Below are positions 1-38,936 of a DNA stretch of 38,936 nt, in pieces. The notes below the pieces were generated by a model, which searched no databases, was not told the origin of the DNA, and saw nothing but the letters and a program-made list of their open reading frames with translations. The position numbers and the translations under genes were made by a program. The stretch comes from Candidatus Competibacteraceae bacterium (GTDB lineage: Bacteria > Pseudomonadota > Gammaproteobacteria > Competibacterales > Competibacteraceae). Position 1 is the stretch's first letter. Every line of letters begins with the position of its first letter. The stretch spans positions 1 to 38,936 of the forward strand of contig RXIX01000018.1 of assembly GCA_003989075.1 (NCBI GenBank). The letters are read 5' to 3'.

Positions 1-270
1 CGCACTCTGGAAAGCGCCGGTTTGCAGGTGACGCCCTATCATGCCTATGTACCGGCCTTTGGCGAGTGGGGCTATGCTCTGGCCGGGCGCGAGCCCTGGC
101 AGGCGCCGCTGCACTATCCGCCCGGCCTGCGCTTCCTGACTGCGGAGATCATGTCCGGCCTGTTGCTGTTTCCGCCGGACATGGCGCCGGTCGATGCCGA
201 GATCAACCGCCTGAATAACCAGATTCTGGTGCGCTACTACGAACACGAATGGCGGCAGGTGATGCCTTGA
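1..270 (+). CDS. Spermidine synthase-like protein (C-terminal end only)
   Basis: This is the last 89 codons of a gene that begins before the window, open from base 1 to the TGA at 268-270. The peptide contains PYHAYVPAFGEWGY, then LRFLTAEIMSGLLLFPPDM and INRLNNQILVRYYEHEW. These match the C-terminus of the polyamine aminopropyltransferase (SpeE-like) proteins that carry an N-terminal membrane domain in proteobacteria. Such enzymes transfer an aminopropyl group from decarboxylated S-adenosylmethionine to putrescine, although several membrane-type members have unproven substrates. The catalytic core and any membrane domain lie outside the window. An ATG-initiated reading is not needed here, because the frame is open through the left edge. 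Confidence 0.8.
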   Translation, partial: RTLESAGLQVTPYHAYVPAFGEWGYALAGREPWQAPLHYPPGLRFLTAEIMSGLLLFPPDMAPVDAEINRLNNQILVRYYEHEWRQVMP

Positions 271-325
271 TCCTGACTGCCGCATATGAGCTCCGTACTC
301 TTCCCCCGATCCAGACTGATTCATC

Positions 326-2977
326 ATGACCATTCGCAACTTTGAATACCTGTTTCATCCCAAGAGCATCGCCCTGATCTGCGGCGGTGGCGAAGCTGAG
401 GCGATCATCTCCCGCAACCTGATGAGCAGCGGCTTTCAGGGGCCGATCATGCCGGTCGACGCCAAGCGCTGGGCACTGGAAGGCGCTATTGCCTATCGCG
501 ACGTGGCCAGCCTGCCGCTGCCGCCGTCGCTGGCGATCATCACCCGGCCGCTGCGCGAGGTGCCGGCCCTGATCACGCAGCTTGGCGAACGCGGTGCGCG
601 CGCGGCGGTGCTGATCAACGAGGCGCGCGGCATGCCGGCCAGCGAACGCGCCGCCCTGCATCAGGCGATTCTCGACGCCGCCCGTCCGTACCTGCTGCGG
701 GTGCTTGGCCCCGGCTCGCAGGCGCTCAATGTCCCCGGTCATAAACTCAATGTCAGCCTCAACCGGCAGGCCCTGCTGCCCGGCGATGTCGCCCTGATCA
801 GCGAATCGGGCACCATCGCCCAGACCGCGCTGGATATCGGCAACCACTACGGCTTTGGCTTCAGTCATCTGGTTCACCTCGGCGACAGCCTCGATATCGA
901 CGTAGCCGATATTCTCGATTATCTGGCCGGCGACTATCGCACCCGCGCCATCCTGCTGTATCTGGAGCATATCCCCGATGCGCGCAAGTTCATGTCGGCG
1001 GCGCGGCGCGTAGCGCGCACCAAGCCGGTGATCGTTCTCAAGCCGCGCGGCTATCCCGCTGAGCCGGATGATGCGGTGTACGCCACTGCCTTTCGCCGTG
1101 CCGGCCTGCTGCGCGTCGAGGACAGCGACGAACTGCTGCAGATGGTCGAGGTGCTCAAGGCCGCCAAGCGCGTCAACAGCGATCGTCTGGTGATTCTCAG
1201 CAATAGCGCCAGCATGAGCCGGCTGGCCACCGATACCCTGCAGCGCTTTGGTGGCCGGCTGGCGCAACTGTCCGAGGGCACTCAGCGTGGTCTGGAACGG
1301 CAGGTTGAATCCAGCGTCGCGCCCAATCCGGTTGATCTGGGTGATCGCGCCGACGCCCGTGCCTATGGTCAGGCGCTGGACCTGCTGCTGGCTGATCCCG
1401 GTGTCGATGGCGTGCTGGTGATCAAGACCCCCAATGCGCTCAGCGAAACCAGCGCGGTCGCCGATGCGCTGATCGAGCGTCTCGCCAATAGCCCGCGCTG
1501 CATCATCGCCAGTTTCCCCGGGCCGCGCACCGGCGCCGAGGCCCGTCGCAAGCTGGTGCAGCGCCAGGTGCCGACCTATGAAACCGCCGATGCCGCGGTG
1601 CAAGCGTTTATGCGCATTGTCCAGTACAAGCGCAATCAGGCCCTGCTGATGGAAACGCCGCCCTCGCTGCCTGAGGAATTCACCCCCGACGTGGCGGCTG
1701 CGCGCGCGGTGATCAACGCCGCCCTGGCCGCCGGCCGCCGCCAGCTCAATACCCATGAGGCGATGCAGTTGCTGGCCGCCTACGGCATTCCGGTGCTGGA
1801 GACCTATCTGGCGCATTCCCCCGGCGAGGCCGCGACCCTTGCCGCCCAGATCGACCGGCCACTGGCGCTGAAAATCATTTCCCCCGACGTGGTCAGCCGC
1901 GAGGAAGTCGGCGGCATTGTCGGCCATCTGCGCGGTGCCGAGGCGGTGCGTCAGGCGGCAGTGGCCATGCTGATGCAGTTGCGCAGCACGGCACCGGCGG
2001 CGCGCTTCAACGGCTTCATCCTGCAACCGATGGTGCCGCGCGATGGCGCCTATGAAATGACGCTTGGCGTGCGCGCCGGCGAGCACTTTGGACCGGTGAT
2101 CTACTTCGGCCATGGCGGCACCGAGGCCGAGATCATCAACGATCTGGCCTATGGCCTGCCGCCGCTCAACATGCATCTGGCGCGCGAGATCATGGCCCAG
2201 ACCCGCATCTATCAGCGGCTGCGCTACACCCTGTTGCGGCGCGCCGATCTCAAAGCCCTGGCGCTGACCCTGGTCAAGGTGGCGCAGATGGTGATTGATC
2301 TGGACGCGCTGGCCGAGTTGAGCATCAATCCGCTGCGCGCCGGCCCCCATGGGGTGCTGGCTTTGGATGCCCGGGTGCGCCTGGCGCCGCTGTTGCCGGG
2401 CATGCCGGTACAGCGGCTGGCGATCCGCCCCTATCCGAAGGATCTTGAGGAAAGCCTGCACCTGTCCGATGGCCGCGAACTGCTGTTGCGGCCGGTGCTG
2501 CCCGAGGACGAGCCGCCGTTGCGCGATCTGGTGGCGCGCGCTTCATCGGAGGATCTGCGGCTGCGCTTCTTCCAGCCCATCCGCGAACTGTCGCATGAGA
2601 TGGCCGCGCCGCTGACCCAGATCGACTACCATCGGGAAATGGCGCTGGTCGCGGTCGGTCCCGGTCTGCCCGGCCAGGCCGAGGTTTACGGGATCGTCAA
2701 TCTCAGCGCCGACCCTAACAACGAGCGCGCCGAGTATTCGATCCTGATTGACCGCGCCTTCATGCGCCTAGGGCTGGGCAACCTGCTGATGCGGCGCATT
2801 ATTCACTACGCGCGGGCCCGTGGCATCCAGGAAGTCTATGGCGAGGTGCTGACCGAGAATCGGCGCATGCTGCAACTGGATCAGGCGCTGGGCTTTACCG
2901 TGCATGGCGATGCCGAGGATCCGGGCCTGAAGCATGTCGTCCTCAAACTGCATGCGACCGAGCAATCAGCGGGGTAG
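326..2977 (+). CDS. pat: Pat-type protein lysine acetyltransferase (acyl-CoA synthetase-like/GNAT fusion)
   Basis: The 883-residue protein matches the length of Salmonella/E. coli Pat (YfiQ). Residues 1 to about 690 are an NDP-forming acyl-CoA synthetase-like region: CoA-binding Rossmann start, LISESGTIAQTALDIG near 160, and an ATP-grasp part near 470-690 with LKIISPDVVSREEVGGIV. Residues about 710-875 are a GNAT acetyltransferase with LRPVLPEDEPPLRDLV and a FMRLGLGNLLMRRII acetyl-CoA loop. The SHTG motif carrying the phospho-histidine of true ADP-forming acetyl-CoA synthetases is absent after KPVIVLKPRG (about 235-250), as in known Pat proteins. It therefore most likely senses CoA metabolites and acetylates lysines, for example on acetyl-CoA synthetase, in the cytoplasm. 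The start is the ATG at 326; no strong Shine-Dalgarno is seen. It lies 55 bases after the spermidine synthase. Confidence 0.9.
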   Translation: MTIRNFEYLFHPKSIALICGGGEAEAIISRNLMSSGFQGPIMPVDAKRWALEGAIAYRDVASLPLPPSLAIITRPLREVPALITQLGERGARAAVLINEARGMPASERAALHQAILDAARPYLLRVLGPGSQALNVPGHKLNVSLNRQALLPGDVALISESGTIAQTALDIGNHYGFGFSHLVHLGDSLDIDVADILDYLAGDYRTRAILLYLEHIPDARKFMSAARRVARTKPVIVLKPRGYPAEPDDAVYATAFRRAGLLRVEDSDELLQMVEVLKAAKRVNSDRLVILSNSASMSRLATDTLQRFGGRLAQLSEGTQRGLERQVESSVAPNPVDLGDRADARAYGQALDLLLADPGVDGVLVIKTPNALSETSAVADALIERLANSPRCIIASFPGPRTGAEARRKLVQRQVPTYETADAAVQAFMRIVQYKRNQALLMETPPSLPEEFTPDVAAARAVINAALAAGRRQLNTHEAMQLLAAYGIPVLETYLAHSPGEAATLAAQIDRPLALKIISPDVVSREEVGGIVGHLRGAEAVRQAAVAMLMQLRSTAPAARFNGFILQPMVPRDGAYEMTLGVRAGEHFGPVIYFGHGGTEAEIINDLAYGLPPLNMHLAREIMAQTRIYQRLRYTLLRRADLKALALTLVKVAQMVIDLDALAELSINPLRAGPHGVLALDARVRLAPLLPGMPVQRLAIRPYPKDLEESLHLSDGRELLLRPVLPEDEPPLRDLVARASSEDLRLRFFQPIRELSHEMAAPLTQIDYHREMALVAVGPGLPGQAEVYGIVNLSADPNNERAEYSILIDRAFMRLGLGNLLMRRIIHYARARGIQEVYGEVLTENRRMLQLDQALGFTVHGDAEDPGLKHVVLKLHATEQSAG

Positions 2978-3123
2978 CCGGGCGGCCCTGTAGCCAACAC
3001 CTGCAGGCTGGCCAGAATGACACGATCAGTGATCTGGCCGCTGAGCCGGGCCGCTGCCGGTTATGGACATCATGACCGGCGGCGCGATAAGTGGGGCCGG
3101 GCGCTGCCGTATCAAATATGTCG

Positions 3124-3234
3124 GGACTTTCGCTTTTCGTCATTCCCGCGTATGCGGGAATCCAGTAGCGTGTTGAAAAGAATGGATACCCGCTTTCGCG
3201 GGTATGACGGAAAAAGTCAGGTAAGCGAAAGTCC
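3124..3234. repeat. Palindromic intergenic repeat with two GCGGGAAT-type hairpins
   Basis: The outer arms GGACTTTCGCTT (3124-3135) and AAGCGAAAGTCC (3223-3234) are perfect 12-base inverted repeats. Inside, CGTCATTCCCGC at 3138-3149 pairs with GCGGGTATGACG at 3198-3209 (11 of 12). Two small hairpins are nested: ATTCCCGC/GCGGGAAT at 3142-3161 and ATACCCGC/GCGGGTAT at 3186-3205, each with a 4-base loop. Elements built on 'cgtcattcccgcg...gcgggaat' are widespread non-coding dispersed repeats in beta- and gammaproteobacteria (dRS3-like/REP-like). No ORF is carried. Such elements can act as transcription attenuators or targets of REP-type transposases; nothing here decides that. Confidence 0.8.
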
Positions 3235-3262
3235 TGTATGTATTGAAAGTCCTGTATGTATT
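3227..3262. repeat. 18-base tandem duplication
   Basis: GAAAGTCCTGTATGTATT occurs twice back to back (3227-3244 and 3245-3262) without mismatch. The first copy overlaps the right arm of the palindromic element, so the duplication probably arose at the edge of that element, for instance by slippage or insertion scarring. Confidence 0.85.
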
Positions 3263-3313
3263 GATTGACTGATCCCGTAGCGATTCCAGAAATAAAGCGA
3301 GAAGGACAGGGCG

Positions 3314-3682
3314 ATGAGCGAAAAACGACTGCTGGTGATTGACGATGAGCCGGAATTTGGCGAACTGGTGCGCAAGGTGGCGGTGGGTCTGGGTTACGAG
3401 GTGCGGGTGACGACCCAAGGCCGCGCCTTTCAGGAGGCCTATCACGCCCTGCGGCCTACCACCATCGTCATGGACATGGTGATGCCGGAGATGGATGGTA
3501 ACGAGCTGGTGCTATGGCTGATGGAGCAGCAGTATGCTGCGCACCTGATCATCATCACCGGCTACAGTCCCGATTATGCCCGCGATGCGCGGGCGCTGGC
3601 CGAGTTCAACGGATTACGCTCGGTACAAACCCTGACCAAGCCGATTGGGCTGGCGCGGCTGCGCGAGGCGCTCGGCGGCTGA
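3314..3682 (+). CDS. Single-domain response regulator (receiver only)
   Basis: The 122-residue protein is one CheY-like receiver with no output domain. It has the acidic pair D10-D11 (VIDDE), the phospho-acceptor D54 (VMDMVMPEMDG), the conserved Thr in IIITGYS and K109 in TKP, so it should be phosphorylatable. It likely shuttles phosphate or signals by protein contact in the cytoplasm. The ATG at 3314 has a well placed Shine-Dalgarno (AAGGACAGG). Its stop (TGA, 3680-3682) directly abuts the stop of the convergent hybrid kinase gene, a natural candidate partner although the two are not co-transcribed. The missing output domain makes the pathway unknown. Confidence 0.88.
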   Translation: MSEKRLLVIDDEPEFGELVRKVAVGLGYEVRVTTQGRAFQEAYHALRPTTIVMDMVMPEMDGNELVLWLMEQQYAAHLIIITGYSPDYARDARALAEFNGLRSVQTLTKPIGLARLREALGG

Positions 3683-5422
3683 TCAGGTCGGCAGTGGGCT
3701 GTTGAGTACCCGGTGCAGGCAACGGGCCAGATCGTACAGGGCATAGGGTTTTTGCAGGAAGCCGGCCAGACCGAGCCCGGCAAAGCGCGGCGCGATCTCG
3801 CTTTCGGTAAAGCCGCTCGACAGCACCACGCGCAACTGCGGATTGATGCGGCGCAGCGCGGTAAAGGCTTCCTCGCCATCCATGACCGGCATGGTCAGGT
3901 CAAGCAGCACCATGACGATGCGCGCGCGCCGCGCCTGATAGAGATACAGCGCCTCGCGGCCATTGGCGGCGGTCAGCACCTGAAAGCCGAGCCGTTCCAG
4001 CATGCGGCCGACCATGACGCGCACCGATTCCTCGTCATCGACCAGCAGGATGGTGCCCGTGCCGCGCCAGTCGGCATGCGCGATCTCGGCGACGGCGCCA
4101 GTTTCGGTCTGTGCGGTTTGCAGCGCCGGCAGAAAGACGCGAATCGTGGTGCCTTGGCCAAGTACGCTGCGCACCCGCAACGCGCCGTGATGGCCGCGCA
4201 CGATGCCCAGCACCGCCGACAGGCCCAGACCGCGCCCGGTAAACTTGGTGGTAAAAAAGGGTTCGAAGATGCGCCGCTGGGTATCCGCGTCCATGCCACA
4301 GCCGCTGTCGGCGATTTCCAGCCAGGCATACAGGCCGCCATTCAGGGTTTCGTTCAGGTAGGCATCGCTCAGCTCTTCATGGGTGCATTTGAGCGCACCG
4401 GTGGCAATCGTCACCACGCCGCCCTCGTCGCCGATCGCCTCGGCAGCATTGATCACCAGATTCATCACCACCTGGCGGATCTGGCTCGGATCGCCGCGCA
4501 GCGCCGGCAGATCCGCATCCAGAGCCAGGTTGAGCGTGGTTTTCTTGGCGATGGAGGCCTTGAGCAGGGCGACCATCTCGTCGATCAGTGCGTTCAGGTC
4601 CATGGTCTCGATGGCGAACCAGCCCTTGCCGGAGTAAGCGAGCATCTGTCGGCACAACTCGGCGGCGCGCAGCGAGGTGGCTTCGATGGCGTGCAGACTG
4701 TCGCGAGCCGGTGAATCGGCCGGCAGTTCCTCCATCGCCAGATTGGCATTGCCGAGGATGATAGCCAGCAGGTTGTTGAAATCGTGAGCGATCCCGCCAG
4801 CCAGCACGCCGAGGCTCTCCAGGCGCTGGGTCTGCTGCATCTGCCGCTCCAGTTGCAGGCGCTTTTCCTCGGCCCACTTGCGCTCGCTGATGTCGGTCAC
4901 CGCCAGCAGCAGCAGCGGCGTGCCATCGACCGGCCGGCTGCCGAGAGCGGTGCGGATGGTGGTGCCTTCGAGATGAGCGTAAAAGGCGGCGCCGCGCTCA
5001 CGGCGGACCATCGCTTCCAGGCTCTTGCCGGCGGGTTTGCGGAAAAAGCCCGGATAGCGGCCGAGAAACGGTTCCTGGCTGTTGCGCTCCAGACAATGGG
5101 CGAAGGAATTGCCCAGCAGGCGGCTGCGCGCGCGCTCGACCATGCGGCAGAAGGTCTCGTTGACCTCGTAGATCAGGCCGATTTCGTTGAGCACCAGATA
5201 GCCGATCGGCGCCTGATGGAACAACAGCGAGAACTGGTTGCGCGACTGCTCAAGCTCGGCGCTGACCCGGCGCAGCTCTTCCTTCTGGATTTCCAGTTCC
5301 ATGCGCTGCACGTGCAGTTCGTGCACCAGGGCGCGGCCCCGGTTGTCCACTATCTCGGGCTGCGCTCCGATCGGAGACAGGGCTTCGGTTTCGGCTTGCT
5401 CGCGCGGGATTTCGCGTGTCAT
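3683..5422 (-). CDS. PAS hybrid histidine kinase with C-terminal receiver
   Basis: The 579-residue protein has no membrane segments and should be cytoplasmic. A predicted coiled coil (about 36-65) leads into a PAS domain (about 65-180, SLLFHQAPIGYLVLNEIGLI). A second coil precedes an NtrB-like HisKA with phospho-acceptor H213 (LAGGIAHDFNNLLA), then an HATPase with N-box near 321 (NLVINAAEA) and G-boxes DSGCGMD and GRGLGLS. A C-terminal receiver (about 456-575) has VDDEE, phospho-acceptor D508 and K558. Start choice: the frame opens upstream at 5491, but ATG 5422 has an AAGGAG 10 bases upstream and begins the conserved part. The gene converges on the receiver gene 3314-3682 with no gap. The cue bound by the PAS domain cannot be told from sequence. 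Confidence 0.88.
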   Translation of the reverse strand: MTREIPREQAETEALSPIGAQPEIVDNRGRALVHELHVQRMELEIQKEELRRVSAELEQSRNQFSLLFHQAPIGYLVLNEIGLIYEVNETFCRMVERARSRLLGNSFAHCLERNSQEPFLGRYPGFFRKPAGKSLEAMVRRERGAAFYAHLEGTTIRTALGSRPVDGTPLLLLAVTDISERKWAEEKRLQLERQMQQTQRLESLGVLAGGIAHDFNNLLAIILGNANLAMEELPADSPARDSLHAIEATSLRAAELCRQMLAYSGKGWFAIETMDLNALIDEMVALLKASIAKKTTLNLALDADLPALRGDPSQIRQVVMNLVINAAEAIGDEGGVVTIATGALKCTHEELSDAYLNETLNGGLYAWLEIADSGCGMDADTQRRIFEPFFTTKFTGRGLGLSAVLGIVRGHHGALRVRSVLGQGTTIRVFLPALQTAQTETGAVAEIAHADWRGTGTILLVDDEESVRVMVGRMLERLGFQVLTAANGREALYLYQARRARIVMVLLDLTMPVMDGEEAFTALRRINPQLRVVLSSGFTESEIAPRFAGLGLAGFLQKPYALYDLARCLHRVLNSPLPT

Positions 5423-5586
5423 TGATGCGGGGCTCCTTCGGTCCTTGAGGATCAGGCGGAATCGGTGGGCCGGAAGCGGTCCACCCAACACCGGTTAATA
5501 TCAGTCAATTATTGAGAGTTTAATATGGCAATAGTAGACGCGAAGCTGTTCCGGATGTTAGTGCCGGGTCCAGTAGATGCAGACCG

Positions 5587-7251
5587 GTGGAACCCTTGAA
5601 GCGCCGTCATTTTCTGGCTGCGCTCGGCGGCATGGCGACCGCTGCCGGTGCGATCCGGAGTGGATGGCGGCATGCCGCCGCCGTGCCGGCGCTACCGCCT
5701 GGCGCCATCGTCGGTGCTGACCAGGCGCTGGGGCATCGCCTGCGTGACCAGCAGTTTCCAGAACCGGAGCTGACTCGCAAGGCACCGGTGGTGATCGTCG
5801 GGGGTGGCATCGCTGGGCTGTCGGCGGGCTGGGCGTTGCACAGGGCCGGTTTTCACGATTTCGTGCTCCTGGAGCTGGAGCGCGAGGTCGGCGGCAATGC
5901 CCGCAGCGGCAGCAACGCGATCAGCGCCTATCCCTGGGGTGCACACTATCTGCCGTTTCCTACCCGGGAAAGTCGCGCGGTGCGCGAACTGCTGGCCGAT
6001 TTCGGGGTGCTGCAGGGCGATCCCCAGGCCGCCGTACCGGTCTACGATGAGCGCTCTATCAGCTTTGCGCCGCGGGAGCGGCTGTTCGCCCATGGCCTGT
6101 GGCAGGAGGGTTTATGGCCACAGGTGGGGATCAGCGGACGCGATCTGCAGCAGTACCGCCATTTTCAGGCGCTGATGGAGCAGTTTCAGCAGCGGCGCGG
6201 GGCCGATGGCCGTAAGGCATTTGCCATTCCGATCGACTTTAGCGCCCGTGATCCGGACCTGCTGGCGCTGGACCGCGTGTCGATGCGCGATTTTCTGTTG
6301 CAGAACGGGCTGGATTCGCTGCCGCTGCAGGGCTACGTCGATTATGCCTGCCGTGATGACTACGGCTGTCATGCCAGCGATACTTCGGCCTGGATGGGTA
6401 TTCACTATTTTGCCAGCCGCGATGCCCGGGCCCGTGATGCTGATGACGATGATGTGCTGACATGGCCGGCGGGAAATGGCTGGCTGGTGCAGCGACTGCG
6501 CGAGCGATTGGCGCCGCATCTGCACACCGGCGCACTGGCGTTTGCCGTCTCAGCGCTGGATCGGGCGGTGCGGGTGGATGTCTATCGGCCCGGTGAGTCG
6601 CGCAGCGAGCGCTGGCTGGCACAGGCGGTGATCTGGGCAGCGCCGCTGTTTCAAGCGCCGCAGGTGCTGCGCGAACTGCCAGTGGCGCTGCACGCGGCGA
6701 TCGGCGAGTTTCAATATGCGCCCTGGCTGGTGGCCAACCTGAGCCTGCGTGGCTTTCCCGTCGAGCGGCATGGTGCGCCGCTGAGCTGGGATAACGTGCT
6801 CCAGGACAGCAGCGCACTGGGCTATGTGGTCGCCAACCATCAGCAGTTGGCCGCGCATCAGAACGGGACCGTGTTCACCTGGTATCACGCCCTGGCCGAT
6901 GGTCCGCCGGAACAGGAACGGCAGCGCCTGCTGAGCACGCCCTGGGCGGTCTGGGCCGAAACCATCCTGAGCGAGTTGGAGCGTCCCTATCCGGATATTC
7001 GCCACTGGGTGACCCGTCTGGATGTGATGCGCTGGGGGCACGCCATGGTGCGACCCCGGCCCGGCTTTGTCTGGGGCGCGGCCCGCCAGCAGTTGACGCA
7101 GGCCGCGCTGGACCGGGTGTTTCTGGCTCACGCTGATCTGAGCGGCTACTCGATTTTCGAGGAGGCGAACTATCGGGGGGTGCGCGCGGCGGAGCAGGTG
7201 CTGGCACTGCTCGGCCTGCCGCTGGGTGTTTCGGTTGCGCCGCCCGCATAA
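5587..7251 (+). CDS. Tat-exported FAD-dependent amine-oxidase-like oxidoreductase
   Basis: The 554-residue protein starts with KRRHFLAALGG (residues 5-15) and a hydrophobic stretch ending near AAAVPA, a twin-arginine signal suited to a flavoprotein exported folded with its cofactor. The mature part opens with an FAD Rossmann motif VVIVGGGIAGLSAGWAL (68-84), an acidic ribose-binding end LLELE and the VGGNARSG loop (101-108) typical of the flavin amine oxidase/protoporphyrinogen oxidase superfamily. The C-terminus has FLAHADLSGYSIFEEANYRGVRAAE, as expected for the second FAD-contact segment. Start: GTG 5587, because no ATG lies in frame after the stop at 5521; TTG 5596 is an alternative, and no Shine-Dalgarno is clear. 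The substrate is unknown. The polyamine gene at the left edge makes an amine substrate conceivable, but the genes are not adjacent. Confidence 0.8.
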   Translation: MEPLKRRHFLAALGGMATAAGAIRSGWRHAAAVPALPPGAIVGADQALGHRLRDQQFPEPELTRKAPVVIVGGGIAGLSAGWALHRAGFHDFVLLELEREVGGNARSGSNAISAYPWGAHYLPFPTRESRAVRELLADFGVLQGDPQAAVPVYDERSISFAPRERLFAHGLWQEGLWPQVGISGRDLQQYRHFQALMEQFQQRRGADGRKAFAIPIDFSARDPDLLALDRVSMRDFLLQNGLDSLPLQGYVDYACRDDYGCHASDTSAWMGIHYFASRDARARDADDDDVLTWPAGNGWLVQRLRERLAPHLHTGALAFAVSALDRAVRVDVYRPGESRSERWLAQAVIWAAPLFQAPQVLRELPVALHAAIGEFQYAPWLVANLSLRGFPVERHGAPLSWDNVLQDSSALGYVVANHQQLAAHQNGTVFTWYHALADGPPEQERQRLLSTPWAVWAETILSELERPYPDIRHWVTRLDVMRWGHAMVRPRPGFVWGAARQQLTQAALDRVFLAHADLSGYSIFEEANYRGVRAAEQVLALLGLPLGVSVAPPA

Positions 7252-7281
7252 GGATGTGCCTGCCTGCAACGCCTGTCGCAA

Positions 7282-9420
7282 TCAGGCCTGCTCTGCTAGC
7301 GGCGGACCGTTGGGCGCATCCAGGGCGAAATGGCTACCCAGTTTCACACTGTCGAGCCATTCGAGCAGCCGCTCCAGCGGCACCGGACGCGACAGGTAGT
7401 AGCCCTGGATCGCATCACAGCCAAGATGCTGCAGCGCATCCAGAGTAGCGCGGTCCTCGACGCCCTCAGCTACCACCTCGACGTTCAGCGTGTGGCACAG
7501 TTCGATGGTGGAGCGGACAATGGCCTGGTCGGCGCGGTCATCGGTCAGGCAGCGGATAAAGGAGCGGTCGATCTTGAGCAGATTGACCGGCAGCCGCTTC
7601 AGGTACTGCAGCGAACAGTAGCCGGTGCCATAGTCGTCAATGGATACCTGAATACCGCTCTCGCGCAGTGCGGTCAGGGTCAGGGCCGCCTGCTGCTCGT
7701 CGTGCATGAACAGGCGCTCGGTCAGTTCCAGTTCCAGCCGTTCAGCCGGGAAATGCTCTTCCTGAACAATGCGCAGCATCCGCTCGGCCAGATCCGGGCT
7801 CTGGAACTGCCGCGGCGACAGGTTGATCGAGACCGCCAGCGGCAGGTCACGAAAGGCCCGGCAGGCCTGACGCAGCACCCATTCGCCAACCTCGATGATC
7901 AGGCCATTGTCCTCCAGGATACCGATGAAGTGATCAGGCATCTGCAGGCCCCACTCGGGATGCTGCCAGCGGATCAGGGCTTCGGCGCCGGTCACGCGCC
8001 GCTCGCGCAGATCGAAACGTGGCTGGAAGTAGAGAATGAATTCATCGCGCTCCAGCGCCCGGCTCAGGGCCGCTTCCCGGTTCAGTCGCTCGACTGCCTG
8101 ATGGTGCAGATCGGCGGTGTAGAACTGGTAGCGGGCGCCGCCGAGTTCCAGAGCACGGGTGTAGGCGGTAGCGGCGTGCAGCAGCAGCGTTTCGATATCG
8201 GTACCATCGTTGGGATAGACGGCGATGCCCAGAGTCGCCGAGACCCGCACTTCCCACTCTGCGCATTGCAGCGGGACGTCAAAGGCGCTCAGCAGTCGCT
8301 GGGCGACTATGGCTGCCTCATGCTCGCTGCGGATATCAGTCAGAATCGCCTCGAAGTGATCCCCGCCAAAGCGCGACAGGGAGTCACGCTCGCGCAGCCG
8401 GCCCTTGAGCCGCTCGACCAGCCGTTGCAGCACCAGATCGGCGTTGGTATTGCCCAGCGAGGCGTTGACCTTCTGGAACTGGTCAAGGTTGAGATGGATG
8501 ATCGCGAAGCGCCGGTCGTCGCGCTGGGCGGCGTTGATCACCTGGATCAGGCGATCGCGGAACAGCACCCGGTTGGGTAGGCCGGTGAGCGGGTCGAAAT
8601 GAGCAAAATAGCTCAGTCGCGCTTCGGTGGCGCGGCGTTCGGTGACATCCTGCGCCACGCCAAAAATGACGTTCACCTGATTGTTTTTGTCATACATCAG
8701 GTTGGCGGAGAGAAACAGGGTGAGCACCCGGCCGCTCCCGATGCGGATGCGGATCTCGGTTTCACTTTCATCGGCATATTCCTGCAGGAAAGCGGCGATG
8801 AAGCGCTCCAGCAGCGGCAGATCTTCCTCCAGGACATGCTCGCGCATCTCGCTGCCGGTCATGCCGCGCACCGTGTCGATCTCCAGGAGATGACATAGTT
8901 CCAGCGACAGGTTAAGCCAGTCGACGGCGATCTCGTAGCGCCAGTAGCCGAGGCGGGCGATGCGCTGGGCACGGGCCAGTTGCTCCTCATTTTCACGCAT
9001 CTGCCGCTCGATCTCCCGTGCCCGTAGCGCGTAGCGGACCCGCTGCGCCAGCAGTGCCCAGTTGATCGGCTTGGTGACGAAATCAGTCGCTCCGGCATCG
9101 AAAGCCAGTTGCACGGCTACTACATCGTCAAGGCTGGTCAGCATCAGGATCGGAACGCGGGAGATGGCCGGCTCCTGGCGGATTGCCTGGCAGGCCTCGA
9201 AGCCGTTCATGACCGGCATGCGTACATCCATGAGCACCGCATCGGGATTTTCCAATAGGCAGGTCTGCAGTCCCTGCTGGCCGTTGGTCGCCTCCAGCAC
9301 CCAGTAGCCGCTTTCCTCCAGCACCCGCCGCAGCATCATGCGGGTGATTTCCTCATCGTCGATGATCAGGATACGCTCGTAATAGATTTTGCGTTCTTCC
9401 ACCATCGGCTGATCCGTCAT
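7282..9420 (-). CDS. Receiver-PAS-GGDEF(degenerate)-EAL c-di-GMP phosphodiesterase
   Basis: The 712-residue cytoplasmic protein has a receiver (about 15-130; IIDDEE, phospho-acceptor D65, K117 in TKP), a PAS domain with C-terminal coil (about 140-262), a GGDEF-family domain (about 268-430) and an EAL domain (about 448-695). The cyclase domain looks dead: the signature reads GGDHF (352-356) and the first metal Asp is Asn311. The EAL domain keeps E480 (EAL), N533, E568, D595-D596 (DDYGTG), K616 and E652, the residues needed for c-di-GMP hydrolysis. It should therefore break down c-di-GMP when the receiver is phosphorylated. ATG 9420 overlaps the TGA of the upstream kinase gene by 4 bases (ATGA), so the two are translationally coupled and probably form one pathway. 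Confidence 0.9.
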   Translation of the reverse strand: MTDQPMVEERKIYYERILIIDDEEITRMMLRRVLEESGYWVLEATNGQQGLQTCLLENPDAVLMDVRMPVMNGFEACQAIRQEPAISRVPILMLTSLDDVVAVQLAFDAGATDFVTKPINWALLAQRVRYALRAREIERQMRENEEQLARAQRIARLGYWRYEIAVDWLNLSLELCHLLEIDTVRGMTGSEMREHVLEEDLPLLERFIAAFLQEYADESETEIRIRIGSGRVLTLFLSANLMYDKNNQVNVIFGVAQDVTERRATEARLSYFAHFDPLTGLPNRVLFRDRLIQVINAAQRDDRRFAIIHLNLDQFQKVNASLGNTNADLVLQRLVERLKGRLRERDSLSRFGGDHFEAILTDIRSEHEAAIVAQRLLSAFDVPLQCAEWEVRVSATLGIAVYPNDGTDIETLLLHAATAYTRALELGGARYQFYTADLHHQAVERLNREAALSRALERDEFILYFQPRFDLRERRVTGAEALIRWQHPEWGLQMPDHFIGILEDNGLIIEVGEWVLRQACRAFRDLPLAVSINLSPRQFQSPDLAERMLRIVQEEHFPAERLELELTERLFMHDEQQAALTLTALRESGIQVSIDDYGTGYCSLQYLKRLPVNLLKIDRSFIRCLTDDRADQAIVRSTIELCHTLNVEVVAEGVEDRATLDALQHLGCDAIQGYYLSRPVPLERLLEWLDSVKLGSHFALDAPNGPPLAEQA

Positions 9421-12400
9421 TTCGTGATTTCCTGTTCCAGTTGTCGTGTAGCAGCCGCCATCGCTGCCCGTGCTACAGTGTCCAGTGTAGCCAGATCCCC
9501 GCTGGGAAATTCGCCCTGCTTGAGTCGTGTTTCCAGAGTAGTCGCCACCGCGTGCAGATGCGCCGCGCCGATATCGCCGGCGGTGTTCTTCAGACTATGC
9601 ACGGCATCAAGCAGTCGCTCGCGATTGCTGCTGGCGCGCGCGGCCTGCGCCTGCTGCAACTGTGTATCGAGGGTGCTGATGAACTTGGTCAGCAGTGCGC
9701 TGAAATGCACGCCCATCAGCTTCTTCACTTCCGTCAGCTTGGCCGGATCGAACTCACTCGGCACCTGTCCGGCGGGCCGCGTCAGCCAGCGGGCCACCAT
9801 GGCGGCGAGTGAACTGCCGCTATAGGGTTTGGTCAGGTAATCGTCCATGCCTGCGTCCAGGCATTTTTTCTGGTCGCTGGGCAGGGCGTGAGCAGTGAGG
9901 GCGATGATCGGCACCCGCGCCTGCCCGGTGGCAGCCTCACGCGCTCGAATCTCCCGGGTCGCTGCGTAGCCGTCCATCTCCGGCATCTGCACGTCCATGA
10001 AGATCACTGCATAAGGCTGCTGACGCGCGGCAGCGATGGCCTCAAGGCCATTGTTGGCGATATTGACGCGCAGGTTGCGCTGACGCAGCATCATCCGGCC
10101 GAGTTCCTGGCTGATCGGATTGTCCTCAACCAGCAGCACCCGTTCGCCGGCAAAGCGCGGCCCTTCATCGTGACGGCGTGAGACCGGTTCCACAGGGGCG
10201 CGGTGGTGGTTATCCCTGTTGAGCACGGTGGCGATGGCATCGTGCAGGTCCAGCTGGCGTACCGGTTTATCCAGCCAGATATCGATGCCCAGTTCGGCAA
10301 TGACCGCAGTCTCCTGGCTGGAGGAGCTGAGCATCAGCACCCGGGTTGCGGTCAGCGCCGGGTCAGTCTTGATGCAGCGGGCCAGGCGCAGACCATCCAT
10401 GTCGGGCATATTGCAATCGAGTAGCGCCACATGGTAAGGCCGGCCGGCGCTGGCAGCATCCTGCAGCTTTGCCAGCGCTTCCTCGCCACCGGCGGCGCTG
10501 CCCGGCTGGACCTGCCAGGCGGTCAGGTAGCGGTGCAGGATGATGCGGTTGGTGGCATTGTCATCGACGATCAGGATGCGCTGGCCGGAGAAATCGGCAC
10601 GCAACCGAGCTTCTTTCGGTGTGGCGACGGCGAATGGCAGGCGGAACCAGAAACGCGAACCGCGCCCCGGCGCACTGTCCAGGCCAATGGTGCCGCCCAT
10701 CAGTTCGACCAGGCGCCGGGCGATACTCAGGCCCAGACCGCTGCCCCCGAAACGGCGGCTGGTCGAGCCATCAGCCTGGACAAAGGGCTCAAACAGCAGC
10801 GGCTGCTTGTCGATGGCAATGCCGATGCCGGTGTCGCGGACCTCGAAGCGCAGCATGACGCCCCGTGTCAACGGGATCTCCGGCTCGACGGTGACATTCA
10901 CCACCACTTCACCCTTCTCAGTGAATTTGACGGCATTGCCGATCAGATTGGTCAGCACTTGACGCAGGCGGATCGGGTCGCCCTGCAGCAGGTCCGGCGT
11001 GTCCGGGGCGATAAAGCAGGCCAGCTCGATATGCTTGGCGTGGGCGTGCTGGCCGAGCATGGCGGTGACATCCTCGACGGTGCGGCGCAGCTCGAAATCC
11101 AGGTTTTCGATATGCAGCTTGCCGGCTTCGAGGCGGGAAAAGTCCAGAATCTCGTCGATCAGCGTCAGCAGAATTTCGGCTGAAGTGCTGGCGGTATTGA
11201 GATAGCGCTGCTGCACAGTGCTCAGCGGCGAATCGCGCAGCATCTCCAGGGCGCCGAGTACGCCATGCATCGGCGTGCGAATCTCATGGCTCATGTTGGC
11301 CAGGAACTGGGTCTTAGCCTCAGCGGCGGCTTCGGCTGCCTCCTTGGCCTCGCGCAGGACATCCTCGGCACACTTACGCACGCTGATGTCATGGATGACG
11401 CCGATGAAGCGGAGCTGACCTTCTTCCTGCATCTCGTTGACCCGCAGCGCCATCGAGAAGGAGCTGCCGTCCTTGCGCTGGGCTTCGAATTCGCGCTCGA
11501 TACCGAGTATGACGGCATTTCCGCCCTCGCGATAGCGGCGCAGGTAGTGGTCGTGCTGCGTCCGGTGCGGTTCGGGCACCAGCAGCGATACATTCTGGCC
11601 GATCATCTCGGCGGCGCTGTAACCGAACATGACTTCGGCGCCGGTGTTGAACGACTCAATCAGGCCCTGCGCGTCGATGACGATGATAGCGTCATGGGTG
11701 GAGTTGAGCACCCGGCGCAGGTAGTTCTCGCGGGCGACCAGCTGGCGCTGGGCCGCGATCCGATCGCTGATGTCGTTTTGCAAGGCTACGAAGTGCGTGA
11801 CCTCGCCGCGCCCGTTGCGGATCGGGCTGATCGACAGCTCGTTCCAGAACTCGCGGCCGTCCTTGGTGTAATTGCGCAGGATGACCTGCACATCGCTGCA
11901 CTCGCGCAGAGCCCGGCGCAGTGCATCGAGCATGTCGCGCTCGGTGTTCGGTCCCTGCAGGAATCGGCAGTTACGGCCCAGAACTTCGGCAGCGCTGTAG
12001 CCGGTGATGCGGGTAAAGGCCCGATTGACATAGAGAATGGGTTGATCGGGCCGGGTGGCGTCGGCGATCACTACGCCGTTGCTGCTGTCCTCGATGATGC
12101 GGTTGCGCAGTCGCAGATCGGCCTCTGCGGCGATCCGGGCGCTGATGTCGCGCACCACCATCAGGACACTGTCCTGATCGCCATCCAGCGGTGTGAGGTG
12201 GATTTCCAGCGGAAAACAGCTGCCGTCCAGCCGCTGGCCCTCGGTCTCGCACAGCGTGCTGGTCTGCGCCGGATCGGGTGCTTCCAGCATGGCACGTACC
12301 GTGTTCCAGCTCGTGGCACTGAACAGCTGCGAAACCCCGATGCCGCGCAACTGCCCGGCTGGGCAGGCGAAGAGAGTGGCCGCTGCCGGGCTGCATTCGG

Positions 12401-13166
12401 TAATGTGGCCGGCGTGGTCCAGGATGAGGATACCGTCCTGGATGTTCTCCAAAATCCGTCGCCAATGCGTTTCCCGCTCGGCCAGTTCCGCGTAGGCCTC
12501 GCGCACCCGCGCCGACATCAGGTTGAAGCTGCGCGCGGTTTCGGCCAGCTCATCGTCGCCCTGAACCGGTATCTGATAGCCCAGTTCGCCAGCGGCAAGG
12601 CGCTGCGAACCCGTGGCGATGTTGTGCAACTGCCGGGTCAGGTACACGCCCAGCGCCAGCGAGAACAGGGCGACCAGCACCATTTCCAGCAGCGCCAGAC
12701 CAATGCCGTAGTGCCGGGCCTCGCTTTCCAGGGCCTGCAGAGCCTGTGCCGAAAGACCCAGCTCGACCCGCCCAAAGGGCATGCCCGCCTCGCTGATTGC
12801 GCCCGCTGCATCAAATACGCCATCGGCAGTGTCGGCAAAGTGGTGATCGGCGTTGAATGGCTGCGTCAGCATGGCCGGTGTGCCGGCGCTGGCCAGTTCG
12901 CGGCCTTGGGCATCGCGCACCCGCGCGTACAGCACACCCGGATAGCTCAGGGCTTCCTGGACGAAACTTTGCAGCGCCGCCAGATCGCTGGCGATCAGCG
13001 CATTCTTGGTCGTGACTGCGAACGCCCTGGCGGTTGCCTGCGCCCGCTGGGTGAATTCCTGCTCGGCCGAATGCTCGATAAAGCGTAATCCGCTCCACAC
13101 CAGCAAAGTGAGCAGCACTGCTTCGATGGCGGCAACGCCGAGAATCGTTTTGAGCCGGAACGACAT
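9417..13166 (-). CDS. LOV-containing hybrid sensor kinase (TM-HAMP-PAS-LOV-PAS-HK-REC-REC-HPt)
   Basis: The 1249-residue inner-membrane protein has TM1 (about 8-30), a periplasmic loop (30-153), TM2 (about 154-177), HAMP (178-230), PAS1 (236-345), LOV (about 355-470), PAS3 (482-597), HisKA with H627 (MSHEIRTPMHG), an HATPase (740-845; DTGIGI, GGSGLGLS), receiver 1 (D917), receiver 2 (D1058) and an HPt with H1190 (HSLKNTAG). This is an ArcB/BarA-style phosphorelay. The LOV core has GRNCRFLQG with C400 plus N432, N442 and Q463, the residues that bind FMN and form the light adduct. Start: the frame is open to 13427 inside the upstream gene, but ATG 13166 begins the membrane segment and lies 13 bases after that gene's stop with an AGGACC site. 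The final target is probably the coupled EAL protein. Confidence 0.9.
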   Translation of the reverse strand: MSFRLKTILGVAAIEAVLLTLLVWSGLRFIEHSAEQEFTQRAQATARAFAVTTKNALIASDLAALQSFVQEALSYPGVLYARVRDAQGRELASAGTPAMLTQPFNADHHFADTADGVFDAAGAISEAGMPFGRVELGLSAQALQALESEARHYGIGLALLEMVLVALFSLALGVYLTRQLHNIATGSQRLAAGELGYQIPVQGDDELAETARSFNLMSARVREAYAELAERETHWRRILENIQDGILILDHAGHITECSPAAATLFACPAGQLRGIGVSQLFSATSWNTVRAMLEAPDPAQTSTLCETEGQRLDGSCFPLEIHLTPLDGDQDSVLMVVRDISARIAAEADLRLRNRIIEDSSNGVVIADATRPDQPILYVNRAFTRITGYSAAEVLGRNCRFLQGPNTERDMLDALRRALRECSDVQVILRNYTKDGREFWNELSISPIRNGRGEVTHFVALQNDISDRIAAQRQLVARENYLRRVLNSTHDAIIVIDAQGLIESFNTGAEVMFGYSAAEMIGQNVSLLVPEPHRTQHDHYLRRYREGGNAVILGIEREFEAQRKDGSSFSMALRVNEMQEEGQLRFIGVIHDISVRKCAEDVLREAKEAAEAAAEAKTQFLANMSHEIRTPMHGVLGALEMLRDSPLSTVQQRYLNTASTSAEILLTLIDEILDFSRLEAGKLHIENLDFELRRTVEDVTAMLGQHAHAKHIELACFIAPDTPDLLQGDPIRLRQVLTNLIGNAVKFTEKGEVVVNVTVEPEIPLTRGVMLRFEVRDTGIGIAIDKQPLLFEPFVQADGSTSRRFGGSGLGLSIARRLVELMGGTIGLDSAPGRGSRFWFRLPFAVATPKEARLRADFSGQRILIVDDNATNRIILHRYLTAWQVQPGSAAGGEEALAKLQDAASAGRPYHVALLDCNMPDMDGLRLARCIKTDPALTATRVLMLSSSSQETAVIAELGIDIWLDKPVRQLDLHDAIATVLNRDNHHRAPVEPVSRRHDEGPRFAGERVLLVEDNPISQELGRMMLRQRNLRVNIANNGLEAIAAARQQPYAVIFMDVQMPEMDGYAATREIRAREAATGQARVPIIALTAHALPSDQKKCLDAGMDDYLTKPYSGSSLAAMVARWLTRPAGQVPSEFDPAKLTEVKKLMGVHFSALLTKFISTLDTQLQQAQAARASSNRERLLDAVHSLKNTAGDIGAAHLHAVATTLETRLKQGEFPSGDLATLDTVARAAMAAATRQLEQEITK
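11757..12104 (-). other. LOV (light-oxygen-voltage) photosensor domain within the hybrid kinase
   Basis: This segment encodes residues about 355-470. GVVIAD, LYVNRAFTRITGY, GRNCRFLQG, ILRNYTKDGREFWNELS and FVALQNDIS follow the order of LOV photoreceptors. The cysteine codon at 11969-11967 encodes C400, the position that forms the flavin-cysteinyl adduct. All polar flavin contacts (N, R, Q of NCRFLQ; the two Asn; the late Gln) are kept, so a working FMN photosensor is likely. Confidence 0.85.
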
Positions 13167-13179
13167 CGGTCCTGGTGCC

Positions 13180-14061
13180 CTAGTTTTCGGTCGGCGGTTC
13201 GAGCAGTTCGAGGTGCAGGTTGCGCACTGCGTCATAGTCGGCATCCCCGGCGGTGACGATGCCCTTGAAGCCGATGCCTTCGAGGACCGCCCGCCCGTCC
13301 GGGTCATTGTCCAGCGCCAGCATCGCTTCCTGCAGCCGTTTGACCGTCCCGGCGGCAAGACGCGGGTGGGCGGCGATTGCGTGCGGTGTGTAGCCCTGGC
13401 TGGTCCAGAGAATGCGCATCTGGTCACGGGTCGCCGGTTCGAGGTTCTCGAAGGTGCGGATCACGCCGCCGCCAGCCGGGTAGAAGCCTCGCGCCACGTT
13501 GAAATAGACCGAATCATGGGAGGAAACGAATTTCGGCGTGATGGCGATATGCTGTCCGGCGAAACTGGCCCGCACCAGTACGGTGGCGGCGAAGGATGCC
13601 GGCGCCGGGAAGACCACGGTCTGGTCACGCAGATCGGCGAGTGCCTGGTAGGGTGAATCCTTGCGCACCACGACGATGCCCTTGAGCAGGCGGTCCTTTT
13701 CTCTGGCGAAGACCTGATAACCGGGCTGGCGGTGAAACACGGTGTAGTGATAGGGATTCATGTAGGCGAAATCGTAGTCGCCCGCTGCCAGCCGTCGCTC
13801 GAAGCTGGGAATATCGGGAGCGGTGGCAAAGCGCAGTTGCAGGCCGCTTTTCGCCTGCAGCAGGTTGATCAGCGGCACCCAGGTCCGCGCCAGTTCGGTC
13901 GCTGACTGCTGCGGTACCACGCCAAAGCTGTAGACCGGACCGGTAGGCGATTCAGCTGCACCGACCGCTGCCGTGAGCAACAGGCCGGTCGTGAGGAACA
14001 GTCTGCGCAGGTGTTGAAGGCCGGCCGCGCGCAGGAACTGCTCAAGAAGTGTGTTTGCCAT
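13180..14061 (-). CDS. PhnD-like periplasmic substrate-binding protein
   Basis: The 293-residue protein has a basic N-terminus and a hydrophobic stretch (FLTTGLLLTAAVGAA, about 22-37), a signal peptide ending near AAES. The mature part matches the phosphate/phosphite/phosphonate binding-protein family: FGVVPQQSATELARTWVPLINLL, FERRLAAGDYDFAYMNPYHYTVF, DLRDQTVVFPAPASFAATVL and SHDSVYFNVARGFYPAGGG. No ABC permease or ATPase lies next to it. Instead it is followed 13 bases later by the hybrid kinase, so it more likely presents a ligand to that kinase's periplasmic loop than feeds a transporter. The ligand (phosphonate, phosphate ester or another small anion) cannot be read from sequence. ATG 14061 is the start of the operon; its Shine-Dalgarno is weak. 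Confidence 0.85.
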   Translation of the reverse strand: MANTLLEQFLRAAGLQHLRRLFLTTGLLLTAAVGAAESPTGPVYSFGVVPQQSATELARTWVPLINLLQAKSGLQLRFATAPDIPSFERRLAAGDYDFAYMNPYHYTVFHRQPGYQVFAREKDRLLKGIVVVRKDSPYQALADLRDQTVVFPAPASFAATVLVRASFAGQHIAITPKFVSSHDSVYFNVARGFYPAGGGVIRTFENLEPATRDQMRILWTSQGYTPHAIAAHPRLAAGTVKRLQEAMLALDNDPDGRAVLEGIGFKGIVTAGDADYDAVRNLHLELLEPPTEN

Positions 14062-14299
14062 GGGCCGTGTTGACCTGTGGGTGGATCGCTGTCGGAGGGT
14101 TGGGGATCGCCAGGACGTGGTTTTTACATGTCAGTTTTAAGGATAGGTGATACTGAACCTAAAAAGGCGTTGCCGGTTCGGGCTGATACGCGGGTCATCA
14201 ATGCTGGAGCGAGCGTGCGTGATGCAAAAGCAGGGCGGAGCGGGGTGGGGTATGGTGGACGGTGCCGGTATCCGGCGTGGCGTGGCCTGAGCACGGCTT

Positions 14300-15634
14300 A
14301 TGGAAACGCCCTTTTTCGAGAGCGGTTTTATTGTCACCTGGCTGCGGATGATCTGGGGCTGGCTGAGCGCTAAGCTGCTGACTCCAGAGCATATTGTCTA
14401 CACCGCCATGCAGATGCCGGCGCTGATCGGCAGCGGCTGCGCCGCCTGGTGGATCTACGATTTCATTCACCCGTGGCTGCTCCGGCGTATCCAGGCCCGT
14501 ATTGCCAGCGTGTATGGCCAGCAGGCGCTGCGGGTGCTGGCTACGCTGCTGTTTCCGCTGCTGTGGATCATTGGCCTGGGCATTGCCGGGTCGGTGGCGG
14601 TGCGCTTTGGCTGGCCGAATCACTGGATTCGCATTGGCATTCATCTGCTGGCAGCCTGGATCGCCATTCGTCTGTTTGCGGTGCTGGTGCGCGAGCCGGT
14701 GTGGGCGCGGGCGCTGGTGATCACTGCTTACAGCGTCGCTACGCTGGCCATTCTGGGCCTGCTGGAACCGAGTCTGGCCGTGCTCGACCGGCTGGCGATC
14801 AACATCGGTCAGGTACGTCTGTCGCTGCTGACCGTGCTCAAGAGCGTGTTCTATTTCGGGGTCATGCTGTGGGCGGCGGTGCTGCTGTCACGGGCGCTGG
14901 AGCAGCGTCTGGAGCATGCGCCGAACCTGACGCCTTCGGTGCGGGTGCTGTTTGGCAAGCTGCTCAAGGGCGGGCTGATTACCCTGGCGGTGGTCGCGTC
15001 GTTGGCCGGTGCCGGTATCGATTTCACTGCACTGGCCCTGTTTGGTGGCGCGATCGGAGTTGGGATCGGGTTTGGCCTGCAGAAAATCACCTCTAATCTG
15101 ATCAGCGGCGTGATGCTGCTGATGGACAAGTCGATCAAGCCGGGCGATATCATTCAGATTGGCGAAACCTATGGTTGGGTGGCCTCGCTGGGTGCGCGCT
15201 ATGTGTCGGTGGAAACCCGTGACGGCACCGAGTATCTGATTCCCAACGAAGAGCTGATCACCCATCAGGTGGTCAACTGGTCGCACCGCAATGATCTGGC
15301 GCGACTCAAGGTGCAGGTGCGCATTCCCTACGATACCGATGTGCGCCATGCGCTGGACCTGCTGGTGGAGGCGGCCGGTCGACCGGCACGGGTGCTGGCG
15401 GATCCGGCGCCGCGCGCGCTGCTGCTGGACTTCGGCGAGGGCTTTCTGCTGCTGGAACTGCGCTTCTGGATTCGTGACGCCCAGAATGGCATCCGCAACA
15501 TTTCCAGTGATGTGCGTCTGGAAATCTGGGATCTGTTCCGCGAGCACGGCATCACCGTGGCCATGCCGCAGCAGGGCATGCACATCAACACGCCGCTGCA
15601 CGTGCAGTTGACGCGCCGCCCGTTGGCGACCTGA
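14300..15634 (+). CDS. MscS-family mechanosensitive channel
   Basis: The 444-residue inner-membrane protein has about five hydrophobic segments in the first 250 residues. They are followed by the MscS pore helix pattern GAGIDFTALALFGGAIGVGIGFGLQKITSNLISGVMLL, with its Gly/Ala packing. A cytoplasmic beta domain follows (IKPGDIIQIGETYGWV, RDGTEYLIPNEELIT) and then the C-terminal alpha/beta part. The length exceeds E. coli MscS (286) because of extra N-terminal helices, as in the larger YbdG/YnaI-like members. It should release solutes on hypo-osmotic shock. ATG 14300 is used; a TTG or GTG further in cannot be excluded. The gene is divergent from the PhnD-like operon, with 238 bases between the two starts. 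Confidence 0.9.
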   Translation: METPFFESGFIVTWLRMIWGWLSAKLLTPEHIVYTAMQMPALIGSGCAAWWIYDFIHPWLLRRIQARIASVYGQQALRVLATLLFPLLWIIGLGIAGSVAVRFGWPNHWIRIGIHLLAAWIAIRLFAVLVREPVWARALVITAYSVATLAILGLLEPSLAVLDRLAINIGQVRLSLLTVLKSVFYFGVMLWAAVLLSRALEQRLEHAPNLTPSVRVLFGKLLKGGLITLAVVASLAGAGIDFTALALFGGAIGVGIGFGLQKITSNLISGVMLLMDKSIKPGDIIQIGETYGWVASLGARYVSVETRDGTEYLIPNEELITHQVVNWSHRNDLARLKVQVRIPYDTDVRHALDLLVEAAGRPARVLADPAPRALLLDFGEGFLLLELRFWIRDAQNGIRNISSDVRLEIWDLFREHGITVAMPQQGMHINTPLHVQLTRRPLAT

Positions 15635-15765
15635 ACCGCGCGAAAGACCGCCGGGACGCGCCTGCCCTGATATGATTAACAGCTCAAACCCTCGCGATAA
15701 AGCGGGGAATTCACGGCCATGCGCTATCGTCCACAGAACAAATCACCATTACGAGGAGACGCGCG

Positions 15766-17151
15766 ATGCAGGAGATTTATCACGCTTTGGTGCTGAATAT
15801 GCACCAGCCGCCGAGCAATCTCGATTATCTGCTTGACCATCACGAATGGGAGGCGCGGGAAATCCTGTTCGCCTACGATCGCATGCCACGAGCGCTCTGG
15901 GATTATCAGGATATTGCCCGTGTGCATCTGTCCCTGTCCGGGACGCTGCTGGAGACCTTGTCCAATCCGGCCTTTCAGGAGCGCGTGTACGGGATCGTCG
16001 ATTGCGGCAAGGTGCTCTGGCATCTGCAAAATGAAAGCCTGTTCGAGATTCTCGGCACCGGTTATTACCATCCGGTCATGGCGCTGATTCCGGAAGCCGA
16101 CTGGGATGAGCAGATCCGCCGCTGGCAGGCCATTGCCCGCCACCTGTTCTGGCGCAACCGTTTCAATGGCTTCTGGCCGCCGGAAATGGGTTTTGACATG
16201 CGTCTGATTCCGCACCTGAAGCGCGCCGGCTATCGCTATGTGATGGTCGATTGCGAATATGTTGATCCGGTTGACGATATGGATTGGCAGGAGCTGCGCT
16301 ATCGGCCGCATATCGCCGAATACGGCGGCGAGCAGATGGTGATCATCGTCCGCGATCGCGAACTGTCCGATGCGCAGCTTTCCGGCATGGATTACGGCTG
16401 GTTCTATCACGAGCTGCACGAGCGCACCAAGTGGTGTGATTTTCCGCCGCTGGTGACGACTGCCACCGATGGCGATAACGGCGGCTGGTTTCGCAATGTC
16501 AGCGAGAAATCCAATTTCTGGACCTATTTCTATCACGAGGCGCTGCATGAAATTCGCGCCGGCCATTCGAATATGCGCCCGACCTTCATCAACGAGTATC
16601 TGGATCGCTTTGGTGCGCATGGGCAGGTGACGGTACGGCGTGGTGCCTGGAACACCGATGCCCACCATGGCTGGGATTTTCACCAGTGGCAAGGTTCCTG
16701 GGCGCAGCGCGACACCATGGTGCGCGTCCATGATCTCAGCCGCGAATTCCACGCCGTGGTCAAAACGGCGGCGCGCGCGCGTGATCGCGATCCGGAACTG
16801 GCTCGGGTGCTGGATGAGGCGCATTGGCATCTGCTGCGCGCCGAGACCAGTTGCAATTTCTACTGGGGCGATGCCTGGGTGCACAAGTCGCACAGTGATC
16901 TGGACAGTGTCGCCTGGCATCTTGGCGAGGCCCGGGCCTTGCTGAACACTCACGGGTTGCCCGCGACCCCGGCCGAAGCGCCACCCGAAACGGTGGCATC
17001 GACTGAAACGGATGCGCTGCCCGAAGCAGCGGCATCGACTGAAACGGATGCGCTGCCCGAAGCAGCGGCATCGACTGAAACGGATGCGCTGCCCGAAGCG
17101 GATGCGCCACCCGAAGCAGCAGCGGGTACTGAGCACCATCCTGTTCGCTGA
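15766..17151 (+). CDS. Glycoside hydrolase family 57 protein with repeat tail
   Basis: The 461-residue protein opens with ALVLNMHQPPSN (7-18), the HQP region I of GH57. GTGYYHPVM (97-105) fits region II. GFWPPEMGF (135-143, E140) fits region III with the presumed nucleophile. ATDGDNGGW (233-241) resembles region IV with the acid/base Asp. GH57 enzymes cleave or transfer alpha-glucans (alpha-amylase, 4-alpha-glucanotransferase, branching enzyme). There is no signal peptide, so it acts in the cytoplasm, plausibly on glycogen. The last 70 or so residues are a low-complexity Ala/Pro/Glu tail built from a 12-residue repeat. ATG 15766 has GAGGAG 7 bases upstream. The exact activity is open, because the catalytic residues are assigned by motif only. 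Confidence 0.85.
   Translation: MQEIYHALVLNMHQPPSNLDYLLDHHEWEAREILFAYDRMPRALWDYQDIARVHLSLSGTLLETLSNPAFQERVYGIVDCGKVLWHLQNESLFEILGTGYYHPVMALIPEADWDEQIRRWQAIARHLFWRNRFNGFWPPEMGFDMRLIPHLKRAGYRYVMVDCEYVDPVDDMDWQELRYRPHIAEYGGEQMVIIVRDRELSDAQLSGMDYGWFYHELHERTKWCDFPPLVTTATDGDNGGWFRNVSEKSNFWTYFYHEALHEIRAGHSNMRPTFINEYLDRFGAHGQVTVRRGAWNTDAHHGWDFHQWQGSWAQRDTMVRVHDLSREFHAVVKTAARARDRDPELARVLDEAHWHLLRAETSCNFYWGDAWVHKSHSDLDSVAWHLGEARALLNTHGLPATPAEAPPETVASTETDALPEAAASTETDALPEAAASTETDALPEADAPPEAAAGTEHHPVR
16996..17100 (+). repeat. 36-base tandem repeat in the GH57 tail
   Basis: Two perfect 36-base copies (16996-17031 and 17032-17067) are followed by a third that matches for its first 32 bases and then diverges. 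Each encodes ASTETDALPEAA. The unit keeps the reading frame, so copy number can change without a frameshift. Degenerate partial units (ETVASTETDALPEA before, DAPPEAAAGTE after) suggest past expansion and decay. Confidence 0.95.
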
Positions 17152-17202
17152 TCGCAGGCAGCATGGGAACCCTGGCGCGAAATCGTTCTTCCAAAGGTCC
17201 GG

Positions 17203-17232
17203 TTTTCATGTAATGTATAGACCTTGTACAAT
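17203..17232 (+). promoter_or_regulatory. Possible promoter upstream of ovoA
   Basis: A TACAAT (17227-17232) matches the sigma-70 -10 well. TTTTCA (17203-17208), 18 bases upstream, is a weak -35. It lies about 50 bases before the ovoA start in a locally AT-richer stretch (17200-17235). The match is modest and could be chance. Confidence 0.3.
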
Positions 17233-17282
17233 ATGTGGAGCGGCCGCCAGCCGTTACCGACGCCGATCGATGAAGAGGGAGC

Positions 17283-19706
17283 ATGGTTATGTCAGTTGCG
17301 AGCAAGATGGGGGAACACACCGCTGAGTTCTGGCGGAAAAATCTGCGTGGTAAGCCGTTTATCGAGCTGGTAGGCGCTCGTCCGGCTGCCTGGTGGACGG
17401 GATGTATGCCGGATGATTGCCCTGGTCGCCAGGCTGATGGCACGTTTACCGCGCTGCCGTTGCCCGATCTGGCGACCTGCAGTCGCGAACAGGTTCTGGA
17501 TTATTTCGACAATACTTGGACATTAACCGAAATCCTGTTCGCCGGCCTGCGCGGCGAGGAAGCTTTTTTTCGCCCGCCCTATCATCATCTGCGCCATCCG
17601 ATGATCTTCTACTACGGGCATCCGCCGGCGCTGTACATCAACAAGCTGCGCGTCGCCGGCCTGATCGAGCAGCCGCTGAATGTCGACTTTGAACGGCTGT
17701 TCGAAACCGGCGTCGATGAAATGCGCTGGGACGACATGTCCAAGAACGAGATGCTCTGGCCGGAGATTGGCGCGGTGCATGCCTACCGCCAGCAGGTCTA
17801 TCGCACCGTGCGCGGCGTGATCGAAACCCATCCCGGACTGGCCGCTGGTCATGCGCCGATCACCCAGGATCAGCCTCTGTGGGCGCTGTTCATGGGCTTT
17901 GAGCATGAGCGCATCCATCTGGAAACCTCGGCGATGCTGATCCATGAATTGCCGCTGGAGCAGGTGCAGCGGCCCACCGCCTGGCCGGCCCTGCATCCAT
18001 CGGCGGCACGTCCGGCCACGGTTTTCCCGCCGCAGCCTGGCCGGGACTTTCCCGACAACGCTGCCCTTGCCGTGCTCGCCCAGACCGTGACCCTGGGCAA
18101 GCCGGTCAATTGGCCCTCCTACGGTTGGGATAACGAATACGGTCAGCGCGAGACGACGCTGCAGCCGTTTCAGGCCAGCCGCTATCTGGTCAGCAATGGC
18201 GAATTTCACGCCTTCGTGGTCGCTGGCGGTTACCGTGAGCGCGCCTGCTGGTCGGAGACCGGCTGGGAATGGCGCGGCTTTCGCAATATCAAGTGGCCGA
18301 CCTTCTGGGTGCCGGATGGTCCGGCCGGCCTGCACCGCTTCAAGCTGCGCACCCTGTTCGAAGTCATCGATATGCCCTGGGATTGGCCGGTCGAGGTCAA
18401 CTATCACGAGGCCCGGGCCTATTGCGCCTGGCGCAGCGCTCAGGAAGGGGTGCCCTATCGCCTGCCCAGCGAAGCCGAGCATCAGGCGCTGCGCGGCGAT
18501 CAGCAGCGCCGGGCGCGCAGCCTGGGCGTTGTCGCCGATCCGGTGATGCAATGCGATGGCGTTACCCTGGGGCATGAGTACGGCTGGAATCTGAATCTGG
18601 CGCACGGGTCCTCCTGTCCGGTGCATGCCGGTGCACCTGCCGGGGCCGGTTTCCACGACGTGTTTGGTAACGTCTGGCAATGGCTGGAGGATCATTTCAA
18701 TCCGCTGCCCGGCGCCCGGGTCCATCCCTATTACGACGATTTCAGCTCACCCTGCTATGACGGTCAGCACCAGATGATGCTCGGCGGCTCCTGGGTCTCG
18801 ACCGGTGACGAGGCCAGCATCTGGGCGCGTTTCCACTTCCGCCCGCATTTTTACCAGCACGCCGGGTTCCGCTGGGTGCAAAGCGCGGGTGATGGCGGCG
18901 CGGTGCGGCTTGATCAGGCCGGCGCGGCGGGTCAGGTTTACGAGGATCCGCAGGTGCTTAATGAATATCTGCTGCTGCACTACGGTGCGCCCGCCGAGCA
19001 GATGCCCTATGCCTTTGGGCCACGCGCCGCAGTCGAATTTCCGCTGCGCTGCGCGCGCTGGCTGCTTGATGCCGCCCGCGAATACGATGCACCGACCGGC
19101 CGCGCCCTGGACATCGGCTGTGCGGTGGGCCGCTCCAGTTTTGAACTGGCGCGCGGCTATGGCGAGGTGCTGGGCGTTGATCTCAGTCGTGCCTTCATTG
19201 ACGCCGCCAACGTGCTGCGCCGCGAAGGCGAACTGCGCTATTTCCGCAAGGACGAGGGCCAACTGGGTGCGACCGTGAATGCGATGATCGACCCGGCCAT
19301 CGACCGGACACGGGTCGCCTTCCGTCAGGCCGATGCCTGTTCGCTGCCGGCGGAACTGGTTGATTTCGATGCGGTGCTGCTGGCCAATCTGCTGTGCCGT
19401 CTGCCCAGCCCGAAAGCGCTGCTCGGCCGGCTTGGCGGTCCACGCGGTCTGGTACGGCCCGGCGGTTTGCTGGCGCTGTTCTCGCCGTACAGCTGGCTGG
19501 AACAGTTCACTCCGCCGGATGCCTGGCTGGGTGGCTGTCTGCGCGATGGGCAGCCGGTCAGCAGCGCGGCAGCACTCAAGGCGCTACTGGTCGCCGAGGG
19601 CTTTGAACTGCTGCGCGAGGATGAGGAACCGCTGCTGATCCGCGAGCACGCCCGCAAGTATCAGTACATCGTCAGCCACGCCCTGTTGTGGCGGCGCATC
19701 CGCTAA
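17283..19706 (+). CDS. ovoA: OvoA: 5-histidylcysteine sulfoxide synthase/4-mercaptohistidine N1-methyltransferase
   Basis: The 807-residue protein has the three-part OvoA build. An N-terminal DinB-like domain carries the iron-binding His set: H113 in YYGHP, and H208 and H212 in HERIHLE. An FGE-sulfatase/EgtB-like domain (about 270-535) includes WPVEVNYHEARAYCAWR, FHDVFGNVWQWLEDHF and GGSWVSTGDEASIWARFHFRPHF. A C-terminal SAM methyltransferase has ALDIGCAVGRSSFEL (608-622) and VLGVDLS. It joins cysteine to histidine with oxygen and later methylates the mercaptohistidine, making the redox thiol ovothiol A. A C-S lyase (OvoB) is needed for the middle step and is not in the window. The frame starts at ATG 17283, but ATG 17289 has the better spacing from GAGGGA. 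Confidence 0.93.
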   Translation: MVMSVASKMGEHTAEFWRKNLRGKPFIELVGARPAAWWTGCMPDDCPGRQADGTFTALPLPDLATCSREQVLDYFDNTWTLTEILFAGLRGEEAFFRPPYHHLRHPMIFYYGHPPALYINKLRVAGLIEQPLNVDFERLFETGVDEMRWDDMSKNEMLWPEIGAVHAYRQQVYRTVRGVIETHPGLAAGHAPITQDQPLWALFMGFEHERIHLETSAMLIHELPLEQVQRPTAWPALHPSAARPATVFPPQPGRDFPDNAALAVLAQTVTLGKPVNWPSYGWDNEYGQRETTLQPFQASRYLVSNGEFHAFVVAGGYRERACWSETGWEWRGFRNIKWPTFWVPDGPAGLHRFKLRTLFEVIDMPWDWPVEVNYHEARAYCAWRSAQEGVPYRLPSEAEHQALRGDQQRRARSLGVVADPVMQCDGVTLGHEYGWNLNLAHGSSCPVHAGAPAGAGFHDVFGNVWQWLEDHFNPLPGARVHPYYDDFSSPCYDGQHQMMLGGSWVSTGDEASIWARFHFRPHFYQHAGFRWVQSAGDGGAVRLDQAGAAGQVYEDPQVLNEYLLLHYGAPAEQMPYAFGPRAAVEFPLRCARWLLDAAREYDAPTGRALDIGCAVGRSSFELARGYGEVLGVDLSRAFIDAANVLRREGELRYFRKDEGQLGATVNAMIDPAIDRTRVAFRQADACSLPAELVDFDAVLLANLLCRLPSPKALLGRLGGPRGLVRPGGLLALFSPYSWLEQFTPPDAWLGGCLRDGQPVSSAAALKALLVAEGFELLREDEEPLLIREHARKYQYIVSHALLWRRIR

Positions 19707-19755
19707 TACTGACGCAGCGGCTGGCGCTGCTGGACAGGGCCGCTGCTGCTGGGAA

Positions 19756-21219
19756 TCACGCTTTCTCGATCAGCGGCAACGCCAGCCGGATGGCAACCCG
19801 CAGGCCGCCATCCGGGCGATTGCACGCCTGGATGGTGCCGCCGTGGGCGAGAATGGCCCGCCGGGCAATGGCCAGCCCGAGACCGAAACCGCGCGTCGCC
19901 GGGCTGGTTTCGCTGCGATAGAACGGCTCGAACACCGCTTCCAGCTCATGTTCCGGGATGCCGGGACCGCGATCATCGACCGTGATGCCCAGCCATCCCG
20001 CAGCGGGCAGTGGTTCGACCGTCACCTCGACTGTGGTGCCTGGTGCGGTGTACTTGACCGCATTGCGCACTACGTTTTCGATCGCCCGATACAACAACTC
20101 GGCGCGCGCCTTGACCACTGCCTCACCCGCGCCGCAAAAGCACAGCGCCCGCCCGCTGGCTTCGGCCTCGAAGCGGGCATCCTCGGCGATGCCTTCCACC
20201 AGTTCCACCAGGTCGACATACTGATCGAGCGGACCGCTGACACCCGCTTCCAGCCGCGACAGCGTCAGCAGTTCACCCACCAGGGTATCCAGGCGGCCGG
20301 CCTCACGCTCGATGCGCTCCAGCGATGCTTCACGCTGTTCCGGCTGCTGGCGAGCCAGGCCAATGGCCGCATGCAGGCGCGCCAGTGGCGAGCGCAGTTC
20401 GTGCGAGACGATATGCAGCAGGCGGCGCTGCGAACCGATCAGGCTCTGCAGATGCTCGGCCATGTGATCGAAATCGCGGCCGAGATCGGCGATCTCATCA
20501 CGGCGGCCCCGCATGCGCAGTCCCACCCGGGTGTCGAACTGGCCAGCGGCCAGGGCCGCGAACGCTTCACGCAGATGGCGCAGGGGCCGGGACAGATACC
20601 AGGCCAGCAGAGCGCTGCAGATCAGGCTGGCCAGCAGACCCATGCCAATCGGTAACAGCGGCGATGCCGGATAAGCCAGCCGGTTGTCGAGCGTGCTGCC
20701 CCGGGCCGGGACGAAAAACAGATACTGCCGACCGCCGACCGTCATCTCACGGGCACTCCCCGGCAGTGTGTGCTCATCCACGCGCCGGCGGGCCAGAGCC
20801 AGCGTTCCAGTCGGCACCGCACGCCCGAGCAATTCCTGCCCGGCGTCATCGACCACGAACACATGGGCGCCGCTGCGCTGCTGCCAGGCATTCAGCAATT
20901 CACGCAGCGCGCCCAGGCCACCGTGGCGCAGGGTGGCCACGGTCGAATCCAGCATGAACAGAATCCGCGGGCCATCGGCCAGGTCCTGCTGGTATTCGAC
21001 CACGGCCTGCTGGCGCAGCCACACCGCCGTACCCACGCCAACCCCCACCAATAACAAGGTCAGCCAGAAGGCGAGCAGAAATTTCCAGAACAGCCGCCCC
21101 CCGTTCAGCGCCTTCAGGATGGGCCGGGCCAGCGTCGCCAGTCGGCGCAGGGCAGATCGTATCGGCCATTGCCAGCGTGCCGCCCGAGCGTGTGCTGTGC
21201 CGGCCAGTGGCTCATTCAT
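19756..21219 (-). CDS. cpxA: CpxA-like envelope-stress sensor kinase
   Basis: The 487-residue protein has TM1 (about 44-66), a periplasmic loop (67-187), TM2 (about 188-208), HAMP (209-260), HisKA with H273 (HIVSHELRSPLARL, a CpxA/RstB-type box) and an HATPase (ENVVRNAVKYT, DDRGPGI, GFGLGLAIARR). Phospho-transfer should go to the CpxR-like regulator encoded just before it. The chosen start, ATG 21219, overlaps the cpxR stop by 8 bases (ATGAATGA); the open frame extends to 21276 inside cpxR and is rejected. About 40 residues precede TM1, more than in E. coli CpxA, and are rich in Arg. The 3' end lies 49 bases from the convergent ovoA end. Confidence 0.85.
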   Translation of the reverse strand: MNEPLAGTAHARAARWQWPIRSALRRLATLARPILKALNGGRLFWKFLLAFWLTLLLVGVGVGTAVWLRQQAVVEYQQDLADGPRILFMLDSTVATLRHGGLGALRELLNAWQQRSGAHVFVVDDAGQELLGRAVPTGTLALARRRVDEHTLPGSAREMTVGGRQYLFFVPARGSTLDNRLAYPASPLLPIGMGLLASLICSALLAWYLSRPLRHLREAFAALAAGQFDTRVGLRMRGRRDEIADLGRDFDHMAEHLQSLIGSQRRLLHIVSHELRSPLARLHAAIGLARQQPEQREASLERIEREAGRLDTLVGELLTLSRLEAGVSGPLDQYVDLVELVEGIAEDARFEAEASGRALCFCGAGEAVVKARAELLYRAIENVVRNAVKYTAPGTTVEVTVEPLPAAGWLGITVDDRGPGIPEHELEAVFEPFYRSETSPATRGFGLGLAIARRAILAHGGTIQACNRPDGGLRVAIRLALPLIEKA

Positions 21220-21913
21220 GGCGCACATCCAGAACGAACTGATAGCCAATGCCGCGCACCGTCTGAATCCAGGCACGGTCAGCGCTGTGCATGTCCAGTT
21301 TCTGGCGGATGCTGCTCATGTGCACGTCGATACTGCGATCAAAGCGCGCCAATGGCCGGCCCAGGCCCTGTTCGGACAGTTCCGCCTTGCTGACCACCCG
21401 TCCGGCATGGCGCAGCAGGGTTTGCAGCAGGTTGAACTCGGTGCTGGTCAGTTCCAGTGCTCGCCCAGCCCATTCAGCGCGGCGCTGTGCCGGCCACAGC
21501 GTCAGCGGGCCAACCACGAGCGGCTCGGTCAACACGGGTGCTGCCAGCGCAGCACTGCCGCGCCGCAGGATCGCACGCAGGCGTGCGACCAGTTCGCGCG
21601 GTGTGCAGGGCTTGGGTACATAGTCATCGGCGCCCAGTTCCAGGCCGACGATACGATCGATGTCCTCACCCTTGGCGGTGAGCATCAGCACCGGGATGCG
21701 GCTGTGCATGCGGATGCGGCGCAGCGCTTCGATGCCGTTAAGGTACGGCATCATCACATCGAGCACCACGATCGCATAGCGCCCGGACAGGGCCTCGGTA
21801 ACGCCGCTTTCGCCATCGCCGACCGTCGTCGCGGCGAAGCCTTCCCGTTCCAGATACTCCTTGAGCATGCCGCTCAGCTCAATATCGTCGTCAACCAGCA
21901 GCACGGTGGTCAT
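21212..21913 (-). CDS. cpxR: CpxR-like OmpR-family response regulator
   Basis: The 233-residue protein has a receiver with DDD near 8-10, phospho-acceptor in VVLDVMMPYLNGIEALRRIR (about D52) and K102 or close in GADDYVPKP, followed by a winged-helix DNA-binding domain (ELTSTEFNLLQTLLRHAGRVVSKAELSE, SIDVHMSSIRQKL, IQTVRGIGYQF). The wording of the receiver (LDVMMP.LNGIEALR, LELGADDYVPKPCTPRELVARLRAILRR) is closest to CpxR, which controls envelope protein folding and stress genes. Support from DNA: three GTAAA boxes lie immediately upstream, the CpxR consensus, consistent with autoregulation. The start ATG 21913 has a GGAGT about 13 bases upstream. The gene is first in a cpxRA operon. Confidence 0.88.
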   Translation of the reverse strand: MTTVLLVDDDIELSGMLKEYLEREGFAATTVGDGESGVTEALSGRYAIVVLDVMMPYLNGIEALRRIRMHSRIPVLMLTAKGEDIDRIVGLELGADDYVPKPCTPRELVARLRAILRRGSAALAAPVLTEPLVVGPLTLWPAQRRAEWAGRALELTSTEFNLLQTLLRHAGRVVSKAELSEQGLGRPLARFDRSIDVHMSSIRQKLDMHSADRAWIQTVRGIGYQFVLDVRHE

Positions 21914-21949
21914 GGTTATGCGCGTTACTCCGCAGTTGTAACAGTGCTG

Positions 21950-21977
21950 ATGATAGCAATGCCCGGAAACCGGCCAA
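21950..21977 (-). promoter_or_regulatory. Likely cpxRA promoter
   Basis: On the minus strand, TTGGCC (21977-21972) and TATCAT (21955-21950) are spaced by 16 bases; TATCAT matches the -10 consensus in five of six positions. The GTAAA boxes end 5 bases upstream of the -35, a position suited to activation by a bound response regulator. Confidence 0.5.
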
Positions 21978-21982
21978 GCGCC

Positions 21983-22007
21983 TTTACCGGCTTTTACCGA
22001 GTTTTAC
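21983..22007 (-). promoter_or_regulatory. Triple CpxR-type box, GTAAA-N5-GTAAA-N5-GTAAA
   Basis: On the plus strand TTTAC occurs at 21983-21987, 21993-21997 and 22003-22007, exactly 10 bases apart. Read on the minus strand this is GTAAA three times with 5-base gaps, which fits the known CpxR site GTAAAN5GTAAA and adds one more half-site. It lies 70 bases upstream of cpxR and 108 bases upstream of the divergent reductase gene, so it may serve both. Confidence 0.8.
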
Positions 22008-22114
22008 ATCCGGATAACCGCGTTTAACCCGCTCAGGGAACAGGATGATGGACCTTAAAGAGCGGGGACTGCGATTCCCCGCGCTGCGTTGCATATCTCG
22101 GGAGGAAAAGTCCG

Positions 22115-24316
22115 ATGTTGATGGGCATGCTACAGAAACGGGGATTGACGATGGTTCACCGCTGGCTGGCCCTGCTGCTGGCGCCGGTTCTGCTGCTGAT
22201 CCTGCTATCCGGAGCGGTGCTGGCTTTGAAGCCGATCCTGCAGCCGGAGGCGGTGGCGGTAGCGCCGCAAACCGTAGTCAGCGCGCTGCGGGCCATTGAT
22301 CCCCAGGGCAGCGCCAACCGGCTGACGGTAGCGGCGGATGGGCGCAGCCTTGAAGTGCGCGCGCCCGCTGCGGGCGTCAGTGGCCGCTTTGATTTGGACA
22401 GCCATGCGCCGCTGAACGCCGAGCCGTCCTTCGATCCGTTTGTCTTTGCCCTTGATCTGCATAAAAACCTGCTGGTGGGCGCCGGTTTCGTAGTCGAGAT
22501 TGCCACCTATGCCATGGTAGCCCTGCTGGTCATCGGCCTGCTGCTGGGCTGGCCGCGGCTGCGTAATACCCTGCTCGGCTGGCATGGTGGCCTGGGCTGG
22601 CTGGCGCTGCCGCTGCTGGCGTTGCCGCCGGTGACCGGATTGCTGATGGCGCTGCATATCGGTGGACCGGCGCTGCCACCACCCAACCCGGTACTGCCGG
22701 CGCCTTCTCTGGCCCGGGCCATTGAAATCGCCGCGACGCAGGGTGAGCTGAATGCGGTGGACAAGGCGCGCGTGCTGCGTGGCCAGGTGGTGCTGCTGCA
22801 GGGACGTGGGGCGCAGGGTCCGGTGCAGTATCTGATCCACGGCGATAACCCGCCCGAGCTGCTGCCCGCCGGCCGCAACTGGGTCAAGGAACTGCACGAG
22901 GGTACCTGGGGCGGTGCCGGTTCAGGGGCGCTGGCCCTGCTGGCGGCGCTGGGCCTGCTGACGCTGAGCGGCACCGGTTTATATTCCTGGCTGCGCCGGG
23001 TGCGGCTGGCCGGGCAGCGCTCGGGTGATCACAACGCTTCGATTCTGGTGGCCTTCGCCAGCCAGACCGGTACGGCTGCGCGGCTGGCCGAGGCGACCGC
23101 GCAGGCCTTGCGCAGTGCCGGTGAAGCGGTGAGCTGTGCTTCGCTGGCGGCGCTGGATCCGCGTGAGCTGGCCGGTTTTCGCCACAACCTGCTGATCGTC
23201 TCAACGACTGGCGATGGCGATGTGCCCGATACGGCCCGTCCTTTTCTGGCGCGTCTGGGCGATGCGGATCTGAGCGGGATGGGCTTTAGCCTGCTGGCGC
23301 TGGGTGATGCGCACTATCCGACGTTCTGCGGCGGCGGCCGGCAGGTGCGCGAGGCGCTGCTGAAATACGGTGCCCGCGAAGTGAGCGCATGGCAGCGTGC
23401 CGACGGTGAGCCTGGCGCTGTCTGGCGACAGTGGCTGGAAGAGAATGCGCGCACCTTGGGGCAGCGCCTGGGTGCGGTAGAGACACCGGATATTGACCAG
23501 TCGCTGACCGTGACCCTGGTGGAGCGCGAGCGGCTCGACGATCCGGCGCGGGGCGATACCCGCGAAACCTGGCGGCTGGCCTTTGAGGTGGTCGGCGCGC
23601 ACCCGGAGTTCCGGCCCGGTGATCTGCTGCTGTTCAACCCGGCGGAGAGCGAAGCTGCGCGCTGCTATTCGATCGGTAGTTCCGCGCGCAGCGATAAGCC
23701 GCGTATCGAACTGACGGTGGGGTTGCATAGCTGGGAGGATGCCGCCGGCAACCATCGCTTCGGGCTGGCCTCGGGCTATCTGTGCCGCCTGCTGCAGCCG
23801 GGCACGTCGATCGCGGCGAAGCTGCGCCATCATCCGGGCTTCAATCCGCCGGATGACCTGAGCCGGCCGCTGGTTCTGGTGGCCACGGGTGCCGGTGTCG
23901 CCCCGTTCCCCGGTTTCATCGCTGAGCGCGTTGGCCGGCCGGATGCCGGCCCGGTCTGGATGCTGTTTGGCAACCGTTATCGGAATGGTGACTTTTTCTA
24001 TCGGGCGTGTTTTGAGGAATGGCAGCGTGCCGGCGTGCTGGCCCGGCTGGATACCGCGTTTTCCCGCGATGCCGACGACGGTTGCCACATTCAGGCGCGG
24101 ATCGTCGAAAACGGCGCCGAACTTCTGCACTGGCTGGTGGAGCGGCAGGGTGTGCTCTACACCTGCGGGCGGGCCAGCACGATCGGCAATGCCGTCGAAG
24201 AGGCGCTGCTCACGGTGATTCGTCAGCACGGTGCCCGTCATGGCCTGCTGCAGGCCGAGGCGACCTTGGCTGACTGGCGGGCCAGGGGTACCCTGCGCGT
24301 CGATGTGTTCGGCTAG
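22115..24316 (+). CDS. PepSY membrane domain-flavodoxin-ferredoxin reductase fusion
   Basis: The 733-residue protein has four hydrophobic segments (about 17-38, 124-145, 158-180, 268-290) of the PepSY_TM type. H15, H116, H157 and H261 sit near segment ends and could ligate heme, as in siderophore reductases such as FoxB. A flavodoxin domain follows (309-450; ASQTGTA, STTGDGDVPD, LALGDAHYPTFC). Then comes a cytochrome P450 reductase-like FAD/NADP module (about 470-733; RCYSIGSS, LVATGAGVAPFPGFI, LYTCGRAS). Electrons would pass NADPH-FAD-FMN-heme across the membrane, probably to a ferric or other periplasmic acceptor. ATG 22115 has GGAGG 9 bases upstream. It is divergent from cpxRA and its stop overlaps that of qseC (CTAG, 24313-24316). 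The acceptor is unproven. Confidence 0.85.
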   Translation: MLMGMLQKRGLTMVHRWLALLLAPVLLLILLSGAVLALKPILQPEAVAVAPQTVVSALRAIDPQGSANRLTVAADGRSLEVRAPAAGVSGRFDLDSHAPLNAEPSFDPFVFALDLHKNLLVGAGFVVEIATYAMVALLVIGLLLGWPRLRNTLLGWHGGLGWLALPLLALPPVTGLLMALHIGGPALPPPNPVLPAPSLARAIEIAATQGELNAVDKARVLRGQVVLLQGRGAQGPVQYLIHGDNPPELLPAGRNWVKELHEGTWGGAGSGALALLAALGLLTLSGTGLYSWLRRVRLAGQRSGDHNASILVAFASQTGTAARLAEATAQALRSAGEAVSCASLAALDPRELAGFRHNLLIVSTTGDGDVPDTARPFLARLGDADLSGMGFSLLALGDAHYPTFCGGGRQVREALLKYGAREVSAWQRADGEPGAVWRQWLEENARTLGQRLGAVETPDIDQSLTVTLVERERLDDPARGDTRETWRLAFEVVGAHPEFRPGDLLLFNPAESEAARCYSIGSSARSDKPRIELTVGLHSWEDAAGNHRFGLASGYLCRLLQPGTSIAAKLRHHPGFNPPDDLSRPLVLVATGAGVAPFPGFIAERVGRPDAGPVWMLFGNRYRNGDFFYRACFEEWQRAGVLARLDTAFSRDADDGCHIQARIVENGAELLHWLVERQGVLYTCGRASTIGNAVEEALLTVIRQHGARHGLLQAEATLADWRARGTLRVDVFG

Positions 24317-25626
24317 GCGTCGGTCTGAGCCGCTTGAGCAAAGCGCACCGTGATCCGCAGACCCGGCGCGGCATCGTCAAGCGTGATGCGGGCCTGGTGA
24401 CGGTCGGCGATGTGTTGCACGATCGCCAGTCCCAGGCCGCTGCCGGGGACGCTGGTGCCGGCCGCGCCGCGATAAAAGCGGTCGAACACCCGCGCGCGCT
24501 CTGCCGGAGCAATGCCCGGCCCGGTATCGCGGACGCTGAGCACGGCGGCAGCGCCCTCGCAATCAACGCCTACGTCGATCTGACCACCGGCCGGGGTGTA
24601 GCGCAGGGCATTGTCGACCAGATTGCTCAGCAGGGTTCGCAGTTCAGCCGGGTTGCCGGCGACGCTGACGGTCGCGCCCGGCAGCAATCCCAGATCAAGA
24701 TCACGCGCCGCAGCAATGGCGGCCTGCTCGGCGACCACGCCCCGCGCCAGCGCGCGCAGTTCCACCGTTTCCAGCACCGCCGGCGGTGGCGTAGCATCAA
24801 GCCGCGCCATGGCCAGCAGTTGCTCGACCAGGTGGCGGATGCGTTCCAGCCCGGCGCGCAGAGCCTCCAGTGCCGCCGCACGGTCGGCATCAGTGCCCCG
24901 CCGCGCCAGTTCGGCCTGCAGATAAAGTGCGGTCAGCGGCGTGCGCAGTTCGTGGGCGGCATCGGCGATAAACTGGCGCTGGCTGTCCAGGGTCTGGGCC
25001 AGCCGCGCCAGCAGTGCATCCAGGGCCTGAACGAGCGGTACGATTTCCAGCGGTGCGCGCTGTCCCGAAGCCAGCGGTTCCAGGGTATCGGGGCGACGCT
25101 GGCGCAGATCCTCGGCGATGCGGCGTAGTGGCCGCAATCCAGCGCCGACCCCGAACCAGACCACCAGACCCATCCCCGGCAGCAGCAGCAGGAACGGCGC
25201 CAGATTGCGCAGGGCGATATCGGCACTCATGCGCCGGCGCACCTGCACCGGCTGCGCCACCTGAATGATGCGTTCACCGGCGTACAGGGCGAACAGCCGC
25301 CAGGATTGCTTGCGCCAGTCCAGATCAGTAAAGCCGGGCTGCGCCGCGAAGGGCAGTTCTGCGGACCTGCGCGACACATAGAGCAGGCCGCGGCCACGAT
25401 CCCAGACCTGTAGCAACAGATCGCTATCCCCGTCGTCCTCGCCGAACATCAGGCTCAGCCAGTTCTGGTTGCGCAAGGCCAGCGCTGTCTGCTGCAACTG
25501 GTAGTCGAACAGGGCGTTGACTTCGGTGCGGGCCTGACGATAGGCGACATGGCCGGAAGCCGCCAGCACCAGACCCAGTCCGGCCAGCAGCCCGAACAGC
25601 AGGCGCTGGCGGATCGAATGCATCAT
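24313..25626 (-). CDS. qseC: QseC/PmrB-like sensor histidine kinase
   Basis: The 437-residue protein has TM1 (about 8-25), a periplasmic loop (about 30-138), TM2 (about 140-163), a HAMP-like linker with LRPLRRIAEDLRQR, HisKA with H225 (FIADAAHELRTPLTAL) and an HATPase (LLSNLVDNALRYTP, VRDTGPGI, GSGLGLAIVQH). The QRQFIADAAHELRTPLTALYLQAELA block is typical of QseC. In enterics QseC answers to catecholamines/AI-3, and PmrB-like relatives to iron or pH; the cue here is unknown. The start is ATG 25626, which shares one base with the qseB stop (TGATG); GTG 25629 and ATG 25623 are alternatives. The gene converges on the PepSY reductase with overlapping stops. Confidence 0.85.
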   Translation of the reverse strand: MMHSIRQRLLFGLLAGLGLVLAASGHVAYRQARTEVNALFDYQLQQTALALRNQNWLSLMFGEDDGDSDLLLQVWDRGRGLLYVSRRSAELPFAAQPGFTDLDWRKQSWRLFALYAGERIIQVAQPVQVRRRMSADIALRNLAPFLLLLPGMGLVVWFGVGAGLRPLRRIAEDLRQRRPDTLEPLASGQRAPLEIVPLVQALDALLARLAQTLDSQRQFIADAAHELRTPLTALYLQAELARRGTDADRAAALEALRAGLERIRHLVEQLLAMARLDATPPPAVLETVELRALARGVVAEQAAIAAARDLDLGLLPGATVSVAGNPAELRTLLSNLVDNALRYTPAGGQIDVGVDCEGAAAVLSVRDTGPGIAPAERARVFDRFYRGAAGTSVPGSGLGLAIVQHIADRHQARITLDDAAPGLRITVRFAQAAQTDA

Positions 25627-26288
25627 CACGGAGGATCGCCCAGCCGGTAGCCGACGCCGCGCACGGTGCGGATCAGACCGGGGGCGAGCTTGCGGCGCAG
25701 GTTGTGGACATGGACTTCGATGGCGTTGCTCTCGACTTCCTGGCCCCAGCCGTACAGACGATCTTCCAGTTGCTCACGCGACAGCACCGCGCCAGGGTGT
25801 TCGAGCAGGGCCTGCAGCAGGCTGAACTCGCGCGCCGATAGCACTACCGGCTGACCATGACAGGTCAGTGTATGGCGGGCCGGGTCCAGTTGCAGCGCTC
25901 CGTAGTCGAGTACGGTTTGCGCACGTCCGGCGTGCCGGCGCAGCAGTGCACGCATGCGCGCCAGCAGTTCGTCGAGATCGAAGGGTTTGATCAGATAATC
26001 ATCGGCGCCGCTATCGAGACCGCGCACTCGGTCGGAGATGGCGTCGCGGGCGGTGAGAATCAATACCGGCAGGGTGATGCCCTGCCGTCGCCAGTCGCTG
26101 AGCACGGCCAGCCCGTCCTTCTTCGGCAGTCCCAGGTCGAGTAGCACCAGCGCATAGGGATGGGTGTCCAGAGCCTGTTCGGCAGCACGCCCATCCTGGA
26201 CCCAGTCAACCGCGAAACCCTCGGCGCGCAGCCCCTGACGCAGGCTGTCGCCGATCATCGGGTCATCTTCGACCAGCAGCACACGCAT
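25626..26288 (-). CDS. qseB: QseB/PmrA-like OmpR-family response regulator
   Basis: The 220-residue protein has a receiver (VEDDPMIGDSLRQGL; phospho-acceptor in LVLLDLGLPKKDG, about D51; K in LIKPFDLDELLARM) and a winged helix (LSAREFSLLQALLEHPGAVLSREQLED, SNAIEVHVHNLRRKL, IRTVRGVGYRLG). The spacing and the 'SNAIEVHVHNLRRKL' helix are typical of QseB/TctD relatives. The frame opens upstream to 26435, but conserved sequence starts at ATG 26288 (MRVLLVEDDP), so that start is used. It forms an operon with qseC (1-base overlap). The two small minus-strand genes upstream could contribute read-through transcription. Confidence 0.88.
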   Translation of the reverse strand: MRVLLVEDDPMIGDSLRQGLRAEGFAVDWVQDGRAAEQALDTHPYALVLLDLGLPKKDGLAVLSDWRRQGITLPVLILTARDAISDRVRGLDSGADDYLIKPFDLDELLARMRALLRRHAGRAQTVLDYGALQLDPARHTLTCHGQPVVLSAREFSLLQALLEHPGAVLSREQLEDRLYGWGQEVESNAIEVHVHNLRRKLAPGLIRTVRGVGYRLGDPP

Positions 26289-26392
26289 CAGGATCGCTGC
26301 ATCCGATCCTGATGGCGTGCCACGGCGGACCGTGCTGCTGTCAGGATTTTGACCAATCGGGAATCGCAATCGCCAGGCAGGGCGATCACGGC

Positions 26393-26581
26393 TTAATGGG
26401 TCGGGTTGCGCAACCGGCGAACAGTGGCGAGCCACTCATGCGCCAGTCGCTGCCGTTCCCGTTGTGGGCGGTTTTGCGCGGTGGCAGCGAAATAGGCATA
26501 CATGGCATCCATGGCAGCCCGGGTCTTTTCCTGATCCTGGGCGCCGCTGGGCGAGGGGGGAAGGGTCATGGAGAGCATCAT
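26393..26581 (-). CDS. Small hypothetical protein (62 residues)
   Basis: The start ATG 26581 is preceded by TGAGGTG at a good distance, which sets the start inside a longer open frame. The product MMLSMTLPPSPSGAQ... ends in a basic helix (RPQRERQRLAHEWLATVRRLRNPTH). I recognise no family. It starts 28 bases after the ribbon-helix-helix gene on the same strand, so the two may be co-transcribed. The good ribosome site and the position support a real gene; the lack of a known family keeps confidence low. Confidence 0.45.
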   Translation of the reverse strand: MMLSMTLPPSPSGAQDQEKTRAAMDAMYAYFAATAQNRPQRERQRLAHEWLATVRRLRNPTH

Positions 26582-26609
26582 TAGGCACCTCAAAAAATGG
26601 AATGCACGT

Positions 26610-26861
26610 TCAGGTGTCGGGTGGCGGCCCCGCGGAGCCATCATGGTCGTGTGCCGGACCCCGGGCGTCCGTGCTGCCCGAGCGAGCGAGGAATTTGCGG
26701 ATGAAGCGCCGCACTTCCCGGGAAGCCGTGGTGTCCATCGACTGGCAGGTTTCGATGAAGGCATCGCGCAGATCCGCCTCGATCCGTACCACCAGTTTCA
26801 CGGTATCTTCCTTATCTTTCTGCTTTTTTCTTTTACCCATAAACGGATTTTTGTTAAACAT
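26610..26861 (-). CDS. Ribbon-helix-helix type DNA-binding protein
   Basis: The 83-residue protein starts with a very basic stretch (KRKKQKDKED), then TVKLVVRIEADLRDAFIETCQSMDTTASREVRRFIRKFLARSG. This has the look of a CopG/Arc-type fold: a short beta strand (KLVVRIE) followed by two helices with a polar turn (MDTTAS). Such proteins bind palindromes as dimers and often repress their own promoters in plasmids, toxin-antitoxin pairs and conjugation modules. A palindrome TGTATATACA lies right at the start codon. The start is ATG 26861; ATG 26840 (MGKRKK) is possible, and neither has a Shine-Dalgarno. The start region is AT-rich compared with its neighbours, hinting at acquisition. Confidence 0.6.
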   Translation of the reverse strand: MFNKNPFMGKRKKQKDKEDTVKLVVRIEADLRDAFIETCQSMDTTASREVRRFIRKFLARSGSTDARGPAHDHDGSAGPPPDT

Positions 26862-26871
26862 TGTATATACA
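26862..26871. promoter_or_regulatory. Perfect palindrome TGTATATACA, possible operator
   Basis: The 10-base sequence equals its own reverse complement and sits immediately upstream of the ATG at 26861, between the predicted -10 and the gene. This placement suits an autoregulatory site for the encoded ribbon-helix-helix protein, but that link is inference. Confidence 0.4.
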
Positions 26872-26879
26872 CAATAACT

Positions 26880-26907
26880 ACAATATAGGTATTTTTTCCG
26901 TTGTCAA
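26880..26907 (-). promoter_or_regulatory. Predicted sigma-70 promoter of the ribbon-helix-helix gene
   Basis: On the minus strand a perfect TTGACA (26907-26902) is followed after 16 bases by TATTGT (26885-26880, four of six). Transcription would begin around 26873, giving a leader of about 12 bases, which explains why no Shine-Dalgarno is visible. Confidence 0.5.
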
Positions 26908-26940
26908 GAACGGATGTTTGGCAGGTCTGTTTCGGACGAC

Positions 26941-26963
26941 TTATCCACAGAATCTGTGGATAA
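26941..26963. promoter_or_regulatory. Two perfect DnaA boxes in inverted orientation
   Basis: TTATCCACA (26941-26949) and TGTGGATAA (26955-26963) are both exact consensus DnaA boxes facing each other across 5 bases; with flanking bases the arms are 10 long. DnaA binds such sites at replication origins and at some regulated promoters. No dnaA, rep or par gene lies beside them, so their role is open. Confidence 0.7.
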
Positions 26964-27163
26964 CTCTGCAGGCGGTCTGGCCATTGTTAGCAACACGTCT
27001 TGTAAAAACCGACTCTTGCCGCGATACCTGCGGTTTGGTTAAAAAACAATCTTTTTCGCAGCGTGAAAAATGGCGGCGCGCAGCACAAGTGCCCGTGTCC
27101 GATGACGGGAACGGTCGTGCCGTTGTCCATACCTTCCATGCAACCCAAAAGAGGATGGACTCC

Positions 27164-28060
27164 ATGCTATATCGATTCCGTACCGCCGTGCGGCTCGCCA
27201 TTGCCGTGCTATCCACAGTCGCGACCCCGGTCTGGGCCGAGGCCGTCGCCAGCCATGTGCATGAACAGGGTGCTCATCATGCCCCGGCGCTGGCTACGAT
27301 TCGCGCTACTCTTGCCCCTGACCTGCCGCTCAAGATCGGTGAGGCGGCGATCTTGACCTTGTCGTTGCTGAACCAGGAGGGCAAGCCGGTGCTGCTGGAT
27401 GAGCTGCGGCTGGTGCACACGGAAAAGCTGCATCTGCTGATCATCGATCCCAGTCTGAACGACTATCAGCATGCGCATCCTGCTCCGGGCGCGACCCCGG
27501 GCAGCTACACGTTTGCCATCACACCACGCCAGGCAGGCGACTACCGGGTTTTTATCGATCTGCTGCCGGAGGCAAGCGGGCGACAGGAATACGCCATTAC
27601 CAGCTTTCGTGTGGCCGGCCCGCCAGGCGCGCCCGACCTGGTGGTAAACAACAGCACGACCGTGGATGGCTACCGCTTCACGCTACAGTTCGCCGAGCCA
27701 CCCCGGGCAGGCCAGCCGGGTCGGGTCCGGCTGAGCGTGGCGGGCGCTGATGGACAACCGTTCAGTCAACTGCAACCGGTGATGGGTGCGTTCGCGCATA
27801 TGGTTGGGTTCAACCTTGAGCGCAGCACCGTCGTGCATCTGCATCCGCTCGGCAGGGAACCCGAAACAGCTACGGAACGCGGCGGGCCGCATCTGGATTT
27901 CATGACCGATTTCGCCATGCCCGGCTACCAGAAGCTGTTCGCCCAGGTGCAGGTGGATGGGCGTCCGGTGTTTGCCGCGTTTGGCGTTGACGTGGCGCCG
28001 GCGACAGCAGCCCCAGCCGCCGCTAGCGCAGGTCATGAACACCACCATGGTCATGATTAA
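27164..28060 (+). CDS. Secreted protein with His-rich C-terminus
   Basis: The 298-residue protein has a signal peptide (LYRFRTAVRLAIAVLSTVATPVWA, cleavage after VWA). The mature part begins with His-containing sequence (SHVHEQGAHH). Two beta-rich repeats follow: EEAILTLSLL-like strands, LRLVHTEKLHLLIIDPSLNDYQHAHP, and later GAFAHMVGFNLERSTVVHLHPLG. It ends HEHHHGHD. The paired 'H..HL...D...YQHAHP' and 'AHMVGF...VVHLHP' motifs look like metal ligands, and the tail could bind copper, nickel or zinc in the periplasm. I cannot name a family. ATG 27164 is chosen because AGAGGA lies 8-9 bases before it; ATG 27155 sits on the ribosome site itself. The cusBA genes lie 2.3 kb downstream, and a role in metal handling is inference. 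Confidence 0.65.
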   Translation: MLYRFRTAVRLAIAVLSTVATPVWAEAVASHVHEQGAHHAPALATIRATLAPDLPLKIGEAAILTLSLLNQEGKPVLLDELRLVHTEKLHLLIIDPSLNDYQHAHPAPGATPGSYTFAITPRQAGDYRVFIDLLPEASGRQEYAITSFRVAGPPGAPDLVVNNSTTVDGYRFTLQFAEPPRAGQPGRVRLSVAGADGQPFSQLQPVMGAFAHMVGFNLERSTVVHLHPLGREPETATERGGPHLDFMTDFAMPGYQKLFAQVQVDGRPVFAAFGVDVAPATAAPAAASAGHEHHHGHD

Positions 28061-28183
28061 CCAGCCAGTGGCTGACGGGAAGGATTGGCGCGCGCATCCT
28101 GCCGGGGTAACGCGCTTTGTGCGACTATAGGCAGGCACGATCCGGATCAGCCCGATCCGGTCAGGAGACAGCAGTAAGCGACC

Positions 28184-30343
28184 ATGAGCGAACTTGTTAT
28201 TCATTTCCGTAAGCCCGTCGATTGGGCAGACAGTATCCATATCCATTACTGGAATACTCAGCCCGGTGGCCCGGATAGCCGGTGGCCCGGTCTGCCGCTG
28301 GTCGCCAATGCCGACGGCTGGTTTACATACCGCTTGACTGGCTGCCTTGCCGCGCACTTGCTGTTTCACGATCATCACGGCCGGCAAACCGCCGACCTGT
28401 GGCGCGATCATGAGGGCTGGTATGCCCAAGGCCAATGGCATGAGCTGCCACCGGTTGTGACGGATGTCGCCGCCCTGGTTGCCAATACACCCGGTACGGT
28501 GCCGGCGCTACGCGGTCCGCTCGACCCTGACGGTCCGCTGGGCGATTTCCGCGAGGAAACCATTTATTTTCTGCTCACCGCACGTTTTTATGAAGGCGAT
28601 CCGAGCATCAGCTTTTTCTGTCGCGACCGGATTAAATTCAACCGCGAAACCGGTCAGGCGGAAGATCCACACTGGCGCGGCGATTTCAAGGGCCTGATTC
28701 AACGCCTCGACTATATTCGCGATCTTGGTTTTACTGCGATCTGGATCACGCCACCGGTGGAAAATCGCAGTGGCCTGGATTATCACGGCTACCACGCCTA
28801 TGACTGGACGCGTATTGATCCACGCCTGGAATCGCCGGATGCGACCTATCAGGATTTAATCAACGAAGCGCATCGGCGTGGCATCAAGATCATTCAGGAT
28901 GTTGTCGTCAATCATTCCTGTCAGTACGGTATTCGTGGCAAGGTTCATATCGACCATCTGCCGATTAAATATTATGTGCCGCAGGGTTCAGAACAGGGCC
29001 GGGTTAATCATGGACCCTATCAGGGCAACCTTGGCAACTACGCCTGGCCGAATCGCGACGATATTGATAACCCGGTTGCGCCTGACTGGTATCGGGAACG
29101 TTTCCAGCGTGATCCGGAAGGTAAAATTCCGCTGGTCGATCCCAAAACCGGCGAGACTGTGCCTAAGCCCGGCTACAATCCCGGCCGCTTTTTCGGCATC
29201 GATGCCAACAGCCTCGATCCCGAATGGTATATGCAGGAAGGTTTTATCTGCGGCGGCGACTGGGAAAGCGCGGCGGTGCAGCGCAAGCATATCGCTGGTG
29301 ACTGCATCAACCTCGCCACCGACCGGCAGAACGTCAAGGATTATCTGATCAGCTCGATCAATCGCTATCTCGATATGGGTGTCGATGCGCTGCGCATTGA
29401 CACGGTCAAGCATGTGCCGCGCGACAATCTGCTTGAATATGTCAACGCCTGGAAAGCGCACAAGCCGGGCCTGTTCGTATTCGGCGAAAATCTGGTCAAG
29501 GGTTACGGTTGGGGTGATTTGGGTGGCGGCGATAATGGCCCGTCCTTTATTCGGCCCTGGTGGTATACCCGGCTTGGCTACGATCCGCGTGATCCGCATT
29601 CCGGCGGCGATTCCGGCTTTCCGCAACTCGATTTTGGCCTGTTCTCCACGTTCCGCGATAATCTCAGCCGGGGCAGTTATGATGGCGTAGCGCGGGTGCT
29701 GGAGATGGACTGGATTTATGGTAACGCCAGCACCCTGGTGACCTTCCTGCAGAATCACGATGTAGGTCCGGACAACGATTTCCGGTTCCGTTTCAAGGGT
29801 GAGCAGTGGATGGCCGCCGCAGCCTATAACCTGCTGTGGACAGTGCGCGGTATTCCCTGCCTGTACTATGGCGAGGAAATCGAATTTATGAAGGGTGCGC
29901 CACAGGATGTGATTGGCAATGACGATACCCTGGATCAGACCGGGCGCGCCTATTTTGGCGATCATCTGACTGACGACCGCATTGTTCAGACCCAGAGTAA
30001 CCCGCTTTATCGGCATATTCAGCGCCTGAACCAGATTCGCCGCGCCATTCCGGCTCTGCAAAAAGGCGCGATGAGCCATATCAGTGAATGGGGCAGTGGC
30101 ATGCGCTTTGTCCGCGATCATGACCATGGTGCCAGTTATGCGGTGGTGGGTTTGGCGATCGGTGGCGATCAGCACATCAGCATCAGCGGGGTTCGCAATG
30201 GTGTTTACCGCGATGCGGTGAGCGGCCATGAAATCCAGGTCGGCGATGGGCATCTTGCCTTTGGCGTGCGCGGTAATTCAGCCGGCATCTACGTGCTCAA
30301 CGGTCCCGGCAGGATCGGGGTCGATGGCGCGTACCTGCGCTGA
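28184..30343 (+). CDS. Cytoplasmic alpha-amylase family (GH13) enzyme with N-terminal starch-binding module
   Basis: The 719-residue protein has an N-terminal beta domain (1-90; IHFRKPVDWADSIHIHYWNT) resembling CBM25/26-type starch-binding modules. A GH13 barrel follows: FTAIWITPPVENRSGLDYHGYHAYD, IIQDVVVNH (237-244), nucleophile D406 in DALRIDTVKH, acid/base E435 in VFGENLV, and H525-D526 in QNHDVGP. All three catalytic acids are present, so it should hydrolyse or rearrange alpha-1,4-glucans. There is no signal peptide, so the substrate is probably internal glycogen or imported maltodextrin, or it is exported by a route not visible here. ATG 28184 has only a distant GGAG. It is the only gene between the His-tailed protein and the cus cluster. 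Confidence 0.88.
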   Translation: MSELVIHFRKPVDWADSIHIHYWNTQPGGPDSRWPGLPLVANADGWFTYRLTGCLAAHLLFHDHHGRQTADLWRDHEGWYAQGQWHELPPVVTDVAALVANTPGTVPALRGPLDPDGPLGDFREETIYFLLTARFYEGDPSISFFCRDRIKFNRETGQAEDPHWRGDFKGLIQRLDYIRDLGFTAIWITPPVENRSGLDYHGYHAYDWTRIDPRLESPDATYQDLINEAHRRGIKIIQDVVVNHSCQYGIRGKVHIDHLPIKYYVPQGSEQGRVNHGPYQGNLGNYAWPNRDDIDNPVAPDWYRERFQRDPEGKIPLVDPKTGETVPKPGYNPGRFFGIDANSLDPEWYMQEGFICGGDWESAAVQRKHIAGDCINLATDRQNVKDYLISSINRYLDMGVDALRIDTVKHVPRDNLLEYVNAWKAHKPGLFVFGENLVKGYGWGDLGGGDNGPSFIRPWWYTRLGYDPRDPHSGGDSGFPQLDFGLFSTFRDNLSRGSYDGVARVLEMDWIYGNASTLVTFLQNHDVGPDNDFRFRFKGEQWMAAAAYNLLWTVRGIPCLYYGEEIEFMKGAPQDVIGNDDTLDQTGRAYFGDHLTDDRIVQTQSNPLYRHIQRLNQIRRAIPALQKGAMSHISEWGSGMRFVRDHDHGASYAVVGLAIGGDQHISISGVRNGVYRDAVSGHEIQVGDGHLAFGVRGNSAGIYVLNGPGRIGVDGAYLR

Positions 30344-30362
30344 AGCGTGATTCCGGGCGGCG

Positions 30363-30773
30363 ATGATGCAGGTCTCTACGCAGTCTCCGGTCCATCCTCT
30401 GCGCCTGCTGGCGCTGCTGCTGCTGGTGGCGCTGCTGCTCGGCGGTGACTGCTGCCCGATGGCGCGGACGGGGATGATGCCTGCGACGCCTGTTGTGGCC
30501 TGTCACGACCCGACCGGACCGGACCGGGTGCCGCTCGATCCGGCACCATCGCCCTGTTCCGACTGGGCCTGCCTGAGCATGGCCCGTCTACCCAGTCCCG
30601 ATGCCGTACCGGTCAGCCTGGCCAGTCCGGGACTTGACCACTGGATGCCCGCGCCGGCCTTGCCCGAGGCGCTGCCGCCCGACTGGCTGGTCAGGGTCAC
30701 GCGCGGACCGGGCGATCCGGATCTGCCGCCGCGGTCGCCACCGCTGCATCGTTCTCCCGTACTGCGCTTATAG
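30363..30773 (+). CDS. Small exported Cys-containing protein upstream of cusBA
   Basis: The 136-residue protein has a long hydrophobic N-terminal segment (about 12-28, LRLLALLLLVALLLGG), then CC (30-31), ACH (46-48) and PCSDWAC (64-70), and a Pro-rich C-terminus ending PPLHRSPVLRL. The layout (short, exported or membrane-tethered, with thiols) resembles the small proteins often found ahead of heavy-metal RND efflux genes, but I do not recognise a family. It is not a standard lipoprotein, because Asp precedes the first Cys. It lies 82 bases before cusB on the same strand, so an operon is likely. ATG 30363 or ATG 30366 may start it. A role in metal sensing or delivery is inference. Confidence 0.6.
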   Translation: MMQVSTQSPVHPLRLLALLLLVALLLGGDCCPMARTGMMPATPVVACHDPTGPDRVPLDPAPSPCSDWACLSMARLPSPDAVPVSLASPGLDHWMPAPALPEALPPDWLVRVTRGPGDPDLPPRSPPLHRSPVLRL

Positions 30774-30855
30774 CGCTCCCTGTCTGACGCGCGCTGTCGA
30801 AGGTGCGGCCTTGCGCCGCCCTGTTGTTCATGCCTGTCCGAGGGAGTGCCCATCC

Positions 30856-32190
30856 ATGAAATCCGTCCTGGCGATCGTTGTCGCCATTCTGCTGTTTAGC
30901 GCCGGCGTGCTGCTGGCGCCCCGCCTGCAACTGCTGCTGGCCGGGCTGGGCGAGCCGCCCGGTGCCGTGCCGTCCACTGTGGAACGTAAGCCGATCAAGT
31001 ATCGGCATCCGATGAATCCAAGCATTTTTTCCGATACGCCGGCCCAGGATGACATGGGCATGGACTATATCCCAGTGTACGCCGATGAGGATCAGCATCA
31101 CGACGCTGCCGGCGGCGCTGTGCCCGAGCCGGGTATCCGCATCGCGCCGGAAATGGTCAACACTCTTGGCGTGCGCACCGCGCCCGTGGAGCGCGGCGAC
31201 CTCAGCCGGCGCATCGAAACCGTTGGCTATATCGACTATGACGAGCGTGTTCTGAGCCATGTCCACCTGCGCGCCAACGGCTGGGTGGAAAATCTCAAGG
31301 TGCGCACCCTCGGTGAGCGGGTTAAGCGCGGTGATCTGCTGCTGGAGGTCTACGCGCCGGATCTGGTCAATGCGCAGCGCGAATATCTGCAGGCGCTCGA
31401 AGGGATTCAGGCTTCGTTGCGGGTCGCCGCCCGGGATCGCCTGCTGGCGCTGGGTGTCGCGGAAAGCCAGATCCAGCAACTGGAGCGGGAGCGGCAGGTG
31501 CGCCCACTGACCGCGGTGTATGCCCGTCAGGACGGTATCGTCGCCGTGCTCAATATCCGCGAGGGCATGTACGTCACTCCGGAAATGGAGCTGATGACCC
31601 TGGCCGATCCGGGTACGGTCTGGATCAAGGCCGAGGTGTTCGAGCAGCAGGCAGGCTGGCTGGCGGTCGGCCAGAAAGCCGAAGTGCGTCTGCCGCACGC
31701 GCCCGGCGAAACCTGGATCGGGACAGTTGAGTATCTGTATCCGGATGTCGATGCCAGAACCCGCGCCCTGCGCGCCCGGTTGCGCTTTGCCAATCCCGGC
31801 GAACGGCTCAAGTTCAACATGTTCGCCACCGTGCTGATCCATGCCGCACCGCGCGTCAATGTGCTGCATATTCCCCGCGAAGCCTTGATCACCACCGGCC
31901 ATGAACAGCGGGTAATCGTGGCGCTGGGCGAGGGCCGCTTCGTGGCGCGCCCGGTGCGGGCCGGCATTGAAGCGGGCGAACGGGTGGAAATTGTTGCCGG
32001 TCTGGAACCCGGAGAGCAGGTGGTGACCTCAGCGCAGTTTCTGCTCGACTCGGAAAGCAGCGTGCGCGCCAGCCTGCAGCGGCTGACGGCGTCGCCTGCG
32101 CCCGTGGAGTCGGCCAGCAGTCACGCCGGTCACACCGGTCACGCCGATCCCGCCAAACCCGCTGGTCACGCGGAGCATGGCCATGATTAA
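30856..32190 (+). CDS. cusB: CusB-like periplasmic adaptor of a Cu/Ag RND efflux pump
   Basis: The 444-residue protein has one N-terminal hydrophobic anchor (4-22), then a CusB-type metal segment KYRHPMNP...DDMGMDYIPVY (48-75) whose Met/His residues bind Cu(I)/Ag(I) in this family. A membrane-fusion core follows (IETVGYIDYDERVLSHVHLRANGWVENL, GERVKRGDLLLEVYAPDLVNAQREYL, VYARQDGIVAVLNIREGMYV, VWIKAEVFEQQAGWL). The C-terminus is His-rich (about 421-444), possibly a CusF-like metal sink. It links the inner-membrane pump to an outer-membrane channel. ATG 30856 follows AGGGAG by 9 bases; the open frame reaching back to 30601 overlaps the previous gene and is rejected. The 3' end overlaps the cusA start by 8-14 bases. 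Confidence 0.93.
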   Translation: MKSVLAIVVAILLFSAGVLLAPRLQLLLAGLGEPPGAVPSTVERKPIKYRHPMNPSIFSDTPAQDDMGMDYIPVYADEDQHHDAAGGAVPEPGIRIAPEMVNTLGVRTAPVERGDLSRRIETVGYIDYDERVLSHVHLRANGWVENLKVRTLGERVKRGDLLLEVYAPDLVNAQREYLQALEGIQASLRVAARDRLLALGVAESQIQQLERERQVRPLTAVYARQDGIVAVLNIREGMYVTPEMELMTLADPGTVWIKAEVFEQQAGWLAVGQKAEVRLPHAPGETWIGTVEYLYPDVDARTRALRARLRFANPGERLKFNMFATVLIHAAPRVNVLHIPREALITTGHEQRVIVALGEGRFVARPVRAGIEAGERVEIVAGLEPGEQVVTSAQFLLDSESSVRASLQRLTASPAPVESASSHAGHTGHADPAKPAGHAEHGHD

Positions 32191-35100
32191 CGCCATCATC
32201 CGCTGGTCGATTCACAACCGCCTGTTGGTGACGTTGCTGACCCTGTTGCTGGCTGGCTGGGGCGCGTATTCGGCCCGCCACATTCCGCTTGATGCTCTAC
32301 CGGACCTGTCCGATGTGCAGGTGATCGTCAAGACCCGCTATCCCGGTCAGGCGCCGCAGGTGGTGGAAAGCCAGGTCACTTATCCATTGGCAACCGCGCT
32401 GCTGGCGGTGCCAGGCGCGGTTTCGGTGCGCGGCTATTCGGGCTTTGGTGATTCCTTCGTCTACGTCATCTTCGCCGACGGCACCGATCTGTATTGGGCG
32501 CGCTCGCGGGTGCTGGAATATCTCAGTCAGGTAGCGCCGCGCCTGCCGCCGCAAGCCCGGCCCGCGCTGGGGCCGGATGCTACCGGCGTTGGCTGGGTGT
32601 ATGAATATGCCCTGGTTGATCGCAGCGGTCAGCACGATCTGGCCCAACTACGCACACTGCAGGACTGGTTCCTGAAGTACGAGCTGCAAGCGGTGGATGG
32701 CGTCTCCGAGGTGGCCACGGTCGGCGGCATGGTCAAGCAGTATCAGGTGGTGCTCGATCCTAACCGGCTGCGCGCCTATGGCCTGTCGCTGAGCATGGTG
32801 CGCATGGCGATCGAGAACGCCAACCGCGAAGTCGGCGGCTCGGTGATCGAGCTGGCCGAGGCCGAGTACATGGTGCGTTCACGCGGTTATCTGCAAGGTC
32901 TCGCTGACTTGCAGCAGGTGCCGCTTGGCGTCAGTCCGGCCGGCACGCCGATCCTGCTCACCGATGTGGCCGAGATCCGTCTGGGACCGGAAATGCGCCT
33001 TGGCGCGGCGGAGCTGGACGGTGCCGGCGAGGTGGTCGGCGGCATCATTGTCATGCGCTCCGGCGAGAATGCCCTGCGCACCATCGATGCGGTCAAGGCC
33101 AGGCTGGACGCGTTGCGCGGCAGTCTGCCGCCCGGCGTGGAGATTGTCCCGACCTACGACCGTTCCGAATTGATCCTGCGCGCGGTGCACAACCTGGGCG
33201 AAAAGCTGGTCGAGGAATTCGTGGTGGTGGTGATCGTCTGCGCACTATTCCTGTTTCATCTGCGCTCCTCGCTGGTGATCCTGATCAGCCTGCCGGTCGG
33301 CATCCTCGCGGCCTTCGCCATCATGCGCTGGCAGGGCATCAACGCGAATATTCTGTCGCTGGGCGGCATTGCCATCGCCATCGGTACCATGGTTGATGCC
33401 GCCATCGTCATGGTTGAGAACCTGCATAAGCATCTGGAACACGCCCGCCCGGCAACGGGCGCCGAACGCTGGCGCATCGTCGAGCAGGCTGCTGGCGAAG
33501 TCGGCCCGCCGCTGTTTTTCTCCCTGCTGATCATTACCTTCAGCTTCCTGCCGGTGTTTGCCCTGGAAGCGCAGGAAGGCCGGCTGTTCGCACCGCTGGC
33601 CTACACCAAGACCTATGCCATGGCGGTGTCCGCCGGACTGGCTATTACTCTGGTGCCGGTGCTGATGGGCTGGCTGGTGCGCGGGCGCATCCTGCCCGAG
33701 CAGCGCAATCCACTGAATCGCCTGCTGATGGCTGCTTATCGGCCCTTCGTCGAGCTGGTGTTGCGCCATCCCTGGCCGGTGGTGATCGTGGCCGGGCTGC
33801 TGACGCTGACCGCGCTGTGGCCGCTGCAGCGGCTGGGCGTGGAGTTCATGCCGGATCTCGACGAGGGCGATCTGCTGTATATGCCGACGACCTTTCCGGC
33901 GGTGTCGATCGGCAAGGCGGTGGCGATTCTGCAGCAGACCGACAAGCTGATCCGCGCCGTGCCCGAGGTGAAGCGGGTGTTTGGCAAGGTGGGCCGCGCC
34001 GAGACCGCTACCGATCCGGCGCCGCTGAGCATGATCGAGACCGCTATTCAATTGAAGCCACGCGCTGAATGGCGGCCTGGGCTGAGCACCGCCGACCTGA
34101 TCGCCGAGCTGGATCGAATCGTGCGCCTGCCGGGCCTGAGCAATGCCTGGGTGATGCCGATTAAGAACCGCATCAATATGCTCGCCACCGGGATCAAGAC
34201 CCCGCTGGGTATTAAGGTGGCCGGCAGTGATCCGGTGCTCATCCAGCAGATCGGTGAGCGCCTCGAACAGGTGATCCGCAGCATTCCTGGCGCGGCCTCG
34301 GTGTATTCCGAGCGCGTAGCGGGTGGCCGTTATGTCGATGTGGCCATCGACCGGCTGGCGGCGGCGCGGCTTGGGCTGAATATTGCCGACGTGCAGACGG
34401 TGATCGAGACTGCGGTTGGCGGGCTGAACGTCACCGAAACCATTGAGGGTCTGGAGCGCTACCCGGTCAATATGCGCTATCCGCAGGCAATCCGCGATTC
34501 GCTGGAGCAGTTGCGCGCTCTGCCCATCATCACGCCGACCGGCGCCGCCGTACCCCTGAGCCAGGTAGCGACGGTGAACATTGCCGACGGTCCAGCGATG
34601 CTGCAGAGCGAGAATGCCCGATTGATCGGCATTACCTTTGTCGATATTCAGGGCCGCGATATCGGTTCCTTCATTGCCGAGGCCCAGCGCGCAGTGGCCG
34701 AACAGGTGGCGCTGCCTGCCGGCTACTCGCTGCGCTGGTCGGGGCAGTACGAGTATCTGGAGCGGGCGCTGGCCCGGCTGCAGATCGTTGCACCGATTAC
34801 CCTGGTGATCATTTTCCTGCTGCTGTATCTGAGCTTTGGCCGGCTCGGCGAGGCGGTGTTGATCATGGCTACCCTGCCCTTTGCCCTGCTGGGCGGGGTA
34901 TGGCTGTTGTACCTGCTGGACTACAACCTGTCGGTGGCGGTGGGCGTCGGCTTCATCGCCCTGGCCGGCGTGGCGGCGGAAACCGGGGTGGTGATGCTGG
35001 TCTATCTCGATCAGGCGCTGCGCCGCCGACGCGACATTGCGCAGGCGCAAGGCCGGACGGTGACCGTGGTGGAACTGCGCGAGGCCCTGATCGAAGGCGC

Positions 35101-35380
35101 ACTGCTGCGGCTGCGGCCGAAGATGATGACCGTCGCCACCATCATCGTCGGTCTGTTGCCGATCATGTACGGCAGCGGCACCGGTTCGGAGGTGATGCGG
35201 CGGATTGCCGCGCCGATGGTCGGCGGCATCGTCAGCGCTACCGTGCTGACCCTGATCGTGATTCCGGCGGCGTTTCTGCTCTGGCAGCGGCTGCTGATCC
35301 GGCGCGAACAGCAACGGCGGGATCGGACTGGTGCGGGATCGCTGATGCCTCCGGCTGATCTGGAGCAGCGCGCACCGTGA
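32183..35380 (+). CDS. cusA: CusA-like heavy-metal RND transporter (Cu/Ag)
   Basis: The 1065-residue inner-membrane proton antiporter matches CusA in length and sequence: PDLSDVQVIVKTRYPGQAPQVVE, GTMVDAAIVMVENLHKHLE in TM4, GRAETATDPAP, FIALAGVAAETGVVMLVYL, RPKMMTVATIIVGLLPI. The three methionines of the metal relay occur at M567, M617 and M666. Their spacing (50 and 49) equals that of E. coli M573, M623 and M672, which argues for Cu(I)/Ag(I) rather than Co/Zn/Cd. ATG 32183 (MINAIIRWSI) is chosen, with GGAG 7 bases upstream; ATG 32177 is an alternative. The start overlaps cusB and the stop overlaps glycerate kinase. No cusC outer-membrane gene is present in the cluster. Confidence 0.95.
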   Translation: MINAIIRWSIHNRLLVTLLTLLLAGWGAYSARHIPLDALPDLSDVQVIVKTRYPGQAPQVVESQVTYPLATALLAVPGAVSVRGYSGFGDSFVYVIFADGTDLYWARSRVLEYLSQVAPRLPPQARPALGPDATGVGWVYEYALVDRSGQHDLAQLRTLQDWFLKYELQAVDGVSEVATVGGMVKQYQVVLDPNRLRAYGLSLSMVRMAIENANREVGGSVIELAEAEYMVRSRGYLQGLADLQQVPLGVSPAGTPILLTDVAEIRLGPEMRLGAAELDGAGEVVGGIIVMRSGENALRTIDAVKARLDALRGSLPPGVEIVPTYDRSELILRAVHNLGEKLVEEFVVVVIVCALFLFHLRSSLVILISLPVGILAAFAIMRWQGINANILSLGGIAIAIGTMVDAAIVMVENLHKHLEHARPATGAERWRIVEQAAGEVGPPLFFSLLIITFSFLPVFALEAQEGRLFAPLAYTKTYAMAVSAGLAITLVPVLMGWLVRGRILPEQRNPLNRLLMAAYRPFVELVLRHPWPVVIVAGLLTLTALWPLQRLGVEFMPDLDEGDLLYMPTTFPAVSIGKAVAILQQTDKLIRAVPEVKRVFGKVGRAETATDPAPLSMIETAIQLKPRAEWRPGLSTADLIAELDRIVRLPGLSNAWVMPIKNRINMLATGIKTPLGIKVAGSDPVLIQQIGERLEQVIRSIPGAASVYSERVAGGRYVDVAIDRLAAARLGLNIADVQTVIETAVGGLNVTETIEGLERYPVNMRYPQAIRDSLEQLRALPIITPTGAAVPLSQVATVNIADGPAMLQSENARLIGITFVDIQGRDIGSFIAEAQRAVAEQVALPAGYSLRWSGQYEYLERALARLQIVAPITLVIIFLLLYLSFGRLGEAVLIMATLPFALLGGVWLLYLLDYNLSVAVGVGFIALAGVAAETGVVMLVYLDQALRRRRDIAQAQGRTVTVVELREALIEGALLRLRPKMMTVATIIVGLLPIMYGSGTGSEVMRRIAAPMVGGIVSATVLTLIVIPAAFLLWQRLLIRREQQRRDRTGAGSLMPPADLEQRAP

Positions 35381-36540
35381 AAATCGTCATTGCACCCAAT
35401 GCCCTTAAGGACTGCCTCAGTGCCAGCGCGGCAGCAGCAGCGCTGGCGCGCGGCGTGGCCCGGGCCTGTCCAGAGGCTGAGATCGTGCAGGTTCCGGTTG
35501 CCGATGGTGGCGACGGCCTTGCCCAAGTGCTGCTGACCGCCCTGCACGGCGAGGCGCACAGCGTGGTTGTCACCGGGCCGCGCGGCGCACCGGTGACGGC
35601 AAGCTTCTGCCATGTACCGGCGCAGCGGCTGGCGGTCATTGAAATGGCGACGGCCAGCGGTCTGGCCCTGCTGTCACCCGCCGAGCGCGATCCGACCCGC
35701 ACCACCACGCGCGGCAGCGGCGAGCTGATCGCGGCGGCGCTGGACCTGGGCATCGAACATCTGGTGATCGGCATTGGCGGCAGCGCCACCCACGATGGCG
35801 GCATCGGTCTGGCAAGCGCACTGGGGGCACGCTTTCCCGACCGGAATGGCGTCCCGGTCGAGCCGGTTGGTGCGATGCTGGCGCGCATCGCCCGCATCGA
35901 GCTGAGCGGGCTGGATCCACGTCTGGCCAGAACGCGGGTGCAAGCCATCTGCGATGTGGATAATCCGCTGCTGGGCCGGCACGGCGCGGCGCAGGTCTAC
36001 GCTCCGCAAAAAGGCGCCACGCCGGCGCAGGTGGTGGAACTGGAAGCCGGTCTGGCGCACTTGGCGATGTGCATCGAGCGCGATCTTGGGTGCCCGGTGC
36101 GCGAGCTGCCCGGTGCCGGCGCGGCTGGCGGGCTGGGCGCGGGACTGAAAGCCTTTCTGCACGCCGAGTTGCGTCGCGGCGTCGATGTGGTGCTGGATCT
36201 GGTCGATCTGGATCGGCACCTGCGCGATGCCGATCTGGTCCTGACTGCCGAGGGCCGCATGGATGAGCAGACCGCGTTTGGCAAGGCGCCGGCTGGCGTG
36301 GCGCACCGTGCCCGGGCCTGCGGTGTGCCCTGTCTGGCCATCGCTGGCAGTCTGGGGCCGGGTGTAGAGACGCTGCATGATCTGGGCATTGACGCCCTGT
36401 TCAGCGCCTGCCGGGAGCCGATGCCCCTGGAACAGGCGCTGGCGATCGCGGATGAAGCACTTGCCGCTGCCGCCGAGCAGGCATTGCGCGCCTTCCTGGC
36501 CGGTCGGCGCAGGTGTTGCCGCCCCGCTAAAAGCGCATGA
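35377..36540 (+). CDS. Glycerate kinase (GlxK/GarK family)
   Basis: The 387-residue cytoplasmic enzyme matches bacterial glycerate kinases: MKIVIAPNALKDCLSA, VADGGDGLAQVL, IEMATASGLALL, TTRGSGELIAAALD, IGIGGSATHDGGIGLASALG, GAGAAGGLGAGLKAFL and LTAEGRMDEQTAFGKAPAGVA. It phosphorylates D-glycerate, giving 2-phosphoglycerate in the GarK/GlxK class, and links glyoxylate or serine-derived carbon to glycolysis. The start is GTG 35377, which overlaps the cusA stop by 4 bases (GTGA), implying translational coupling to the metal pump. The C-terminal RRRCCRPAKSA extends a little beyond the usual end. No other glycerate-pathway gene is in the window. Confidence 0.92.
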   Translation: MKIVIAPNALKDCLSASAAAAALARGVARACPEAEIVQVPVADGGDGLAQVLLTALHGEAHSVVVTGPRGAPVTASFCHVPAQRLAVIEMATASGLALLSPAERDPTRTTTRGSGELIAAALDLGIEHLVIGIGGSATHDGGIGLASALGARFPDRNGVPVEPVGAMLARIARIELSGLDPRLARTRVQAICDVDNPLLGRHGAAQVYAPQKGATPAQVVELEAGLAHLAMCIERDLGCPVRELPGAGAAGGLGAGLKAFLHAELRRGVDVVLDLVDLDRHLRDADLVLTAEGRMDEQTAFGKAPAGVAHRARACGVPCLAIAGSLGPGVETLHDLGIDALFSACREPMPLEQALAIADEALAAAAEQALRAFLAGRRRCCRPAKSA

Positions 36541-36558
36541 GCAGCGCGGCTGTGGTGG

Positions 36559-37656
36559 CTATTTCGGCAACTGCCCCACCACGCCTTCGACGTAGTAGTT
36601 TATTTTCAGCAGATCGGCATCGCTGAGGGTGGCGCCGGTGGCAACGACCTGCTGACCGTCCTGCTGGCGCAGCGGACCCTGGAAGGGATGCAGTTGGCCG
36701 GCGATGATGGCCTGCTTGCGCGTTTCCACCAGCGCCGCCACCTCAGCCGGTACTGCCGGGTTGAAGGGCGCCAAACCGACCATGCCTTCCTTGAGTCCGC
36801 CCCAGACATTGGTCGAGGTCCAGGTGCCGTCAAGCACCGCCTGCACCGCCTGCCGATAGAAGCCTTCCCAATGATGGGTCGCGGCGGTGAGTTCGGTCTT
36901 GGGGCCGTACTTGCGCATGTCGGAATGGTAGCCGATCGACCACAGCCCCTTGTCCTCGGCGGCCTGCACCACGGCGGTGGAGTCGGTGTGATGGGTGAGC
37001 ACATCGGCGCTCTGGCTGGCCAGGGTCAGGGCCGCTTCGCGCTCCTTACCTGGATCAAACCAGGCATTGACCCAGATCACCTTGACCTGTGCTTCGGGGT
37101 TGACGCTGCGCATGCCTTGGGCAAAGGCATTGATGCCCATGATCACCTCGGGGATCGGAAAGGCGGCCACATAGCCGGCCACGCCGGTCTTGCTCATTTT
37201 GGCAGCGACAATGCCGGCCAGATAGCGCGCCTCGTAATAGCGCGCGGCATAGATGCCAACGTTGACGGCCTGCTTGTAGCCGGTGGCGTGCTCGAAAAGG
37301 GTCTTCGGGAACTGCTTGGCGACCTTCAGCGTCGGGTTCATGTAGCCAAACGAGGTGGTGAACACCAGTTGATGGCCACTGGATGCGAAGTCGCGGATCA
37401 CCCGTTCGGCGTCGGCGCCATCGGGCACGCTCTCGACATACTTGGTCTGCACCCGGTCGCCAAAGGCGGCTTCGACCGCGCGGCGACCGAGATCGTGCTG
37501 GTAGGTCCAGCCGGCATCGCCGATCGGGCTGACGTAGACAAAGCCGATTTTCAGCGGCAGGGCCGGTTTTTCGCTGGCGATACCCAGCTTGGGCAGCAGG
37601 GTGAGCAGTCCGGCGGCGAGAGCAGCCTTGAGCAGGACGCGGCGGGATGAGTTCAT
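36559..37656 (-). CDS. BMP-family ABC transporter substrate-binding protein
   Basis: The 365-residue protein opens with NSSRRVLLKAALAAGLLTLL, a Tat-like signal (SRRVLLK) rather than a plain Sec one. The mature part is of the basic membrane protein (PnrA/Med) family: LKIGFVYVSPIGDAGWTYQHDLGRRAVE, VFTTSFGYMNPTLKVAKQFP, YEARYLAGIVAAKMSKTGVAGYVAAFPIPEVIMGINAFAQG and DVLTHHTDSTAVVQAAEDKG. Members bind purine or other nucleosides or related compounds. The start ATG 37656 has AAGGAG 8 bases upstream; the longer frame to 37989 runs into the permease gene and is rejected. It is the third visible gene of the importer operon, 47 bases after the permease, and converges on glycerate kinase. Confidence 0.9.
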   Translation of the reverse strand: MNSSRRVLLKAALAAGLLTLLPKLGIASEKPALPLKIGFVYVSPIGDAGWTYQHDLGRRAVEAAFGDRVQTKYVESVPDGADAERVIRDFASSGHQLVFTTSFGYMNPTLKVAKQFPKTLFEHATGYKQAVNVGIYAARYYEARYLAGIVAAKMSKTGVAGYVAAFPIPEVIMGINAFAQGMRSVNPEAQVKVIWVNAWFDPGKEREAALTLASQSADVLTHHTDSTAVVQAAEDKGLWSIGYHSDMRKYGPKTELTAATHHWEGFYRQAVQAVLDGTWTSTNVWGGLKEGMVGLAPFNPAVPAEVAALVETRKQAIIAGQLHPFQGPLRQQDGQQVVATGATLSDADLLKINYYVEGVVGQLPK

Positions 37657-37703
37657 GCAGCGAGCTCCTTGGAGCGTGGCGATGGAGAAAATGGAGCGGA
37701 CCT

Positions 37704-38594
37704 TTAGAAGCCCGGATGCCAGGTTTGACCGAGCGAGGCCGGGGCATTGGCGCGCAGGGTGGTACCGCGCCGCGAGATCAGCGCCAGCACCACGATGGTT
37801 GCCAGATACGGCAGCATGCCCATGAACTGCGGCGGAATCGCCAGCCCCAGCGCCTGACCATGGAACTGCAAAATGGTCACACCCCCGAACAGATAGGCGC
37901 CGGCCAGCACCCGCCATGGTTTCCAGGTCGCGAATACCACCAGCGCCAGGGCGATCCAGCCGCGCCCGGCGGTCAGGCCCTCGACCCACATCGGCGTGTA
38001 ATCGACCGCCAGAAAGGTACCGGCCAGCCCGGAACAGGCGCCACCAAACAGAATCGCCGCCCAGCGAATCAGTCGCACCGGATAGCCGAGGGCATGGGCG
38101 GTGGTGGGCGATTCGCCGACCGCACGCAACACCAGCCCGGCCCGGCTGTGGTAGAGGAAGAATTGCACCGCAGCCAGCAGCAGCAGCGAGCCGAGCACGA
38201 ATGGATCAAGCGCCAGCCCCGGCAACAGCTCGACCGGCCCGACACCGTCCAGAACCCGGCTGATATAGGCGCGACCGACAAAGGCGGACAGGCCAACGCC
38301 GAATAGCGCCAGCGCCAGCCCGGTGGCCATGGCATTGGCCAGCGCGTGCAGGGTGAGCAGAGCAAACAGCGCCGAGGCGGCGATGCCGGCGCCGGTGCCG
38401 GCGGCAATGCCGGCGGCGAGGCTGCCGCTGTCGCTGGCTACGGCAAAAGCGGTCACCGCGCCAATCAGCATCATGCCCTCGACGCCGAGGTTGAGCACCC
38501 CGGCTTTTTCGGTCACCAGTTCGCCCAGACCGGCATAGATCAGGGGTGTGGCCGCACCGAGCACAGTCGCCAGAATCGGTAGCCAGTCGTTCAT
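37704..38594 (-). CDS. BMP-type ABC transporter permease (NupQ/YufQ-like)
   Basis: The 296-residue protein has eight or so hydrophobic segments and the features of the nucleoside/simple sugar permease family (BPD_transp_2): [31 protein letters not shown] near the N-terminus, [43 protein letters not shown] as the cytoplasmic coupling region, and [26 protein letters not shown]. It sits in the inner membrane and forms half of the channel with the next permease. ATG 38594 overlaps the upstream permease stop by 4 bases (ATGA). The ATP-binding subunit is not in the window and is expected beyond the right edge. Confidence 0.92.
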
Positions 38595-38936
38595 CGACGT
38601 CCCCGCCAGCGCAGCCGGTAGTGAATGAAGGTGTCGCAGGCCAGCAGGGCAAACAGCAGCGTGCCCTGAAACAGGCCGGTGATCGCCGCGGGCAGGTCCA
38701 GTTCCATTTGCGCCGCTTCGCCGCCGAGATAGAACAGTGACAGCAGCAGACTGGCCAGCACCACGCCCAGCGGATGCAGGCGGCCGACAAAGGCGACGAT
38801 GATCGCGGCGAAGCCGTAGCCGGGCGAGATGCTCGGCAGCAACTGGCCAATCGGGCCGGCAACTTCGGCGAAACCGGCCAGTCCGGCGCCGGCGCCCCCG
38901 ATCAGCAGGGCTACCCAGATTGTGCGCTGGGCGGAA
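38591..38936 (-). CDS. BMP-type ABC transporter permease, C-terminal part (NupP/YufP-like)
   Basis: This gene runs off the right edge; the frame is open to the last complete codon. The visible 114 residues include IWVALLIGGAGAGLAGFAEVAGPIGQL, ISPGYGFAAIIVAFVGRLHPLGVVLASLLLSLFYLGG and a final hydrophobic helix ending [12 protein letters not shown]. The SPGYGFAAIIVAFVGR motif is typical of the first permease of nucleoside/BMP importers. It overlaps the second permease by 4 bases, so the two subunits are probably made in equal amounts. Confidence 0.88.
   Translation of the reverse strand, partial: SAQRTIWVALLIGGAGAGLAGFAEVAGPIGQLLPSISPGYGFAAIIVAFVGRLHPLGVVLASLLLSLFYLGGEAAQMELDLPAAITGLFQGTLLFALLACDTFIHYRLRWRGRR

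Follow-up and report, generated by a model that had tools for sequence, protein, structure and literature searches.

Autoactivation of CpxR in Escherichia coli was reportedly described by De Wulf in 1999 (cited in PMC3127752). The published CpxR motif is the direct repeat GTAAA-N5-GTAAA (PMC5063474, PMC12802237). For the cpxP promoter of E. coli, one article reports three CpxR-P sites (PMC9753035, citing Yamamoto and Ishihama 2006). The P. aeruginosa sites at muxA, yceJ, and PA3965 contain three GTAAA-like boxes, tabled as a pair of overlapping sites offset by 11 bp (PMC12802237, Table 1). For AgrR of Cupriavidus metallidurans, class II activation with positive autoregulation was proposed (PMC7380067), and the Shewanella CpxR-like regulator SO2426 has its tandem pentamer motif in front of its own gene as well (PMC3127752).

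The window analyzed here is a stretch of 38,936 nucleotides from a Candidatus Competibacteraceae bacterium (features in Table 1). It reads TTTACCGGCTTTTACCGAGTTTTAC at 21983–22007, within CCTTTACCGGCTTTTACCGAGTTTTACATCC, and the TTTAC words announced at 21983, 21993, and 22003 by the original prediction are there. On the minus strand, the reading is GTAAA-ACTCG-GTAAA-AGCCG-GTAAA, a direct repeat of the CpxR-box form GTAAA-N(4–8)-GTAAA, located 70 bp ahead of the gene for a CpxR-type regulator. The exact triple occurs once in the 3.4-Mb genome, where about 2–3 × 10−4 copies are expected from base composition; in shuffles of the window, 0.03 matches were obtained with up to three mismatches allowed. 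Only three exact GTAAA-N5-GTAAA pairs exist genome-wide, two of which make up the triple. As the pentamer is short and lone GTAAA words are common, an A/T-rich direct repeat without regulatory role could be imagined to arise by coincidence. Given this expected number, together with the conservation and the fixed distance to the −10 element presented below, such a coincidence has practically no likelihood and is effectively refuted by the comparative data.

Table 1. Features of the cpxRA locus and its divergent neighbor in the window.
Feature	Position	Strand	Remarks
cpxA, sensor histidine kinase	19756..21219	-	two CpxA families are the best NCBIfam models; HAMP, HisKA, HATPase_c; start overlaps the end of cpxR
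cpxR, OmpR-family response regulator	21212..21913	-	best NCBIfam model CpxR, 221.9 bits
Putative −10 element TATCAT, preceded by TGC (extended −10)	21950..21955	-	27 bp past the last box
Putative −35 element TTGGCC of cpxRA	21972..21977	-	5 bp past the last box; TTGGTT/TTGGCT in relatives, 1.81 bits
Three predicted in-phase proximal CpxR boxes, GTAAA-N5-GTAAA-N5-GTAAA	22007-22003, 21997-21993, 21987-21983	-	direct reading; unique in the genome; aligns with the arrays of relatives 5′ of cpxR
Degenerate distal box GTTAT (GTTAG in relatives)	22014..22018	-	11 bp upstream of the first proximal box; position filled in Vibrio, Marinomonas, Methylomonas, Wohlfahrtiimonas
Distal box GTTAA (GTAAA in relatives)	22024..22028	-	21 bp upstream of the first proximal box
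Putative weak −10 element CAGGAT of the divergent reductase promoter	22041..22046	+	TACAGT at the same place in relatives; 3/6 to consensus
Divergent gene, PepSY_TM + flavodoxin + CysJ-like FAD/NAD reductase	22115..24316	+	201 bp from cpxR; same type divergent in L013, L016

The regulator is best matched by the CpxR model, with 221.9 bits versus 198 for OmpR. This score lies below the NCBIfam CpxR equivalog cut-off of 341, as do those of CpxR from Pseudomonas (227), Vibrio (310), and Methylomonas (215), whereas that from Enterobacter lies above (496). Since these other CpxR proteins also fall short, the cut-off appears to suit only close kin of the enterobacterial protein. The regulator is 48% identical to CpxR of Enterobacter, and the orthologs of the family are 70–75% identical to it. 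The scores of the kinase against the CpxA models are likewise below the equivalog cut-off. The overlap of the two genes places a CpxR with a CpxA-type kinase in one operon. Adjoining cpxRA, positions 17283–19706 encode an OvoA-type 5-histidylcysteine sulfoxide synthase with a methyltransferase domain (ovothiol biosynthesis), both halves of which exceed the NCBIfam cut-off.

Two exact boxes are found 5′ of cpxR in the named genomes of Enterobacter, Rahnella, Pantoea, Proteus, Vibrio, and Photobacterium, in Pseudoalteromonas, Marinomonas, Methylomonas, Wohlfahrtiimonas, and others, and a GTAAA-N5-GTAAA pair also precedes E. coli cpxR. Within the family, the triple pattern has 15 matches in 39 genomes, 13 of which are upstream of cpxR. 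The other two, inside an EpmA-like gene (L125) and beside an rpoD-like gene (L121), were set aside as chance occurrences. That the array follows cpxR through many genera with a fixed geometry supports the identity of the boxes as a CpxR site, the link drawn earlier between the regulator and its site, the 10-bp phasing of the boxes, their closeness to the −35 element, and the prediction of CpxR autoregulation. Head-to-tail binding on direct repeats is common to OmpR-family regulators, and the genes of a second two-component system are only 2.4 kb distant, so that another regulator, such as the QseB/PmrA-like protein encoded at 25626–26435, might bind the array and the link with CpxR be fortuitous. 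This is very improbable, as the array tracks cpxR across many genera with differing neighbors, as 13 of the 15 triples of the family are at cpxR, and as the repeat is the published CpxR motif (PMC5063474, PMC12802237). The second system itself (QseC/QseB or PmrA-like; 24313–26435) comes immediately after the reductase gene and is encoded on the other strand.

The pair TTGGCC/TATCAT is the sole promoter-like match within the intergenic stretch, and its −35 hexamer (21977–21972) adjoins the last box at five bases, where the original prediction had expected one. Measured from the last box, the sequence TAxxxT begins at exactly 27 bp in 25 of the 41 loci, among them 12 of the 26 outside the family, and E. 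coli shows this distance as well; the other best-scoring offsets occur in 0–3 loci each, and the rule does not hold in about 16 of the 41. The placement of the boxes relative to a sigma-70 promoter is thus conserved, with a distance fixed at 27 bp across many genera.

Judging from the sequences, the repeats very probably constitute the operator used by phosphorylated CpxR to activate the cpxRA operon that encodes it. CpxR-P would occupy the GTAAA boxes head to tail. On the last box, 5 bp from a poor −35 and 27 bp from an extended −10, it would touch RNA polymerase and act as a class II activator of cpxRA, generating positive feedback. The additional in-phase boxes, one unit here and two in most relatives, would lengthen the row, and a longer cooperative row probably raises occupancy or cooperativity. 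CpxR autoregulation thereby gains support from sequence alone.

The array GTAAA-N5-GTAAA-N5-GCAAA-N5-GTAAA is present at the same place in eleven genomes of the family, in some with small deviations. Close relatives have four in-phase proximal boxes plus a distal pair, and four boxes are the norm of the family. Three-box loci are those of the window and G036, and G028 (L015) has only two boxes, near the start codon. Among 369 sampled genomes of the class, the four-box pattern was found only in G004, of the same family, and in two simple tandem repeats. The latter (L140 and L141) consist of four perfect copies of the 10-bp units GTAAAACCGC and GTAAATACGG in G074 and G392, and L140 begins 131 bases from the first base of its contig. 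Information content was computed over the eleven four-box genomes. It is 1.8–2.0 bits in the box columns, with 1.9–2.0 for each of the four proximal boxes, 1.8 in the promoter hexamers, 1.3–1.4 in the spacers between proximal boxes, 1.7 in the distal spacer, and 0.6–0.9 in the outer flanks.

The array length varies between two, three, and four within a single family, and two boxes suffice in most named genera. The extra box could accordingly be neutral, having arisen when 10 bp of a functional two-box site were duplicated by chance, and leave regulation unaffected. It is rather unlikely that this is so, since all four boxes reach 1.9–2.0 bits in the four-box relatives against about 1.3–1.4 for the intervening spacers. 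The retention of the boxes while the spacers vary suggests instead that every box is under selection. A unit-by-unit comparison of the arrays did not single out the differing unit, and the CpxR tree was poorly resolved with respect to gain or loss.

The triple is part of a wider array, as the window contains two more degenerate boxes in register with it, at 22014–22018 and 22024–22028. This distal module, whose two boxes precede the first proximal box by 21 and 11 bp, is conserved beyond the family. It reads GTAAA-N5-GTnnn in Vibrio, Marinomonas, Methylomonas, and Wohlfahrtiimonas, GCAAA-N4-GTCA in Enterobacterales, GTAAA-N5-GTTAG in the family, and GTTAA-N5-GTTAT in the window. An exact GTAAA stands at −21 in most loci of the family and in 7 of the 22 outside it; the GCAAA of Enterobacterales and E. 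coli is one base off from this position. The distal pair would belong to the same operator, two helical turns away, and would overlap the divergent promoter region, so the reductase is probably also responsive to CpxR, more weakly.

The array does lie between two divergent genes, as originally described. The partner in most named genera is of the CpxP/Spy type, and the window has no divergent cpxP (LTXXQ/Spy family) at this place. In the family, the divergent gene encodes a PepSY-flavoreductase in the window, L013, and L016; a ferric reductase in L005 and L007 (Pfam) and in L010 and L012 (similar start); an outer-membrane efflux channel in L006 (Pfam) and in L008, L009, L011, and L022 (similar start); an intradiol-type dioxygenase in L018; and an EF-hand protein in L015. 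As the operator is kept while the divergent gene changes, it must predate its present divergent partners. The genome has a single LTXXQ (CpxP/Spy-type) gene, which is located on a different contig (G000:C143), at about 2.7 kb from the gene of another CpxR-like regulator, 42% identical (G000:C143:1073-1348 and 4091-4795). Such a pairing recurs in G003, G006, G012, G013, G022, G030, and G031. It looks as though, within the family, the CpxP-type gene had been relocated to a second two-component system.

On the divergent side, TAxxxT, mostly TACAGT, occupies one fixed position in 13 of 15 loci of the family, with a background of 0.35 per position, and is found in 8 of 22 loci outside the family, shifted by one base. 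In the window, CAGGAT agrees with the consensus at only three of six bases. The control of the neighboring reductase that was also predicted is thus backed by the position of the −10 element in the family and weakened by its sequence in the window, where CpxR control of this gene is plausible from a promoter that appears weak. The fixed divergent −10 and the CpxP/Spy-type partner in most named genera could also mean that the array chiefly serves the divergent gene, the effect on cpxRA being secondary. This has a low probability, since the window combines a weak divergent −10 with an intact cpxR promoter, and since the cpxR side is constant while the identity of the divergent gene shifts.

A tentative scenario, with slightly less than an even chance of being correct, is that the bidirectional cpxRA operator of the family grew by whole 10-bp units, from two to three to four, with boxes under selection and their number tuning the feedback, while cpxP was exchanged for a flavoreductase, a ferric reductase, an efflux channel, or a dioxygenase. 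If true, different envelope or redox functions were brought under one stress switch. Operators with two, three, and four in-phase boxes at one promoter form a natural series, with which to study how far two-component feedback depends, in strength or steepness, on the number of boxes.

The triple had also been proposed to define a regulon. This idea was abandoned, as the triple is unique in the genome and its near-matches with up to three mismatches are not in excess there (18 versus 37 for the reversed control). Exact pairs are not enriched over the 39 genomes of the family, with 109 observed versus 141 for the reversed control, and these counts do not support a wider regulon. The sole other exact GTAAA-N5-GTAAA pair of the genome (L003:1501-1515; G000:C145:4536-4550) precedes a Tat-signal-like DUF882/Peptidase_M15_2 gene by 27 bp; it would fit an envelope target, and one such match is expected by chance.

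Among described systems, SO2426 of Shewanella resembles the window by its CpxR-like regulator and tandem pentamers before its own gene, but the pentamers are CAAAA with a 4-bp linker and the regulator is an orphan that controls iron genes. The AgrR operators of C. metallidurans share an OmpR-family regulator and extra in-phase half-sites, but they are built around an inverted repeat of ATTACA, whereas the window has a direct repeat of GTAAA. The P. aeruginosa sites at muxA, yceJ, and PA3965 also have three GTAAA-like boxes in series, with a spacing of 11 instead of 10 bp and at target genes instead of cpxR. The E. coli cpxP-cpxRA operator shares the divergent layout, the last box of GTAAA-N5-GTAAA 27 bp from the cpxR −10, and the distal module (GCAAA/GTCA), with a divergent −10 about 11 bp past it as a further likeness. 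It differs by two in-phase proximal boxes instead of three, and by a divergent cpxP instead of a PepSY-flavoreductase. More than two boxes is no new principle, since three boxes are present in P. aeruginosa (PMC12802237) and three CpxR-P sites are reported at E. coli cpxP (PMC9753035). The array of the window is most likely an expanded form of the ancient and well-known switch by which cpxR controls itself, with one extra box here and two in relatives.
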